Assembly (NCBI RefSeq): GCF_900176475.1
Contig: NZ_FWXX01000009.1
Location: 62,001 to 126,000, forward strand
DNA from: Tropicibacter naphthalenivorans
Lineage (GTDB): Bacteria > Pseudomonadota > Alphaproteobacteria > Rhodobacterales > Rhodobacteraceae
DNA: 64,000 nucleotides
Reading direction: 5' to 3'
The position numbers were made by a program, and so were the translations under genes. Positions within the stretch are counted from its first letter, which is position 1. Every line of letters starts with the position of its first letter. Shown here piece after piece: positions 1 through 64,000 of the stretch. A model generated the notes under the pieces. The model saw only the letters and a list, made by a program, of their open reading frames with translations, made no database searches and had not been told where the DNA came from.

Positions 1-645
1 CACGAGTTCCAGTCGGGTGCCTGGACCCTGCCGAGCGTCTCCATCGAGACCGGCATGCCTGAGGTGCCGCGCTACGCCATGTATTCCGGTTGCGTGCTCG
101 ATCAGATCACCTGGCAGATGCAGCGGTCTGGCTTGCTGACCTCCACCGCCCGGCTGGTGGCGCAGGGCGAAACGGTGGGCACGACCACCAGTGCCGGCAC
201 GCCCGCCGCGTTGGAGCTGAAGCGGTTCGGCCATTTCAACGGGTCGATCACCCGCAACGGTTCGGCCCTCGGCAATGTGGTCTCCGCCGACATTACCTAT
301 GCCAACAACCTCGACCGGATCGAAACCATCCGTTCGGACGGCCGCATCGATGGCGCGGACCCGTCCATCGCGGCGCTGACGGGCTCCATCGAGGTCCGTT
401 TCGCCGACAGCACGCTGGTGACGCAAGCGATCAACGGCGATCCGTGCGAGCTCGAGTTCGCCTACGTCCTGCCGTCCGGCGAGAGCTTCACCTTCACCGT
501 GCACGCCGTCTACCTGCCGCGCCCGCGCATCGAGATTTCCGGGCCCCAGGGCGTGCAGGCGACCTTCGACTGGCAGGCCGCGCGCGACAGCACCGTCGGC
601 CGGATGTGCACTGCCACCCTTGTGAACGATGTGGAGACGTATTGA
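1..645 (+). CDS. Phage tail tube protein (5' end cut by window)
   Basis: The reading frame is open from the first base, so the gene begins outside the window; the internal ATG at 55 is probably not the start. The visible 214 residues look like the major tail tube (tail sheath-less, siphovirus-type) proteins of alphaproteobacterial phages: beta-rich, no membrane segment, with an insertion-like domain around an LTGSIEVRF stretch. It overlaps the next gene by one base (TGATG), the usual coupling in tail operons, and its place just before the tail assembly chaperone and tape measure genes supports the call. The family assignment rests on general resemblance and order, not on a catalytic motif. 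Confidence 0.72.
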   Translation, partial: HEFQSGAWTLPSVSIETGMPEVPRYAMYSGCVLDQITWQMQRSGLLTSTARLVAQGETVGTTTSAGTPAALELKRFGHFNGSITRNGSALGNVVSADITYANNLDRIETIRSDGRIDGADPSIAALTGSIEVRFADSTLVTQAINGDPCELEFAYVLPSGESFTFTVHAVYLPRPRIEISGPQGVQATFDWQAARDSTVGRMCTATLVNDVETY

Positions 646-1082
646 TGCTGACGCTCGACCTGACCAATGCGCCCTGCTGGCATGACCTCGCCCCTGGCGT
701 GCGGGTGCAGCTGCGCCCGCTGACCACCGCGCTGATGGTCGCGACGCGCAGCGATCCGGCCGTGGAAGCTGTTCCAGAAGATGCCTCCGACGAGGAACGC
801 GCAGTGGCCTTCGCCAAGGCGCTGGCGCGGCGGGCGGTACTTGCCTGGGACGGTATCGGCGATGCGGACGGCAACCCCATCGAGCCGAGCCCCGAGGCCA
901 TCGATGCGCTGCTCGACGTCTGGCCGATCTTCGAGGCCTTCCAACTGACCTACGTCTCCAAGGGCCTGCTGCTGGAGCAGGAAAAAAACGCCTCCGCGCT
1001 CTCGCCGAATGGTCCTTCGGCGGGGGCGAACGATATTGCCAAGCCTGCGCGCAAGCCTGCCCGGACTGCCCGGCGCGGCTGA
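645..1082 (+). CDS. Tail assembly chaperone, short (unshifted) product
   Basis: A 145-residue protein starting at the ATG that overlaps the tail tube stop. Position between tail tube and tape measure is that of lambda gpG and its relatives, which coat the tape measure protein before tube assembly. The N-terminal part is acidic and alpha-helical; the last about 30 residues after the slippery site become basic, Pro/Ala/Arg-rich and look like out-of-frame filler (KPARKPARTARRG). A heptamer A AAA AAC at 983-989 lies in the correct phase for -1 slippage, and the -1 frame is open to 1309, so this ORF is probably one of two products. See the separate entries for the site and the extension. Confidence 0.75.
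   Translation: MLTLDLTNAPCWHDLAPGVRVQLRPLTTALMVATRSDPAVEAVPEDASDEERAVAFAKALARRAVLAWDGIGDADGNPIEPSPEAIDALLDVWPIFEAFQLTYVSKGLLLEQEKNASALSPNGPSAGANDIAKPARKPARTARRG
983..989 (+). promoter_or_regulatory. -1 programmed ribosomal frameshift site (A AAA AAC)
   Basis: In the frame of the gene starting at 645 the codons are GAA AAA AAC, giving the classical X XXY YYZ heptamer A AAA AAC. Slippage by one base lets both tRNAs re-pair fully at the first two positions. The -1 frame then runs without a stop from 989 to 1309. Frameshifting in tail assembly chaperone genes (lambda G-GT) is a widely conserved arrangement, and the site is where it would be expected, before the C-terminal end of the short product. 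I did not find an obvious stimulatory stem by eye in the GC-rich downstream sequence. Confidence 0.8.
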
Positions 1083-1309
1083 ACCGTCCAGAAACTCCGG
1101 AGGGCTGGCAGGTCTGGGACCTGGTCGGCCGCCTCGGCGGTCAGCTGCGTGTGTTGCCTGGCGCGGTGATTGGCTGGGACATGTCGGCGGCACTGGACCT
1201 TGGCAATGCCCTTGGCGTGCCGCCCGCCGTCGCGGCCGAACTTCTCCCCGTCATCGAAGCGGTGATGGTCGCGAAACTCAACGAACAGATGGAACGCCGC
1301 AATGGCTGA
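989..1309 (+). CDS. Tail assembly chaperone, -1 frame extension (T-like domain)
   Basis: This is the -1 frame reached by slippage at 983-989; it has no good start of its own. The fused product would have about 221 residues: 115 from the upstream frame and 106 from this one. The extension looks like real protein: it holds a cysteine-rich stretch with CQAC and CPDC separated by three residues, which could bind zinc, then GWQVWDLVGRLGGQLR and a helical C-terminus ending ERRNG. Its stop overlaps the ATG of the tape measure gene at 1302, as expected for a translated frame coupled to the next gene. In lambda-like phages the T domain recruits the tail tube protein. Confidence 0.72.
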   Translation, partial: RLRALAEWSFGGGERYCQACAQACPDCPARLNRPETPEGWQVWDLVGRLGGQLRVLPGAVIGWDMSAALDLGNALGVPPAVAAELLPVIEAVMVAKLNEQMERRNG

Positions 1310-3737
1310 AAAACGCGTCAGCGTCCGCCTTGCGGCGGTCGGTGGTCGGCAAGTGCGCGCCGAGCTGGAAGGTGTCGGCGAAGCCGGATCGCGTGGCTTC
1401 GGACGGCTCAGCCGGGAGATGGAAGCGGCCAATGCTCGGCTCGCGGCTTTCTCGCGGCGCGTGCGTGTGGCCGCCGCAGCCGCTGTGGCCGCAGCCGCCG
1501 CTGCTGGCGTGGCGATGATCCGCTCCGGCCTGCAGACCGTCGATGCGCAGGCCAAGCTCGCGCAGTCGCTCGGCACCACCGTTGCTTCTATCCAGACGCT
1601 GGAGCGTGCGGGCGAGCTGGCGGGCGTGTCGATGTCCGGCATCGAGCAGGCGACGAAGGATCTGACACGCCGTCTCAGCCAGGCGGCCGCTGGCACGGGC
1701 CCGGCCGCCGATGCGCTCGACCGGCTCGGGCTGTCCGCCAACGACCTGATCGCGCTGCCGCTGGACCAACGTGTCGGCGCGATCAATGCCGCCATCGAAG
1801 AGTTCGTGCCTGCCGCCGAGCGCGCCGCCGTGGCGGGGCAGCTCTTCGGCGAGGAAGGCTCCATCGCCATGTCGCGGATCGACACCGCGACGCTGCGCCA
1901 GGCGACCGAGGACGTGCTCGCGTTCGGTGTCGTGGTCTCCGAACAGGATGCCGACCAGATCGAGCGGACGAACGACGCCATCTCCCGGCTCGGGCTGATC
2001 TGGCGCGGGCTGTCGAACCAGCTGGCGGTCGCCGCGGCTCCGGCGCTCGAGGCGGTCGCCAACGCCATGGCCGCCATTGCCAGCCGCACCGGGCCGCTCG
2101 GCATCGCCATTCGTGGCCTCTTCGACAATATCGGCCGCCTGACCACCTATGCCGTGACCTTCGCGACCTTCCTCGCGGGCCGCTGGGTCGCCGGATTGGC
2201 CGCTGCGGCGCTGTCGGTGCGTGGGTTCGCCACCGCGCTCGTCGTGCTGCGCGGGGCTCTGATTCGCACCGGCATCGGTGCGCTGATCGTCGGCGTCGGC
2301 GAACTCATCTATCAGCTGTCCCAATTCGTCGCCCGCGTGGGCGGGGTCGGCGACGCCTTCCGGCTGCTCTCCGATCTGGCCTCCGAGGTCTGGTCGCGGG
2401 TCGGGCTCGCGCTCGATGCCGCGCTGGCCCGCATGGCGGCCGGATGGGCGGGGTTGAAGGCTGCCGCGCTTTCGGCGCTCGAAGGCACCGTCGCGGGCGT
2501 CGTGGGGTTTGGGGACCGCACCGTCGCGATCTTCCAGGGGGCCTATGACGGCGCAGTGGCGATCTGGGGCAGCCTGCCGGGCGCCATCGGTGACTTCGCT
2601 TACCAGGCCGCGAACGGGTTGATTGGCGGGGCGGAGGCGATGCTGAACGGCGTCGTCACCCGCATCAACAGCTTCATCGCGACCCTGAACGCCGCGCTGG
2701 CCCTGCTGCCCGAATGGTCGACCGGCGAAGGCGGCGTGCGGATCGGCACGCTCGACGCGGTGGACCTGAGCCGGATCGACAATCCGTTCGAGGGGGCCGC
2801 GACGGCGGCGGGTACCGCCGCAGCCGATGCGTTCTCGGCGGCGCTCGCCCGGACCTACGTCGCACCGCCCGATCTCGGGCTTGGCGCGATGGCGGAGGAC
2901 GTGCGTGCCCGGGCCGATGCCTATCGCGAGGCTGCGGGCATGCTGACCGATGCCGCGACCCGGCCGCTCGCCGCCTGGCAGGCGCTGAAGGATGCCGTCG
3001 CCGGGTCCGGCACGGAGGCCGAGACCGCGCTGTCAGACGCCGCGACCTCCGCCGATGCACTCGCGGCCGGGCTCGACGACACCGCATCCGCAGCCAATGG
3101 CGCCGGAGGTGCTGCTCGCGATGCCGGAACCGCCGCGGGCGAAGGAGCGGAGCGTGCCCTGACCGGATGGCAGGCCGTAACGGCGGCGCTCTCGGACTAT
3201 GCCAGCCGGGCCCGGGAGATCGGCGGCGATATCGGCCAGAGCCTCGTCAGCGCGTTCCAGTCGGCCGAGGACGCGGTCGGGGAGTTCGTGAAGACCGGCA
3301 AGCTGAACTTCCGCGATCTGGTGACTTCGCTGATCGCGGACCTGGCGAAGCTGGCGGCGCGGCGGTTCATCCTCGGCCCCATCGCCAACGCGCTCTCAGG
3401 CGCGCTCGGTGGCGCGGGCGGGATCTTCGCCAACATCCTTCACGCAGGCGGCATGGTCGGCTCGTCCGGCCCCTCGCGCATGGTCCCGGCCATGGCCTTC
3501 GCCACCGCGCCCCGGATGCATTCGGGCGGCGCGGTGGGGCTTCGGCACGACGAGGTGCCCGCGATCCTGCAGCGGGGCGAGCGCGTGCTCTCGCGCCGCG
3601 AGGCGCAGAGCTACGGCACGGGCGGCGGGATCAACGTCACCATCATGGCGCGCGACGCCGAGAGTTTCCGGCAATCGCGCACGCAGGTCGCGGCGGACAT
3701 TGCACGGGCGGTCTCGCTCGGGCGGAGGGGGATGTAA
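1302..3737 (+). CDS. Phage tail tape measure protein
   Basis: An 811-residue protein that sets tail length and lies in the tail lumen. It begins with a short beta region, then a long alanine-rich helical region (residues about 40-75, AAAAAVAAAAAAGVAM), several hydrophobic segments in the middle (about residues 285-345), Ala/Asp-rich helical stretches at 540-640, and the typical end GINVTIMARDAESFRQSR seen in tape measure proteins of this phage group. The ATG overlaps the stop of the frameshifted chaperone. The length is moderate for a siphovirus and, at roughly 1.5 angstroms per residue, would fit a tail of about 120 nm; that is a rule-of-thumb inference. Confidence 0.85.
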   Translation: MAEKRVSVRLAAVGGRQVRAELEGVGEAGSRGFGRLSREMEAANARLAAFSRRVRVAAAAAVAAAAAAGVAMIRSGLQTVDAQAKLAQSLGTTVASIQTLERAGELAGVSMSGIEQATKDLTRRLSQAAAGTGPAADALDRLGLSANDLIALPLDQRVGAINAAIEEFVPAAERAAVAGQLFGEEGSIAMSRIDTATLRQATEDVLAFGVVVSEQDADQIERTNDAISRLGLIWRGLSNQLAVAAAPALEAVANAMAAIASRTGPLGIAIRGLFDNIGRLTTYAVTFATFLAGRWVAGLAAAALSVRGFATALVVLRGALIRTGIGALIVGVGELIYQLSQFVARVGGVGDAFRLLSDLASEVWSRVGLALDAALARMAAGWAGLKAAALSALEGTVAGVVGFGDRTVAIFQGAYDGAVAIWGSLPGAIGDFAYQAANGLIGGAEAMLNGVVTRINSFIATLNAALALLPEWSTGEGGVRIGTLDAVDLSRIDNPFEGAATAAGTAAADAFSAALARTYVAPPDLGLGAMAEDVRARADAYREAAGMLTDAATRPLAAWQALKDAVAGSGTEAETALSDAATSADALAAGLDDTASAANGAGGAARDAGTAAGEGAERALTGWQAVTAALSDYASRAREIGGDIGQSLVSAFQSAEDAVGEFVKTGKLNFRDLVTSLIADLAKLAARRFILGPIANALSGALGGAGGIFANILHAGGMVGSSGPSRMVPAMAFATAPRMHSGGAVGLRHDEVPAILQRGERVLSRREAQSYGTGGGINVTIMARDAESFRQSRTQVAADIARAVSLGRRGM

Positions 3738-3740
3738 GCC

Positions 3741-4367
3741 ATGGCGTTCCATGAGGTCCGGTTCCCGGACAACATCAGCCGAGGCGCGCGGGGCGGGCCC
3801 GAGCGGCGCACGCAGATCGTCGAGCTCGCCTCGGGTGACGAGGAGCGCAACGCCAGCTGGGCCAATTCGCGCCGCCGCTACGATGTCGCCTTTGGCATCC
3901 GCCGCGCAGACGATCTGGCGGCGGTCGTCGCTTTCTTCGAGGCGCGCAACGGCCGCCTGCATGGGTTTCGCTTCAAGGACTGGGGCGACCACAAGTCCTG
4001 CCTGCCGTCGGGCGCCCCGTCGCCGACCGACCAGGCGATCGGCACCGGTGACGGCACGACGACCGCCTTCCAGCTGGTGAAGCGCTACGCTTCGGGCAGC
4101 CAGACATGGGTGCGGACCATCGCCAAGCCGGTCGCGGGCTCGGTCACCATCGCCTTGAATGGCGCGCCCCAGGCGTCCGGCTGGTCCGTCGATACCACGA
4201 CCGGCGTCATCACCTTCACCACCGCGCCGGGCCTCGGCGTCGCGATCACCGCGGGCTTCGAGTTCGATGTCCCCGTCCGCTTCGACACGGACGTGCTCGA
4301 CGTGACGCTCGACCTCGAACGGCTGGGTTCGATCACCTCCATCCCGCTTCTGGAGATCCGACGATGA
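3741..4367 (+). CDS. DUF2460 distal tail protein (GTA gp12-like)
   Basis: A 208-residue protein starting three bases after the tape measure stop. The N-terminus (FHEVRFPDNISRGARGGPER) and the middle HGFRFKDWGD motif are typical of the DUF2460/TIGR02217 family, which includes gp12 of the Rhodobacter capsulatus gene transfer agent, a distal tail protein. It ends with a conserved LDLERLGSITSIPLLEIR-type segment. The stop overlaps the next start (ATGA). In GTA clusters the next gene would be the DUF2163 protein; here a lysis cassette of about 1.8 kb separates the two. Confidence 0.88.
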   Translation: MAFHEVRFPDNISRGARGGPERRTQIVELASGDEERNASWANSRRRYDVAFGIRRADDLAAVVAFFEARNGRLHGFRFKDWGDHKSCLPSGAPSPTDQAIGTGDGTTTAFQLVKRYASGSQTWVRTIAKPVAGSVTIALNGAPQASGWSVDTTTGVITFTTAPGLGVAITAGFEFDVPVRFDTDVLDVTLDLERLGSITSIPLLEIRR

Positions 4368-4714
4368 ACGACGAAACCGGATTTCTGGCGGCGGCGCTGA
4401 AGGAACTGCTCGCTTCCACCGCCGTGATCCTCGCCGCCTGGGGCGCGCTCGGGGGCGCGACCAACGCGCTGACGACGAAAATGCGGCTGCGCGACGCCCT
4501 GCGCCACATCCTGCTCGGGGGTCTGATCGCGGCCGGGATGGGCAGCCTGTCGATGGCGATCATTACCCGCTGGCTCGGCCTGCCGCCCGAAGCGATCCCG
4601 GCCGGGGGCGCGGCCGGATCGGCCGCCTATCTCGTCGGCGTCTTCGGACCGGCCTTCATCGAGGTGCTGCTCGCCCGTCTGCGCCATGCCGGGAAAGGTG
4701 ATGGCGATGCATGA
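4364..4714 (+). CDS. Phage membrane protein, possible holin
   Basis: A 116-residue protein whose ATG overlaps the DUF2460 stop (ATGA). It has three hydrophobic stretches (about residues 15-30, 43-63 and 77-100) separated by short polar loops, with a basic segment TTKMRLRDALRH between the first two and a charged C-terminus. It begins a run of small membrane proteins around the endolysin gene, so a holin role (timed hole formation in the inner membrane to release endolysin) is likely, but small membrane proteins diverge too quickly to name a family. Confidence 0.6.
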   Translation: MNDETGFLAAALKELLASTAVILAAWGALGGATNALTTKMRLRDALRHILLGGLIAAGMGSLSMAIITRWLGLPPEAIPAGGAAGSAAYLVGVFGPAFIEVLLARLRHAGKGDGDA

Positions 4715-4838
4715 CCTCCTGCGCCTCGCGCGCTCCCTTCGCTGCGACCCGGCCGATCCCGGCCAGGCCTTCCGCCACCACCTGGGCATCGGCATCGCCG
4801 TCGCCGCGCTGATCCTGATCCTCTCGCTTCTGGGGTAA
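4707..4838 (+). CDS. Small single-pass membrane protein in lysis cassette
   Basis: A 43-residue ORF that begins inside the end of the previous gene. A cytoplasmic-looking basic N-terminus (MHDLLRLARSLR) is followed by one membrane segment (IGIAVAALILILSLLG) at the very C-terminus. A purine-rich stretch (GGGAAAGG, 4691-4698) sits a suitable distance before the ATG at 4707; ATG 4701 in the same frame is possible but too close to it. The end is five bases before the endolysin start. It may be a holin partner or antiholin; the function is inferred from position only. Confidence 0.5.
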   Translation: MHDLLRLARSLRCDPADPGQAFRHHLGIGIAVAALILILSLLG

Positions 4839-4843
4839 CTTCC

Positions 4844-5509
4844 ATGCAGATGACTGACCGGGGTCTTCTGGCCCTCGTCCGGCACGAAGGGATCGTGCTC
4901 GGACCCTATCTCGATGTGAAACAGGTCTGGACGTTCGGCATCGGCCACACGGCCGCAGCCGGGGCACCCGATCCCGCCACGATGCCGCGCGGCATGCCCG
5001 CCGATCTCGATGCCGCGATCCGCGAGGCGTTCCGGGTCTTCCAGGCCGACCTCGCGCGTCACGAGGCTGACGTTTTGCGCGCCGTGAAGGTGCCGCTCGA
5101 GCGGCACGAATTCGATGCGCTGGTCTCCTTCCATTACAACACAGGCGGCATCGCCAAGGCGGCGCTCACCCGGCTCCTGAACGCGGGCGACCGGGCTGCT
5201 GCGGCAGCAGCCTTCATGGGCTGGCTCAAGCCCGTTGCGATCCGCCCGCGCCGCGAGGCCGAGCGCGACCTCTTCGCCAAAGGCCACTATCCCGCTGGCA
5301 ACATCCCCATCTGGTCGGTCGACCGCAACGGCCGAGTCGATTTCTCGCGACCGATCCGGAGACTGACCGAGGGCGAGGCGCTGGCGCTGCTGCGCCCCCC
5401 AAGCGTGCCGATACCGAGACCAACCGTGCCTGCCGCCAAACCTGAACCCGCAATCAGCTGGTTTACCCGGCTGACCTCCTTCTTCTCCACCCTGATCCGG
5501 AGGGCCTGA
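4844..5509 (+). CDS. Phage endolysin, GH24 lysozyme family
   Basis: A 221-residue muramidase that cleaves peptidoglycan glycan strands at lysis. The T4-lysozyme-type catalytic triad is in place: Glu15 in RHEG, Asp24 in PYLDV and Thr30 in WTFGIGHT. The helical domain continues through DALVSFHYNTGG, a conserved GH24 signature. There is no N-terminal signal or anchor, so export would depend on a holin. The C-terminal 50 residues are proline-rich and end in an amphipathic or membrane-touching segment (SWFTRLTSFFSTLIRR), an extension not needed for catalysis. Flanking small membrane proteins form the rest of the lysis cassette. Confidence 0.9.
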   Translation: MQMTDRGLLALVRHEGIVLGPYLDVKQVWTFGIGHTAAAGAPDPATMPRGMPADLDAAIREAFRVFQADLARHEADVLRAVKVPLERHEFDALVSFHYNTGGIAKAALTRLLNAGDRAAAAAAFMGWLKPVAIRPRREAERDLFAKGHYPAGNIPIWSVDRNGRVDFSRPIRRLTEGEALALLRPPSVPIPRPTVPAAKPEPAISWFTRLTSFFSTLIRRA

Positions 5510-5513
5510 TCCC

Positions 5514-5744
5514 ATGCGCTACATCCGTCCGACCTCGCTCACCTGGTGGGCGGGATGCCTCGCCATGCTCACCGGCATCGCCTCTCTTGCGCTGCCCGCC
5601 ACCGGGCCGCTCGGGGAACTCTCCCGCTTCGTCGCGTTGCTCGCAGGTTCAAGCGACGCTTCGCCTGCGGGGCTGATGTTCCTCGGGCTGGGCCTGATCG
5701 GCCTGCGCGACCGGATCGAGCGCGGGTTCCATGGGCGTGCTTGA
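5514..5744 (+). CDS. Small two-helix membrane protein in lysis cassette
   Basis: A 76-residue protein four bases after the endolysin stop. It has two hydrophobic segments (about residues 12-32 and 48-66) with a short polar loop and a basic C-terminal tail (RDRIERGFHGRA), a layout compatible with a class II holin. Its stop lies inside the next gene, which starts at 5731. No family recognised. Confidence 0.55.
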   Translation: MRYIRPTSLTWWAGCLAMLTGIASLALPATGPLGELSRFVALLAGSSDASPAGLMFLGLGLIGLRDRIERGFHGRA

Positions 5745-5838
5745 GTTCCTCGCAGGTCTGGTCGTGGGCGGGGTGCTCGGCGTCTTCATCGTTGCGCTCT
5801 GCGTCGCTGCCGCGCGCGGGGAGCGGGACGATGGCTGA
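5731..5838 (+). CDS. 35-residue membrane peptide (DUF3789-like)
   Basis: A very short ORF, ATG at 5731, stop TGA at 5836. The sequence is one membrane helix (LAGLVVGGVLGVFIVALCVAA) followed by a charged tail ARGERDDG. This pattern matches the small phage proteins grouped as DUF3789. It overlaps both neighbours (the start overlaps the previous gene by 14 bases, the end overlaps the next by 8), the compact style of a phage lysis cassette. Role unknown. Confidence 0.5.
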   Translation: MGVLEFLAGLVVGGVLGVFIVALCVAAARGERDDG

Positions 5839-6061
5839 GTTCCTGGTCTGGCTGATCGCGGCTCTGGGCGCGGTCGGGGGCGTCGTCCTCGGCCGGGTCT
5901 GGGGGCGTGCGGAGGGCGAACGTACGGGTAAGCGAGAGGCAGAAAGCGATGCGATGGAAGACAAGAACAAGCGCGTCGAGCGCGGGCAAGATGCGGTTCG
6001 CGACGGCCGCAGCGCTGGCGATCCTGCTGACCGGCTGCGCCGCAACGATGGGCGCTGGTGA
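5831..6061 (+). CDS. Probable inner-membrane spanin (Rz-like)
   Basis: A 76-residue protein with an N-terminal membrane segment (EFLVWLIAALGAVGGVVLG, residues 3-21) and a highly charged helical tail rich in Glu, Lys and Arg (about residues 22-60). This is the layout of an i-spanin, whose periplasmic coiled coil binds the outer-membrane lipoprotein partner and fuses the two membranes at the last step of lysis. A lipoprotein gene starts inside it in another frame at 5991, which is the strongest support. It is shorter than lambda Rz. Confidence 0.62.
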   Translation: MAEFLVWLIAALGAVGGVVLGRVWGRAEGERTGKREAESDAMEDKNKRVERGQDAVRDGRSAGDPADRLRRNDGRW

Positions 6062-6314
6062 TGCGGGCTGCGTCTCCTATGCCGAGGCGCGGTTGGCCCG
6101 GCCAGCTGCCCAGACCGTCGCGGAGGTTCCGCCGGAATGGGCGACCTGGATCGCCGATCTCGACGACCGAATGACGGGAACCTGCCGACGAAATCCCTCT
6201 CACCCGCACTGCAAGCCCATCTCGACGATGGCACCACGACGCTCGCTTGGTGCTGGCGGATCTCGCAGGCCGATGGGGTCACCTTCGGCTTCACTGACCA
6301 CGACCGCACGCTGA
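5991..6314 (+). CDS. Probable outer-membrane spanin lipoprotein (Rz1-like), overlapping frame
   Basis: Starts inside the Rz-like gene in a different frame. The first residues are a lipoprotein signal: MRF, a hydrophobic stretch ATAAALAILL and the lipobox LTGC, giving a mature protein from Cys16. The mature part has a second cysteine (DAGC) and reads WATWIADLDDRMTG; the frame then runs on for about 40 residues inside the DUF2163 gene without a stop, so the real protein carries a basic tail or this tail is a recent extension. Its nesting in the Rz-like gene is the classical embedded spanin layout. Confidence 0.6.
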   Translation: MRFATAAALAILLTGCAATMGAGDAGCVSYAEARLARPAAQTVAEVPPEWATWIADLDDRMTGTCRRNPSHPHCKPISTMAPRRSLGAGGSRRPMGSPSASLTTTAR

Positions 6315-7072
6315 GCTTCGACGGCACGGATTTCGAGCCCGAGAGCGGGCTGACCGCCTCCGAGGTGCGCTCGGGCTCGGACCTCTCGGTCGATGCGCAG
6401 GATGCGGAAGGCGTGCTGACCTCGGACCGGATCACCGAGACCGATATCCTCGACGGCCGCTGGGACAACGCGGCCGTCGAGGTCTGGCGCGTGAACTGGG
6501 CCGACACCGCTCAGCGCGTTCTGATGCGGCGCGGGGCCATCGGCCAGATCCGGCGCGGGCGGCTGGCCTTCGTCGCCGAGGTCCGCTCGCTCGCGCATGT
6601 GCTCGGGCAGACGGTCGGGCGGACTTTCCAGGCGACCTGCGATGCCGCGCTCGGCGATGCGCGCTGCGGCGTCGATCTCGAGGACCCGGCCTTCAAGGGC
6701 GCGGGTGCTGTGGTCGATCTGCTGCGGGATCGCGCGTTCACCACCTCCGGTCTCGGCGGGTTCACGTCCGGGTCTTTCACATTCGGCACCCTAGACTGGA
6801 CCTCCGGCGCGAACGCAGGGCGGCGCACCGAGGTGCTGGGCCATGATGTGGCGGACGGTATCGCCGTGCTGACCCTGCTCGAGGCCCCGATGCGGGCCAT
6901 CAGCGAGGACGACGCCTTCACCATCCGCGCGGGCTGCGACAAGCGGATCGAGACCTGCAGCGCGAAGTTCGCCAATACCGCCAGATTCCGGGGCTTTCCG
7001 CATATTCCGGGTCAGGACGCCGTTCTGCGCTACGCCACTAAGGACGGCGGCCACGACGGAGGTGTGCTGTGA
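6137..7072 (+). CDS. DUF2163 / phage BR0599 tail protein (GTA gp13-like)
   Basis: A 311-residue baseplate-hub component. The diagnostic N-terminal pattern is present after about 20 residues: SPALQAHLDDGTTTLAWCWR, then FGFTDHDR and LSFDGTDFEP, followed by the C-terminal domain with CDAALGDARCGVDL and a CDKRIETCSAKFAN stretch ending in FPHIPG, as in GTA gp13, which holds an iron-sulphur or metal-binding cysteine set. The family normally starts close to the ALQAHL motif; no ATG/GTG/TTG lies nearer than 6137, which has GGAGG ten bases upstream, so 6137 is chosen. It overlaps the next gene by four bases. Confidence 0.88.
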   Translation: MGDLDRRSRRPNDGNLPTKSLSPALQAHLDDGTTTLAWCWRISQADGVTFGFTDHDRTLSFDGTDFEPESGLTASEVRSGSDLSVDAQDAEGVLTSDRITETDILDGRWDNAAVEVWRVNWADTAQRVLMRRGAIGQIRRGRLAFVAEVRSLAHVLGQTVGRTFQATCDAALGDARCGVDLEDPAFKGAGAVVDLLRDRAFTTSGLGGFTSGSFTFGTLDWTSGANAGRRTEVLGHDVADGIAVLTLLEAPMRAISEDDAFTIRAGCDKRIETCSAKFANTARFRGFPHIPGQDAVLRYATKDGGHDGGVL

Positions 7073-7503
7073 AAGCCGCTGATCCGGATCGGGTTATCGC
7101 GGCGGCACGGTCCTGGCTTGGCACGCCGTATCACGACCAGGCGAGCCTCAAGGGCGTCGGCTGTGATTGCCTCGGCCTCGCGCGGGGCGTCTGGCGCGAA
7201 CTCGTCGGCCCCGAGCCATTCCCGATCCCGCCTTACAGCCGGGACTGGGGCGAGACGGGCCCGCGCGAGGTGCTGGCCGAGGGCGCGCGGCGCATGATGC
7301 CGGAGATCGCCCCGGCCGATGCCGGTCCCAGTGCGCTGGTTCTCTTTCGGATGATGCCGCGCGCCATCGCCAAGCATGTCGGGATCCTGACCGGCCCCGA
7401 TACTTTCCTCCATGCCTACGAGCGGCTCGGCGTCATCGAGGAACCGCTGAGCCAAGCCTGGCGGCGGCGCATCGCCTTCGCCTTCATCTTCCCGCAACGC
7501 TGA
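7069..7503 (+). CDS. NlpC/P60 family cell wall peptidase (GTA gp14-like)
   Basis: A 144-residue tail-associated peptidase that would open peptidoglycan during DNA entry. The catalytic cysteine is in the motif GVGCDCLGLARG (the DCLGL cysteine), the histidine in KHVGILTG, as in NlpC/P60 enzymes. Sequence and length match the TIGR02219 group of phage/GTA cell wall peptidases. Start ATG-type GTG at 7069 overlaps the previous stop. It is followed after ten bases by the hub gene. Confidence 0.88.
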   Translation: MKAADPDRVIAAARSWLGTPYHDQASLKGVGCDCLGLARGVWRELVGPEPFPIPPYSRDWGETGPREVLAEGARRMMPEIAPADAGPSALVLFRMMPRAIAKHVGILTGPDTFLHAYERLGVIEEPLSQAWRRRIAFAFIFPQR

Positions 7504-7513
7504 GACCCCCGAC

Positions 7514-10500
7514 ATGGCCACCCTCGTTCTCGGCGCGGCCGGTGCTGCCATTGGCGGCAGCATCGGCGGCGCGATCCTCGGCGTCAGCGCTGCGACCATC
7601 GGAGGCTTCATCGGCTCCAGCATCGGCTCGGTCGTCGACAGCTGGATCATCTCGTCGCTGGCGCCGACGCAGCGCATCGAGGGCGCGCGGCTCGACACGC
7701 TGCGCATCACCTCGGCCACGGAGGGCGCGGTCATCCCGCGGCTCTACGGCCGCATGCGGATGGGTGGCAACATCATCTGGGCGACGGATTTCCGCGAGGA
7801 GACCACGACCACGACCCAAGGCGGCGGCAAGGGCGGTGGGGGCGGCAAGGTCAAGACGACCGAGTATCTCTACTACGCCAGCTTCGCCGTGGCGCTCTGC
7901 GAAGGCCCGATCACCGGCATCGGCCGCATCTGGGCCGATGGCAAGCCGATGGACCTCTCCGGCGTCACCTGGCGCTGGTATCCGGGCGACGAAGCTCAGC
8001 CTGCCGATCCGTTCATCGCGGCGAAGATGGGTGCGGCGAAAACCCCGGCCTATCGCGGCACGGCCTATGTGGTCTTCGAGGAACTGGCGCTCTCGACCTA
8101 CGGCAACCGGCTGCCGCAGCTTTCCTTCGAGGTGTTCCGGCCGCTCGCTGATCCCGACACCGCCGAGGGGCTGACCCGCGCCGTCACTCTGATCCCGGCC
8201 TCGGGCGAGTTCACCTATGCCACCGAAGGAATCCGCAAATCCTCGGGCGGCGCAACGCAGGCCGAGAACCTGAACGCGCTGCCCGACACTTCCGATATGT
8301 TGGTCGCGCTTGATCGGCTCCAGGCCATGGCGCCGTCCGTCGAGAGCGTCAGCCTCGTCGTGGCCTGGTTCGGCGATGACCTGCGAGCGGGAACCTGCAA
8401 GCTGCGCCCGGGCGTCGAAGTCACGGCGAAATCCACGACGCCGGTCGGCTGGTCGGTCAATGGCGTCAGTCGCGCCAATGCCTTCCTCGTCAGCCGCGAC
8501 GATCAGGATCGACCCGTCTACGGCGGCACACCCGCCGATTTCGCGGTGGTGCAGGCAATCCGGGAGATGAAGACGCGCGGGCTGCGCGTGACCTTCTATC
8601 CGTTCATCCTGATGGACGTTCTGCCCGGCAACACGCTGCCGAACCCGTATTCCGACAATGCCGCCGGGGTGGGCCAGCCCACATTCCCCTGGCGCGGCCG
8701 GATCACCTGTTCGCCTGCGGCGGGCAATGCTGGAAGCGTGGACAAGACGGCAACCGCAGCCAGCCAGGTCGCGGCCTTCTTCGGCAGCGCCAACCCTTCC
8801 GACTTCGCGATCTCGGGCGACACCGTCTCCTGGACCGGCCCGTCCGGCGACTGGGGCCTGCGCCGCATGATGCTGCATTACGCCCATCTCTGCGCCGTGG
8901 CAGGCGGCGTCGACGCTTTCCTCATCGGCTCGGAGATGCGCGGCCTGACCACCATCCGCTCGGGTGCCAGCACCTATCCGGCCGTCACCGCGTTCAAGGC
9001 GCTCGCCGCCGATGTGCGCGCCATTCTCGGGGCAGGCACCTATATCGGCTACGCTGCCGACTGGTCCGAGTATTTCGGCCACCACCCGAGCGACGGCAGC
9101 GGCGATGTCTATTTCCACCTCGATCCGCTCTGGTCGGATGCCAACATCGATTTCATCGGCATCGACAACTACATGCCGCTCTCCGACTGGCGTGACGGGT
9201 TCGAGCACGCGGACGCGGCCGAGGGCTGGCCCGCGATCTACGACCGGGCCTATCTGCAGGCGAACATCGCGGGCCGCGAGGGCTTCGACTGGTTCTATGC
9301 ATCGTCGGCCGACCGCTCCGCGCAGGTGCGCACGCCGATCACCGATGGTGCTGCGGGCAAGCCATGGGTCTTCCGCTACAAGGATCTGCGCAGCTGGTGG
9401 TCGAACGCGCATTACGACCGCCCCGGCGGCGTGGAGAGCGGCACGCCAACGACATGGGTGTCGCAGTCCAAGCCCATCCGCTTCACCGAACTCGGCTGCC
9501 CGGCCATCGACCGGGGCACCAACCAGCCCAACGTCTTCTTCGACCCGAAGTCGTCGGAGAGCTACACACCGTATTTCTCGCGGGGCTGGCGCGACGACAG
9601 GATCCAGCGCGCCTATCTCGAGGCGACCCATCTGTTCTGGGGTGAGGCCGCGAACAACCCGCTGTCCTCGGTCTACGGCGACCGGATGGTCGATGTCCCC
9701 GAATGCGCGGCCTGGACCTGGGATGCGCGGCCGTATCCGTTCTTTCCCGAACTGACCGATGTCTGGACCGACGGACCGAACTGGCGTCTCGGCCATTGGC
9801 TGACCGGCCGACTCGGGTCCGTGTCGCTGGCGGCGCTTGTACGGCACCTCTGTCTACGCGCGGGATTGTCCGACGATCGCATCGACGTCACCGGCCTCTG
9901 GGGCGCGGTCGAGGGCTATGCCATCGGCGCGCTGGAAAGTCCGCGCGCATCGATCACCACGCTGGCGCGGCATTTCGGGTTCGATGCCGTCGAGACCGAA
10001 GGCGTGATCCGCTTCATGATGCGCGGGCGGGCGGCGGTGGCAAGCGTCGCACCGGACGATCTGGTCGCCGCGCGCGAGGGTGATGTTCTGGAACTGACGC
10101 GCGGCCAGGAGACGGAGTTGCCGCAGGCCCTGAAGTGGCAGGTCGCCCGCGCCGACGAGGATTACGAGGCGGCTCAGGTCGAGGCCTGGCGCATCACCGT
10201 CGACACGACCCGCATCGCATCCGAGAGCTTCCCATTGGCGGTGCCGCCAGAGGAGGCCGAGCGCCGTTGCCGCCGCGCGCTGATGGAAGCCTGGACCGGT
10301 CGCGAGAGCGCGGCATTCCGGCTGCCGCCCTCGCGGCTCGCGCTCGACCCGGCCGATGTGGTAACGCTCGCCCATGACGGCCGATCCATCCCGCTGCGGC
10401 TCATCTCCATCGCCGATGCCGATGCGCGCAGCATCGAGACCGTCCGCCAGGACCGAGAGGCCTACGACCTGCCGCCCGGCGCGCCGCGCCCCTCGGCGCT

Positions 10501-11479
10501 GTCCCAGGCCGTCGTCTTCGGCGCACCCGAGGTCATGCTCCTCGATTTGCCGCAGCTCACCGAGGACCAGGCCGCGCATCGGCCCTTCGCGGCGGCGCAT
10601 GCCGTGCCTTGGCCCGGCGAGATGGCGGTCTATCGCAGCCCGTCGACGGATGGTTTCGACCTGCTGACCACGTTTGGCACACGCGCACGGATCGGCACGC
10701 TGGTCTCGGACTTCTACGCCGGACCTACCTCGCGCTTCGACCTCGGCAATGCGCTGGTAGTCGACCTGCTGGCCGGCACGCTGGAAAGCGTCACTGACCT
10801 GGCACTGTTCGGCGGTACCAACGCGCTGGCCATCGAGAGCGCGCCAGGTGTCTGGGAGATCGTGCAGGCGGGCGCGGCCGAACTGATCGCTCCTGGCCGG
10901 TATCGCCTGACCCGGCTCCTGCGCGGCCAGCGGGGGACAGAGGCCGCCATGGGAAATCCGGTGCCTGCGGGTGCGCGGGTGGTGATACTGGACGCCTCGC
11001 TGGCGTCGCTGCCGATCGCCGAGGCCGATCTCGGCATCCCATGGAACTGGCGCATCGGCCCGGCAAGCCGACCGGTCAGCGACGAGACATATGCGGCAAA
11101 GGCGTTCACGCCCGCGGGCGTGGGGCTTCGCCCGTTCTCCGTCGCCCATGTCGAGCAGCCATGGCGCAGGCCTCGCACGCCAGGCGATTTGACGATCCGC
11201 TGGACCCGGCGATCCCGCGCGCTCGCTGCCGACAGCTGGGGCGGGCTAGAGGTCCCAGTCGCCGAGGAGCTGGAGGCTTACGAGGTCGAGATCCTCGACA
11301 GCGCCACCGTGAAGCGCGTTCTGAGCGCGGCTGCCGCCAGCGCGGTCTACACCGCCGCCGCCCAGACCGCCGATTGGGGCGTGCTGCTCGGCCCGGGCGA
11401 CACGCTCACCATCCGCATCTACCAGCTCTCCGCCCTCGTCGGGCGGGGCGCGCCCAAGACCGCCACGCTTACGTTCTGA
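7514..11479 (+). CDS. Baseplate megatron / host specificity protein (GTA gp15-like)
   Basis: A 1321-residue tail tip protein. The N-terminus has glycine-rich hydrophobic helices (residues 1-45), then AVIPRLYGRMRMGG typical of gp15. Residues about 360-720 resemble the GTA TIM-barrel-like domain (IRSGASTYPAVTAF, YFHLDPLWSDANIDFIGIDNYMP, KPIRFTELGCPAIDRG), a glycoside-hydrolase-like fold. The C-terminal part (about 740-1120) has the tail-protein domain with LTRLLRGQRGTE. This is the central hub and probably contacts cell-surface polysaccharide. A glycine-rich insert (TTTQGGGKGGGGGK) lies near residue 100. Confidence 0.9.
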   Translation: MATLVLGAAGAAIGGSIGGAILGVSAATIGGFIGSSIGSVVDSWIISSLAPTQRIEGARLDTLRITSATEGAVIPRLYGRMRMGGNIIWATDFREETTTTTQGGGKGGGGGKVKTTEYLYYASFAVALCEGPITGIGRIWADGKPMDLSGVTWRWYPGDEAQPADPFIAAKMGAAKTPAYRGTAYVVFEELALSTYGNRLPQLSFEVFRPLADPDTAEGLTRAVTLIPASGEFTYATEGIRKSSGGATQAENLNALPDTSDMLVALDRLQAMAPSVESVSLVVAWFGDDLRAGTCKLRPGVEVTAKSTTPVGWSVNGVSRANAFLVSRDDQDRPVYGGTPADFAVVQAIREMKTRGLRVTFYPFILMDVLPGNTLPNPYSDNAAGVGQPTFPWRGRITCSPAAGNAGSVDKTATAASQVAAFFGSANPSDFAISGDTVSWTGPSGDWGLRRMMLHYAHLCAVAGGVDAFLIGSEMRGLTTIRSGASTYPAVTAFKALAADVRAILGAGTYIGYAADWSEYFGHHPSDGSGDVYFHLDPLWSDANIDFIGIDNYMPLSDWRDGFEHADAAEGWPAIYDRAYLQANIAGREGFDWFYASSADRSAQVRTPITDGAAGKPWVFRYKDLRSWWSNAHYDRPGGVESGTPTTWVSQSKPIRFTELGCPAIDRGTNQPNVFFDPKSSESYTPYFSRGWRDDRIQRAYLEATHLFWGEAANNPLSSVYGDRMVDVPECAAWTWDARPYPFFPELTDVWTDGPNWRLGHWLTGRLGSVSLAALVRHLCLRAGLSDDRIDVTGLWGAVEGYAIGALESPRASITTLARHFGFDAVETEGVIRFMMRGRAAVASVAPDDLVAAREGDVLELTRGQETELPQALKWQVARADEDYEAAQVEAWRITVDTTRIASESFPLAVPPEEAERRCRRALMEAWTGRESAAFRLPPSRLALDPADVVTLAHDGRSIPLRLISIADADARSIETVRQDREAYDLPPGAPRPSALSQAVVFGAPEVMLLDLPQLTEDQAAHRPFAAAHAVPWPGEMAVYRSPSTDGFDLLTTFGTRARIGTLVSDFYAGPTSRFDLGNALVVDLLAGTLESVTDLALFGGTNALAIESAPGVWEIVQAGAAELIAPGRYRLTRLLRGQRGTEAAMGNPVPAGARVVILDASLASLPIAEADLGIPWNWRIGPASRPVSDETYAAKAFTPAGVGLRPFSVAHVEQPWRRPRTPGDLTIRWTRRSRALAADSWGGLEVPVAEELEAYEVEILDSATVKRVLSAAAASAVYTAAAQTADWGVLLGPGDTLTIRIYQLSALVGRGAPKTATLTF

Positions 11480-11489
11480 AGGCCATCCC

Positions 11490-13415
11490 ATGTCTGACGC
11501 AACGACCCATCTGCTGCTGCCCTACATCCTGGCGGCGCAGGCCCAGAAGCACGTCACCCACAACGAGGCACTGCGGATCCTCGACGGGCTGGTCCAGCTT
11601 TCCGTTCTTGATCGGGGCCTGACCGCGCCGCCGGGAAGCCCTGCTGATGGCGACCGCTATATCGCCGCTTCGGGCGCGACGGGCGATTGGGCTGGTTGGG
11701 ACCTGAATGTCGCCCTCTGGTCCGACGGCGCCTGGCTGCGTCTGCCGCCGCGCACCGGCTGGCGGGCATGGGTCGAGGACGAGGGCCTGCTGCTCGTCTG
11801 GACCGGTGCTGCCTGGGAGGTCGTGGGCGAGCCCAGCGACATCTCGGATGCTGTCTTCAGTCTCGTCAACGACGCCGATCCCACCAAGAAGGCGGTGTTC
11901 TCGCTGTCCGGTATCAGCACCGGGACGACTCGCAGCTACACGCTGCCGAACACCTCGTCGGAACTGGCGATCCTGGCCGGCACCCAGACCTTCACCGGCA
12001 ACAAGACCTTTTCGGGCACGCTGACCGCGTCCGGCACCGTCACGGTCTCGGGCGCGACCGCGACCATCGGCACGGCGACGGGCACCGCGACCTACGGCAT
12101 GGGCACCGGGGCGACGACCACCGGCCTTACCAAGACCGTGAACCTCGGCACCGGCGGCGCGTCGGGGTCGACCACGGTCGTCAACATCGGCTCGGCGACC
12201 TCGGGTGCGAATGGCACGACGGTGGTCAATACGCCGACCGTCACCTTCGCCAATGCCGTCACGCAGGTCGGCATGCCCCAGGCCAACCTGACTGCGCAGC
12301 TTCTGGGCCTCGGCGGGGCGGCGGCCGACAGCTACAATCGGCTCTCGGTCAACACGCCCGCGGTGCTCCTCAACAACGCGGGCGCCGGAATCGAGGCGAC
12401 GGTCAACAAAGCCGCAGCCGGGAACGATGCGAGCTTCGCCTTCAAGACCAACTGGTCGGCCCGGGCGCTGATCGGTCTTCTTGGCAGCGACGATTTCAGC
12501 TTCAAGGTCAGCCCGGACGGCTCGGCCTTCTACGAGGCGATCCGGATCGACCGCGCGAGCGGCCGGGTCGAGATGCCCGAGCCCGTGGTGCTCCCGGCGC
12601 TCAATGCCGTGCCCACGCCGCCGCCGACCGGCAAGCTCGCCCTCTATGCCCGCGACCGCGCCGGGGCCGGATGGCTCGACGTCCAGCGCCCCTCGGGGCG
12701 GTTCTTCCCGCTGCAGCCGCATTTCGGGGTGAATCGCATCGCGACCTGGGCGCCGTCCACCGGTACGACCGTGAACACCAACGGCATGCCGCGCACTGCC
12801 GTCGGCACCGTCTCCACGCCGACGCTCGCCACCACGAACCTCTCGACCTCGATGCGCCGCTGGCGCGTGACCAGTGCCGCCACCGCCGATGCAGCGGCCG
12901 AAGAACGCTCGGCCGGCTGGGTCTGCTGGCGCGGAAATGCGGATGGGCTGGGCGGCTTCACCTATGTGAACCGGCTCTCGCTGGTGACGCTGCAGGCGAC
13001 CGGCATGGGGTTCTTCGGCCTCTATGGCTCAACGACAGCGCTGGCGACCACCTTGACGTTGTCGGCGGCAGTGAACTGCATCGGCATCGGCTTCCAGCGC
13101 GGTACCCATACGAACTGGCAGCTGGTGCAAAACGACACCTCGGGCGCGCCCACGCTCACCGATCTGGGCGCGAGTTTCTCGGTCGCGAGCACGACGAACG
13201 TCCTGACCCTGACGCTCCTCGCTGCCCCGAACAGCGCCGAGATCGGCGTCCGGGTGGTCGAGGAGGTCAGCGGAGCGGTGGTCGAGGTCATGCTCGACAC
13301 CGACATCCCGGCCGCGACGCAACTCCTGAGCCCGCGCAACTACATGAACAACGGCGCGACGGCGGCGGCGGTCGCCTACGATTGCTCGGGCGTGTATGTC
13401 GAGACTGACTACTGA
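11490..13415 (+). CDS. DUF2793 tail fibre-like protein
   Basis: A 641-residue protein. Residues 1-115 match DUF2793 (LPYILAAQAQKHVTHNEALR, then DRYIAASGATGDWAG and WRAWVEDEG), a domain that follows gp15 in many alphaproteobacterial prophages and GTAs. Residues 130-260 are low-complexity Thr/Ser/Gly repeats of the kind found in fibrous beta-structures. The C-terminal 200 residues are a beta-rich domain that is the likely receptor-binding tip. It ends the phage operon; the next genes are convergent. Confidence 0.82.
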   Translation: MSDATTHLLLPYILAAQAQKHVTHNEALRILDGLVQLSVLDRGLTAPPGSPADGDRYIAASGATGDWAGWDLNVALWSDGAWLRLPPRTGWRAWVEDEGLLLVWTGAAWEVVGEPSDISDAVFSLVNDADPTKKAVFSLSGISTGTTRSYTLPNTSSELAILAGTQTFTGNKTFSGTLTASGTVTVSGATATIGTATGTATYGMGTGATTTGLTKTVNLGTGGASGSTTVVNIGSATSGANGTTVVNTPTVTFANAVTQVGMPQANLTAQLLGLGGAAADSYNRLSVNTPAVLLNNAGAGIEATVNKAAAGNDASFAFKTNWSARALIGLLGSDDFSFKVSPDGSAFYEAIRIDRASGRVEMPEPVVLPALNAVPTPPPTGKLALYARDRAGAGWLDVQRPSGRFFPLQPHFGVNRIATWAPSTGTTVNTNGMPRTAVGTVSTPTLATTNLSTSMRRWRVTSAATADAAAEERSAGWVCWRGNADGLGGFTYVNRLSLVTLQATGMGFFGLYGSTTALATTLTLSAAVNCIGIGFQRGTHTNWQLVQNDTSGAPTLTDLGASFSVASTTNVLTLTLLAAPNSAEIGVRVVEEVSGAVVEVMLDTDIPAATQLLSPRNYMNNGATAAAVAYDCSGVYVETDY

Positions 13416-13514
13416 GCTGGGCGTTTGCGGAAGTGATGATTGCAGGGGCTCATCCCGCCGGGAATTCCCGCCCCTTAGGGCGAGGTCAATAAGGGCAACC
13501 CGGCGTTGCGCTCC

Positions 13515-14651
13515 CTAGACCGCAGTGAAACTTGATGTACCCAACCACTTGATCGAAAAGCCCAAAAGCTGCGCGCGGATCGCCGCGCTATCCGCAGCGA
13601 GATCCACTGTGGCGAACCGGATGCAATGACCCTGCACAAGGATTGCCTCGTCGACCGTTTCGCCGATGGCGGGGTGCAGTAGCAGGCCCTCGGCAACGTC
13701 GGCCAGCGAGTCACCACGCCCGGTCTGCGACCGTAGATAGACGTAGATCTGATAAAGGTATCCGCTGCGCAGCGTGGTTTCGCGCCGCCAACCGGCCGTG
13801 ACGATCCCGGTGAACTTTGTATCAATCACGATGCGTCGGTCCGCCACCAGATCGTCGAGTACGACGTCGGTCCGCATGCCAGGCAGGATGTCCCGGGCGC
13901 CGTCGCTGCACCAGTCGACCGGCCAATCAAGTGGACGGCCCGTTCGCACATCCCAGCGGCTAGACGGCAGCACCGCGCGGTAAAAGCCGCCCACAGCCCG
14001 CTCGAAGAGCCGTCGTGCCCATTGTTCCTCCCGATCCGGCATCGGCAGGGGTCTGGGGCCCGCCGACTCGGTGGGCAGGACGAGGTCTACGGCCAGCTTA
14101 GCGGCCGCCAGCATCTCGCGATCCGCCGCGTCGTGTCGCCCGATGCGGTCAGCACTTAGCTCGCTCCGCGACGGCATCGCACCCGAGACCCCCAAAGCCT
14201 GCATGTCCGCGGCGAGGCGACGGCAGCGATGGCGCAGATCCGGGTGTGACACCAGTCGCGCCACCGCTTCCAACGCACCGCGAACAAAGCGGTTGCGCGG
14301 CGTGTCGACGCTGAGTTCGACGAAGCGACAGGCCACCGCGCCGCGCGCGAGCAGCTGGCGACGCTCGGTGCGCAAGACGTCGATCCGGCCCCGCACGCGC
14401 GAGAGGTCCGCGCTGCGCGGCCGATAGCCGAGACTCAGCTGCCGGCGCTGTCGCTCCTCCACAGCCTGTGCCAGCAGTCGCGCGACGAGGTCGGCGATCT
14501 CATCCGGGTTGCGTTCCGCGTCGACCAGCGCGCGCTCTGACGTTTTCAGCAGATCCGACGCGTAGAGCATCAGCAGCCAGATGTTGCGCACGGGGATGCG
14601 CCCGATGAAGCCCGCAGCCTCGTGCGACAGATTTGTCGCGGCAGTCACCAT
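13515..14651 (-). CDS. mcrC: McrC-like nuclease subunit of modification-dependent restriction system
   Basis: A 378-residue protein. The N-terminal IPVRNIWLLMLYASDL is the hallmark of McrC proteins, the partner of the McrB AAA+ GTPase. A PD-(D/E)xK nuclease centre is visible: Asp262 (MRTDVVLDD) and Asp277-Thr-Lys279 (RRIVIDTKFTG). McrC both stimulates McrB GTPase activity and cuts DNA that carries modified cytosine or, in variants, other modifications. It overlaps mcrB by seven bases (start at 14651, mcrB stop at 14645), so the pair is translationally coupled. It is the last gene of the six-gene - strand run. Confidence 0.88.
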   Translation of the reverse strand: MVTAATNLSHEAAGFIGRIPVRNIWLLMLYASDLLKTSERALVDAERNPDEIADLVARLLAQAVEERQRRQLSLGYRPRSADLSRVRGRIDVLRTERRQLLARGAVACRFVELSVDTPRNRFVRGALEAVARLVSHPDLRHRCRRLAADMQALGVSGAMPSRSELSADRIGRHDAADREMLAAAKLAVDLVLPTESAGPRPLPMPDREEQWARRLFERAVGGFYRAVLPSSRWDVRTGRPLDWPVDWCSDGARDILPGMRTDVVLDDLVADRRIVIDTKFTGIVTAGWRRETTLRSGYLYQIYVYLRSQTGRGDSLADVAEGLLLHPAIGETVDEAILVQGHCIRFATVDLAADSAAIRAQLLGFSIKWLGTSSFTAV

Positions 14652-16849
14652 CCCTGCAGCAGCTTCTCGACGGCATCGCGCGCTGATTTTGGGGCATCGA
14701 ACCAGTATTCATCGAGAAGTGGTCCGATTTCCGTTTCGGCAACCTGTCTGAACCACTCGCGCGTAGCGTCAGGTTCGAGTCTTGCCGTCGGCGTCACGTA
14801 GCTATGCCCGATCTCGAACTGGTGGCCAAATGCCTCACCGATCTGCGCATTCAGCGCCACGATACGCCGTTCGATGTCGTCGACGAGGGCGGGGTCGACG
14901 CCGCCTATTTCGGTTACCCACCGCCGCCAGGCTTCACCCAGCCTCGGCTCAAGACCGACGAAGGCGAAGCGCCTCCGGAACGCGAGGTCGACCAGCGCCA
15001 GCGAACGGTCTGCGATGTTCATCGTGCCAATGACAAAGAGATTCTCGGGCACATGAACCGGGCGGCGTTTGCCGTCAGCATCGGGATAGCAGAGTTCAAG
15101 CGCCTCGCGCGGCGTGCGTTTTCCAGCCTCGAGCAGGGTAAGCAGTTCGCCGAAAATCTGTGCGGGGTTACCGCGGTTGATCTCTTCGATGATTACGACG
15201 AAGCGGGCTTCTGGCCGGCTAAGCGCCGCACGGATCGCCTCCATGAAGACGCCGTCGGCAAGGGTCAGCTTGCCATCGCCGCTCGGACGCCAGCCGCGCA
15301 CGAAATCCTCGTAGGAGAGGTTTGGGTGGAACTGGACCGCACGGACGCGCGCCTCGTCGCGTTCCCCCATCAGTGCGAACGCGAGGCGCTTGGCCATCCA
15401 AGTCTTGCCCGTTCCCGGCGGTCCCTGCAGGATCAGGTTCTTGCGCGTGCGCAAGCGCTCCAGCAGGCGGTCGATCTCCCCGCGCTCCAGAAAACATCCC
15501 TCGCGCAGGATGTCGTCAGCATCGTATGGCACAGCTGGCGCTGGCATCTGGACCGGATCGACAACAGCCGCATCGTCTTCGTCCTCATTGGGCGCGGCGC
15601 CTCCTTGGTCGGCCTCGGCCTGAGACTCTTCGGGCCCCTTATAGTGCCATGCGGCCAGCGACAGTTCGGGGAAGCTGTGGACCGGGTAGCTTTCCTCAGA
15701 AAAGCGCGCCTTCAGGTCGTCCACCAGCTTGAGATAGGTCGCGCCACTGCACGGCTTCTGCGGCCCTATCGTCGGGACCCGCATCTGTAACCGGCTAGTG
15801 AGGAATGAGCGCGAGTTGCTATCAAGGGTCGGGAACTCCCACGGATGTGACCAGTAGAGCCCTGTCGAGAGGTTCCATGAGGCGCCCCAAACGTCGATGG
15901 CCGCGTCGTAGTCGGCGATGAATTGGTCCCGCTGATCGGGCTGATCAGATTCCACCAGCGCTGCGGCGGCAGCGAACAGGTCCCATAGCTTGTCGATGTC
16001 GCCTTCGCCGCGCTTGTCGCCGTATCGAAAGAACCAGGATCGCTGGTTGTTGAGGACCGGAATACCCTCGAAGGTGCTCGGAGGCTCCTCCTCCACGCCG
16101 ATCAGCTTGGCAATCGCTCTCGCGATCACGCTCCGATTGGAGTCGGTCATGGATCGGTTGAACGTGCCCATCGCCGTAAAGGGGCAGATGTCGCGCAGTG
16201 GGCCAGTACCGCCTTCCGGGTAGCGGTCCTGCAAATAACCGAGCCCCGCCATCTCTTGCGCGATTGCATGGATGCCGTCGATCAGGGGCTTGCGGTCTGC
16301 CCGGTAGTCCAGGAGCTTTGCCGCAACGGCGCTGTAGAAGGATGTCCAGCGGAAACGCTGCTCGCCGTCCGCGTCGCCGAACCGCTCCCGCCAGAACGGT
16401 TCATTCCGGAACCGGTCGAGGTCCTGCCGCTGGCCGTCGAATGTGAAGGAGAGGAGGCCATCCTCCATCCAGCCGCCCGGCGCGACCCGCCAAACCGTGG
16501 CGCGGTTTGTGTAGAAGTACCATTCGCGGGGCGGCGATACGGGCGTCCAGTTGACCTGAACACGCTTGCCATCGTCTAGATTGGCAGTGATCGTGCCGAC
16601 CGCCTTTATGGCCATCACTGAGACAGTGGCACCGCGGTTGTCGAACGGCAGTTCCCGCTTGCGAGTATAGGATGACTTGATCGCGATCCTGTCCCCCGGG
16701 CGCATTGAGCGCACGAGATCGCTATATTTGCCGTCTTCGTAGCCGTTCTCCCAGATGCCTTCAGCGAGAAATCTGGGCGTCTGGTCCTCGGTGCGATTAT
16801 ACGCGGCGCCGACAAACCAGCTGGGCCTGATGTTTAAAATTTCCGACAT
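14645..16849 (-). CDS. mcrB: McrB-like AAA+ GTPase with N-terminal DNA-reader region
   Basis: A 734-residue protein. The AAA+ core is at the C-terminal end: Walker A GPPGTGKT (476-483), Walker B VVIIEEINRGN (551-561) and the McrB signature MNIADRS (610-616) followed by the RRRF arginine cluster. The first about 125 residues (WFVGAAYNRT, then GDRIAIKSS, ending WRV) form a separate beta-rich domain that could be an EVE/PUA-like base reader; the middle region (about 150-400) is not recognised and includes an acidic linker at 408-430. The start lies 15 bases after the res stop. The substrate cannot be told from sequence. Confidence 0.87.
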   Translation of the reverse strand: MSEILNIRPSWFVGAAYNRTEDQTPRFLAEGIWENGYEDGKYSDLVRSMRPGDRIAIKSSYTRKRELPFDNRGATVSVMAIKAVGTITANLDDGKRVQVNWTPVSPPREWYFYTNRATVWRVAPGGWMEDGLLSFTFDGQRQDLDRFRNEPFWRERFGDADGEQRFRWTSFYSAVAAKLLDYRADRKPLIDGIHAIAQEMAGLGYLQDRYPEGGTGPLRDICPFTAMGTFNRSMTDSNRSVIARAIAKLIGVEEEPPSTFEGIPVLNNQRSWFFRYGDKRGEGDIDKLWDLFAAAAALVESDQPDQRDQFIADYDAAIDVWGASWNLSTGLYWSHPWEFPTLDSNSRSFLTSRLQMRVPTIGPQKPCSGATYLKLVDDLKARFSEESYPVHSFPELSLAAWHYKGPEESQAEADQGGAAPNEDEDDAAVVDPVQMPAPAVPYDADDILREGCFLERGEIDRLLERLRTRKNLILQGPPGTGKTWMAKRLAFALMGERDEARVRAVQFHPNLSYEDFVRGWRPSGDGKLTLADGVFMEAIRAALSRPEARFVVIIEEINRGNPAQIFGELLTLLEAGKRTPREALELCYPDADGKRRPVHVPENLFVIGTMNIADRSLALVDLAFRRRFAFVGLEPRLGEAWRRWVTEIGGVDPALVDDIERRIVALNAQIGEAFGHQFEIGHSYVTPTARLEPDATREWFRQVAETEIGPLLDEYWFDAPKSARDAVEKLLQGW

Positions 16850-16864
16850 TCCGCAAAATCCTGT

Positions 16865-19800
16865 CTATGCCGCCATGCGATTTATTATCGAGGCGACATA
16901 GGTGTCTTTTCGATCCTCCATGAACAGAACATGCATGTCCTCCAATTCATGGATCGTTTTGCCCCAGTTCAGCTTGCCGAACCGTGTTGGTGTGACGATA
17001 AAGCTGTTCAATATGACGTTCTCGCTGGCGAGCCTTGCCTGGATGCCCTTGATGACCTGATGGAACTCAATCTTCTTGTGGCCAGGGCCTTCATGCTGGA
17101 GGCCATGAGGCTCGACGAAAGCCAAGTGCTGTCTGCCGTCCTTCACGAGCCATAGAAGGAAGTCGGGATAAAAATTTCCTGCCTCAAAGAAGCCCACCCC
17201 GCGCCCGCGGCTCTCGTTGCGAAGCAAGAAGAGTTCAATTCCCTCCGCCGCCAGCCGTGCTTGATCCTTTTCGATGAAAAGGCGCAGATCATCCAAGAAC
17301 TGGAACTCGCTCTCATTCAATGAAACCGGCGCGATCTGGATTTTGCTTCCCTTGGCCGCATGAAGCACGGGCTCGTAGAGATGCGTGCCAAACAGGCAGC
17401 CTTTCAAGTCGCCAGCACGCAACACCCCGGCTTTTCGAGCCGATATCTCGCCGGTGAGGTTCTGGATGTCGTTGATGAGCGCGGTTTCGCTGGCATCGAC
17501 GATTAGCTGGTATTCCTCCGCTTCAGGCAGGCTTCCGTCACCGGCTTCGATCTCACGGAGTTCAAGACGTGGCTCAATAAAGGCTGCCTTGCAGTAGTTA
17601 TAGTATTCTTCCGAGAATTTCTGCAGCAGCTCCGCCGCCATCTCCTGCCAGAGCGCGACGTTCCCAAAATCCGAGAACTCCATCTTCCCCGAAGGCACGA
17701 CGACCTTGTACCAGGTCCGGTCAGTGAGCAGTGCCCTGATCATGGACTTGGAAATGTTGAGATTGTGCCAAGTGCGCTCACGCTTGAATTTCTCAAGACG
17801 GAAGAAAAGATCGTCGTAGTCCAAGAAGTCCAAGTGGCCATCTTCGAAAACGGTCTCCTCCTTGGTGCCCAGCCTGCTGCCCTTCTTGGACTCGAGAGAC
17901 TGGATGCGGGGATACCAATCTATCGTGACGCCCTTTTGGTGTATCTTTGCCGGGACCAACGTCAGGGCCGGCACAGCGCCATCCCTCTTAAAATCGTACT
18001 CGCGACCGTCACCGCGCTTCTTTCGGGGGCGCAGCACCTTGAGGCGTTGCCCGAAGTCGTATGTGACCGTCAGCGGAACTGTGAAGACCTGCTTCTGATC
18101 GTTGCGGGGCAGCTCTTCCTCTTCGAGGAACTTCCGGAATCGCTCCATGAAGTCAGCCTCGATCCCGAAGACATTCAGGGTCTCGACATACTGTATGAGT
18201 TCCGGTTGATGGGTGGGGGTGGCGAAGCCGCTACGCTGGAGCGACCAGTCATACCCTTTTAGCCGGACGCCGCGCCCGAAAAGCTGAATGATCTGCGCGC
18301 CTTCGCTCTTGCCGACATGCATGAGACCAAGGGTGCTGACGCGCCAGCAATCCCAGCCCTCGACAAAGCGTTTGGAGCCGATGAGCAGATTGACCGGGGA
18401 GCTGGACAGGTTGATCTGCCCGAACATCGTCTCGGCAAACTCAGATTCCAGGACCGCGACGTTGTCGAACTCCTGCTCAGCGATGTGGGTCGCCAAGCCG
18501 GATGCGTCGCCGACGTTTATGAGCCCGAAGGGCTTCTCAGCCTGGCCGACGCGCAACATGATCTCGTTCTCGTCGCCCTTGATCCGGGCAATCGACAGCT
18601 CACCACCGGCCCGGTTCTGAAAGAGCTTTTCAAGGATGTCGCGGAACAGGTCGCCGGGCTTCCAGCCCTCGCGAAGCATGAGCTGCTGTAGGTAGACGAA
18701 ACCGCCGGCGAATATGTCGCCGCCGTTCTCATCGAGGAGACCGGTCTCCTGAGCGTTACCGCTGAGGATCCGCTCGATCTCGGCGGCCGACGTACCCTCG
18801 CTCTTCAGGAACTTCGCTATGAAGGCAAGAATCTTGCCCACGTCAGAAACTGTAGCCTTCTCGGCCTTGGATCCGGTGGCCTTGGTCACGCTGGAGCCGA
18901 CGAAAACCCAGAGCGGTTTCTCGATGTTGTAGGGCGCATAAATGCCCTGCTTGTCCTCGTAGAGCTTCAGCTGCTGGTAAAAACTCAGAAGGCAGGCAGT
19001 CAGGTACGAGAATTCGAGCTGGGAGAAGGTCCGCGGAAGGTTGAAGATGCGGTAGTCCTTGCCATAGCCGTCCTCGTAAAAGTACCGGTACGAATAGTCG
19101 AACAGGATCGTCTTCGCGTAGGACGCTTCGATATCGGGACGCTTCGCGGCAGTGACAGCCTCCTTCAGCGTCGCCGAATACTCGAAAACAAAACCCTTCT
19201 CCGACAGGCGGGCGCGGCTTCGGAACCAGCCGCGTTCTTCCTGGCTTCCCATGCCACGATGGGCCTCGTCGACGAGCAGCAGATTCTGGTCGCCGAGATT
19301 GCGTGTCGCGATGACGTTGGGCCCGTCGGTGTCTCCGAGCTTTGTCACCTCGGTGAAGTCCACCTGACGCAGCCCGTTCTTGCCCGAGGACAGCAGATCG
19401 CCGCTGTCCGTCAGCAGGCGCGACGCGACGATATTGCTGCCCTTCATCTCGCGCGCGTGCTGCAGGGAAAGCTGCTCGTTCGGCGTGATCAGTACCGTCC
19501 GCGTCAGGTCGTGCTTGAGTGGCGACTTCGAGGCGTAATGCCTGAATTGCAGGAAGTTGACGTGCATCAGCAGCGTCTTCCCCGAACCGGTGGCGTTCTG
19601 CAGGCAGAGCTTATTCAGGTCATCGAGCTCGTAGGGCGTGATCCCCGTCTCGTAGCCCTCATCGGTCCAGTACTTGTCGAACGCATCGACATAGGCGTTC
19701 AGCGCATCGAGCAGCGCGGCGCGATCAGCGAAGAACCGGTCGAGATAGATCTCGGCGAACAGCAGCGAGAGCCACTGGTAGTACTTCCACACGATCGGCC

Positions 19801-20119
19801 GGTCACGCTTCTCGTTGATCGCCAGCGTGTGGCTGACGATGTTGTGCTCGTAGCGCAGCAGATCGGCCCGCGTGATCTCGGCGCCTTCCTGCAGGTGGAC
19901 GTCCAGCGCCTTGTAGAAGTGGTGCAGGTTCTCGGACGTCATGCCCTCGGGCGCATCCTTCACCGTCTTGGCCAGCGGCTGCACCGGCCGCAGGGTGCGC
20001 TTGCCGTCCTTGTGGTCCTTCAGCGGATCGAAGCCGAACAGGCTGACGATCCACTGGTTGAGCACCAGCTTGTGGCCAAAGGGGAGCGGCTTGATCTTGG
20101 ATTTGGGCTTTCTTGCCAT
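16865..20119 (-). CDS. Type III-like restriction subunit: DEAD/DEAH helicase with C-terminal nuclease-like domain
   Basis: A 1084-residue SF2 translocase. Motif I is ATGSGKT (176-182), motif II DEAH (284-287), motif III FEYSAT, and the second helicase lobe holds [10 protein letters not shown] and QLFGRGVR (motifs V/VI). This motif set matches Res subunits of type III restriction systems. Near the C-terminus YPDFLLWL followed 13 residues later by FVEPHG resembles a PD-(D/E)xK centre, with E-x-H instead of the usual E-x-K, also common in Res relatives. The gene starts three bases after the methyltransferase stop, so the two are one Mod-Res pair. It is larger than EcoP15I Res by about 100 residues. 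Confidence 0.85.
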
Positions 20120-20122
20120 CGC

Positions 20123-23100
20123 TCAGCCCTCCACGTCCCACATCGCCTGGTGGAAGGCTTCCTCGATGAGGCGCACCTTCCAGGTCTCCTCGTCCTTGCG
20201 GAGGTTGGGCAGGTTGTTGGAGCCATTCACGTAGATCACGTCGAACTCGGTGTCCTGCGCGGAGAGGCGGTACTTCCGGAACCACTCGTCCAGCATCAGA
20301 TTGTCCTGCTCGAGATCGCCGGTCAGCTTCCGCCAGACCACCAGCGCCTTCTCCCGGTCGTTGTGATCACCGGGGGTGCGCAGGGTGTAGCCCTCGACCT
20401 TGCGGAAGCGCCAGGTGCCGTCGTCCGTCTCTTTCAGCGCGCCGTCGAGCATCAGCCGGGTGTTCGTGTCGCCCGGTAGCTCGGGATCGACCTCGCGCTT
20501 GAACGCGGCGTCATAGCCGCGCCATCGGTCCAGATGCTCGACATGCAGGCCGGTCAGCCAGTTGAACGTCTCGACCAGGTCCACGGCTTTCTCGACATAC
20601 TCGTCCGTGCCGGGCTTCTTGATCTTCAGCTTGTAGGCGGTCGGATCGTCGAACCACTCGATGTTCAAAAGCGACGGGCTGCCCTTGGTCTCGAAGTCGA
20701 GCCAGTAGCGGAGCATGTAATCGCGCTCGAAGTCGCCTTTGGCCCCTTTGAAGCCGGCTCCGGGGAGGAGCGTAAGGTTGTTCAAGGCATCTTCGTAGCT
20801 TTCGAGCCGAACATATTTGAACAGAGCGGACAAGCCGTCGTTCGAAAGCGGTTTCCCGTCCCGCCACTGTGACGCGTAGATTGCCTTCTGCATTCTCGGT
20901 CGCGTCACTGTATCAAAGTATTCGCCCATCTCAACTAGACAGAACTTGCGGGAGCCGTGATCAGCTCTGTTCAGCGATAGCACGGCATGCCCAGTGCTTG
21001 CCGAGCCGCCGAAACAATCAAGGATCGTCGAGTCTTTTTCTGCCGCGTGCGTTATGAAACGAGAGACAAAATCAGCATGCTTCGGCGCAAGGAAAATACC
21101 AGACTGACCGAACATCGCAGAGGTTTGCTTTTCGCCGTCTGAATAATCTACAAAAATACTTTTTCCGACGTTTGTTTCGACTTCATGAAGCATTCTCTTG
21201 ATTTGGGGAACCTTGGCTTCGGTGTCGCCCCATGCAATACGCCCGTCCTCGTCCAACGTCTTAAGTGTTGTTCGATTTGTGTCATCCTCCGCTCGGTCAT
21301 ACGGAAACTTCCAACCACTCTTGGGCATTGTGACCGGCTTTCCTGTTATTGGATGATTGGCAGTATAGAATCGATAGTTAGGGCTCTTGGGATCACGTGT
21401 ACTTGCGGCTTGTTTGGTCGCAGGTAGTGCGAGGTCAGACTCCCTGAAGACCCAGATCTGCGCTTGAAGCTCTCTGGCAACGGACTCGTCAACGATCTTC
21501 CCATCAGCATCGCGGTATTCTGCATTCTTATAGTTAAACAGTCCCTTCCACGGGTCGTCCTTCTGAAAGTCTTCCCACTCAAGACCTTGCGCTTCTATTT
21601 CTTCGCGGTAAGCGATTTTGTGATCGTTGTATAACTTCTTGATTGCCTCTTCAATTTCCGAGATCGGCGGATAATCCGGGTTTAGGGCTGCAACAAGCTC
21701 CATGACTTCCAAGTAGCCAGGCTTTGGCTCACGGAACATGCTGCGGTCTTTCTCGGCAGTCGGCTTATCTTTGGCATAAACCAATACATACTCGTGGTTC
21801 GTCGAGTAATTTGGGACCTGGCTATTATTTGTGTTCATTGACCAGATCAGCTCTTCGACACGGTTCTCCGCCCCAAATACGGCATCCATCGCATGTTCAA
21901 GTACCGTGCGTTCGGATTTGTCGATACTCACGAAGATCGCGCCATTTTTTGGCAGCATCGGCTTCATCGCTCGAAGCCGATCATGCATCAAAGTCGCCCA
22001 TGAAGAGTGCTTGTAGCTGTTCTTGTAGGGAATTGAACTGCTATCAGTGTTGTAGGGCGGGTCAATATAAATGCACTTCACGCTATCCCTTAGCTTTTCC
22101 TCAAACAGCCTCAGGGCCTGAAAGTTGTCCGAATGAACGAGTTGGCCCGATTGCTCAGCGTCTATGTCTTGAAGTCGCGCCAATATGTCTTCTTTGGTTT
22201 CGGCCGTGAGGAAACAGGTGTCCAAGAGAAGCTTTTGATTTTCCCTCAAGAAATCGACGGATAGTGGCTCTGAGTATCCCTGCATTTGGTCGATCGCAAA
22301 AAGCTTGACCCACTCTTTCCGCTGGGCCTCGTTGGCCGCAATCTCTGGATAGAATTCCTCCGGGATGCGGTCGAGCGTGATGCAGTACTGGGTGTCGACG
22401 ACGAATTTCTTCTTCAGCCACAACCGCTTCTGGAAGTCCTCGAGCTGGGCGAGGAAGTCGATCAGATGCTGTGCGATGCGGCGCAGCACCTTGACCTTGG
22501 CCAGGTAGGCTTCCACCCGCGGCGCATCGGCGGACTCGATGTCGTCCAGCCGCATCACCTCGTTCTTGATGTAGAAGTCCAGCTCGCGCCGCAGGAACCC
22601 GCCCAGATCCTTGTGGATGAAGTAGTCCATCGTGTTCCGGCCCGTGTACTGGGCCAGGTACTTCTCCAGCAGCGTCCGGTCCTTCTCGGCCTCGGTCGGC
22701 GCCGGGGTCGTCAGCGCGGTCACATAATCGTTCGCGCCCTCCAGCTTGGGCAGCAGTGCCTTCACCTTGTCGGCCGCCTCGGCGAGGCGCTTCTTGCGCC
22801 AGGTGCCGTCCTGGCCGGTCTTTTCGGGATCCGGGCGGTACTGGAACTGGATGACCAGCTCCGGCTCGCCGGTGTCGCCCATCTCGATCTTCACCGGCTC
22901 CGGCTCGTGGATGATGAAGTAGCGTTCAGTCTGTTCGGACGCCTTGACGTTGTTGTGCTCTCCCTCGGACGCCGAGACGATCCGGCAGTGGACCTTGAGC
23001 GGCTTCTGCTCAAACAGCGCGCCGTGCTTGTCCTTGAACTCCTTCGCCTGCGTCGGATCGAAGGTGAAGTTGGTCAGGTACTCGGACGTCTTGATGTAGT

Positions 23101-23596
23101 ATTGATCGCGGTTGGCCCAGTGCAGATAGACCTCGCGCCCGTCATAGGGAACGGCGTAGGGGGCCGCCTTGCCGTCCGTCTCGCGCGCGAAGTAGCGGCG
23201 GCTCATGAAGTCGCCGTTGTCGTAGTAGCGCTCGAAGAAGCGGTAGAGGTGGTCGTAGACGTCGCCCTCGTTGCTGCCGCTCTCCTTCGCCGCGTCCCAG
23301 GCCGCCTTGGCCTTCTTCACCGGCTCGGTCACGTCCGGATCGGGCGCGCCGTATTCGATGGCCTGCTGGCGGGCAGCCTCATGCGCGGCCTTGGCCTGCT
23401 CGACACGGGCGCCATCCGCCTCGCCGAATGCATCGCGGATGATGCTCAGCAGATCTTCCTCGAGAAACTTGGTCACCCGGCCGGCCTTCGCATGCATGAT
23501 GCGATAGAAGCCGAAGTCCAGGTCGGGCTGGTCGAGCTGGAACAGCTCCTTCAGCAGGCTGATCAGGCGTTCTCGTTGTTTCTCGACGTTCGGCAT
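20123..23596 (-). CDS. Large beta-class N6-adenine DNA methyltransferase (Mod-like)
   Basis: A 1157-residue protein, nearly twice the usual type III Mod. Catalytic motif IV DPPYN lies at 512-516 and the AdoMet motif [13 protein letters not shown] at about 860-871, so motif order IV then I marks the beta class. Motif I is divergent (SASTG for the usual GSGTT). Residues 1-500 form a long N-terminal region with coiled and charged parts; the 320 residues between the motifs include a target recognition region. Start: ATG at 23596 follows AGGAG by nine bases; a GTG at 23629 overlapping the helicase stop (GTGA) is an alternative with no clear ribosome site. Expected product is N6-methyladenine on host DNA. 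Confidence 0.85.
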
Positions 23597-23625
23597 GTGA
23601 CGGGTTTCTCCTGCATTCTGTTGGC

Positions 23626-26514
23626 TCACACGACCGCCCAGCGGACGGCGAAGAGCTCCTGTTTGCTGATATCCTGTTGGAGGCGGGTTTCCAGGTCCGA
23701 GATCATCTGATCACGCTCGTCGATGATCTCGTCCTCCACCTCGAAGATGCGTTGGCGAAGCCGACGCTTGGATTTCTCCAGGTCCTGAATCTGCATCTGG
23801 ATCCGGTGCTGATCCTCGGGGGACTCGGCCGTTCGCGCCTCGCGCTTGAGTTCGAGGATCCGCGCCTTCGCGTCCTTCAATTCCTTTTCGGCGGCGAAGA
23901 CCTTGTCCTCGGCCCACCTTTCGAGCTTCTGGCTCTCGGCCGAGAACCACTCCGCGTTCTGGCGCTTCAGAGCGTCGGTCACAGCTTGTTCGCGTACAGC
24001 GAGCGGGCCCTCCAATCGGGATTTCTCGATGGTCGCGACCCCGCCTGTGATGCGGCAGGGCATGTCGAAAAGGCGCCGAACGACATCTTCTTCGATCAGC
24101 TCGCCCTCATCGGTCATCGCCGCGAACAGGATGTGGTCCTGCGCATCGAAGCCTGAAAAGCTGAGGCAGCGTGCAGCGAGGATTCCGCCGCGCCCCACAA
24201 GCGGTTCGATGCTGACGGCCTTGGCTGGCCATGCTGAGTAATCGAATGCCAAAGAGGCTGCTTCGAGGATTCGGCCCTTGGCCCGCTCAATGACATGCTG
24301 CGCCAGCGGGTGACCCAAACGGTATCTGTGTTCGCTCAGACCGTTCTTGGCGATCCCGTAGCCTCCAGCGGGCACAGCAAGCCCACCCGGCGGCTCCTTC
24401 AGGGTGAAGGTGAGGTGTTCGTCATCGAACTGAGCTCGGTCGCGGAGCTCATGCCGCGTCACCGCCCAGAGCATCCTCTCGTATCGCCCGACATACTCCT
24501 TGCTCTTGTCGAGATTGATCTTCAGGCGGTCATGCACCTCGGCGTCGAAGTTCTCCAGCAGCTTCCGCCGAGTGTCCTCCATCGCAACGCTGATGTTCTC
24601 GTCCATTTCGCCCCGAAGCCGAGAGAACTCGGTCTCGATCTCTTCTGTTGTTCTGCACGTCTGGTAGATGGTGACGATCCGCTTTTCGAATTCGACACCG
24701 GACTCGATTGACCCCAAAACCTCGTCGGAAGCGCCGAACACCCCGGAGAATAGCTGAAACTTTTCGGCCAGAAGCTCGTAAACGCGTTGGTCTGCGGCAT
24801 TGTTTTTGTTCAGGAAATTGACAACCACAACGTCATAGAGCTGGCCGTAGCGGTGGCAACGACCAATGCGTTGCTCGATTCGCTGGGGGTTCCAAGGCAG
24901 ATCGTAGTTCACCACGATGGAACAGAATTGAAGGTTGATGCCTTCTGCGGCGGCCTCTGTTGCAATCATGATCGAGGCATTCTCGCGGAAGTACTCGACC
25001 AATGCCGCACGTATGTCGGCTGTCCGTGAGCCAGTAATGCGATCGCTACCTTTGTGCTTTTCGAGCCAGGCATCATAGATCTGTTTGGATTGCTCGTCGG
25101 TGTTAGACCCGTTGAAAAGAACGAGCTCATCGCCGTAGCCGTTGTCTGACAGAAGGCGGACAAGATACTCTTGGGTGCGGCGTGACTCTGTGAAGATGAT
25201 AGCCTTCTGCGCGGCACCAAGTTGTTGGGTCTTGGCGAAACCAGCACTCAACGCGCTGAGAAGTGCTTGCCCCTTCGCGTTTTCAGAAATCGAAACAGCG
25301 AGGTCGCGGAATTCGCGTAGGTCGGAGATTTCCTTCTTGATCGCGTTCACATCTTCCGGGGACAGCAATTCGGGCTGGTCATTGCTTTCTGGCCACTCGT
25401 CTGCGAGTTCATCGAACTCCTCGTAGTCTTCCGCTAGTTCCTCCTCGAGCTTGCTCCGCAGGTCAGTGTCTTGCTTGAGTTGCCGCTCAAGCTTCCGCGC
25501 AAGGGAGTCGAGAGCGCCTGCGATGGCGAAAGTCGAGGATGCGAGCAGCTTCCGCATGATCAACGTCATTAGGGTTCGCTGCGATGACGGCAACGCGTGC
25601 AGAGAAGGCCTTCGGAGGTAATCCGATACCATGTCGTAAAGAGCCTGCTCTGCCTCGGTTGGCACGAACTCCTGCGTGATCGGAATGCGATTTGTGTACC
25701 GTATATATTCGAGCACCTGGCGACGGAGCGTTCGATGGCAGACAGCTTGCAGTCGCAGCTTCAGTTCGTCGAACTGATCATCACCGGTCAGCCGCGCGTA
25801 CTTGGCCCTAAAGCTCTTGGCGTCACCGAAGGTGAAGTCATCGATTAGGCTGACGAGTCCGTACAACTCCATCAGCGAGTTCTGCAGGGGCGTGGCGGTC
25901 AACAGGATCTTGGGCGCGTTCATGAGTGCGCCCTTCAGAGTGCGTCCGATCCGATTGTCTGGTCGGTACACGTTCCTAAGGCGATGCGCCTCGTCGATCA
26001 CCACCAAATCCCAAGGAATGACCATCAAAGCCTCGGCGTGCCGTGCCGCAAATTGAAAAGAGGAGATCACAAGGCGCTTCTGATCGAATGGGCTACGCAC
26101 CCCATCCTTCGACATCTTGTTGTAGTTCTTCGCCTCGAGGATAAGCGTCGGAAGGAAGAACTTTTCCTCGACCTCTTGCGACCACTGCTTCCGCAAGTTG
26201 GCTGGCGTAATGATCAGAATGCGACGTTTCCCTTCGGCCCATTTCTGAGCGAGAACCAATCCAGCCTCGATTGTTTTTCCAAGACCCACTTCGTCAGCCA
26301 GAATCGCCCCTTTCGAGAGCGGTGACTTGAACGCAAACAGCGCGGCTTCAACTTGATGAGGATTGAGGTCCACCTGCGCGTCCAACAGTGCCCCAGCGAT
26401 TTTTTCATTGTCGGCGACGGAATGCCGCTTGCTCAGTTCGTGCGCAAATAGCTTGGCGTGATACTCTGTGATCAATTCAGCACTCCGGAACCTGGCTTGC
26501 AGGACCGACGGCAT
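23626..26514 (-). CDS. SNF2-family helicase/translocase
   Basis: A 962-residue ATPase from the ATG at 26514. Helicase motif I is DEVGLGKT (74-81), motif II DEAH (174-177, VIDEAHRLRN), and the second lobe has EGINLQFC, YDLPWNPQRIEQRIGRCHR (motifs V/VI), the SNF2/HepA pattern. The C-terminal 200 residues contain a long coiled coil with ERW, KELKDAKARILELKREAR and KSKRRLRQRIFEVEDE. Similar proteins are DrmD of class 1 DISARM and orphan helicases near methyltransferases. The gene overlaps the end of the WYL gene by 38 bases, so translation is coupled. An upstream frame extension to 26643 exists but would overlap the WYL gene far more. Confidence 0.85.
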   Translation of the reverse strand: MPSVLQARFRSAELITEYHAKLFAHELSKRHSVADNEKIAGALLDAQVDLNPHQVEAALFAFKSPLSKGAILADEVGLGKTIEAGLVLAQKWAEGKRRILIITPANLRKQWSQEVEEKFFLPTLILEAKNYNKMSKDGVRSPFDQKRLVISSFQFAARHAEALMVIPWDLVVIDEAHRLRNVYRPDNRIGRTLKGALMNAPKILLTATPLQNSLMELYGLVSLIDDFTFGDAKSFRAKYARLTGDDQFDELKLRLQAVCHRTLRRQVLEYIRYTNRIPITQEFVPTEAEQALYDMVSDYLRRPSLHALPSSQRTLMTLIMRKLLASSTFAIAGALDSLARKLERQLKQDTDLRSKLEEELAEDYEEFDELADEWPESNDQPELLSPEDVNAIKKEISDLREFRDLAVSISENAKGQALLSALSAGFAKTQQLGAAQKAIIFTESRRTQEYLVRLLSDNGYGDELVLFNGSNTDEQSKQIYDAWLEKHKGSDRITGSRTADIRAALVEYFRENASIMIATEAAAEGINLQFCSIVVNYDLPWNPQRIEQRIGRCHRYGQLYDVVVVNFLNKNNAADQRVYELLAEKFQLFSGVFGASDEVLGSIESGVEFEKRIVTIYQTCRTTEEIETEFSRLRGEMDENISVAMEDTRRKLLENFDAEVHDRLKINLDKSKEYVGRYERMLWAVTRHELRDRAQFDDEHLTFTLKEPPGGLAVPAGGYGIAKNGLSEHRYRLGHPLAQHVIERAKGRILEAASLAFDYSAWPAKAVSIEPLVGRGGILAARCLSFSGFDAQDHILFAAMTDEGELIEEDVVRRLFDMPCRITGGVATIEKSRLEGPLAVREQAVTDALKRQNAEWFSAESQKLERWAEDKVFAAEKELKDAKARILELKREARTAESPEDQHRIQMQIQDLEKSKRRLRQRIFEVEDEIIDERDQMISDLETRLQQDISKQELFAVRWAVV

Positions 26515-27382
26515 TGCCGACGGAGGGGATATGGCAAGTAATGAGTTCCCGATTGAGGAGCACGATCTGCTGATCCTGCGGCTTCCTGGCGAATGGATCC
26601 GTGTCCAGCCCAAGGCGCTTGAGGGTGTAATAGAGAAGTGCACGGCGAACCTTGATTTCGGCTTTCCCGTCTTGCATGCCGTAGTCGAGCGCGATCACCT
26701 TGGCCTGTGTCTCGGACAGGTCCGGGTGGGGCCCCACCTTCAGCGTGACCTCCGAATGCCAGTCGTCGTCTTCGGCGGCAGAGGTTGCAGCATCGGCGGT
26801 CTCGCGCACCTCAAGTATCCGAGACAGCAGGAAGTCCTTGAAACTATTGCCCGTCATGCAAAAGGCTCGCGCATGCCAACGAAACCCATCGAAGGCAATG
26901 GCGTGGGGCGCAATCCAGCGCCAACGCGGCTCGGGATTGGACAAGGATTGGTAGTTGATCTCTATCGCCTCAGTCCGGCGAATGGCACCAACGACCGCGC
27001 GTAAGGTTTCAGGATGAACGCCGCGCACAGGAGTAGGCGTCGAGCCAAAGGCCGGCAGGTCAGTGGTCCAGCAGTCATCGCGGTCGAGGAGCCCATCCTC
27101 AAGGGAGCGCAGCTGGGCCAGGTAGCGGCCAGCGTCCAGCTTTCCGAACACAGACTTGAAGCCCGGGCCGCGCACATAGGTGCGCGCGCTCTTGTCGTAG
27201 GTCATGTTGTCGGGGGCAAAGCTGATGTAGCGATTCAGGTCGGTTGAAGCCTGGTTCACCGACAGCCCGAACTGCTCCATGACATCGCTTCGGTTCACAT
27301 GACCCTCCCAGAACAGGCGAAACTCGATGAACTCGAGCCGCTGCTCGACGCCCCAGCGAAGTTCCGACCTGTCGATTTCCAC
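26477..27382 (-). CDS. WYL-domain transcriptional regulator (BrxR/CapW-like)
   Basis: A 301-residue protein if started at the GTG 27382, which has GGGAG seven bases upstream; a TTG at 27430 in frame is less likely. The N-terminal about 70 residues form a winged helix-turn-helix (VEQRLEFIEFRLFWEG, then FGLSVNQASTDLNRYI). The middle holds a WYL-type domain (IEINYQSLSNPEPRWRWIAP, then FDGFRWHARAFC and FKDFLLSRILEV), and the C-terminus a WCX-like region. This three-part layout is that of BrxR and CapW, regulators at the head of BREX, CBASS and other defence operons, which bind palindromes and repress. Two palindromes lie directly upstream. Confidence 0.85.
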   Translation of the reverse strand: MEIDRSELRWGVEQRLEFIEFRLFWEGHVNRSDVMEQFGLSVNQASTDLNRYISFAPDNMTYDKSARTYVRGPGFKSVFGKLDAGRYLAQLRSLEDGLLDRDDCWTTDLPAFGSTPTPVRGVHPETLRAVVGAIRRTEAIEINYQSLSNPEPRWRWIAPHAIAFDGFRWHARAFCMTGNSFKDFLLSRILEVRETADAATSAAEDDDWHSEVTLKVGPHPDLSETQAKVIALDYGMQDGKAEIKVRRALLYYTLKRLGLDTDPFARKPQDQQIVLLNRELITCHIPSVGNAVGPASQVPEC

Positions 27383-27425
27383 TACGCGCTCCCGCCTTGG
27401 TCGATGCGCACGATTACTATGCGCG

Positions 27426-27438
27426 CCCAATTATTGGG
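27426..27438 (-). promoter_or_regulatory. Palindrome, candidate operator of the defence operon
   Basis: A perfect 13-base inverted repeat, CCCAAT T ATTGGG, about 45 bases upstream of the GTG start of the WYL gene. On the - strand a CATAGTAAT stretch lies between the palindrome and the start and could serve as a -10 element, which would put this site near the spacer or -35 position. A WYL dimer binding here would repress the six-gene operon. No measured data. Confidence 0.4.
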
Positions 27439-27469
27439 TTCTAGCCGACGCTATCCGACGGGGTGAGCG

Positions 27470-27489
27470 CGCGCAATCGAAATTGCGCG
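27470..27489 (-). promoter_or_regulatory. Palindrome, second candidate operator
   Basis: A perfect 8-base inverted repeat CGCGCAAT / ATTGCGCG with a four-base centre, 90-110 bases before the WYL start. A nested repeat CAATCG (27474-27479) and CGATTG (27494-27499) overlaps it. Between this and the other palindrome are two CCGACG direct repeats (27445-27450 and 27455-27460). The density of symmetry in about 75 bases, in an otherwise unoccupied gap of 248 bases, suggests a control region. Confidence 0.4.
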
Positions 27490-27630
27490 TAAAGCGATTG
27501 ATATTGCTGGGGGTTGTGGGTGGGACCTAGTTTCAGCAGGGATCGCGCAGTCACCGATCAGGCATGATGGCGGTCCTCACTGTTCAGCTTCCCTGCGGCA
27601 TGCGGCACGGGGGACGTCAGGCTGCATGGC

Positions 27631-27831
27631 TCAGTCCCCGGCCTTGTCCGCTGGGATCTCGCTCAGCTCCCGATTTTCGAATGCCACGACATCCTCCATC
27701 CGGTAGATGACCAAGCGTCCGATCTTGATGAAGCGCGGCCCTTCGCCAAGGGAGCGCCAGTATTCGAGGGTCCTGTGGCTGATCCTCCATCGTGCTGCCA
27801 GCTCAATTTGGGTCAGACGGGTGTCAAACAT
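27631..27831 (-). CDS. Small AlpA/MerR-type helix-turn-helix protein
   Basis: A 66-residue protein from ATG 27831, with AAAGGA nine bases upstream. It has the excisionase-type winged helix layout: QIELAARWRISHRTLEYWRS (helix-turn-helix with recognition helix), GPRFIKIGRLVIYRMEDV (wing) and a short C-terminal helix AFENREL. Such proteins act as phage excisionases or AlpA-type regulators. It is 248 bases upstream of the defence operon on the same strand and has a paralogue immediately upstream with about 60% identical residues over the core. Confidence 0.7.
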   Translation of the reverse strand: MFDTRLTQIELAARWRISHRTLEYWRSLGEGPRFIKIGRLVIYRMEDVVAFENRELSEIPADKAGD

Positions 27832-27933
27832 TTTCGTTTCCTTTCGTGCGATCTCAACGGCCGAAATGCAAACTCCCTGCGCGTCCATAACAATGCTTCG
27901 CGCAGGGTTTTGCTGACGATGCCCGCGCGGGAT

Positions 27934-28209
27934 TCAGCGCCCGGCCTTTATCTCCTCCAGGTCGCGCAATTCTTGATTTTCGAACGCAAGGACATCTTCG
28001 AGGCGGTAGATCACGCGCCCGCCGAGCTTCATGAAGCGCGGCCCATCGCCGATCCACCGCCACCGCTCAAGTGTCCTTGGGCTAATTCTCCATCGAGCAG
28101 CCAGCTCGATTTGCGATTTGACTGAGGCACATTTCTCGCATTTTCGTTTCCTTTCGAGCGACCACCGTGGTCGCACGACAACGAATGCGTAGAAAGAAAA
28201 CCTATTCAA
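27934..28209 (-). CDS. Paralogous helix-turn-helix protein, start unclear (possible N-terminal frameshift)
   Basis: Same fold as the gene at 27631: QIELAARWRISPRTLERWRW, GPRFMKLGGRVIYRLEDV and AFENQEL. The leader CGAAAGGAAACGAAAATG upstream is identical to that of its paralogue, but here the ATG (28141) is out of frame with the domain and would give only 19 residues. The domain frame is open to 28209 but contains no ATG, GTG or TTG between the leader and the domain. Either translation starts far upstream at a poor site or the copy has lost its start by a small indel, leaving it silent. The coordinates give the open frame, not a proven protein. Confidence 0.45.
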   Translation of the reverse strand: MNRFSFYAFVVVRPRWSLERKRKCEKCASVKSQIELAARWRISPRTLERWRWIGDGPRFMKLGGRVIYRLEDVLAFENQELRDLEEIKAGR

Positions 28210-28946
28210 GTCAGTGCGTTGCGGGGTTTTTCGCGTTGCGGGCTACGTCCCTCGGACATTGGGCGCAGCAGCGAATTGCCCGGTGGACCGGCGTCAAATT
28301 GCGAAATGTTCCCTAGAAGTCCGTAGGACACGTTAGCCTGCCGGAGCTTCCTCAGGGGTCACAGGAGACGGTCCGGTTGGAAGCGCACTTCCTCCGCCAC
28401 TAACCTAATAAGATCAACAGGTTAGTGAGTATTCTGGGGATCAGACACACAGATAGCTCCACAGTTGCGCCGCCTTTGGTTCCCGCTCAATGTCGTGCCC
28501 TATGCACAACGTTCAGCGGCAAACTTTCCGTCTGTCTCCATCCGCCGGAAGCATGATCACCACGGAGCCAGTGCCTTTGGATTGGCTGGTAGGGGGCATC
28601 CCATCGACGGGGGCGGGGTGGCTTTTCGCTTGAGCGGGGCCCCCATCAAGCCCGACATCAAGGGAACCCAGAATGCTACTAATGGCGGGTGAGAGGGAGC
28701 CTTGGCTTCCCCGGGCGACATGAAATTTCCAGCGCCATCAGGGCGAGGGCAAAGTTTGCAAATCCCGGCGTGAAGACCGGATCACCCAAGGGAGAAGCGC
28801 CATGAACGAGACGTCCAGCTGCTAGAACGGCAGCAAAGGCGGCCAGCCTATCACCATGTCGTCGCGTTAAATCGCAGACACTTGCTGCATCTGACATGCC
28901 CCCCATCGTAATGCAGATTCTGCGCCAACTCGGAAGGAGCAGACAA
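28210..28946. other. 737-bp stretch without a convincing gene
   Basis: Short open frames on both strands (28465-28692 +, 28679-28966 -) have no recognisable domain and no good ribosome site. The - strand frame carries a stretch GDPVFTPGFANFALALMALE that reads like real protein and may be a gene fragment. The area contains one clear inverted repeat (28398-28427). Together with the relics that follow, it looks like decayed mobile DNA between the two HTH genes and tRNA-Cys. Confidence 0.5.
28398..28427. repeat. 9-bp inverted repeat with 12-base centre
   Basis: CACTAACCT (28398-28406) and AGGTTAGTG (28419-28427) are perfect reverse complements around ATAAGATCAACA on the AT-rich side. No T-tract follows, so it is not a typical terminator. 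It sits about 190 bases upstream of the HTH pair and could be an operator for them, or a recombinase core from the mobile element whose relics follow. Confidence 0.35.
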
Positions 28947-29189
28947 ATGCGAAAGAGCCGTTCCACCGGTTAAGGGGACCGTGGCCCCGGTGGGGCCGCG
29001 TAAGCCCTGTACCAGATTATCGGGATGATCAAAGAGCAAGAGGCCGGCATGGCGACAGCCGAGGTTTGCCGAAGGCATGGCCAAAGCACGGCGACTTTCT
29101 ACAAGTTGAAGGCCAAGTATGGCGGGATGGAAGTGTCCGAGGCGGTCAGGCTGAAGGCGCTCGAGGACAAGGACGCTAAGCTCAAGCGC
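28947..29189 (+). pseudogene. IS3-family (IS407-type) transposase OrfA relic
   Basis: The frame at 28947 starts MRKSRSTG and stops at once; the downstream frame reads YQIIGMIKEQEAG, EVCRRHGQSTATFYKLKAK, YGGMEVSE and LKALEDKDAKLKR, the standard helix-turn-helix and leucine-zipper part of IS3-family OrfA. The first helix is broken by a short insertion of about 25 bases, and the sequence after KLKR does not continue as OrfA nor is an OrfB (DDE integrase) found. It is therefore a dead fragment; no terminal inverted repeats were found by eye. Confidence 0.75.
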
Positions 29190-29399
29190 GCCGGACGCTT
29201 GAGCAATTTGGGGGCTCCGCGCCCCGCGCGCTTGCGTCAGACGCGGAAGCCGAACACCCAGATCCAACATGCAGACTCTCATTGTGAACGAGGGATCCGC
29301 AGGGGGGCAGGTCGGTCGGAACGGTATGACATTGTTTGGCTGCTGGAAGGACTTCGCGCATTGCAGGCGGTCGCGAATGACCGCGAAGCGCGGGTTGAC

Positions 29400-29911
29400 A
29401 CTGCGGCTTCTGAAGGCGGTCTCACGCCCCGGGACATTGGCATTCTTAAACGCGAGCACGTGCAGAATACACCTCGTGGCCGACGCCTCTACTTCCGCCG
29501 GGCGATAACGGGCAAATTCATCAGCATTCCTGTGACGCCGGCGTTGGCGCGCCTCATCGACGGAACACCTGCAAGCCAAGAGTTCCTCATCGTTTCGCTT
29601 GAGGGGTGCTAGCTGACGCCGGAGCGCGCCTCCGTCATTGTCCGCGACCACAAGGCCCGTGCAAATGCGGCTGCCGAAAGAGACAAAGAAAAAATCCACA
29701 TTCGCGATGAACTGCGGTTTTACGATATGCGAGCCACGGCGGCGATGGAATTTCTTCGCGCAGGTTGCAGTCTGAATGAGATCGCCGTCACAATGGGATG
29801 GGGCTGCGTCATGCCGCCAACATCATCGAGAAAGATGCCGCCGTTGTACCCGAGATTGCGGATGAGGTTCTCGACAAGCTGTACGCGCAGCGACAGAAAC
29901 GCGAGGAATAG
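29400..29911 (+). pseudogene. Tyrosine recombinase (phage integrase) relic, C-terminal domain
   Basis: Three segments together give the catalytic domain of a phage-type integrase. Segment one, GGLTPRDIGILKREHV to ISIPVTPALARLID, ends at an in-frame TAG (29609-29611). Segment two, LTPERASVIVRDHKAR to YDMRATAAMEFLRAG and IAVTMGWG, contains the conserved arginine region. Segment three, reached by a frameshift near 29800, reads LRHAANIIEKDAAVV and ends at TAG 29909-29911. One stop plus one frameshift make it non-functional. The N-terminal arm-binding half is absent. It points toward tRNA-Cys, 0.8 kb away, the probable integration site. Confidence 0.75.
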
Positions 29912-29926
29912 GTCCCGCGCCTTTAT

Positions 29927-30589
29927 TCATCTCTCCCGCAAGAACACTTCATCTCCTGTCGCCCAGCCTAGGATCAACGGCATGCCGCAAGGAGCCGTGA
30001 TCGTGCTGGGCGAATTGCGGTTTGGTGAAGCCCCCAGGAAGTCACAGAACGCCGCGAAGTTGTCATACCAGCGGTGCTCCTGCGAGAATGACTGCACGAT
30101 CATCGCGGCGGCCTCTGTCCCGAAACGGCGCGCCTCGATGATGGCTGCTGCTGTGCGATGGAAGAGTTGGTAATACATCTCTTCCGGAGGGTTGCTGCAC
30201 CCGAGGAGATCGCAGATGGCAGACAGGCGCGCTCGCTTGCCATCCGAGGCGTTCCGCATCCAATCCCCGATAGTCCGGTCGAAAGGCTCGGCAACCTTCG
30301 CTTCCACGGCCACCGCGATCCGGCGATCAGATTCGCGCACCAAGGCAAAGACGTCGCACTGGCTTGCCGCACCACGGCCGGGCAGGGGGACCTTGTGCTC
30401 GGGTATCGCCAGCAACAGCTCTGCATCAGGCGCGAACATGGCTGCGATCTCCGGCGGCAACCCGGCCGCAGCTTCCCACGATTGAGCGGCGGCCATAGCT
30501 GAGTAGCCTGCGCGCCAGTGCTTGTCGGGATCGCCAAGCAAAGCGCGCCAGTCGAGAGGAGTGCGTGTCGGGATGTAGATCTTGGCCAT
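29927..30589 (-). CDS. Uncharacterised protein with PD-(D/E)xK-like motif
   Basis: A 220-residue protein from ATG 30589. The middle holds CDVFALVRE followed by VAVEAKVAEPF: Asp79 and Glu96-x-Lys98 in strand-like contexts, as in PD-(D/E)xK nucleases. Before it is the pattern EHKVPLPGRGAASQ, suggesting a substrate loop. I recall similar proteins grouped as DUF6946, but cannot confirm. The gene lies between the dead integrase and tRNA-Cys and reads toward the island. Its frame continues upstream past tRNA-Cys to 30871 as an artefact. A nuclease, toxin or defence role is only inferred from motif and place. Confidence 0.6.
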   Translation of the reverse strand: MAKIYIPTRTPLDWRALLGDPDKHWRAGYSAMAAAQSWEAAAGLPPEIAAMFAPDAELLLAIPEHKVPLPGRGAASQCDVFALVRESDRRIAVAVEAKVAEPFDRTIGDWMRNASDGKRARLSAICDLLGCSNPPEEMYYQLFHRTAAAIIEARRFGTEAAAMIVQSFSQEHRWYDNFAAFCDFLGASPNRNSPSTITAPCGMPLILGWATGDEVFLRER

Positions 30590-30742
30590 GCCAAAACATC
30601 GCCCAGAAGAGCCGAAGTTGGCAACAGTTCCGATGTTCAAAGGGCGGCGCGACAGGGCAGTTTGTAAACCAACCTGTAAACCGGGCATTTTCTGGCCCCT
30701 CGTAGTAGGTCCAATTTTGCCAGAAAGCTCAGAATAAAAATA

Positions 30743-30816
30743 TGGAGGCGAGTACCGGAATCGAACCGGTGTACACGGATTTGCAATCCGCTGCGTCACC
30801 ACTCCGCCAACTCGCC
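30743..30816 (-). tRNA. tRNA-Cys (anticodon GCA)
   Basis: A 74-base cloverleaf on the - strand starting GGCGAGTT at 30816 and ending ACTCGCC TCCA at 30743, with CCA encoded. The acceptor arms GGCGAGT/ACTCGCC pair, the T arm contains GGTTCGATTCC, and the anticodon loop ATTGCAAAT places GCA at 30784-30782. The 3' end faces the relic integrase and the defence island, the usual orientation for an element integrated into the 3' part of a tRNA gene. Confidence 0.97.
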
Positions 30817-31032
30817 TTCCGAATGCTCCGGGCGGGGCCCGGGGCGTGTGGTTGGCACTGATTATGCCCAACGTCGGGGCGCGTCAACTGCATAATTCCC
30901 ACTTTTCGACGCCCTGCTCGCAACCTTTGACAGGTGATCGCTTTCCCTCAATTTGAGGCGTGCAAGACATTGCCGCCGCTCGGCAAGTATGGCACAAACG
31001 TTGCAAAGTAACTGAACGAAAGAGTTTAGTGC

Positions 31033-31686
31033 ATGACCGATTTTGCCACTCGCCGCCGCATGATGGTCGACACGCAGGTGCGTCCGTCCGATGTGACTGA
31101 ATTCCCAATCATCGACGCCATGCTCAGCGTCCCGCGTGAGGCGTTCGTGCCCGGTGACAAGGTCGAAGCGGCCTATGTCAGCGAAGACGTGGATCTTGGC
31201 GATGGCCGCGTCCTGCTGGACCCGCGGGTGTTTGCCAAGATGCTGGATGCGCTGAACCTGACCAATCAGGATCTCGTGCTCGATCTTGGGGCAGGGCTGG
31301 GCTATTCCTCTGCCGTGATCGCCATGATCGCCGAGGCGGTCGTGGCCGTTGAGGACGACGAGACGCGCGCCACCGAGGCGCAGGCGCTGCTGTCCGAGCA
31401 TCACGCCGACAATGTCATCCTGCACGCCGGCGCATTGACCGACGGCGCGGCGGGCCACGGCCCCTATGATGCGATCATCATCGAAGGCGGCGTCGAGGAA
31501 ATTCCGACCGCCGTGACTGATCAGCTCAAGGACGGTGGGCGGATCGCCGCCATCTTTATGGACGGGGCTTTGGGCACCGTCAAAGTCGGGCATAAGCTGG
31601 ACGGGACGATCAACTGGCGCTTTGCGTTCAACGGGACCGCGCCGGTTCTGGACGGGTTCAAAAAGGCCGCTGAATTCGCATTGTAA
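31033..31686 (+). CDS. pcm: Protein-L-isoaspartate O-methyltransferase family protein
   Basis: A 217-residue AdoMet-dependent methyltransferase that marks isoaspartyl residues in damaged proteins for repair. AdoMet motif I is DLVLDLGAGLGYSSAVIA (about residues 77-94); the family motif RRMMVDTQVRPSDVT is at the N-terminus. In Rhodobacterales this enzyme, a TolC homologue and a PopZ-like protein are neighbours, exactly as here (next gene 30 bases downstream). The gene begins the core-chromosome side of the window. Confidence 0.88.
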   Translation: MTDFATRRRMMVDTQVRPSDVTEFPIIDAMLSVPREAFVPGDKVEAAYVSEDVDLGDGRVLLDPRVFAKMLDALNLTNQDLVLDLGAGLGYSSAVIAMIAEAVVAVEDDETRATEAQALLSEHHADNVILHAGALTDGAAGHGPYDAIIIEGGVEEIPTAVTDQLKDGGRIAAIFMDGALGTVKVGHKLDGTINWRFAFNGTAPVLDGFKKAAEFAL

Positions 31687-31716
31687 GCGAAGGCCAACAT
31701 AAGAAGGGGGCAAAAA

Positions 31717-33159
31717 ATGCTGAGCAGAATGCGAGCAAAGGTCGTGAAAACGGCCGCTATGGGCGCCCTTCTGGTGTCCACGGCGATGCCGGTGTGGGCA
31801 GAAACCTTGGCCGAGGCGCTGACCTCGGCCTATATGAATTCCGGCCTGCTGGAACAGAACCGCGCCACCCTGCGCGCCGCAGACGAAGACGTGGCACAGG
31901 CCTTTGCGGCGCTGCGGCCCGTTCTTAGCTGGCAAAGCGATATTCAACGGACGTTTGGCACCAGTGGCGGGATCGTCACGGATCGGAGCTCGGCGGCCTT
32001 TGGTCAGTTCCGGATCGGCGGCTCAGTGTCCAACTCGGCGTCCTTTAGCCTGTTGGCCGAATTGGTGCTGTACCGCGGTGGCCGCAACAAGCTGGGCATC
32101 GACGCCGCGAAAGAGGCCGTGCTGGCGACCCGTGCAGGCCTGCTGGCGATTGAGCAGCAGGTTCTGTTCGACGCGGCGAGCGCCTTTATGGAAATGCGCC
32201 GCGCGACGGAAACCGTCGCCCTTCGGCAGAACAACGTGCGTGTGATCCGCCAAGAGGTGCGTGCCGCGCGGGACCGTTTCGATGTGGGCGAAGTGACCCG
32301 CACCGATGTCGCCTTGGCCGAGGCGCGCTTGGCTGCGGCGCAATCCGCGCTGGCTGCCGCCGAAGGCTCGCTGGTCTTGGCGCAAGAGGAATATCTCGCC
32401 ACCGTGGGGCACAAGCCCGGCGCGTTGCAATCGCCGCGGTCTTTGCCCAAGCTGCCCGCCAGCGTCGACGCGGCCAAGGCGCAGGCCGTGCGCCAGCACC
32501 CGCAGATGATCAGCGCGCAACATGCTGTGACCGCTGCGGAAATTGGTGTGCTGATCGCCAAGGGCGCGACCAAGCCGACGGTGTCGCTGTCTGGCGGGTT
32601 GAACACCCAAGAGGACTTTGATTCCAAGTCGTTTAGCCGCGGTGGCAGTGTCACCCTGCGGGCCACTGGCCCGATTTATAGCGGCGGGGCGCTGAACTCG
32701 GCGATTCGCAAATCGCGCGCGCAGCGCGACGAGGAACGCGGCCGCCTGCATGTGGTTCAGGCGGAGGTGATCCAGAACGTTGGCAACGCCTACGTGCAAC
32801 TCGGCGTCGCCCGCGCCAGCCGCGCCTCTTTCGAATCGCAGGTTCGGGCCGCCACGGTCGCCTTCCGCGGTGTCCGTGAAGAGGCGGCGCTTGGCGCGCG
32901 CACCACGCTGGACGTGCTCGATGCCGAACAGGAACTGCTCGACGCCCGCGCCAGCCTGATTTCCGCGCAGGTGGACGAAGCCATCGCCGCCTACGCTGTT
33001 TTGGGCGCGCTGGGGCTGCTGACGGCGGATGCGCTGCACCTGAACGTGCCGAAATTCGACCCGGCAGAGTATTACAACCTCGTGCGCAAATCCCCCGCCA
33101 GCCTGTCCAAGCAGGGGCGTGAACTGGATCGTGTCCTAAAGGCCCTCGGAAAAGATTAA
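31717..33159 (+). CDS. tolC: TolC family outer membrane efflux/secretion channel
   Basis: A 480-residue protein with a signal peptide (cleavage probably after MPVWA, residue 28) and the repeated outer-membrane factor pattern: ETLAEALTSAYMNSG at the start of the mature protein, long helical stretches (RAARDRFDVGEVTRTDVALAEARLA, shown only in part here by RFDVGEVTRTDV and ARLAAA), and the second repeat with LDVLDAEQELLDARASL. TolC trimers span outer membrane and periplasm for type I secretion and drug efflux. A good ribosome site (GAAGGGGG) lies before the ATG. It may serve the RTX-type protein at 45267, but there is no local secretion ATPase. Confidence 0.9.
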   Translation: MLSRMRAKVVKTAAMGALLVSTAMPVWAETLAEALTSAYMNSGLLEQNRATLRAADEDVAQAFAALRPVLSWQSDIQRTFGTSGGIVTDRSSAAFGQFRIGGSVSNSASFSLLAELVLYRGGRNKLGIDAAKEAVLATRAGLLAIEQQVLFDAASAFMEMRRATETVALRQNNVRVIRQEVRAARDRFDVGEVTRTDVALAEARLAAAQSALAAAEGSLVLAQEEYLATVGHKPGALQSPRSLPKLPASVDAAKAQAVRQHPQMISAQHAVTAAEIGVLIAKGATKPTVSLSGGLNTQEDFDSKSFSRGGSVTLRATGPIYSGGALNSAIRKSRAQRDEERGRLHVVQAEVIQNVGNAYVQLGVARASRASFESQVRAATVAFRGVREEAALGARTTLDVLDAEQELLDARASLISAQVDEAIAAYAVLGALGLLTADALHLNVPKFDPAEYYNLVRKSPASLSKQGRELDRVLKALGKD

Positions 33160-33231
33160 CTTTTTCCACATCTGTTGTGAGAATCTCGGCGGGCGGGTAA
33201 AGTCCGTCCTGAGGCAGAGTGGTAAAAAAGA

Positions 33232-34584
33232 ATGTCGGACCCCGTAACCAACGTGGAAATAGAGGATGTGCTGTCCTCGATTCGCAGACTCGTCTCCGAG
33301 GATTCGCGACCGAGGCCTGCCGCCAAACCGGCGCAGCCGGACCGTTTGGTGCTGACGCCCTCTTTGCGCGTGCAGGATGCGCCTGTGCCTGAGGTTGAAA
33401 AGGGCTCTGGGCCAGAGGCGGCAGCGGATACGGCAGCGACCTCAGCAGAGGTGGCCGACGGCCCAATGCTCTTGACGGACCCAGACCCCGATTCCATTTC
33501 CAGCCCGGACGAGGAAACCTCTGTCGACGCGGGGCCTTTGGATTTGGGCGCGCTTCAGGCCGAACTTCAGGCGGAACTGGCGCGTGATGCGGCGGATCGG
33601 GACGATCCTGTCGCGGATGTCCATGTGGCCGAAATCGAAGTGGCCGAGGTCATGGAGGCCCAAGAGCCATCCGCCGATGACGCCGAGGCTGCCTCGGATC
33701 AGGACTTTGCCGATTTGCTGGCCGAGGTGGCCGTGGCCGAGGAAGACGCCCCTGTCGAGGCCAAACCCTCTGCGGTCGGGATTTTATCCAGCTTGATCGA
33801 AGAAGAACTGGCGCGGTTCCGCGAAGCGGCCAAGGCCAACGCGGTTGAGGAGGCCGAAGAGCCGACCGAAGCCGAGCTTTCCGAACCTGACCCCGAGCAC
33901 GTCCAGCCCGAAGAGGCACAGGAGGAGGCGCCGCAAGAGCCGCAGGCCGAGCCGGATCAGGATTGGGATGCGCCTCAGCCCGAGCAAGCGTGGGCCGAGC
34001 CGCAGCAAGAGGCCGAAGAGGACGAAGAGGACGCCCCGGTCGATCTGGCGCAGGCCGAGCGCGACTTTGACCTCGGCGACACCCACGCCGATGAGACAGA
34101 GCTGCTCGAAGCCTTGGGCGAGGCGCTGGCCGGGCCGGAAACTCCGGTCGCCGAGGTGCCGCGCGACGTCAAGGGCGAGAGCCTCGAGGACAAGATCGCC
34201 GCATTGGAAGAGCTGGTGGGGCGCAAGCAGGACGATTGGGACATCGAGGCCGACGCCGAGGCCCCCGCGACCTTTATCCGCCGCGCCCCCGAGCCGCTGG
34301 CGTGGGAAGACCACACGCCCGACGTGGACGAAGTCCGTGAGACGCTGACCGCGCCAATGCAAGAGCTGGACGACATCGAGGCGTCTTATGACGAGCCCGC
34401 CGTGGCAGAGCCGCAGGTACAGGCGCTGAGCCTTGATCTGGACGATGAGGCGCTGCGCGCCATGGTCTCGCAGATCATCCGCCAAGAGTTGCAGGGCGCC
34501 TTGGGCGAGCGGATCACGCGCAACGTGCGCAAACTGGTGCGCCGCGAAATCCACCGCGTGCTGATGAGCCAGGATTACGACTAA
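33232..34584 (+). CDS. PopZ-like acidic polar organising protein (DUF2497-type)
   Basis: A 450-residue, strongly acidic protein. The N-terminus NVEIEDVLSSIRRLVSEDSR matches the conserved N-terminal helix of the DUF2497/PopZ family, and the C-terminal helix LRAMVSQIIRQELQGALGER and NVRKLVRREIHRVL matches the family end. Between them is a long Glu/Pro/Ala-rich disordered region (residues 40-390), with repeated EPQ, EAQEE and PDQDWDAP-like units. In Caulobacter PopZ forms a polar scaffold that holds chromosome origins and cell-cycle proteins. The gene context (pcm, tolC upstream) supports the assignment. A bidirectional terminator follows. Confidence 0.72.
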   Translation: MSDPVTNVEIEDVLSSIRRLVSEDSRPRPAAKPAQPDRLVLTPSLRVQDAPVPEVEKGSGPEAAADTAATSAEVADGPMLLTDPDPDSISSPDEETSVDAGPLDLGALQAELQAELARDAADRDDPVADVHVAEIEVAEVMEAQEPSADDAEAASDQDFADLLAEVAVAEEDAPVEAKPSAVGILSSLIEEELARFREAAKANAVEEAEEPTEAELSEPDPEHVQPEEAQEEAPQEPQAEPDQDWDAPQPEQAWAEPQQEAEEDEEDAPVDLAQAERDFDLGDTHADETELLEALGEALAGPETPVAEVPRDVKGESLEDKIAALEELVGRKQDDWDIEADAEAPATFIRRAPEPLAWEDHTPDVDEVRETLTAPMQELDDIEASYDEPAVAEPQVQALSLDLDDEALRAMVSQIIRQELQGALGERITRNVRKLVRREIHRVLMSQDYD

Positions 34585-34633
34585 GGCCTACGGGCCTTGG
34601 ATCGCGGCCCGGGCCGCGCCGGATCAGACAAAT

Positions 34634-34667
34634 AAAAAACGCGCCCGGCAGAAGGGCGCGTTTTTTT
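34634..34667. terminator. Bidirectional rho-independent terminator
   Basis: The stem AAAACGCGCCC (34636-34646) pairs with GGGCGCGTTTT (34653-34663) around GGCAGA, with A-rich flank on the left and T7 on the right. It serves the PopZ-like gene (+) and the convergent small gene ending at 34689 (-). Confidence 0.85.
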
Positions 34668-34688
34668 CATGGTACTGACAAAAATACG

Positions 34689-35012
34689 TTAGGCAGCTTC
34701 GGCCTGTTGTGCAGCGGCATTGCGGCGTTCGCTTTCCTCGCGGGACAGTGCGACCGAAGTCCGCACACCCTTGGAAACGAATTCCATAAGACCGGATACA
34801 ACCCGTTCGTTCGGGTCGATCCCGGCACAGGACAAAACTTCACGCCCATCGCGAGAGCGTGCCCAGCGGGCGATTTGTTCCGGGCCGTTGCCGTATTTCT
34901 TGTCGTCAGCGATTGCGTCGTCTAGGGCAGCCAGCACCACAGCGGCAAACAGCTTACGCGCACGATTGCCTTGCTCCGCATTGAACGCGGTGCTGTCAAC
35001 GAAATCCTTCAT
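34689..35012 (-). CDS. Conserved Rhodobacterales protein (DUF6280-like)
   Basis: A 107-residue, soluble, helical protein: MKDFVDSTAFNAEQGNRAR at the start, DDAIADDKKYGNGPEQIARW in the middle and GREVLSCAGIDPNERVV near residue 70. The high conservation-like composition and placement between popZ-like and efp genes is typical of an uncharacterised family found across Rhodobacterales. No catalytic motif seen. Divergent from efp; the 215-base space between holds both promoters. Confidence 0.65.
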   Translation of the reverse strand: MKDFVDSTAFNAEQGNRARKLFAAVVLAALDDAIADDKKYGNGPEQIARWARSRDGREVLSCAGIDPNERVVSGLMEFVSKGVRTSVALSREESERRNAAAQQAEAA

Positions 35013-35228
35013 ATCTCGACCTTTGATTATTGCTCTTGTCTTTTCCGGCGTGAGGGGGGTTATGACCTAATCGAAACGATTCGGATACCCCGCAAACGCA
35101 TACCACCCATGCGAACCACGCATATCTTTCGTCAAATGCAAACGAGATTTGGTTGGCTTGCACGGGTGCGGTAGGCAATATATAGGGGCCGTCAAACATT
35201 CATCAACCTTTCGCCACGGAATCGCCAC

Positions 35229-35792
35229 ATGCCCAAAATCAACGGGAACGAGATCCGCCCCGGCAATGTGCTGGAGCATAACGACGGTCTTTGGGCCGCA
35301 GTCAAAGTCGACCACGTCAAGCCCGGCAAGGGCGGCGCGTTTGCTCAGGTCGAGCTCAAGAACCTGCGTAACGGCTCGAAGCTTAACGAACGCTTTCGCT
35401 CGGCTGACAAAGTCGAACGCGTCCGTCTGGAGCAAAAAGACATGCAGTTCCTCTATGAGGACGCCGGTCAGCTGATCTTTATGGACACCGAGACCTACGA
35501 TCAGGTCCAGCTGGACGCCGACATTCTCGGAGAGCGTCGCCCGTTCCTGCAGGACGGCATGACCATCGTCGTGGAATTCCACGAGGCCGAGGCGCTGAAC
35601 GCGACCCTGCCGCAAAAGGTGATCTGCGAGATCGCAGAAACCGAGCCGGTCGTCAAAGGTCAGACCGCCGCCAACAGCTTTAAGCCCGCGGTTCTGGACA
35701 ACGGTGTGCGTGTCACGGTGCCGCCCTTCGTGGCGCAGGGCGAAAAGATCGTCGTGAACACCGAGACCATGGAATATTCCGAGCGCGCCTGA
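35229..35792 (+). CDS. efp: Translation elongation factor P
   Basis: A 187-residue factor that relieves ribosome stalling at polyproline stretches. The three-domain family sequence is clear: [18 protein letters not shown], the modification loop with Lys34 in VKPGKGGAF (the residue lysylated by EpmA where that pathway exists), the EF-P signature and the C-terminal [20 protein letters not shown]. Length is normal. A strong terminator follows at 35852. Confidence 0.97.
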
Positions 35793-35851
35793 CCCAGGGG
35801 CTCGCGCGCACATACCCCGGATTTAGCCGGGGGTGCGATATGACAAACAAG

Positions 35852-35884
35852 AGGCCTCCGGCGCAACGCCAAGGAGGCCTTTTT
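35852..35884 (+). terminator. efp terminator; right arm carries a Shine-Dalgarno
   Basis: The stem AGGCCTCC (35852-35859) pairs with GGAGGCCT (35873-35880) around a 13-base loop, followed by TTTTT. The right arm overlaps AAGGAGG (35871-35877), a perfect ribosome site nine bases from the ATG at 35886 of the next gene. Read-through transcripts from efp would therefore hide the ribosome site in the hairpin. Confidence 0.8.
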
Positions 35885-35885
35885 C

Positions 35886-36227
35886 ATGATTACCCCCGCC
35901 CATCCCGACGACATTCCCGCCATCGCGCGGATGCTGTTTGATCTGAACGCTTTGGATGCGTCCACCCGCGCCCGGTTCCACAACTGGCGCGCCCAGCCTG
36001 CCTTGCAGGCGTTCCTGTCGGAAAGGATGCAGGACGGCGCGCAGGTCTTGGTCTACCGCACGGCGGGCGTGCCGCGCGGTGTGCTGATGTGGCGCGCAGA
36101 GGGGCAGGGGGCCGTGCTGGAGCAACTGTTCGTCGAGCCGATCTGGCGCCGGCGCGGCCTTGGCGCGCGGCTCATCCAGCGGTTCGAAGCGGACCTTTGC
36201 GCGCGCGGGCTCAGGCGGTATAGCTGA
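35886..36227 (+). CDS. Short GNAT family N-acetyltransferase
   Basis: A 113-residue protein, shorter than the usual 140-170. The GNAT order is present: MITPAHPDDIPAIARMLFDLN (N-terminal strand and helix), LEQLFVEPIWRRRGLGARLI (strand 4 and the acetyl-CoA pyrophosphate loop RRRGLG), then only a short C-terminal helix. The last strand (strand 6/7) is missing; the end overlaps the convergent ygfZ by 17 bases, so it may have been shortened. Substrate unknown. Its ribosome site is inside the efp terminator arm. Confidence 0.7.
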   Translation: MITPAHPDDIPAIARMLFDLNALDASTRARFHNWRAQPALQAFLSERMQDGAQVLVYRTAGVPRGVLMWRAEGQGAVLEQLFVEPIWRRRGLGARLIQRFEADLCARGLRRYS

Positions 36228-36948
36228 CCGTCGCGCCCTCGGCCTGCATATCGGCCCCAGCGCGGTCGAACCGCAGATAGGCAATCGCCTTGCCGCCGCT
36301 TTGGGTGAACAGCGTGCCCGCCACCTTGCCATTATTGCTGATCTCGGTCCCCACGGGGGCCGCGCCGGTGACGTCCACCACCGCCAAGCCCTTGCGAAGT
36401 TCGGTCTTGTGCTTCATCCGCGCGGTGACCTCTTGGCCGACGTAGCAGCCTTTCTTGAAGTCGACGCCATTCAGCCGTTCAAACCCGGCCTCCAGGATAA
36501 AGGTGTCGGGCGTCAGCTCGACCCCGGTCTGCGGCACGCAGGCGGCCACGCGCAGCGCGTCCCAATCCACGTCCTGCCCCGGTTGCCCCGCATAGCCGCG
36601 CCAGCCCAAGGACGCATCACGCGGATCGGCAAAGGCCCCCTCGGGCGCATCCCCCAGCCCGCGCGTCACGCTCAGGTCGGTCGCCTCAATCGTCACGTCC
36701 GAGCGCAGCTTGTACATGCTCAGCACCTTCGTCAGCTGCGGCGCAAGGGCGCTGTCCACGTCCAGCAGGATGTCCGCCCCGTCCGGCACCAAAAAGAAGT
36801 CGGCGCGGTACTTGCCCTGCGCGGTCAGCAGCGCGGTGTAGACCAGGCCATCTTTCAGCCGTGCCACATCGTTGGTGACCAGACCTTGCAGAAACTCCTG
36901 CGCGTCGGTGCCGCTGATCCTCAGAACGGTGCGATCGGTGGTGTCCAT
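36211..36948 (-). CDS. ygfZ: YgfZ/CAF17-like folate-binding protein (iron-sulphur cluster maintenance)
   Basis: A 245-residue protein of the GcvT-like family. The diagnostic motif KGCYVGQEVTARM (about residues 175-187) holds the cysteine conserved in YgfZ/CAF17 proteins, which bind tetrahydrofolate and help repair or assemble 4Fe-4S enzymes such as MiaB. The N-terminal VLRISGTDAQEFLQGLVTND is typical. Divergently placed from the glycosyltransferase gene at 37009. Confidence 0.9.
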   Translation of the reverse strand: MDTTDRTVLRISGTDAQEFLQGLVTNDVARLKDGLVYTALLTAQGKYRADFFLVPDGADILLDVDSALAPQLTKVLSMYKLRSDVTIEATDLSVTRGLGDAPEGAFADPRDASLGWRGYAGQPGQDVDWDALRVAACVPQTGVELTPDTFILEAGFERLNGVDFKKGCYVGQEVTARMKHKTELRKGLAVVDVTGAAPVGTEISNNGKVAGTLFTQSGGKAIAYLRFDRAGADMQAEGATVSYTA

Positions 36949-37008
36949 GGTTTTCCCCTTGCTGACTTATGTGCCATATAAGGCGCGCAGCTTTCGACGA
37001 ACAGGCCC

Positions 37009-37689
37009 ATGCGCGCACCGATTTCCGTTATTCTCCCGACTTTGAACGCGGCGGACCATTTGCCCGCCTGCCTCAATAGCCTTGGCGAAGGGCTGGCCGA
37101 AGGGCTGATCCGCGAGCTGATCCTGTCCGATGGTGGGTCCACCGATGCCACCTTGCAGATCGCGCAAAGCGCCGGGGCCGAGGTGGTCACCGGGCCTGCC
37201 TCTCGCGGGGGGCAGCTCAGGCGCGGGGCCGAGGCGGCGCAGGGCGAGTGGCTGTTGATCCTGCACGCCGACAGCGTGCTTGCGCCGGGATGGGCCGAGG
37301 CGGTGCTGCGCGCGCTGCCAACGCCGGGCGCCTATCATTTCCGCTTGCGGTTTGATGCTGGGGGCGTCGCGTCGCTTATGGTCGCGGCATGGGCCAACGC
37401 GCGGGCGCGGCGGTTCCATCTGCCCTATGGCGACCAAGGCCTGCTGATTGACCGCGCGACTTACGAGGCGGCGGGCGGCTACGCCGATATGCCCCTGATG
37501 GAGGATGTGGCGCTGGCGCGTGCGCTTGGCGCGCGGTTGCAGGAATTGCCCGCCGAAATCGTCACCTCGGCCGAGAAATACCAGCGTCAAGGGTGGCTGC
37601 GGCGCGGCGGGCGCAACCTGCTGACGCTGGCGCGCTATCTGATGGGGGCGGACCCGGCCAAGCTGGCGCAGGCCTATCGCAAAGCCTGA
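37009..37689 (+). CDS. Family 2-like glycosyltransferase (TIGR04283 type)
   Basis: A 226-residue GT-A protein. ISVILPTLNAADHLPACLNS and ELILSDGGSTDATL give the nucleotide-sugar binding strand and the DGGSTD pocket; LLILHADSVL has the DxD-like acidic site, and GDQGLLIDR plus LMEDVALARAL complete the family pattern. TIGR04283 proteins are often found near selenium/radical-SAM genes; none are visible here. Acceptor unknown. Its stop is one base from the ABC gene stop (convergent). Confidence 0.85.
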   Translation: MRAPISVILPTLNAADHLPACLNSLGEGLAEGLIRELILSDGGSTDATLQIAQSAGAEVVTGPASRGGQLRRGAEAAQGEWLLILHADSVLAPGWAEAVLRALPTPGAYHFRLRFDAGGVASLMVAAWANARARRFHLPYGDQGLLIDRATYEAAGGYADMPLMEDVALARALGARLQELPAEIVTSAEKYQRQGWLRRGGRNLLTLARYLMGADPAKLAQAYRKA

Positions 37690-39447
37690 TCAGCCTTCGA
37701 ATTGCAGGGCGTAGAGCTGCTTGTAGGGGCCTTCGCGGGCGATCAGCTCTTCGTGGGTGCCTTCGTCGACGACGCGGCCTTGATCCATCACGATGATCTT
37801 GTCGGCGTTGCGCACGGTGGACAAACGGTGCGCGATCACCAAGGTCGTGCGGCCCTTGGACAGGCGTTCCAGCGCCTCTTGGACCACCGCTTCGGATTGC
37901 GCATCAAGGGCCGAGGTCGCCTCGTCCAGCAGCAAGATCGGCGTGTCGCGCAGCAGCGCGCGCGCAATGGCGACCCGCTGACGTTGCCCGCCCGACAGCG
38001 CCGAGCCACGCGTGCCCACGCGCGTGTCGAGGCCATTCTCAAGGCGCGGCAAAAAGTCGGTCACATGGGCGGCCTTCAACGCGGCCTCCAGCGCCTCTTC
38101 GGACACCTCGCGGTCCAGAACGATGTTCTCGCGCAGGGTTTCGTCGAACAGCAGCGCCTCTTGGCTGACCACGGAAATCATGTCGCGCAAATCGGCCAAG
38201 GGCAGCAGCGACACCGGGATGCCCGCGATTTCCACCGCGCCGCCCTGGGGGTCCACCAGCCGGGTCAGCAGGTTAAAGACCGTGGTCTTGCCCGCGCCGG
38301 ACGCGCCCACCAGCGCGGTGGTCTGACCGGCTTCGGCGCGCAGGGTCAGGCCGTGCAGCACCTGCGAGTCGCCAAAGGACAGCGTCACATCGCGCAAGCT
38401 CACCTCTGGGATGCCACTGGGCACGGGCAGAGGGTCGGCGGGGTCGCGCTGGCTCGGCGGGGTTTCCAGCAGCTCCTTGAGGCGCTCAAGGCTGGCAGCG
38501 GCCACTTGCCAGACGCCGCTGAACGCGCCCAGACGGCGCAGCGGTTCGAACGCCAGACCAATCGCGGTGAAAAACGCCATAAAGTCGCCGACGGTCTTTT
38601 CGCCGCGCAAAATCTCGGAGCCGCCGAAATACAGCACCCCGACAAAGCCGATGCCCGACATGATGTCGATCAGCCCTGGCAGCGACGCCTGACCAAAGGC
38701 AGAGCGCGTCTCGGCGTCGACGCGGTCACGGGTCAGATCGCGGTAGCGCTTGCCCTGATAGGCTTCGAGCCGGTTCAGCTTGACCGCGGTGATGCCGTGG
38801 AAGGTCTCGTTCAGGCGGGTCGCCAGGTCGGTCGAGATGTCGCGCGCGTGCCGCGCCGTGCTGCGGACAAAGCGTTGCAGCAGCACCGACGGCACCACCA
38901 GCAGCGGCGCCCCGATCAGCGCCACCAGCGTCCAGCGCCAGTCGATCACGATGGCCACCCCCAGCAACGAGATCAGCGCGATCACGTCGCGGCCCGCCCC
39001 GGTGATCAGCGTGCGCCACAGCTTGGCAATGCTGTTCACGTCGCCCTCGATCCGCTGGATCAAAAAGCCGGGGCCGAACTCTTGGTGAAAGCTGGTGTCG
39101 AGCCGCATGACGTGCTCGAGCAGGTCTTGGCGCAGATCACCCATGGACAATTGCGAGACCTTGGTCAGCAGCACCTTTTGCGCCACGCCCGCCACGCCGC
39201 GCAGCGAAAAGATCACCATCACCGCGATGCCGACCCAGACCAGAGCGGTGGAATCGCCGCCCACAAAGGCTTGGTCGAACATCGGTTTCATGATGTAGGA
39301 CAGCAGGCCGAACATCGACCCTTCGATGGTCATGAACACCATGGTCAGCGCCATCAGCGCCTTGTAGCGGGTCAGGTAGCCGTGCCACAGCCACAGGAAC
39401 AGTCGCTTGGGCGGCGGGGCGTCCCGGTCTTGATGCGGCGCGCTCAC
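37690..39447 (-). CDS. MsbA-like ABC exporter (permease-ATPase fusion)
   Basis: A 585-residue half transporter: six membrane segments within residues 25-320, then the ATPase with Walker A GASGAGKT (381-388), signature LSGGQRQRVAIARAL, Walker B ILLLDEATSALD and the H-loop IAHRLS. Similar proteins export lipid A, peptides or drugs as homodimers. The start overlaps the end of the phosphatase gene by four bases, so the two are cotranscribed; a link between a cell-envelope exporter and a phosphatase is an inference. Confidence 0.9.
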   Translation of the reverse strand: MSAPHQDRDAPPPKRLFLWLWHGYLTRYKALMALTMVFMTIEGSMFGLLSYIMKPMFDQAFVGGDSTALVWVGIAVMVIFSLRGVAGVAQKVLLTKVSQLSMGDLRQDLLEHVMRLDTSFHQEFGPGFLIQRIEGDVNSIAKLWRTLITGAGRDVIALISLLGVAIVIDWRWTLVALIGAPLLVVPSVLLQRFVRSTARHARDISTDLATRLNETFHGITAVKLNRLEAYQGKRYRDLTRDRVDAETRSAFGQASLPGLIDIMSGIGFVGVLYFGGSEILRGEKTVGDFMAFFTAIGLAFEPLRRLGAFSGVWQVAAASLERLKELLETPPSQRDPADPLPVPSGIPEVSLRDVTLSFGDSQVLHGLTLRAEAGQTTALVGASGAGKTTVFNLLTRLVDPQGGAVEIAGIPVSLLPLADLRDMISVVSQEALLFDETLRENIVLDREVSEEALEAALKAAHVTDFLPRLENGLDTRVGTRGSALSGGQRQRVAIARALLRDTPILLLDEATSALDAQSEAVVQEALERLSKGRTTLVIAHRLSTVRNADKIIVMDQGRVVDEGTHEELIAREGPYKQLYALQFEG

Positions 39448-40166
39448 GGGCGGGCGCTTTCGATCAGCTCGGCGGCCACCTCGGCCTCTGGGCGGCGGGT
39501 ATCCCAGCCGTTTTGCAGGATGCCGTTGTTGTATTCGGTGCGGATCCAGTCCTCAAAGCCGATCTCGCCAAGGGCCAGACGCGCCTTGTAGACCCGCAGG
39601 ATGTAATCCTGAATGCCGGTGGCGGTAAAATCGAGGTGGATATACTTGAGGCTCAGCTGCTTCATCGCCTCATCGACCGACGCACCTTCAAAGATCATCA
39701 GGTACATGGCGGCGGTAAAGCCCGCCCGGTCGGCCCCTGATTTACAGTGGAACAGCATCGGCTTTTCGGCGGCGCGCAGCGCGTCGATCACCCCGATCAC
39801 CCGGTCCAGAGAGGCGGCGTTGCGGGCGTGGATCTTGGCGTTGATCAGCTTCAGCCCCAGCGCATCGCAGCTTTCTTTTTCAAAGAGGTAGTGGGCGTGG
39901 CCGTCCTCGCCGCGCAGGTTGACCACGGTCTTGATGCCCATGGCCGCGTATTTTTCGAACCGCGCGTGGGTCGGCTGGTTCGAGCGCCAGACGCCGGGGG
40001 CGATCTGGTAAAAGTTGGTCCACAGCACCCGCAAAAACGCGTGGTCAAAGACGTGGTAGTGAAACCGGGACCAGCGCCGCCCCTCGGGCGTGCTGATATC
40101 ACGGCCAAACGAATGGCGCAGGCGGCGCTCTGCGTTGTCGATTTTGGTCCAGAGGTCTTTCAGCAT
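39444..40166 (-). CDS. Dual-specificity/tyrosine phosphatase-like protein
   Basis: A 240-residue protein with the PTP loop HCKSGADRAG (HCx5R, about residues 141-150) and an upstream VYRSNQPTHARFEKY-like WPD-side region (VWRSNQPTH), plus VVNLRGE. These features match the bacterial DSP-like family (DUF442/TPTE-like or lipid phosphatase type), which may act on phospho-lipids or proteins. The N-terminal 60 residues are basic and hydrophobic. Cotranscribed with the ABC exporter; their shared job is not known. Confidence 0.8.
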   Translation of the reverse strand: MLKDLWTKIDNAERRLRHSFGRDISTPEGRRWSRFHYHVFDHAFLRVLWTNFYQIAPGVWRSNQPTHARFEKYAAMGIKTVVNLRGEDGHAHYLFEKESCDALGLKLINAKIHARNAASLDRVIGVIDALRAAEKPMLFHCKSGADRAGFTAAMYLMIFEGASVDEAMKQLSLKYIHLDFTATGIQDYILRVYKARLALGEIGFEDWIRTEYNNGILQNGWDTRRPEAEVAAELIESARP

Positions 40167-40290
40167 ATCTGCCTTCCCAAGCTTCAGGGGCGCGGTTTAC
40201 TTGGCCTTTGGGGCTGTGTCCAGCGCGGGGGGAATTGACCACGCGGTCAAGGCGGGTAATGTCGGCCCGTACCTCAGATAGGAGCCCCCC

Positions 40291-41490
40291 ATGTCGCTTG
40301 CAAATGGCCGTCCGCATATCGCTATTCCCGGCCCGTCGGTCATGCCGGACCGTGTGTTGCAGGCCATGCACCGCCCCGCGCCGGACATCTACGATCCCGG
40401 TTTGGTGCAAATCATGTCGTCGATCGTGCCTGACCTGAAATACGTGGCGCAAACCGATGGCTACGTGGCGATGTATATCGCCAATGGGCATGGCATCTGG
40501 GAGGCGTCCTTGCAAAACGTCACCGATCCCGGCGACACGGTGCTGGTGCCTGCGACCGGGCGCTTTGGTCACGGCTGGGCGGAAACCGCGCGCAGCATCG
40601 GCCTGACCGTCGATGTGATTGAACATGGCCGCCAAAGCCCCATCGACCCAGAGCGGGTGCGCGCGGCCTTGCGCGCCGATACCGATCACAAGATCAAGGC
40701 CGTGCTGGCCGTGCACGTCGACACCTCGTCGTCGGTGCGTTCTGACATTGCCGCCCTACGCAAGGTCATCGACGCAGAAGCGCACCCGGCGCTGCTCATG
40801 GTCGATTGCATCGCCTCGCTGGGCTGTGACCGCTTTGAGATGGACGCCTGGGGCGCCGATGTGATGCTGGCCGCCAGCCAGAAGGGTCTTATGACGCCGC
40901 CGGGCATGGGCTTTGTGTTCTTTAACGAACGGGCCAAGGCGCGGCGGGCCGAGGTCAAAAGCGTGTCGTTCTATTGGGACTGGAGCAACCGCGCCGAGCC
41001 AGAGATGTTCTATATGTATTTCGCAGGCACCGCGCCGACGCATTTGCTGTATGCGCTGCGCGAGGCGCTGACCATGATCCGCGAAGAGGGCATCGAGGCG
41101 GTGTGGGAGCGCCACGCGCGCCTTGCGCAGATGCTGTGGACGGCAGTCGAGCACTGGGGGCAGGACGGCGCGTTCCGCCTGAATATCGCCGATCCCGCGC
41201 ATCGCTCGCACGCGGTGACGGCGGCGGGGCTTGGCAAGGGGCAGGGCGACCGCTTGCGCGCTTGGCTGACAGAGCAGGCGGGCGTGACGCTGGGCATTGG
41301 TCTGGGGGCAGAGGATGCGGACGATCCGACCGCGTCGGGCTATTTCCGCTTTGGGCATATGGGCCACGTGAACGCGCATATGATGCTTGGCGTGCTTGGC
41401 GCGGTCGAAGCGGGCCTGACGGCGCTGGAAATCCCGCACCGCGCGGGCGGCGTCACAGCGGCGGCGCAGGCGATGGCGGCAAAGCCCTAA
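40291..41490 (+). CDS. Class V aminotransferase (alanine-glyoxylate type)
   Basis: A 399-residue fold-type I PLP enzyme. HIAIPGPSVMPDRVLQAMHR is the N-terminal family motif, YIANGHGIWEASLQNV the substrate loop, DCIASLGCDRFEMDAWGADV holds the PLP aspartate, and SQKGLMTPPG the PLP lysine. The closest characterised groups are alanine:glyoxylate/serine:glyoxylate and pyridoxamine-pyruvate aminotransferases. Substrate cannot be fixed from sequence; serine-glyoxylate cycle use is possible. Starts 124 bases from the divergent phosphatase gene. Confidence 0.85.
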   Translation: MSLANGRPHIAIPGPSVMPDRVLQAMHRPAPDIYDPGLVQIMSSIVPDLKYVAQTDGYVAMYIANGHGIWEASLQNVTDPGDTVLVPATGRFGHGWAETARSIGLTVDVIEHGRQSPIDPERVRAALRADTDHKIKAVLAVHVDTSSSVRSDIAALRKVIDAEAHPALLMVDCIASLGCDRFEMDAWGADVMLAASQKGLMTPPGMGFVFFNERAKARRAEVKSVSFYWDWSNRAEPEMFYMYFAGTAPTHLLYALREALTMIREEGIEAVWERHARLAQMLWTAVEHWGQDGAFRLNIADPAHRSHAVTAAGLGKGQGDRLRAWLTEQAGVTLGIGLGAEDADDPTASGYFRFGHMGHVNAHMMLGVLGAVEAGLTALEIPHRAGGVTAAAQAMAAKP

Positions 41491-41496
41491 CCGGCC

Positions 41497-41715
41497 TTAA
41501 TCCGTACGGGCCTGTGCGGCTTGCTGCGCGGTTTTGCGCCGCAGGGCGAAATCCAGCCGGGTGATTGCGTGATTGAGCAGCGCAGCCACCACCAAAGCGC
41601 TGGCAAAGCCCCAAGCGGCCGAAATCGCGGCCATGATCCATGTGAGATTGACGAACAAAAGCACCAGATTGGTCGTGGTAAAATCTTCGACCGCGGTGGG
41701 ATGATGGTTCTTCAT
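41497..41715 (-). CDS. Small membrane protein of unknown function
   Basis: A 72-residue protein with one or two membrane helices (TNLVLLFVNLTWIMAAI and SAAWGFASALVVAALLN) and a basic C-terminal tail RLDFALRRKTAQQAAQ. It is convergent with the aminotransferase gene, seven bases away. Plausible start ATG 41715 follows a weak purine stretch. No known family. Confidence 0.55.
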   Translation of the reverse strand: MKNHHPTAVEDFTTTNLVLLFVNLTWIMAAISAAWGFASALVVAALLNHAITRLDFALRRKTAQQAAQARTD

Positions 41716-41821
41716 GACAGCTCCGCAAACAAAACGCTTGAACCCGTAATACTCAGTATAAACGCTGCCCCCGACGGAAACGTTGCATCAGAAGTCTGAA
41801 TTTTCGGTAAATTTTATCGGA

Positions 41822-42931
41822 TTAGCTGTTGCGGGCGGTCTCCAGCGCCTTGGGCAGTGCCTCGGCCAGCAGCGCCATATCCTCGGGGCGGCCTGCGCTG
41901 ATGCGGATGCAGCGATCTTGGGGCGCGACAAAAGGCATACGCACGAAAATGCCCTGAGCCAGCAGGGCGGCCAGCACCTTGCGCGCGAAATCGCCATCCT
42001 GCCCGCAGTCGACGGCAACGAAATTGGTGGCCGAAGGCAGGGTGGTCAGCCCATTGTCCTTGGCGATGCGGGCGATGTCCTTGCGCGCGGCATCCACCAG
42101 CCGCAGCACTTCGGTCAGCCACGCGTCATCCGCCAAAGCGGCCAAAGCCCCGGCCATGGCGGGCCGGTTCATGCCGAAATGGTTGCGGATCTTGTCAAAG
42201 GCCTTGATGGTCTCTGCCGCGCCCAGAACATAGCCGATCCGCGCGCCCGCCATGCCATAAGCCTTTGAGAACGTGCGAAAACGCAGAACGCGCGGGTCTT
42301 GCGGGTCGATCTTGGGCGCGGTGCCTTGGGGCGCGAATTCGATATAGGCCTCGTCCAGCGCAAAGACGCAGCCCTCGGGCAGGCGATCCAGCGCCGCTTC
42401 GATGGTTTTGCCGTCGTACCACGTGCCCATGGGGTTGTCGGGGTTGGCGAGGTAGACGATCTTGGCGTCCACCTCGGCGGCCTTGTCGAACAGCGCCAGA
42501 ATGTCTTCGCGGTCGTCCTTATACGGCACCTTGTGCAGCACGCCGCCGAACCCCGCCACGTGATAGTTGAACGTCGGATACGCCCCGTCCGAGGTCACCA
42601 CCGCGTCGCCCTGGTCCACCAGCAGGCGCACGGTGTACCCCAGCAGCCCGTCAATGCCTTCGCCGATCAGGATATTTTGCGGGGTGCAGGCATTGCGCGC
42701 GGCCAAAGCGCCCTTGAGGTCCAAATGCGCCGAGTCGGCGTATTTCCAGATCTCGGCGATCTCGTCCTGCATGGCGGCCACCGCAAAGGGCGAGGGGCCG
42801 AACATCGACTCATTTGCGCCAAGCCTTGCCTTAAAGGGAAACCCCTGCGCGCGCTCCTGCACTTCGGGGCCGACGAAGGGCACGGTTTCGGGCAGGGCTT
42901 TGATCAGGGCGGGGTAGCGTGGTCCAGTCAT
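41822..42931 (-). CDS. Histidinol-phosphate/aromatic aminotransferase family protein
   Basis: A 369-residue class I/II PLP enzyme. FKARLGANESMFGPSPFAVAAM is the family N-terminus, LDEAYIEFAP and NPDNPMGTWY give the PLP tyrosine/aspartate region, and FRTFSKAYGMAGARIGY holds the catalytic lysine. Start ATG 42931 is chosen because the upstream open frame to 43096 is Arg/Pro-rich and unlike the family. HisC proper is likely, but related enzymes for other substrates share these motifs. Divergent from lolC. Confidence 0.85.
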   Translation of the reverse strand: MTGPRYPALIKALPETVPFVGPEVQERAQGFPFKARLGANESMFGPSPFAVAAMQDEIAEIWKYADSAHLDLKGALAARNACTPQNILIGEGIDGLLGYTVRLLVDQGDAVVTSDGAYPTFNYHVAGFGGVLHKVPYKDDREDILALFDKAAEVDAKIVYLANPDNPMGTWYDGKTIEAALDRLPEGCVFALDEAYIEFAPQGTAPKIDPQDPRVLRFRTFSKAYGMAGARIGYVLGAAETIKAFDKIRNHFGMNRPAMAGALAALADDAWLTEVLRLVDAARKDIARIAKDNGLTTLPSATNFVAVDCGQDGDFARKVLAALLAQGIFVRMPFVAPQDRCIRISAGRPEDMALLAEALPKALETARNS

Positions 42932-43088
42932 GGCGCGCACTATGGCGCGTCTGGGCGGTTGCGCAAGGGGGTTCTGCGTGTGCCTGCGGGCACGAACACG
43001 CGCAAAAGGCGGGTTTGCGGGGCAGATCGCTTGACCCCACCGGGGCAACAGGCCAGTTTCGCGCCGAGCAGCCGGGAAAGAGCATAAA

Positions 43089-44375
43089 ATGGCCAAGACC
43101 CCACCCCCTTTTGCCGCCTTTGAATGGATGATCGCGTGGCGCTATTTGCGCGCCAAACGCGCCGAAGGTGGTGTGTCCGTGATGACGTGGATCTCGCTTG
43201 TGGGGATCACGCTGGCGGTCTTCGCGCTGATCGCGACACTCGCGGTGCGGTCGGGCTTTCGGGCGGAATTCGTGGACACGATCCTTGGATCGAACGCGCA
43301 TATCACCGTCTATCACGTGACCCGCACGGATGAGAATGGCCAGAGCACCCGGACTCTGCCGGACCATCTGGGAATGGCGGAACGGGTGCGCGCCGTGCCC
43401 GGCGTGGTGCGCGTGGCGCCCTTGGTCAAGGGGCAGGTGATGGGGACAGCGAACGGCAATAACGCCGGGGTCGAGATCTTTGGCATCGCGGCTGACGACC
43501 TTGCGGCGATCCCCCGCGTGGCGGACCCGGAAACCGGGCGGGGCGATCTGGCGCGCTTTGACGACGGCATCGCCATCGGCTCTGGGGTTGCGCAAATGCT
43601 GGGTGTGGGCGTGGGCGACAGTGTCAAGTTGATCTCGCCCAACGGGGTCAAGACGGCCTTTGGCGTCTCGCCTCGGGTCAAGAGCTATGACGTGACCTAT
43701 ATCTTTACCGCTGGCCGCTATGACATTGACCGCACGCGGATTTACATGCCCTTCGCCGAGGCGCAGCTGTATTTCAACCGCGAAGGCGTGGCCGATGAGC
43801 TGGAGGTGATCGTGACTGACCCAGAGCGGGTCGAGGACTTGATCACCCCGGTGGCACAGGCCGCAGGCGCAGGGGCGCTGGTCTGGACATGGCAGGACTC
43901 GGCGGGCGGGTTCCTGCGGGCGCTGGAAATCGAGGACAACGTGATGTTCGTGATCTTGTCGGTGCTGGTCCTGATCGCGACGATGAACATCGTGTCGGGC
44001 TTGATCATGCTGGTGAAAAACAAAGGGCGCGACATCGGGATTTTGCGTACCATGGGGCTGACCGAAGGCTCGGTCATGCGGGTGTTTTTTATCTGCGGGT
44101 CGTTCACCGGGATGATCGGCACGGCCCTGGGCGTGCTGCTGGGGTGTCTGTTCGCGATCTATATCGACCCGATCTTTGCCACGGTGAACTACCTTTCTGG
44201 GGGCGGGGTCTGGGATCCGTCGATCCGCGGCATCTACGCGTTGCCGGCCAAGCTGCAACTGGCGGATGTGCTGTCGGCGGTGGTGCTGTCGCTGGGCCTG
44301 TCTTTTGTCGTGACGATCTTTCCGGCGCGGCGGGCGGCCCGCATGAACCCGGTCGAGGCGCTGCGTTATGAATGA
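43089..44375 (+). CDS. lolC: Lipoprotein-releasing ABC permease LolC/LolE
   Basis: A 428-residue inner-membrane permease: one N-terminal membrane segment after FEWMIAWRYLRAKRAEG (about 35-60), a large periplasmic domain (residues 65-280), and three C-terminal segments with MVKNKGRDIGILRTMGLT and AARMNPVEALRYE, which are typical Lol/MacB FtsX motifs. With LolD it extracts mature lipoproteins from the inner membrane for LolA. In alphaproteobacteria a single LolC/E-type gene often replaces the LolC and LolE pair. Confidence 0.9.
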   Translation: MAKTPPPFAAFEWMIAWRYLRAKRAEGGVSVMTWISLVGITLAVFALIATLAVRSGFRAEFVDTILGSNAHITVYHVTRTDENGQSTRTLPDHLGMAERVRAVPGVVRVAPLVKGQVMGTANGNNAGVEIFGIAADDLAAIPRVADPETGRGDLARFDDGIAIGSGVAQMLGVGVGDSVKLISPNGVKTAFGVSPRVKSYDVTYIFTAGRYDIDRTRIYMPFAEAQLYFNREGVADELEVIVTDPERVEDLITPVAQAAGAGALVWTWQDSAGGFLRALEIEDNVMFVILSVLVLIATMNIVSGLIMLVKNKGRDIGILRTMGLTEGSVMRVFFICGSFTGMIGTALGVLLGCLFAIYIDPIFATVNYLSGGGVWDPSIRGIYALPAKLQLADVLSAVVLSLGLSFVVTIFPARRAARMNPVEALRYE

Positions 44376-44398
44376 TCTGACCGCTCTCCGCCGGTGCC

Positions 44399-44442
44399 AA
44401 ATTCCTTCCAAGGAATTTGCAAATCTTTTGGGAAAAGATTTG
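44399..44442. repeat. Two adjacent perfect hairpins between lolC and lolD
   Basis: AAATTCCTT (44399-44407) and AAGGAATTT (44410-44418) form a 9-bp stem, and CAAATCTTTT (44420-44429) with AAAAGATTTG (44433-44442) a 10-bp stem with a GGG loop. They are separated by one base and lie in the 90-base gap of an otherwise tight operon. No T-tract follows, so they are more likely a processing/stability element or a copy of an intergenic repeat family than a terminator. Confidence 0.6.
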
Positions 44443-44465
44443 TCCCACTTCGTAACGAGGGTCTC

Positions 44466-45149
<684 letters not shown>

Positions 45150-45266
45150 CCCAAGAAAATAACCTTAAGGAATTAACCTTAACCGCCCGTAAACGGCCCC
45201 AGACCGGCCCGATTTCTGACGTGATCTCTGCATAGCTTGCGCAAGATTATGTGTGAGAGGTGCGCC

Positions 45267-46478
45267 ATGGGCTTGGAACTGTTGATGTTGATGATCGGCT
45301 TGCTGCCGATGACGGTGGCTGCCGTTGGCCCCACCGGCGAAGACGACACCGCAGATGCGGACACCGTGGAGGACACGGACGACGACACCGTGGCAGAGAC
45401 CACGGACGAACCAGCAGAAGAGACGGCAGATGAGGCTGGGGACGCCGCCGATGCCGTGACCGACCCGGCCACGCCGGAGAGCCCGACCAGCGAAGATACC
45501 GTCAGCGCCGCAGGCGAGACCGTCACCGGGACCGATGGCAACGACAGCCTCGTGGGCACCGAAGGCGACGACACGATCCTTGGGGCCGATGGCCTTGACG
45601 CGCTGTCCGGAGGGCTTGGCGACGACTCGCTGGATGGCGGCACTGGCGCGGACCTGCTGAACGGCGAAGACGGCGCGGACACGCTGCTGGGCCAAGAGGG
45701 CGATGACACGCTCTTGGGCGGCGATGGCGACGACGCGCTGTTTGGCGGTGCGGATGCCGATTCCCTGTCCGGCGGCATTGGCATGGACAGCCTGCTCGGC
45801 GAGCTTGGCGCAGACACGCTGGTGGGTGGGGCCGGTGACGACATCCTGTATGGCGCGGCCCCGGGCGAAGTGGACGCGGCCTCGGACGAGCTGGACGGCG
45901 GCACGGGCGACGATGCCCTTTTCCTGGATGCCACCGATGTGGGGCTTGGCGGCGAAGGGGCGGATGCCTTCTACATGCTCGGCAGTGCCACCGTCAGCGA
46001 TTTCGACGTGGCCGAAGACATGCTGATCGTGCCTTATCCGGGCGGAACGGCGCCGACCTTGGCCAGCCAGACCTTGACCGACACGGGCCTGACGATGACC
46101 CTGTCCGACGCGACAGAGATTGTGCTGACCGGGGTGACCACCGAATTCGCCGAAGACCCGATCATCTATCTGGACACCACCGACGCCGAGGCTACGATCA
46201 CAGCAGACACGACCGAAGACCCGGCCTATGATCCTGCGGATGACACGGCAGAAACGCCAGATGCAGAGACCACCGATACCGTGACCCGTGATGCCCCGAG
46301 CGGCGAAGACACCGCACCTGCGGCGGATGAGGCGGTCGTGGATAGCGAAACGACGGCAGCCGATACTCCGGCGGACGACCCGGCTGGCACCACTGCAGCG
46401 GATGCCGATGCAGCGGATGCAACCATAGCGGACTCAGGGGCCGACGCGACCCTGCCATTGACCCCTGCCGAGCTTTGA
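45267..46478 (+). CDS. RTX-type calcium-binding acidic protein
   Basis: A 403-residue protein. Start ATG 45267 has GAGAGG seven bases upstream; earlier starts at 45237 (TTG) and 45249 exist. It begins with a hydrophobic segment (LELLMLMIGLLPMTVAAV), then an Asp/Glu/Thr-rich acidic region (30-85), about seven RTX nonapeptides of the GG-x-G-x-D type (GTDGNDSLVGTEGDDTILG, GGLGDDSLDGG, GGDGDDALFGG, GGAGDDILYG), and a second acidic Thr/Asp/Ala-rich tail (270-403). RTX repeats fold with calcium outside the cell after type I secretion. The C-terminal secretion signal is not obvious, and no secretion ATPase is near; a TolC is at 31717. Confidence 0.8.
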   Translation: MGLELLMLMIGLLPMTVAAVGPTGEDDTADADTVEDTDDDTVAETTDEPAEETADEAGDAADAVTDPATPESPTSEDTVSAAGETVTGTDGNDSLVGTEGDDTILGADGLDALSGGLGDDSLDGGTGADLLNGEDGADTLLGQEGDDTLLGGDGDDALFGGADADSLSGGIGMDSLLGELGADTLVGGAGDDILYGAAPGEVDAASDELDGGTGDDALFLDATDVGLGGEGADAFYMLGSATVSDFDVAEDMLIVPYPGGTAPTLASQTLTDTGLTMTLSDATEIVLTGVTTEFAEDPIIYLDTTDAEATITADTTEDPAYDPADDTAETPDAETTDTVTRDAPSGEDTAPAADEAVVDSETTAADTPADDPAGTTAADADAADATIADSGADATLPLTPAEL

Positions 46479-46564
46479 TCTGACCAACAAGTCCCCTTGT
46501 GCTGCGGTAATAACCTACCGTAGGGATAGACTTTAGTCGGATATTTTCGAACGCCGGGGGCCTC

Positions 46565-47539
46565 ATGCCAATCGTTTCAGTGCTTGACATCGCGCAGCAG
46601 TCGCGGGCCGCGATGCTTGCACATGGGGCCAGCCCCACGGTCGCACGGGAAATGTCACGCGCCATCGCCTGGGCAGAGGCGCGCGGGAACCGGATTTGCG
46701 GGCTGTACTACCTCGAAAGCTATTGCCAGCAGATGAAAACGGGCCGCGTCGACGGGCAGGCTGTCCCGCAGGTGCATCACCCGCGCCCCGCCGAAATCGT
46801 GGTCGATGCGCGTCATGGCTTTGCGCAGCCCGCCTTTAGCGCGGGGCTGGACGCGGCGTTGCAAGCGGCCAAGGACAATGGCATCGCGCGGCTTGGGATC
46901 ATCAACGCGCACACCTGCACGGCCTTGGGGTATTTCACCAAACGCATCGCTCTGGGCGGCTGTATCGGCGTGGGGTTTACCAACGCCTCGCCGATTGTTG
47001 CGCCTCCGGGCGGCAAGACCCGCGTGATCGGCACGAACCCGATCGCCTTTGCGGTGCCCGACGGCAACGGCGCGGTGTCGATGATGTTCGACCAGGCCAC
47101 CACCACCGTGGCCCTTGGCGCGGTGACCATGGCCAAAGCGGCGGGCGAGCCGATCCCCGAAGGCTGGGCCTTGGACAAGGACGGCGCGCCGACCACCGAC
47201 CCGGATGCGGCGCTTCAAGGCTCGCTGTGCAGCGCCGGCGGCTACAAGGGCTGGGGGTTTGGTCTGATGTCCGAGGTGCTCGCGGCCTGTCTGCTGGGCG
47301 GCACGCTAAGCAAGGACGTCGCCCCGCTCAAGGCGCCCGATGGCGCGCCGCATGATCTGGCCCATAGCTTTGTACTGATCCACCCGTCGGATGCGACCTT
47401 CTTTGACCGGATGCGCACGCTGGCGCAGGCGGTGGCCGCGGACGAAGGCTGCCGGATGCCGGGGCAGGACAAGCTGCCCAAGGAAGCGGTCGAGGTGCCC
47501 GATGCCCTGTGGGCCTTGGTGCAGCGGCTGGCGGGCTAG
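46565..47539 (+). CDS. Ldh2-type malate/lactate dehydrogenase family oxidoreductase
   Basis: A 324-residue NAD(P)H-dependent oxidoreductase of the LDH2/MDG2 fold. Typical stretches are SRAIAWAEARGNRICGLYYL, DNGIARLGIINAHTCTALGYF, VIGTNPIAFAVPDGNG and GYKGWGFGLMSEVLAACLLGG. The family covers malate, ureidoglycolate, 2,3-diketogulonate and delta1-piperideine-2-carboxylate (proline/pipecolate) reduction; the substrate here is not certain. Its stop overlaps the convergent transporter gene by four bases. Confidence 0.85.
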   Translation: MPIVSVLDIAQQSRAAMLAHGASPTVAREMSRAIAWAEARGNRICGLYYLESYCQQMKTGRVDGQAVPQVHHPRPAEIVVDARHGFAQPAFSAGLDAALQAAKDNGIARLGIINAHTCTALGYFTKRIALGGCIGVGFTNASPIVAPPGGKTRVIGTNPIAFAVPDGNGAVSMMFDQATTTVALGAVTMAKAAGEPIPEGWALDKDGAPTTDPDAALQGSLCSAGGYKGWGFGLMSEVLAACLLGGTLSKDVAPLKAPDGAPHDLAHSFVLIHPSDATFFDRMRTLAQAVAADEGCRMPGQDKLPKEAVEVPDALWALVQRLAG

Positions 47540-47985
47540 GCGCGCTGGGTGATCCAGACGCCAAGCGCCATGACCGCGATACCAAGCGCGCGTTTCATGT
47601 CCAAGGGCGAAATGCGCGCGCCGAACAGGCCGAAATGGTCGATGGCGGCGGCGCTGATCAACTGCCCGATCAGCACAAAGAACACCGCATTGCCTACCCC
47701 GAACTTGGGCGCGATAAAGGTCACCGACAGCACGTAGAAGGCTACGAAAAACCCGCCCGTCAGCAGGTGGCGCGGCACCTGCGTCACGCCGGTCATCCCG
47801 CCGCCGCCGCGCGCCAGCCACACCACCAGCGTCGCCGTAAAGGCCACGCAGAACAGCACCATCGCCGCCCCCACGGGCGAGCCAAGCCGCTGCCCCAGCG
47901 TTCCGTTCAAGGCCGCAAGGATCGGGATACCCATCCCGGCGAGCAGCATCACCAGCGCGTATTGTGTCATCTTGGGGTCTTTCAT
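47536..47985 (-). CDS. DMT family transporter (YdcZ/DUF606)
   Basis: A 149-residue protein with about five hydrophobic helices: MTQYALVMLLAGMGIPILAA, AAMVLFCVAFTATLVVWLA, GGFFVAFYVLSVTFIA, AVFFVLIGQLISAAAIDHFG and LGIAVMALGVWI. YdcZ proteins are half-size drug/metabolite transporters. The start at 47985 makes an ATGA overlap with the thioesterase gene. The two - strand genes form a small operon. Confidence 0.82.
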   Translation of the reverse strand: MKDPKMTQYALVMLLAGMGIPILAALNGTLGQRLGSPVGAAMVLFCVAFTATLVVWLARGGGGMTGVTQVPRHLLTGGFFVAFYVLSVTFIAPKFGVGNAVFFVLIGQLISAAAIDHFGLFGARISPLDMKRALGIAVMALGVWITQRA

Positions 47986-48389
47986 GGCTGGAAAAAGGTG
48001 GCGGTTGCGGCGGCGACTTGGCGGCCATCGGGCTGTGCGGTCAGCACTGCTTCGGCGAACAACAAGGCGCGCCCGCCCTTGATGATGCGGGCCTCGCAGC
48101 GGATGCGCTCGCCCTTGGCGGCCGACAGGAACCGCGTTTCCAGATTGGTGGTTGCCACGGGCTTGAATTCGCGCAGGAATCCCGCGCAGGCAAAGACCAT
48201 GGCCGTGTCCGCCAGCGTCGCCAGGGCTTGCCCGCAGACGATGCCGCCGACGCGGGAGATGTCCGGCGTGATCGGGATCTCCAGCACTGCGCCCTGCGGC
48301 GAGATTTCGGTCACAGTCGGGGATAAGCTTTTGACCCAAGGGGCGAAATTCTCTTCCAACAGGGTTTGCGCGGTGGCAGGGTCTAGCAT
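47982..48389 (-). CDS. PaaI-like hotdog thioesterase
   Basis: A 135-residue hotdog protein. The family signature is RVGGIVCGQALATLADTAMVFACAG (in part VGGIVCGQALATLADTAM), where the catalytic Asp/Asn-type residue and helix lie, then TTNLETRFLSAAKGERIRCEA. These enzymes hydrolyse acyl-CoA thioesters. Start ATG 48389 has AGAGG six bases before it. It lies upstream of ydcZ-type transporter gene with a four-base overlap. Confidence 0.82.
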   Translation of the reverse strand: MLDPATAQTLLEENFAPWVKSLSPTVTEISPQGAVLEIPITPDISRVGGIVCGQALATLADTAMVFACAGFLREFKPVATTNLETRFLSAAKGERIRCEARIIKGGRALLFAEAVLTAQPDGRQVAAATATFFQP

Positions 48390-48518
48390 GAAAACCTCTT
48401 TGTTTGTTGCGTCCACAATGGACGCAAGCGGGCCGCCTGTCACCTGCGATGATGCAGATCAAGGCCTTGGCCCGCAAGGCGAGAGAGGCTAGAGCACGAG
48501 CAGGCAAGGAGACGGGCA

Positions 48519-48959
48519 ATGACATATAAGATACTCGCCATAGGTGCGGCGCTGCTGGTTTTGGCGGCCTGCGATGGGCTGCCGGTGGCCAAGGCGGACA
48601 AGACCCCTGTGGTCAGCAGCGCAGGCGACGCGGCGGCGGGCAAGGCGATTTTCGACAGCTATTGCGTGACCTGCCACGGCAAGGGCGGGCAGGGCGACGG
48701 GCCGTTGTCGCAGGACCTGCCCACGGCCCCTGCTGATCTGACCATGCTGTCAGAGGTCAACGACGGCGCGTTCCCGTCCGAACGGGTGATGGCGCAGATT
48801 TACGGCTATCCGGGGCGCTATCATCGTGGCTTGATGCCTGAATTCGGCCCGATGCTGGACGGGCCGATGGTCGAATGGACCTCGCCCGAGGGTGAAAAAC
48901 TGATGACTCCCAAAGCGTTGCTGGATCTGGTGAGCTATCTCCAGAGCCTTCAGCAGTAA
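48519..48959 (+). CDS. Cytochrome c lipoprotein (first of a pair)
   Basis: A 146-residue secreted class I cytochrome c. The signal ends in the lipobox LAAC (Cys19), so the protein is a lipoprotein. The heme site is CVTCH (about residues 49-53) in FDSYCVTCHGKGGQGDGPL, and the distal methionine is likely in HRGLMPEFGP. The following gene, ten bases downstream, is a paralogue with the same order of motifs. The electron partner is not known; a role in respiration or an oxidase complex is an inference. Confidence 0.87.
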   Translation: MTYKILAIGAALLVLAACDGLPVAKADKTPVVSSAGDAAAGKAIFDSYCVTCHGKGGQGDGPLSQDLPTAPADLTMLSEVNDGAFPSERVMAQIYGYPGRYHRGLMPEFGPMLDGPMVEWTSPEGEKLMTPKALLDLVSYLQSLQQ

Positions 48960-48968
48960 GAAAGGGCG

Positions 48969-49385
48969 ATGATGCGAAAGATCGTGATGGGCATGGCGGG
49001 CGCGCTGGCGCTGGCGGGCTGTGTCGAGAAAGACGTGATGCCGGGGCCGCAGGACGGCAAGGCGTTGTTCATGGAAAACTGCGCGGTGTGCCACGGCGCA
49101 GACGGCAAAGGCGACGGAGAGATGGCCCGCGCCATGGTCAAGCCGCCCAAGAACCTGACTCTGATCGCGGTGCGCAATGGCGACGCCTTCCCGCGCGCGC
49201 GGATCATGTCGGTGATCGACGGCTATGCGCGCTCGGACATGGCGGGGCCGGGGATGCCGGAATTCGGCGCTTTGCTCGAAGGCGACTTGGTGCCGTTCGA
49301 CAGTGGCGACGGCAAGCAGACGCCCACCCCGCGCAAGCTGGTGGCTTTGCTCGAATATCTCGAAACCATTCAGGCCACGCGCTAA
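48969..49385 (+). CDS. Cytochrome c lipoprotein (second of a pair)
   Basis: A 138-residue paralogue of the previous gene. Lipobox LAGC (Cys17), heme site CAVCH (about residues 38-42) in MENCAVCHGADGKGDGEM and the distal methionine in GPGMPEFGALL. Both proteins share the pattern heme site, G-FP-R or AFPRAR, a GY motif and the MPEFG methionine, so they arose by tandem duplication. Its stop overlaps the convergent TetR gene by four bases. Confidence 0.87.
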   Translation: MMRKIVMGMAGALALAGCVEKDVMPGPQDGKALFMENCAVCHGADGKGDGEMARAMVKPPKNLTLIAVRNGDAFPRARIMSVIDGYARSDMAGPGMPEFGALLEGDLVPFDSGDGKQTPTPRKLVALLEYLETIQATR

Positions 49386-49969
49386 GCGGCCACCGCCTTG
49401 CGGACCATGTCCCAGTAGACCGCCTGCACCTGCGTTACGGACAGGCGGCCTGCTTGTCGGTACCACGTTGTCACGCCGGTCAGCATGGCGATGACCGCCA
49501 GCGTGGCGATCTTGGTGTCGGCGACCTCAAACACACCTTGCGCGCGGCCCTGTTCAAGGATCGCCTCAAGGCGGTTTTCATAGGTGCGGCGCAGGGCTTC
49601 GATCTGGGCGAAGTTCTCAGGGCTCAGGTTGCGCAGCTCCATGTAGGAAATGAACACCGCCTCGGGCCGGTCGAGATGAAAGGCGATGTGGAAGTCGACG
49701 AAATCGCGCAGGCGGTCCTGCGGGGTATTCAGCGCGGGGCGCTCCTCGCAAGCCGCCAGCAGATCGTCCATGTGGCCCTTCATCAGGCTGAACAGAAGCG
49801 CCTGCTTGTCGGGGATGTAGTTGTACAGCGCCCCCGCCTGCACGCCGACCTCGCCCGCGATCTGCCGCATGGACACGGCGGCAAAGCCATGTTTGGCAAA
49901 CAGCGCCAAGGCCGCGCTGCGGATGCGCGGGCCGGTGATTTCAGAATGACTGCCTTGGGTTCTTGCCAT
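49382..49969 (-). CDS. TetR family transcriptional regulator
   Basis: A 195-residue regulator. The N-terminal helix-turn-helix is RIRSAALALFAKHGFAAVSMRQIAGEVGVQAGALYNYIPDKQALLFSL, given here only by its recognisable parts AALALFAKHGF and GVQAGALYNYIPDK. The C-terminal ligand domain is not close to a named group (a TetR_C_41/AcrR-like mix). Convergent with the cytochrome pair, so it may control the pair, the lipoprotein gene divergently placed at 50060, or something else. Confidence 0.88.
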   Translation of the reverse strand: MARTQGSHSEITGPRIRSAALALFAKHGFAAVSMRQIAGEVGVQAGALYNYIPDKQALLFSLMKGHMDDLLAACEERPALNTPQDRLRDFVDFHIAFHLDRPEAVFISYMELRNLSPENFAQIEALRRTYENRLEAILEQGRAQGVFEVADTKIATLAVIAMLTGVTTWYRQAGRLSVTQVQAVYWDMVRKAVAA

Positions 49970-50059
49970 GGCCCAGCGTAACTGAACGCGCGTTCATATC
50001 CAAGAGCCCACGCGCGCAGGACGCTTGCCCCGGACGCGGGACTGCGGCATGAGGGTAAC

Positions 50060-50377
50060 ATGACGTTTACCACGCGCCTTTTCTGTGCCGCTTTGCTGGC
50101 GGGCCTTGCCGGATGCACCCAGTTCCCGGAGCTCGACGCGGTGCAGACGCCGGGGATCGAGAACGCGGCCTATCCCGATCTGGTACCTTTGGACGATCTG
50201 CTGAACGCCTCTGCGCCCAGCGTGACGCCGGAAATGGCGGCGGGCCTTGAGGCGCGCGCGGCGGGCCTGCGGGCGCGGGCGGCGCGATTGCAGCGCACCA
50301 GCGTGGCCCAGCCGCGCAGCACGGCGGCGCGTGTGGCGCGTTTGCGGCAAAAGGCGGCGGCGCTGCGGGCGCAGTAA
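50060..50377 (+). CDS. Small lipoprotein of unknown function
   Basis: A 105-residue protein with a lipoprotein signal: TTRLFCAALLAGLAGC with cleavage before Cys19. The mature part is short: a conserved-looking PELDAVQTPGIENAAYPDLVP (in part TPGIENAAYPDLVPLDDLL) followed by an Ala/Arg-rich helix (residues 55-105) that could be a coiled coil or bind nucleic acid or cell wall. No family recognised. Confidence 0.65.
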   Translation: MTFTTRLFCAALLAGLAGCTQFPELDAVQTPGIENAAYPDLVPLDDLLNASAPSVTPEMAAGLEARAAGLRARAARLQRTSVAQPRSTAARVARLRQKAAALRAQ

Positions 50378-50479
50378 GTGGGCCACAAAGCGGCCCATGC
50401 GGCTGTTCGGCCAGTTGCGCAAGGGCCGCTTTGCGGATAACCGATGCGCAAACGATCACGCCCACTAAGGAGCCTACTT

Positions 50480-51766
50480 ATGTCCCACCCCTTGCGTCTT
50501 GGTATTGCCGGTCTTGGGACCGTGGGCGCCGGTGTCGTCAAGATCGTCCGCCAAAAGGCGGCGCTGCTGGCCGAACGTGCGGGCCGCGAGGTGCAGATTA
50601 CCGCTGTGTCCGCGCGCAACCGTGACAAGGATCGCGGCGTGTCCCTGACCGATTACGCATGGGAAGACGATCCGGTCGCGCTGGCGACTCGCGACGACGT
50701 GGACGTCTACATCGAACTGGTCGGCGGCAGCGACGGCCCGGCCAAAGCTTCGGTCGAGGCGGCGCTGAAAGCGGGCAAGGACGTGGTCACCGCCAACAAG
50801 GCGCTGCTGGCGCACCACGGGCAAGAGCTGGCCGAACTGGCCGAGGCCAACGGCGCGGTGCTGCGCTTTGAGGCGGCGGTTGCGGGCGGCATCCCGATCA
50901 TCAAGGCGCTGACAGAGTCCCTCGCGGGCAACGAAGTCCAGCGCGTCATGGGCGTGATGAACGGCACCTGCAACTACATCCTGACCCGGATGGAAGACGG
51001 CGGGCTGACCTATGACGAAGCCTTTGCCGAGGCCGACGGGCTGGGCTATCTCGAAGCGGACCCCAACCTTGACGTTGGGGGGATCGACGCGGGGCACAAG
51101 CTGTCGCTGCTGGCGGCGATTGCCTTTGGCACGCAGGTGAACTTTGACGCGGTCGAGCTGGAAGGCATCGGCAAGATCACCATCGAGGACATCCGCCAGG
51201 CCTGCGACATGGGCTACAAGATCAAGCTGCTGGGTGTCTCCCGCATGACGGGCCGCGGGCTGGAACAGACCATGACGCCGTGCCTTGTGCCTGCGTCCTC
51301 GCCCCTTGGGCAGCTGGTGGGCGGCACGAACATGGTGGTCGTCGAGGGCGATCAGGTCGGCCAGATCGTCATGCGCGGCGCGGGTGCGGGCGAAGGCCCG
51401 ACCGCCTCGGCTGTCATGGGCGACGTGATGGACATCGCGCGCGGTTTGCGCGTGTCGACCTTTGGGCAGGCGGCGTCTTCGTTGAAACCGGCAACCCCGG
51501 CGCAATCGACCATGCCCGCGCCCTACTACCTGCGCATGGGGCTGGTGGACAAACCCGGCGCGCTGGCGAAAATTGCGACCGCTCTGGGCGAGGCGGGCGT
51601 CTCGATCAACCGGATGCGCCAGTATGACCACGTCGAAGGCGCGGCCCCGGTGCTGATCGTGACCCATAAAACCACCCGCGCGGCGCTGGAAACCGCCCTG
51701 CGCGGCATGTCCGCCACGGGCGTCGTGGTGGCCGAACCTGTCGCTTTGCGCATCGAAAACGTTTAA
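50480..51766 (+). CDS. hom: Homoserine dehydrogenase
   Basis: A 428-residue enzyme that reduces aspartate semialdehyde to homoserine for threonine and methionine synthesis. The NAD(P) motif GIAGLGTVGAGVV is at residue 8; VTANKALLAHHG, GIPIIKALTESLAGN and MNGTCNYILTRM are the catalytic-domain motifs; the C-terminal about 80 residues are an ACT domain (YYLRMGLVDKPGALAKIATAL), the usual threonine feedback site. Start ATG 50480 has AAGGAG nine bases before it; the 50444 start is not preferred. Confidence 0.95.
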   Translation: MSHPLRLGIAGLGTVGAGVVKIVRQKAALLAERAGREVQITAVSARNRDKDRGVSLTDYAWEDDPVALATRDDVDVYIELVGGSDGPAKASVEAALKAGKDVVTANKALLAHHGQELAELAEANGAVLRFEAAVAGGIPIIKALTESLAGNEVQRVMGVMNGTCNYILTRMEDGGLTYDEAFAEADGLGYLEADPNLDVGGIDAGHKLSLLAAIAFGTQVNFDAVELEGIGKITIEDIRQACDMGYKIKLLGVSRMTGRGLEQTMTPCLVPASSPLGQLVGGTNMVVVEGDQVGQIVMRGAGAGEGPTASAVMGDVMDIARGLRVSTFGQAASSLKPATPAQSTMPAPYYLRMGLVDKPGALAKIATALGEAGVSINRMRQYDHVEGAAPVLIVTHKTTRAALETALRGMSATGVVVAEPVALRIENV

Positions 51767-51853
51767 CCTTTGCACTGTTAGCGCGACCGGGCTTGTCCCG
51801 GTTGCCCCCAGAGGGCTAGATCGCGTTAACCCCATATTTTCCAAGGAAGACCC

Positions 51854-52816
51854 ATGTCCACCCCGATTGATTTCAATGACCGTATGCTTTCCCTTGGCCT
51901 TGCCCGCGTGGCAGAGCAGGCCGCCATCTCCAGCGCCGACTGGATCGGGCGCGGTGATGAAAAGGCCGCCGACCAGGCCGCCGTCAACGCCATGCGCGAA
52001 GAGCTGAACAAGCTGGAAATCTCGGGCGTCGTGGTCATCGGTGAAGGCGAGCGTGACGAAGCCCCGATGCTGTATATCGGCGAAGAGGTCGGCTCCGGCG
52101 GCCCCGGCGTCGACATCGCGCTGGACCCCCTTGAAGGCACCACGCTGACCGCCAAGGACATGCCCAACGCGCTGACCGTGATCGCCATGGGCCCGCGCGG
52201 CTCGATGCTGCACGCGCCGGACGTTTACATGGAAAAGCTGGCGATCGGTCCGGGCTTTGCCGAGGGCGTCGTGACGCTGGATATGACCCCGTCGGAACGT
52301 ATCGCCGCGCTGGCCGAGGCCAAGGGCTGCCGTCCGCAGGACATCACCGTTTGTATCCTTGAACGTCCCCGTCACGAAGAGATGATCGCCGAAGTGCGCA
52401 GCACCGGTGCGGGCATCCGCCTGATCACCGACGGTGACGTTGCGGGCGTCATGCACTGCGCCGAGCCGCATATCACCGGCATCGACATGTACATGGGCTC
52501 TGGCGGCGCGCCCGAGGGCGTTCTGGCGGCAGCGGCGCTGAAATGTATGGGCGGTCAGATCTTTGGCCGTTTGCTCTTCCGCAACGACGACGAACGTGGC
52601 CGCGCCACCAAGGCGGGCATCACCGACTTCGACAAGATCTACACCCGCGATGAAATGGTCACCGCTGACGTGATCTTTGCCGCGACGGGCGTGACGGGCG
52701 GCTCCTTGCTGCCGGGGATCAAGCGCGAGCCGGGTTGGGTCACCACCGAGACGCTGCTGATGCGCTCGAAAACCGGCTCTGTGCGCCGCATGAACTATCG
52801 CAACCCGCACAAGTAA
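51854..52816 (+). CDS. glpX: Class II fructose-1,6-bisphosphatase
   Basis: A 320-residue GlpX-type phosphatase of gluconeogenesis (and, in some relatives, sedoheptulose bisphosphate). Motifs: GEGERDEAPMLYIGEEVG (metal ligands), DPLEGTTLTAKDMPNA (the DPxxGTT metal/phosphate site), and LITDGDVAG, GSGGAPEGVLAAAALK. Length is normal. Preceded by a GC hairpin (51786-51802) without a T-tract and followed by a terminator. In roseobacters it often follows hom, as here. Confidence 0.95.
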   Translation: MSTPIDFNDRMLSLGLARVAEQAAISSADWIGRGDEKAADQAAVNAMREELNKLEISGVVVIGEGERDEAPMLYIGEEVGSGGPGVDIALDPLEGTTLTAKDMPNALTVIAMGPRGSMLHAPDVYMEKLAIGPGFAEGVVTLDMTPSERIAALAEAKGCRPQDITVCILERPRHEEMIAEVRSTGAGIRLITDGDVAGVMHCAEPHITGIDMYMGSGGAPEGVLAAAALKCMGGQIFGRLLFRNDDERGRATKAGITDFDKIYTRDEMVTADVIFAATGVTGGSLLPGIKREPGWVTTETLLMRSKTGSVRRMNYRNPHK

Positions 52817-52837
52817 GCCTTGGTTGCCGCCTTTCAG

Positions 52838-52863
52838 GGGGTCGGGATTTTCCCGGCCCCTTT
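52838..52863 (+). terminator. glpX rho-independent terminator
   Basis: The stem GGGGTCGGGA (52838-52847) pairs with TCCCGGCCCC (52851-52860) with one G-T pair and a TTT loop; a weak TTTGCTTTT tract follows. Placed 22 bases after the glpX stop. Confidence 0.7.
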
Positions 52864-52966
52864 GCTTTTCCGCGACCCTGCGCCTTTGCCGCGCGGCGCT
52901 GCGCTTGCCCCCAAGCCGCCCATTCGCTAAGGGAGGCGCGACACATTTTCCAAGTCGGATCGAGTG

Positions 52967-54439
52967 ATGGCCAAGCAGAAAAAAGCTCCCCGCCCCAAGG
53001 CGCAGACGCCCAAGGGGTTTCGTGACTATTTCGGCGCCGAGGTGACCGAGCGCGCCGAGATGCTCAAGACGATTGCCGGGGTCTACCATCAATACGGGTT
53101 CGATGCGCTTGAAAGCTCTGCCGTGGAGACGGTCGAAGCTCTGGGCAAGTTCCTGCCCGACGTGGATCGTCCCAACGAGGGCGTCTTTGCCTGGCAGGAC
53201 GAGGACGACGCCTGGATGGCGCTGCGCTATGACCTGACCGCGCCGCTGGCCCGTGTCTATGCGCAATATCGCAACGATCTGCCGTTGCCCTATCGCCGCT
53301 ACGCGATGGGGCCTGTCTGGCGCAACGAAAAGCCGGGGCCGGGGCGTTATCGCCAGTTCTACCAGTGTGACGCCGACACCGTGGGCGCGCCGAGCGTCGC
53401 CGCCGACGCCGAGATCTGCGCCATGCTGTCCGACACGCTGGAACGGGTGGGCATCCCGCGCGGCGATTATCTGGTGCGGGTGAACAACCGCAAGGTCTTG
53501 AACGGCGTGCTTGAAGCGATGGGCGTCTCCGAAGAGGCTCAGGCCGCAGACGTGCTGCGCACCATCGACAAGTTCGACAAGGTCGGCGAAAGCGGCGTGC
53601 GCGAGCTGCTGGGCAAGGGGCGTCTGGACGCTTCGGGTGCGTATATCGACGGTGTGGGCCTGTCGGACGATCAGGCCGAGCCGGTTTTGGCGTTCCTGAC
53701 CTCCAAGGGTGCGGACGCGGCCAAGACCTTGGCCAACCTGCGCGATGCAATCGGCGGGTCGACCGTCGGTGCGACCGGGGTCGATGAGCTGGAGACGATT
53801 GCAACGCTGCTGGATGCAGGGGGCTATGGCCGCGACCGGATCGAGATTGACCCCAGCGTGGTGCGCGGTCTGGGCTACTACACCGGTCCGGTGTTCGAGG
53901 CCGAGCTGACCTTTGAAATTCTTGACGAAAAGGGTCGCAAGCGGCAGTTCGGCTCTGTCTCTGGGGGCGGGCGCTATGACGATCTGGTCAAGCGCTTCAC
54001 CGGCCAAGAGGTCCCGGCGACCGGTGTCTCGATCGGCGTCGACCGCCTGCTGGCGGCTTTGCGCGAAAAAGGGCGGATCGGCTCCAGCGTGCAGGGGCCT
54101 GTCGTGGTCACCGTCATGGACAAGAGCCGCATGGCCGAATACCAGACCATGGTGGCCGAGCTGCGCAATGCTGGCATCCGCGCCGAGGTCTACCTTGGCA
54201 ACCCCAAGAACTTTGGCAACCAGTTGAAATACGCCGACAAACGGCAGTCTCCGGTGGCGGTGATCGCGGGCGGCGACGAATTCGACGCGGGCAAGGTGCA
54301 GATCAAGGACCTGATCCTTGGCGCGAAACTGGCCGAGAACGCCAGCCTCGAAGAATGGCAGGATCGCCCCAGCCAATACGAAGTGGCGCGCGGCGATCTG
54401 GTGGCCAAGGTGCGCGAGATTCTGGACCTCTACCAATGA
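52967..54439 (+). CDS. hisS: Histidyl-tRNA synthetase
   Basis: A 490-residue class II synthetase. Motif 2 region [34 protein letters not shown], the histidine loop [10 protein letters not shown] and motif 3 [12 protein letters not shown] with [10 protein letters not shown] are present, and the C-terminal anticodon-binding domain runs from about residue 385. GTG 52964 is directly before ATG 52967 and would add one residue. The end overlaps hisZ by four bases (ATGA). Confidence 0.95.
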
Positions 54440-55512
54440 CGCTTTCTGCCGTGAAATCAAAGGCGTATGCCCTGCAAGCGCAGTTCGAAGAGGCAAACGC
54501 CCAGCCCGTCGATTGCGCCATTTTGCAACCCGCCGAGACCCTTCTGGACCTCTATGGCGAGGACATCCGCACCCGCGCCTATGTGACCACCGACCCCGTG
54601 CAGGGCGAGGTCATGCTGCGCCCGGACTTTACCGTGCCGGTCGTGCAAAAGCACATGGACGAGGGCGCGGAGCCTGCGCGCTATACCTACGCGGGCGAAG
54701 TCTTTCGCCGCCAAGAAGAGCACCCCGAGCGCGCCAACGAGTATTTCCAGGTCGGCTACGAGGTCTTTGACCGCACCGATCCGGCAGCGGCGGATGCCGA
54801 GGTTTTCGCCTTGTTTTCCAAGACCTTGCAGGGCTACGGCCTGCGCGCGGTCACCGGCGACATTGGCATCCTGACGGCCGCGGTCGCGGGGCTGGAAACG
54901 TCGGAACGGCGGCGCGCGGCGCTGACGCGGCACATCTGGCGGCCCCGGCGCTTTCGCAACCTGCTGGACCGTTTCTCGGGCAAGCTGCCGGTGCCTGCCA
55001 CCCGCGCGGCCCTATTGGCGGATGCCAACCCGATGGCCAAGGCCGGTCCGATGATCGGCCTGCGCGGCGAGGACGAAATCAAAGACCGCATCGAAGCCCT
55101 GCGCGAGGACGCCAAGGAACCCAAGCTCAGCCGCGATCAGGTCGCCTTGATCGAAGCGCTTCTCAAGGTGTCCGAGGCCTGCCCCTTTGCGCTGGAACAG
55201 CTGCGCGACATTGCCGTCGATCTGCCCGCGATCTCTGAAGCGGTGGAACGGTTCGCGCGCCGCTGCGATGCGCTGGAGGCGCGCGGCGTCGACGTGCAGA
55301 CCTTGGGGTTCGAGGCCAGCTATGGCCGCACCTCGATGGAATATTACGACGGTTTCGTCTTTGGCTTTGTCGCGCCGAAACGCCCCGATTGGCCTTCGGT
55401 GGCCAGCGGCGGGCGCTATGACGCGCTGACCCGCCAATTGGGCAAGGGCCGCGAAATCCCGGCGGTGGGCGGAGTCATCCGCGCAGGCCTGTTGGTGGAG
55501 CTGGAGCGATGA
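54436..55512 (+). CDS. hisZ: ATP phosphoribosyltransferase regulatory subunit
   Basis: A 358-residue HisRS-like protein without anticodon domain. Motif-like pieces are [48 protein letters not shown] and a C-terminal [12 protein letters not shown]. HisZ activates the short form of HisG and carries the histidine site. Start ATG 54436 overlaps hisS stop; the open frame to 54355 is ignored. Operon hisS-hisZ-hisG with ATGA couplings is seen on both sides. Confidence 0.94.
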
Positions 55513-56207
55513 GCATCAAGCTGGGTGTGCCGTCCAAGGGGCGGCTGATGGAAAAGACCTTTGACTGGTTCGGGGCGCGTGGCGTGTCGCTGGCGCGGAC
55601 CGGGTCGGAACGCGAATACTCGGGCGCGGTCACGGGCATCGACGGCGTGGAACTGGTGCTGCTGAGCGCCGGGGAAATCCCGCGCGAGCTGTCCGCCGGG
55701 CGCATCCATCTGGGCGTGACCGGCACCGATCTGGTGCAGGAAAAGCTGGTGCAGTGGGAACAAAAGGTCGAGCCGCTGGCGGAACTGGGCTTTGGCCACG
55801 CTGATTTGATCCTTGCGGTGCCCTCCGCCTGGGTCGACGTGGACACGCTGGACGATCTGGACGCGGCGGCGGCGGGCTTTCGCGCGCGGCACGGTTTTCG
55901 GATGCGGATCGCCACGAAATACCACCGTCTGGTGCGCCAGTACCTGCATGACGGCGGCGTGTCCGACTACCAGCTGGTGGACAGCCAGGGCGCGACCGAA
56001 GGCACGGTCAAGAACCTCACCGCCGAGGCGGTGGCCGACATCACCTCGACCGGCGAGACCTTGCGCGCCAACCACCTCAAGGTGCTGGCCGAAGAGCCTG
56101 TCTTGCGCTCTCAGGCGACGCTCTTCCGCTCGCGAACAGCCCCGATGACCAGCGCCGAGCGCAAGACGCTGGACGCGCTCTGCACGTTGCTGAACGTGGG
56201 CGAATGA
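55509..56207 (+). CDS. hisG: ATP phosphoribosyltransferase, short form
   Basis: A 232-residue catalytic subunit for the first step of histidine synthesis. Motifs KLGVPSKGRLMEKT at the N-terminus, ELVLLSAGEIPRELSAGRIHLGVTG and the PRPP-binding stretch SQGATEGTVKNLTAE-like (DSQGATEGTVKNL). The length is that of HisZ-dependent HisG, and HisZ lies directly upstream with a four-base overlap. The stop overlaps the last A of the - strand terminator for yghU. Confidence 0.95.
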   Translation: MSIKLGVPSKGRLMEKTFDWFGARGVSLARTGSEREYSGAVTGIDGVELVLLSAGEIPRELSAGRIHLGVTGTDLVQEKLVQWEQKVEPLAELGFGHADLILAVPSAWVDVDTLDDLDAAAAGFRARHGFRMRIATKYHRLVRQYLHDGGVSDYQLVDSQGATEGTVKNLTAEAVADITSTGETLRANHLKVLAEEPVLRSQATLFRSRTAPMTSAERKTLDALCTLLNVGE

Positions 56208-56232
56208 AAACAGGCCCCGCTGTGGGGGCCTG
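56207..56232 (-). terminator. yghU terminator (minus strand)
   Basis: On the - strand CAGGCCCC (56232-56225) pairs with GGGGCCTG (56218-56211) around CACAGC, then TTTT. It follows the yghU stop at 56259 by 26 bases. The + strand lacks a T-tract, so hisG is probably not stopped here by this hairpin alone. Confidence 0.65.
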
Positions 56233-56258
56233 CCTAAGACTTGAAGCGCGGGGCAGGA

Positions 56259-57107
56259 TCAGCCGATCTTGTCCTGCGTTTTCGTTTCAAAGTCGCTGGC
56301 GGCGTGACGCTCGTGCAGCTGGCCCGACGGCGCGCCCGAGGTTCGGTTGACCATCTGCCCGCGCTGCACGGCGGGGCGCGCGGCGATCTCATCGGCCCAG
56401 CGGATCACGTTCTTATACGTGGCAACGTCAAGAAACTCGCCCGCGTTATAGCTGTCGCCATGCACGGTGCGGCCATACCACGGAAAGATCGCCATATCGG
56501 CAATCGTATACTCCGCGCCGGTCATGAACTGATTGTCCGCAAGGTGGCGATCCAGCACGTCGAGCTGGCGTTTCACCTCCATCGCGAAGCGGTTGATCGG
56601 GTATTCCATCGGGTAGGGCGCATAGGCGTAGAAATGGCCAAAGCCGCCGCCCAGATACGGCGCGCTGCCCATCTGCCACATCAGCCACGACAGCAGCTCG
56701 GGGCGGTTATCGCCAAGGAAGGCCCCGAATTTCTCGGCCAGGTGCATCAGGATCGCACCGGATTCGAATACGCGCACGGGCGTGTCGCCAGAGCGGTCCA
56801 TCAGCGCCGGGATTTTCGAGTTGGGGTTCACGTCAACGAACCCCGAGCCGAACTGATCGCCATCCATGATGCGGATCAGCCAGGCGTCATATTCGGCGGC
56901 ATGACCGGCGGCCAGCAGCTCTTCGAGCAGGATGGTGACCTTTTGGCCGTTGGGCGTGGCGAGCGAGTACAGCTGAAAAGGATGCTCGCCCACGGGCAGA
57001 TCCTTGTCGTGGGTCGCCCCGGCGATGGGGCGATTGAGCGAGGCCCACTCGCCGCCGTTGGCTTTGTCCCAGGTCCAGACTTTCGGGGGGGTGTAGGTTT
57101 CGGTCAT
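56259..57107 (-). CDS. yghU: YghU-type glutathione S-transferase
   Basis: A 282-residue protein of the nu-class GST (YghU/YfcG) group, which bind two glutathiones and act as disulfide reductases. Typical: TYTPPKVWTWDKANGGEWAS at the N-terminus, LYSLATPNGQKVTILLEELL, DGDQFGSGFVDVNPNSKIPAL and LLSWLMWQMGSAPYLGGGFGH. Start ATG 57107; the upstream frame to 57194 is not needed. Divergent from the DUF218 gene. Confidence 0.92.
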   Translation of the reverse strand: MTETYTPPKVWTWDKANGGEWASLNRPIAGATHDKDLPVGEHPFQLYSLATPNGQKVTILLEELLAAGHAAEYDAWLIRIMDGDQFGSGFVDVNPNSKIPALMDRSGDTPVRVFESGAILMHLAEKFGAFLGDNRPELLSWLMWQMGSAPYLGGGFGHFYAYAPYPMEYPINRFAMEVKRQLDVLDRHLADNQFMTGAEYTIADMAIFPWYGRTVHGDSYNAGEFLDVATYKNVIRWADEIAARPAVQRGQMVNRTSGAPSGQLHERHAASDFETKTQDKIG

Positions 57108-57204
57108 GGCGCGTCCTTTGTTCGTTCCGCTGCAAGGTAACGTCCCGCGCCGGGAATGCCAGAGGGGGTCGCGCATTGCACGAAGGTTGTGCATATCTGC
57201 GGAT

Positions 57205-57702
57205 ATGAAGGATGCGGTGAATCACGGGCCTGTGGCCTTGGTGCTGGGGGCAGCGGTTTGGCAAGGCGGACGCGCCTCGCCCAGCTTGCGGCGGCGCGCG
57301 GGCCATGCGGCGCAGCTGTGGCTGGACGGCAAGGTGCGCGCCATCGTGGTGTCGGGGGGCGTTGGCCTGCACCCGCCCTCCGAGGCGCAGGTCATGGCGG
57401 CGATTTGCATTGAGGCAGGGGTGCCCGAGGGGGCCGTCTTCCGCGAAGAGCAAGCGACCAACACTTGGGAAAACATCGAACGGTCGCGCGCCCTGCTGGA
57501 ACGGATCGGCGCGCGCGAGGTGGTGATCGTCACCGACGGATACCACGCGCCGCGCGCCCGGATGATGGCGCGGCGCATGGGGCTGGAGGCGCGGAGCGAC
57601 TGCCCGCGCCGGGATTACCCGCTGACGTGGGGCATGGTGAAATTGCGCCTGCGTGAAGCAATGGCATATCTTTACACGTGGTCGCGCGGGTTCACGGGCT
57701 AG
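57205..57702 (+). CDS. YdcF/SanA-like DUF218 protein
   Basis: A 165-residue protein with the DUF218 Rossmann-like motif set: ALVLGAAVWQGGRASPSLRRR at the N-terminus, IVVSGGVGLHPPSEAQVM (in part GGVGLHPPSEAQ), ATNTWENIERS, and VTDGYHAPRARMMARRMG. It lacks the N-terminal membrane segment of SanA. YdcF-like proteins bind SAM or act in envelope processes; no firm role. Its end meets imperfect 26-bp repeats at 57706. Confidence 0.82.
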   Translation: MKDAVNHGPVALVLGAAVWQGGRASPSLRRRAGHAAQLWLDGKVRAIVVSGGVGLHPPSEAQVMAAICIEAGVPEGAVFREEQATNTWENIERSRALLERIGAREVVIVTDGYHAPRARMMARRMGLEARSDCPRRDYPLTWGMVKLRLREAMAYLYTWSRGFTG

Positions 57703-57705
57703 CCT

Positions 57706-57770
57706 GTCACCGCGCGGCCCAGTTTGCGTGCGTCACCGCACGGCCTAGTTTGCGCGCGTCACCGCACGAC
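57706..57770. repeat. Imperfect 26-bp direct repeats (about 2.5 copies)
   Basis: Units at 57706-57731 and 57732-57757 start GTCACCGCGCGGCCCAGTTT and GTCACCGCACGGCCTAGTTT and differ at a few bases; a third, partial unit starts at 57758 and runs into the - strand gene that stops at 57759. The repeat seems to arise from duplication of that gene's 3' end beyond its stop. Confidence 0.6.
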
Positions 57771-58157
57771 CGTCACCTCGACCGACCGGCCCGTGTTGCC
57801 GCTGCCATAGATGCGCACAAAGACCGTCGCCCCGCCGTTCACAAGGATCCGTGCGGCGCTGGGTTCGATGTAACCGTTCATGATCATCCGCTCCATCGCG
57901 GCACGGTTGTTGATGTTGCCAAAGAACGGATCCCATTCGTCGCCCGGCTGGCTGCGGCCAAACTTGTGATAGTTCGCGCGGTCCTGACGCAGGATCTGCC
58001 ACGGCTCGGACAGCCGCGCGCCCTTGGAGTTATACAGATCGTCGCGCCCGATATAGGCCACATAAGAGCCGATCAACTGGTCCGCCTGCGCGGTGGCGGC
58101 GGTGGCGATAAGGGCCAGCGCGGTGAGAAGGCTTTTGACGGGTTTCATGGGCTTCAT
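57759..58157 (-). CDS. Secreted protein of unknown function
   Basis: A 132-residue protein with a clear signal peptide (PVKSLLTALALIATAATAQA, cleavage after AQA near residue 26). The mature 106 residues are rich in Tyr, Asn and Arg (IGSYVAYIGRDDLYNSKG, RANYHKFGRSQPGDEWDPFF, NGGATVFVRIYGSGNTGRSVEV) and look like a small beta-rich domain. No cysteines or catalytic motif seen. Start ATG 58157 after GGAGG (58162-58167 on this strand). Confidence 0.7.
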   Translation of the reverse strand: MKPMKPVKSLLTALALIATAATAQADQLIGSYVAYIGRDDLYNSKGARLSEPWQILRQDRANYHKFGRSQPGDEWDPFFGNINNRAAMERMIMNGYIEPSAARILVNGGATVFVRIYGSGNTGRSVEVTVVR

Positions 58158-58290
58158 GGGACCTCCCTCCTGAAAATGCACGGCTAGTTTACCGCATTTT
58201 GGGGCAGGGGGCTTTGACATGGGGCAAAGCGCCGCTTGCACAGTGCGGGCAGGACGCTTAGGTCCGGTGCAGACATATAAGGAATTTGGA

Positions 58291-58743
58291 ATGAAAAGCG
58301 TGCAAAGACGGTTTGTGCTGGGGGCCGGGGGCGCTGCGGCGGTACTGGCGATCTATGCGGGCAAGCGCCTGTTCGCGGATACGCCGATCAACCTGACGCT
58401 GGCCTCGCCCAGCGGGGCAGAGCTGGCCGCGGATGACAACACTCTGCTGGTCGACATCAGACGCCCCGAGGAATGGAAGCAAACCGGCGTCATCGAGGGC
58501 GCGCTGCTGGTGACCTACACCGACCCGGACAGCTTTATGCAAGCGGTCCTGCCGCACATCCAGCCCGGTCAAAAACTGGCGCTGATCTGCCGGTCGGGGA
58601 ACCGGACGTCGCGCGCCAGCCGCCAGATCGCGCCGCTGGTCGACACGGAGGTCGTCGATGTGGCGGGCGGCATGAACCGCGTGCTGGGCGAGGGCTATCG
58701 CCCGCAGCTGCCGACCCGCGCTATGGGCTGCCAGAGCTGCTAA
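58291..58743 (+). CDS. Exported rhodanese-like protein
   Basis: A 150-residue protein with an N-terminal twin-arginine-like export sequence (QRRFVLGAGGAAAVLAIYAG), then a rhodanese domain: VDIRRPEEWKQTGVIEGA and the active-site loop CRSGNRTS (catalytic Cys near residue 107), ending in QSC. Rhodaneses transfer sulfur; a periplasmic form could help detoxify or store sulfur. The end is four bases from the convergent DUF1489 gene stop. Confidence 0.82.
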   Translation: MKSVQRRFVLGAGGAAAVLAIYAGKRLFADTPINLTLASPSGAELAADDNTLLVDIRRPEEWKQTGVIEGALLVTYTDPDSFMQAVLPHIQPGQKLALICRSGNRTSRASRQIAPLVDTEVVDVAGGMNRVLGEGYRPQLPTRAMGCQSC

Positions 58744-58747
58744 AGCG

Positions 58748-59179
58748 TTAAAGCACCCCAATATCGGCCAGCGCCCCGGCCAGTTCGGGGGGCAAAGGCT
58801 CTTCGGCGGCGCGTCCTTTGGGCAAATCCGGGGGCGCGTCGTCGGGCGCAAGATAGCGCCAGCCCTGAAAGGCGCGTTTCGGTGCCAAGGCGGTACGGAT
58901 CAATTCAGGGTCGAGCACCAGCGCGCAACGCTCCACGCCGTCGTCCCCGGTCACGCGGTCCAGACGCACCACGCGCTGACGGCACTGGATCTGCCCCTTG
59001 ATCACCCAATAGATTGATCCGCCTGCCAGAATCTCGGGCTCGCGCTTTGGCCACATGCGCGTCACATGGCGCGGCATCCCATCGGCAAAGCGCGCGGCAT
59101 AGGACGCCTGCCACGCCTCTAGCGTGTCGACGCTTTCGGTGCCGGCGCTGAGTTTCACCAGATGTGTGATCTTGGACAC
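58748..59179 (-). CDS. DUF1489 family protein
   Basis: A 143-residue conserved alphaproteobacterial protein: MWPKREPEILAGGSIYWVIKG, IQCRQRVVRLD and AFQGWRYL are the recognisable motifs. The chosen start is GTG 59179 because AGGGG sits a suitable distance before it; ATG 59206 has no ribosome site. Function unknown; often near nrdJ-type or nucleotide genes, as here. Confidence 0.78.
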   Translation of the reverse strand: MSKITHLVKLSAGTESVDTLEAWQASYAARFADGMPRHVTRMWPKREPEILAGGSIYWVIKGQIQCRQRVVRLDRVTGDDGVERCALVLDPELIRTALAPKRAFQGWRYLAPDDAPPDLPKGRAAEEPLPPELAGALADIGVL

Positions 59180-59346
59180 GAATCTTTTCCCCTTTTGGCG
59201 CAGCATATGGTATGTCTTGCGCTGTGTGCTTCAAGCCCTAGCGTTAAACACGCTGCGATCAAGCTCGATTTAGGGCTTTAAAAAATCATTTAGGATCGCT
59301 ACGCAGCCATCCTGCTTGCCGAACTAAGACACAAAGGATTCGCCCC

Positions 59347-61632
59347 ATGACCCGATTTGCCGCGCCCATCGCTGAACAGATTTGGGACATGAAGTATCGT
59401 CTCAAAGACGCCGACGGCGGCGCGCTGGACCAGTCGGTCGAAGATACCTGGCGGCGAATCGCGCGGGCGTTGGCCTCTGTCGAAAAAGACGCCAAGGGCT
59501 ACGAGGAAAAGTTCTATAACGCGCTGGAAGATTTCAAATATCTCCCCGCTGGTCGGATCACCGCAGGGGCGGGCACCGACCGCACCGTGACGCTGTTCAA
59601 CTGCTTTGTCATGGGCACCGTCCCGGACAGCATGGGCGGCATTTTCGACATGCTCAAAGAGGCCGCGCTGACCATGCAGCAGGGCGGCGGCATTGGCTAT
59701 GACTTCTCGACCATCCGCCCCAAGGGCGCGCCGGTCGCGGGTGTGGCCGCTGATGCCTCTGGCCCCTTGTCGTTCATGGACGTGTGGGACGCCATGTGCC
59801 GCACCATCATGTCCGCAGGCTCGCGCCGCGGTGCGATGATGGCAACCATGCGCTGCGACCACCCTGATGTGGAACAGTTCATCGCCGCCAAGGCCGACAG
59901 CGCCCGCCTGCGCATGTTCAACCTGTCCGTTCTGGTCACCGATCCCTTTATGGAAGCGGTCAAGGCCGACGGCCCGTGGGAGCTGCAATTCGACGGCAAG
60001 GTCTACCACACGGTCCAAGCGCGCGATCTGTGGAACAAGATCATGAAGGCGACCTATGATTATGCCGAGCCGGGCGTGATCTTTATCGACCGCATCAACA
60101 AGGCCAACAACCTCAACTATTGCGAGACGATTGCCGCCACCAACCCCTGCGGCGAGCAGCCTCTGCCGCCCTATGGTGCCTGCCTGCTTGGCTCGATCAA
60201 CATGGCGCGTCTGGTGTCGAACCCCTTCACCGCCGAGGCCGAAATCTCGGACGAAGCGCTGGACGATCTGGTCGCCACCGCTGTGCGCATGATGGACAAC
60301 GTGGTCGACGCGTCGAAATTCCCGCTGGAACAACAACGGCTTGAGGCGCAGAACAAGCGCCGCATCGGTCTGGGCGTCACGGGCCTTGCCGACGCGCTGC
60401 TGATGAAGGGGCTCAAGTACGGCTCGCCCGAGGCCGCCGCGCAGACCGAAATCTGGCTCAAGCGGATCGCCCGCGCGTCTTATCTGGCGTCGGTCGAGCT
60501 GGCCAAGGAAAAGGGCGCTTTCCCGCTGTTCGACGCGGACAAGTACCTTGCCTCGGGCAACATGATGCAGATGGATGACGACGTCCGCGAGGCGATCCGC
60601 ACCCACGGCATCCGCAACGCTCTGGTGACCTCGATCGCGCCGACCGGGACGATCTCGCTTTATGCGGGCAACGTGTCGTCGGGGATCGAGCCGGTCTTTG
60701 CCTACAGCTACACCCGCAAGGTTTTGCAAAAGGACGGCTCGCGCACCGAAGAAGAGGTCGTCGATTACGCGGTTCAGATGTACCGCGACCTGCATGGCGC
60801 CGACGCCGAGCTGCCCGATTACTTCGTCAACGCCCAGACTTTGGAGCCGCTGGCCCACGTTCGGATGCAGGCCGCCGCGCAAAAGTGGATCGACAGCTCG
60901 ATCTCCAAGACCATCAACTGCCCCGAGGACATCTCCTTTGAGGCGTTCAAAGAGGTCTACATGGAAGCCTACGACTCGGGCTGCAAAGGCTGCACGACCT
61001 ACCGTCCGAACGATGTGACCGGTTCGGTGTTGTCGGTGTCCGAGAGCGCGGAAAAGACCCCCGCCGAGACGCCGGAACTGGCCGAAGAGGCCGCGGGCGG
61101 CGACGTGATCTACATGTCCGAACCGCTGGACCGCCCCGAGCACCTCGAAGGCAACACCTACAAGCTGAAGTGGCCGGATTCTGAGCACGCGATCTATCTG
61201 ACGATCAACGATATTGTGGTCGGTGGCCACCGCCGTCCGTTTGAGGTGTTCATCAACTCCAAGAACATGGAGCACTACGCCTGGACGCTGGCGCTGACCC
61301 GGATGATCTCGGCCGTGTTCCGCCGTGGCGGCGACGTGTCCTTTGTGGTCGAAGAGCTGAAAGCCGTGTTCGACCCGCGCGGCGGCGCATGGGTCAAGGG
61401 CAAGTACATCCCGTCCATCCTGGCAGCCATCGGCGGCGTGATCGAAACGCACCTGGTGTCGACCGGTTTCCTCGAAGGCGAAGGCATGGGCCTGAAGGCG
61501 GACCCGACGGCCAAGGTCGTGGGGCTGGACGCCCCTCGCGGCAAAGCCTGCCCCTCCTGCGGTCAATTCTCGATGATGATGGTCGAGGGGTGCATGACGT
61601 GCTCTTCGTGTGGGCATTCGAAGTGCGGGTAA
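59347..61632 (+). CDS. nrdJ: Adenosylcobalamin-dependent (class II) ribonucleotide reductase
   Basis: A 761-residue class II enzyme that makes deoxyribonucleotides without oxygen-dependent radical chemistry, using vitamin B12 coenzyme. Redox cysteine Cys86 is in LFNCFVMG; the catalytic NPCGE is at 266-270, then PPYGACLLGSINM; the C-terminal domain has VEELKAVFDPRGGAW and a tail CPSCGQ... CSSCGHSKCG (735-761), a four-plus cysteine site for redox transfer or zinc. A 8-bp inverted repeat (59233-59240 with 59271-59278) lies upstream but no cobalamin riboswitch box was seen. Terminator at 61750. Confidence 0.95.
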   Translation: MTRFAAPIAEQIWDMKYRLKDADGGALDQSVEDTWRRIARALASVEKDAKGYEEKFYNALEDFKYLPAGRITAGAGTDRTVTLFNCFVMGTVPDSMGGIFDMLKEAALTMQQGGGIGYDFSTIRPKGAPVAGVAADASGPLSFMDVWDAMCRTIMSAGSRRGAMMATMRCDHPDVEQFIAAKADSARLRMFNLSVLVTDPFMEAVKADGPWELQFDGKVYHTVQARDLWNKIMKATYDYAEPGVIFIDRINKANNLNYCETIAATNPCGEQPLPPYGACLLGSINMARLVSNPFTAEAEISDEALDDLVATAVRMMDNVVDASKFPLEQQRLEAQNKRRIGLGVTGLADALLMKGLKYGSPEAAAQTEIWLKRIARASYLASVELAKEKGAFPLFDADKYLASGNMMQMDDDVREAIRTHGIRNALVTSIAPTGTISLYAGNVSSGIEPVFAYSYTRKVLQKDGSRTEEEVVDYAVQMYRDLHGADAELPDYFVNAQTLEPLAHVRMQAAAQKWIDSSISKTINCPEDISFEAFKEVYMEAYDSGCKGCTTYRPNDVTGSVLSVSESAEKTPAETPELAEEAAGGDVIYMSEPLDRPEHLEGNTYKLKWPDSEHAIYLTINDIVVGGHRRPFEVFINSKNMEHYAWTLALTRMISAVFRRGGDVSFVVEELKAVFDPRGGAWVKGKYIPSILAAIGGVIETHLVSTGFLEGEGMGLKADPTAKVVGLDAPRGKACPSCGQFSMMMVEGCMTCSSCGHSKCG

Positions 61633-61749
61633 TCGATTAGGGAAAATAGCTGTTTGTCGTCCGACATCCATTGTTGGGTTTTGCGACAAAAGCTGCGTTT
61701 TTGAATCGGTGATGGATAAGGGCTGATTTCCGACCCTGAGTATGAAATT

Positions 61750-61776
61750 GGGCGGCGCGATGTGCGCCGCCCTTTT
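61750..61776 (+). terminator. nrdJ rho-independent terminator
   Basis: A perfect 9-bp stem GGGCGGCGC (61750-61758) with GCGCCGCCC (61764-61772), five-base loop GATGT, then TTTT. It lies 118 bases after the stop of nrdJ and 24 bases before the stop of the tniQ gene that reads toward it; on that strand no T-tract follows. Confidence 0.9.
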
Positions 61777-61799
61777 CATTTCAGGCCTGATCGTCTGGA

Positions 61800-63632
61800 T
61801 CAGATGCCCAGAGCGCTCTCGACCTCGGACTTGAGGTACAGGTAGCCGTAGTCGATGCCGTCCGGGCTGAAGGGAAGCACACCAGCGTTGCGCAGTTTCG
61901 GAGCCAGGCTCTGCCATGTTACGCCATGAGCCTTCGCAAGCGTGCGGAGCGTCACGAAACGTGCATGAAACACGGCGGCGTCTTTCTCCGTGATGTAGCG
62001 TTGCATCGCCTTGGTCCGCGGATTGCGCATTTCGGTAGACGGCACATGGCCGTCCTTGACCAGTCGATTGATGAACACCGGCTGAGCGAGACCGACCGAC
62101 TTCGTGAACAACTCGAGAGACAGGGCGGCAGGTTCGTCGCTGCCCAGCACCTGCGCGACTTCTTCGTGGTAAACGTGGACAGAGCCGTAGCCGTGGAACT
62201 GTACGTTGCGCGCCACGCGCTGGATCCGCCCTTCACGGATCGCCCGGATGATATCTGCCGGTCTGATCTTGAGCCGTTGGGAAGCCTTCGCGATGGTTTC
62301 CCATCCATGCTGCGCCTGCTGTATAGTCTCGGCTCCGGTTAGGAGACCATCGATAAAGCCCCGCCCATCCCGCGGATCCCATATGTGCTTCGATTGCGCA
62401 TCAGTCAGCGCGGGTCTCAGGATGCCATCGTCGACGAGCAGGTCAAACTGGGATCGACTGATCCCATGCATCTCGGCGAATTCCTTCGCGCTGGTGTATG
62501 TGACCATCGTTCCAAGCAAGGCCTTGCCCGCCTCGGCGTCAAAGACTGCCCAGTTGTCCGGCAGGTTTGGGTCAATCAGGTCGGCCGACTCCAGCATTTT
62601 CCGGAGTCGGCGGATATCGATGCCGGTTGCCTCGGACGCCGTACGGACCGAATGCAGGTGCCGGTATTCTACAGGTTCTCCAAGGAGGTCGTCACCAGGC
62701 CCCAACGGCCAGCTGTCCATAAGATGCCGAGCCATGAGGTCGCGGTAAGGTTTGAAATCGGGGTCGTTCTGATGTTCGCGTGACAGATGATCGTAGAGGA
62801 CAGGGAACACCGCTTTCGGCCCCAGCCGCGGTTCCGCTCGTGCGTTCAGCTGTTTGAGGTGAGACAGAATCTCGGCCTCGCCTTGGGAAGCAACGGCAAA
62901 TCCGGCATCATAGGTGAGGTGCCCCCAAGCTGGCGTAATGTGTTGTGGCCTGAGATCATGGAGCGGGAGAAGCGCGTATCCAAGGAGGCGGCAGAACACC
63001 GACGCGGCATGAAGTGGATGCGCGTCGAGCCACGTTTCCTCATGCGGTTCGCCGGCAAGGCGTTGGTCGAACCAGATCTCGAACTCGGTCGGCGCACGCG
63101 CCTTGCCATCCATCTCGCCGGATACAATCTGATCCGCGATTTTCCGGAACTGCATTGCCGTATCGTAGCGGAGGGTCGGAGCTGTGTCTTTCCAGAGAGG
63201 AACGAGGCTGCACTCATGCTTCAGACATAGAGAAACGTGATGGATCAGCCAGTGCGCCTGAAATGTCATCGCCTGATGCGGCGAAAGGGAAGAACCCTCA
63301 ATGTCTTCGCGGAGGCACGCCGGGCAGCCGCGCACCGCGGACGTCAACAACGGCCTAACGGGAAACTGATGGCCATTGATGCTGCGGCGGTGACCTTCGG
63401 CGGCGACAGTTGTCCAAGACGAGAGCGCGCCCAGATCATTGCCGGACAATTGTTCAAGCTGCCTCAGGGCATCCGGGACGCCTCTCACGATCTGAGCGAA
63501 CGGCAGATCCACATCCTCGCCGAAATCGACAGCGCTCACACCGCCGGCGGAGGCTATGCGAGAATGGAACGCAAACGCAGGTTCGCGCCGGCGCGGCCTG
63601 TCATGGAGGGGCGAGGGAAATTCGTGGTTCAT
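61800..63632 (-). CDS. tniQ: TniQ-family protein
   Basis: A 610-residue protein from ATG 63632 (63635 also possible). The N-terminal TniQ domain has VRGCPACLRED (Cys103, Cys106) and, 30 residues on, SLCLKHECSLVPLW (Cys136, His139), a zinc-ribbon site typical of TniQ/TnsD, the target-selecting proteins of Tn5053- and Tn7-like transposons. The C-terminal half has helix-turn-helix regions (SAKEFAEMHGISRSQFDLLV, VTWQSLAPKLRN). No tniA or tniB are inside the window; they may lie to the right. It could belong to a transposon or stand alone. Confidence 0.8.
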   Translation of the reverse strand: MNHEFPSPLHDRPRRREPAFAFHSRIASAGGVSAVDFGEDVDLPFAQIVRGVPDALRQLEQLSGNDLGALSSWTTVAAEGHRRSINGHQFPVRPLLTSAVRGCPACLREDIEGSSLSPHQAMTFQAHWLIHHVSLCLKHECSLVPLWKDTAPTLRYDTAMQFRKIADQIVSGEMDGKARAPTEFEIWFDQRLAGEPHEETWLDAHPLHAASVFCRLLGYALLPLHDLRPQHITPAWGHLTYDAGFAVASQGEAEILSHLKQLNARAEPRLGPKAVFPVLYDHLSREHQNDPDFKPYRDLMARHLMDSWPLGPGDDLLGEPVEYRHLHSVRTASEATGIDIRRLRKMLESADLIDPNLPDNWAVFDAEAGKALLGTMVTYTSAKEFAEMHGISRSQFDLLVDDGILRPALTDAQSKHIWDPRDGRGFIDGLLTGAETIQQAQHGWETIAKASQRLKIRPADIIRAIREGRIQRVARNVQFHGYGSVHVYHEEVAQVLGSDEPAALSLELFTKSVGLAQPVFINRLVKDGHVPSTEMRNPRTKAMQRYITEKDAAVFHARFVTLRTLAKAHGVTWQSLAPKLRNAGVLPFSPDGIDYGYLYLKSEVESALGI

Positions 63633-63840
63633 CATTGTCGTCACGTATGAGCCGAATTTCGAAACGTCAAACCTGCGGGGAGGGATTTCGGAACAATCCA
63701 TTAGCTTGCCGCAGGAACCCCTGTCAGTTGTAGCAGTAGCCTTGCCTGAGAAGATCCGATGGAGGACGCGCGATATGCCAAACGACGACATTGTAGTTCA
63801 TCGGTAGACGCCTTGCCATCCGCTGCCTCACGCGGAACTT

Positions 63841-63948
63841 CCCTCTCGACCCTCTCGACCCTCTCGACCCTCTCGACCCTCTCGACCCTCTCGACCCTCT
63901 CGACCCTCTCGACCCTCTCGACCCTCACGACCCTCTCGACCCTCTCGA
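63841..63948. repeat. 9-bp minisatellite, 12 tandem copies
   Basis: Twelve contiguous units of CCCTCTCGA from 63841 to 63948; the tenth (63922-63930) has one T to A change, all others are identical. Nine bases keep frame, and all six frames are open. A - strand frame 63991-63701 (GTG start nine bases from the window edge) turns it into VER repeats and ends 69 bases before tniQ; it has no visible ribosome site, so I do not call it a gene. The 209 bases between 63632 and 63841 hold nothing recognised. Confidence 0.9.
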
Positions 63949-64000
63949 CGGTCATTGCGCAACAAATGCAATCTCGCCCCACAGTTGGCACGCCTACCCC

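Follow-up and report, generated by a model that had tools for sequence, protein, structure and literature searches.

The locus raises the question of why the methyltransferase subunit (Mod) of a Type III restriction-modification system should carry several hundred residues ahead of its catalytic motif. Within the window, the stretch of 64,000 nucleotides from Tropicibacter naphthalenivorans that was analysed, the region 20123-23596 contains many stops on the plus strand and the coding frame lies on the minus strand, with 1157 residues and a stop codon, an ATG at 23596 and an in-frame GTG 11 codons upstream. An earlier note, made from the sequence alone, had described a very large methyltransferase with about 500 residues before DPPY, and this description is borne out, the motif being found at residues 512-515. 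The PADLOC MTase_III profile PDLC03646 (1057 positions) covers the protein, and the Type III beta-class order is present: DPPY at 512, a variable region and motif I at 862. The Pfam N6_N4_Mtase match is restricted to a central segment (Table 1) and the match to the closest solved sequence, the EcoP15I Mod (E=4.8e-32), starts no earlier than approximately residue 439. In an AlphaFold2 model of the whole Mod (61 sequences) the methyltransferase core is confident (most blocks 85-96) and the N-terminal extension (NTE) is weaker. The modelled core and C-terminal domain (CTD) resemble Type III Mods, both 6k0w_C (Z 30.5, rmsd 2.9, 347 aligned) and 4zcf_B (Z 29.9, rmsd 8.7, 468 aligned), and the match to the EcoP15I Mod extends to chain residue 644.

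The size of the protein was compared with that of its relatives, which were collected from 84,980 species genomes, the best 80 of 204 encoded relatives being kept; these gave 78 loci, referred to here by L numbers. The statement that Mods usually have 600-700 residues is roughly right for the solved structures (644, 618 and 567 residues) but does not hold in this Mod's own branch, where the 60 full-length relatives range from 1022 to 1190 residues (median 1104) and DPPY, in those in which it was found, lies at 474-547; the 18 of 78 Mods that are partial or split were excluded from lengths and alignments. Of 289 genomes sampled evenly from the window's class, 12 match PDLC03646 at E <= 1e-30; five of these, with the window's genome among them, have a frame longer than 1000 residues. 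A search of 72,556 plasmids found 29 records with a match to the NTE and 736 with one to the methyltransferase core. The long Mod is an ordinary subunit of a widespread and already described Type III branch, and is no oddity. The earlier note had considered that its extra region might prove to be a common Mod-family N-terminal domain of known simple function; it is a standard part of a common Mod branch, but no known function was found for it.

Table 1. Positions of the features at the locus, in window coordinates.
Feature	Position	Strand	Basis or remark
Mod, 1157 aa, Type III beta-class amino-methyltransferase with long N-terminal extension	20123..23596	-	PDLC03646 E=2.5e-192; N6_N4_Mtase residues 506-885
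N-terminal extension (NTE), Mod residues 1-430	22307..23596	-	Conserved shell varying with Res; dN/dS
Exchangeable methyltransferase core, ~residues 441-950	20747..22276	-	DNA-identity borders; EcoP15I-like by sequence and model
Catalytic motif IV, DPPY, Mod residues 512-515	22052..22063	-	
AdoMet motif I, FGGSASTG, Mod residues 862-869	20990..21013	-	
C-terminal domain (CTD), Mod residues 953-1157	20126..20740	-	Conserved, varies with Res
Res, 1084 aa, helicase-nuclease, NTE-associated class	16865..20119	-	PDLC03654 E=1.2e-170; ResIII, DEAD
Res nuclease motif PD...EPH, residues 985-1005, His in usual Lys position	17105..17167	-	
SNF2-type ATPase, closest to DrmD	23626..26475	-	Likely TTG start at 26475
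WYL-domain regulator, upstream of operon	26477..27430	-	Homologue before SNF2 in L014, L018, L021, L022, L058
McrB-like AAA GTPase gene adjoining Res, neighbouring system	14645..16849	-	Also in L018, L058, L081
McrC, neighbouring system	13515..14651	-	NF007277 390.8 bits, cut-off 338

The Mod gene lies in a minus-strand series that runs from the WYL regulator through the SNF2 ATPase, Mod and Res to McrB and McrC. The SNF2 frame as listed begins at a GTG at 26643; its similarity to relatives begins only at residue 57 or 58, which suggests the TTG start, directly after the WYL stop. The McrBC genes directly follow Res here and at three other loci (L018, L058 and L081, the last partial and with McrB only), and given this repeated adjacency both systems may travel together. 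At seven loci (L007, L009, L010, L016, L035, L041 and L044) variable cargo lies inside the operon, between SNF2, Mod and Res: an AAA_21 ATPase, alone or with DUF4276, RhuM, Fic, a YhcG nuclease, PDDEXK_3 or GmrSD. The window operon has no cargo genes at these places. At L150:4218-13675 an SNF2 of the same subfamily accompanies a short Mod, and a GmrSD-like gene lies between that Mod and a classical Res. The WYL gene is preceded, also on the minus strand, by a tandem pair of similar small HTH_17-like proteins (27631-27888 and 27934-28209, of which the former was scanned for this call). Further on, a tRNA-Cys (30743-30816, minus strand) overlaps the 5' part of a DUF6946 frame (29927-30871), the start of which is therefore probably later; the tRNA gene could be an island border.

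A partner for the extra residues was sought in the way the parts of Mod vary with their neighbours. Across 54 Mod-Res pairs, identity in Mod residues 1-400 correlates with identity in Res at rho 0.93 and that in residues 921-1157 at 0.85, as against 0.15 for the core (401-920). Correction for phylogeny in these comparisons was limited to a permutation test and the core as internal control: the observed Mantel value was reached in none of 2000 permutations for the NTE, none of 2000 for the CTD and 106 of 2000 for the core. In the 38 loci with all three genes, the partial correlation between NTE and Res given SNF2 is 0.91. The NTE is under purifying selection (dN/dS 0.07-0.12 for the window against five relatives), and the synonymous divergence of NTE and CTD goes with that of Res in four of five pairs. 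The fifth pair differs: between L005 and the window, pS is 0.41 for the NTE and 0.35 for the CTD but 0.73 for Res, so that the two ends of Mod are much nearer the window than is the accompanying Res, and the inheritance of shell and Res can differ.

The NTE is also associated with one class of Res, found at 81 of 98 NTE loci and at five of five among 39 further loci, or 86 of 103 together. Conversely, the 35 Mods without an NTE have a classical Res (25) or no detected Res (10), and none has the NTE-type Res. The 17 of 98 NTE loci at which no NTE-type Res is visible are mostly, though not solely, those on contigs that stop within Mod or shortly beyond it. L032 also has a weak classical Res match (40 bits) on the other strand. 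Two Mods of intermediate length (837 and 877 residues) combine a weak match to the NTE profile (98 and 91 bits) with a diverged Res of the same class. Given that the Mod of the window seeded the sample, and its neighbours the Res profile, this association is weaker than the counts imply. The earlier proposal that the extra part may link to Res is thus in keeping with the co-variation (Mantel 0.93 against 0.15 for the core) and with the Res class; the link is supported indirectly, by co-variation between sequences. As for Res itself, ResIII and DEAD matches and the ATGSGKT and DEAH sequences are those of an SF2 helicase, and a search of its profile against the PDB found nothing, the EcoP15I Res included. 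At its PD-(D/E)XK site the PD and E are kept and His stands in the Lys position, a motif (PD...(E/D)PH) seen in 54 of 59 aligned rows (four have Lys and one, L013, is a fragment); the Lys is kept in the Eco86II Res, its E. coli relatives, distant relatives and classical Res. With His in place of the usual catalytic Lys, cutting by the window's Res is uncertain.

The low correlation of the core has a counterpart at the DNA level. Between the window and six relatives (L014, L015, L017, L018, L022 and L058) identity stays at 81-93% between SNF2 and Mod residue 429-451, is undetectable across the core, and in all six is again 89-95% from residue 933-954 through the end of Res. Where both NTE and CTD are at least 85% identical (57 pairs), the core is below 50% in 46, at 50-80% in eight and above this in three. 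The pattern recurs in E. coli, where an SNF2-NTE query matches 152 of 5426 genomes: of 60 listed rows, the match runs on into the core in 16 and ends in the other 44 at one base, at approximately Mod residue 389 of L190. L190 and L193 have one common Res protein accession and flanks that are 99.0% and 98.0% identical, with core bins at 16-62%; Eco86II and three such E. coli Mods are 93-95% identical in the NTE, 89-92% in the CTD and 28-33% in the core. Judged from these alignments, the whole methyltransferase core is swapped as a unit between nearly identical shells, within E. coli as well. No description of whole-methyltransferase exchange in Type III Mods was found in the open-licence literature, supplements aside, which is weak evidence of absence. 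It is conceivable, and is put forward tentatively at a little under even, that NTE, CTD and Res make up a constant restriction engine into which whole methyltransferase cartridges are slotted, recombination at two fixed borders altering both the target and the methylation chemistry; this would make it a restriction enzyme that is modular by nature.

Methylation chemistry enters through the Eco86II core, to which six of the 65 cassettes are 45-53% identical, the next being at 35% and that of the window at 34%. Those six and Eco86II all read HIDPPY, and the six are, by inference from their sequences, candidates for m4C methylation. Cassettes of this kind sit in shells whose near-identical relatives hold unrelated cassettes, an example being L011 and L029, with 87% identity in the NTE and 40% in the core. 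The window cassette lies outside this set, and m6A would be a guess for the base that it methylates.

The NTE had been described as a long helical region, and the models do place helices up to approximately residue 126 and from ~263 to 400, but with a beta part between them (~199-255); confidence is low at ~127-175. Structure prediction of the N-terminal region alone, which the earlier note had proposed, yielded a moderate model (86 sequences, mean pLDDT 75.5, pTM 0.51) but no convincing fold match: Foldseek against PDB and viral structures returned nothing with E <= 0.001 and the best VIA-align match (Z 6.6, rmsd 2.5, 48 residues) was uninformative. Given that the model is of moderate quality, the fold may still be a known one. 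At the sequence level, nothing in the PDB scored below E 0.2, and Pfam searches of 73 NTE sequences gave weak matches to IcmF_helical in 29 (E up to 1, best 0.0027) and to HTH_40 in seven (best 0.00084). The NTE had zero matches in 50,697 phage records, and relatives of it are encoded on 19 IMG/VR contigs.

The explanation that is considered probable is that this is the Mod of a Type III system of the Eco86II branch, in which the shell evolves with Res and docks or controls that class of Res, and the core serves as a cartridge. The EcoP15I-like core would let Mod recognise and methylate an asymmetric site, and Mod and Res together would attack unmethylated DNA. The first ~430 and last ~205 residues would constitute the conserved shell that evolves with Res, and it is inferred that this shell docks or controls the NTE-associated class. 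The core (~441-950) could then be swapped as one unit, giving the same restriction engine a new target. Predicted on this view are an NTE that touches Res, a window copy that is active and the base which it methylates; family membership, the borders of exchange, and the co-variation and co-occurrence of NTE and Res class are observed. Against this explanation, co-inheritance alone can yield co-variation, and the Eco86II Mod methylates without Res, so that making methylation dependent on Res is not what the NTE is there for. The seeding of the sample, the divergence at L005, the 17 NTE loci at which this Res class was not seen and the His in the window's Res also count against it.

A further reading, close to the earlier note's suggestion of a link to SNF2, is that the extension is an adaptor for the SNF2 ATPase. 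An SNF2 gene does end within 1.5 kb upstream at 55 of 72 long-Mod loci (at four more within 3 kb), as against one of 29 distinct short-Mod loci. These counts leave out the six of 78 long-Mod loci with less than 1 kb upstream; three of 37 short Mods were dropped for the same shortage, leaving 34, from which four duplicates under second names and L091, an intermediate 838-residue Mod with an NTE, were removed. However, the partial correlation between NTE and SNF2 given Res is -0.08, NTE Mods without an adjacent SNF2 exist among the sampled loci, and the SNF2 of L150, 68% identical to that of the window, stands beside a short Mod without NTE and a classical Res. With wider surroundings, some SNF2 is found at five of the 35 Mods that lack the NTE. 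Synonymous divergence from L058 and L015 is 0.73 and 0.71 for SNF2, and 0.25-0.29 for the NTE and 0.23-0.24 for Res. The Eco86II fraction that cuts DNA did so without detected SNF2 (PMC8259958). On the co-variation and the pairing of SNF2 with a short Mod the adaptor was rejected as extremely unlikely, and the ATPase appears to be a loose companion. It is likewise highly unlikely that the AdoMet motif, which the earlier note had called divergent (GGSASTG), signals a lost or changed methylation activity. The variant is present, with Ala in place of the second Gly of FxGxG, but it is mild: GSA occurs in five of 65 cassettes (the window, L005, L037, L064 and L066), of more than one type and with DPPY kept. 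Another chemistry could be argued for, since FGG has been named as motif I of m4C Type III Mods (PMC8259958); against this, Eco86II, a proven m4C Mod, has FAGSGTSG and the window core falls outside the cassettes that resemble it. The core dN/dS between the window and L005, which hold a common cassette, is 0.039, and loss of activity was rejected on these grounds. Motif I differs from one exchangeable cassette to another, and in these comparisons the variant looks like a cassette feature.

An alternative with more weight, though still unlikely, is that the NTE is a separate module, serving in DNA binding, Mod dimerisation, control of methylation or sensing of phage, which tracks Res only through co-inheritance of mod and res. 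The agreement of NTE and CTD with Res in synonymous divergence in four of five pairs is as plain co-inheritance would have it, and the NTE resembles no fold found in the PDB, Foldseek and VIA-align comparisons. Furthermore, conserved stretches such as 151-170 are modelled with low confidence, which would fit an interface with any partner. However, the NTE follows Res, which is 2 kb away with the core between, and not SNF2, which is approximately 30 bp away. In addition, the NTE goes with the one Res class even in very distant Mods (L149 and L152, the latter by profile comparisons too).

If the shell does couple to Res and the core is a cartridge, a single recombination step would re-aim the restriction engine with coupling to Res retained, because both Res-linked ends stay in place. 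This would account for the retention of the extra 430 residues, would allow the coupling of a Type III Res to a core with which it does not co-evolve to be tested, and would predict in which strains m4C is used. Closely related E. coli chromosomes hold different cartridges in one shell, which makes the proposal testable.

Comparison with known systems places the locus within Type III. In DISARM, DrmD is accompanied by drmA and drmB partners, DrmB being the carrier of the MZB domain (PF09369). The window SNF2 is most similar to DrmD_b, at 702 bits and thus under the curated cut-off of 950, and an MZB-domain protein is absent from the window's genome; membership of DISARM was therefore rejected. 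BREX combines PglZ and BrxC with a methyltransferase and a helicase, and neither is among the matches listed for the eight frames scanned (for SNF2, the best 25 of 51 families), so that the locus was not assigned to BREX. Type III systems methylate one strand, require two inverted sites and cut approximately 25 bp away.

EcoP15I (PDB 4zcf) shares with the window Mod a methyltransferase core with motif IV, recognition domain and motif I, and a CTD, but has neither NTE nor SNF2. Contact between the CTD of one Mod and Res is reported for EcoP15I (PMC4490356), which fits the co-variation of CTD and Res seen here. ModA of Neisseria and Haemophilus is alike in that recombination inside mod, between conserved ends, changes specificity; there the recognition domain alone is reported to vary, with both catalytic motifs inside the conserved ends (PMC2667262, PMC3311624), whereas in the window's branch the whole core is exchanged. 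The nearest parallel is among the six m4C Type III systems characterised by Murray et al. 2021 (PMC8259958), two of which, Eco86II of E. coli NCTC86 being one, carry a further ATPase gene, helicase-like and 5' of mod, a layout reported in >500 genomes. Eco86II Mod alone methylates GAGCC, to m4C, and a partly purified fraction cuts ~25 bp from sites, the extra ATPase being dispensable for methylation and undetected in that fraction (PMC8259958). Its genes were located in NZ_LT601384 (5046030-5055447) in the order SNF2, Mod (1040 aa) and Res, as in the window, and match the three profiles of the branch (NTE 492, Res 1004 and SNF2 1459 bits); the classical Res profile did not match the Eco86II Res. 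The two differ in that the cores are 34% and the NTEs 43% identical, the Res motif is DPK in Eco86II and EPH in the window, and the Mods have 1040 and 1157 residues. The branch, as a grouping by NTE, Res class and SNF2 gene 5' of mod, is defined here, PMC8259958 defining the extra ATPase gene only, and the window has all three features: an NTE of ~430 residues, its class of Res and the SNF2 gene. Given that Eco86II matches all three profiles, the branch to which the window system belongs includes a member that has been studied by experiment; the Eco86II-type system was already known, and what is added here is the anatomy of NTE, core and CTD, the association of the NTE with Res and the exchange of the whole core.
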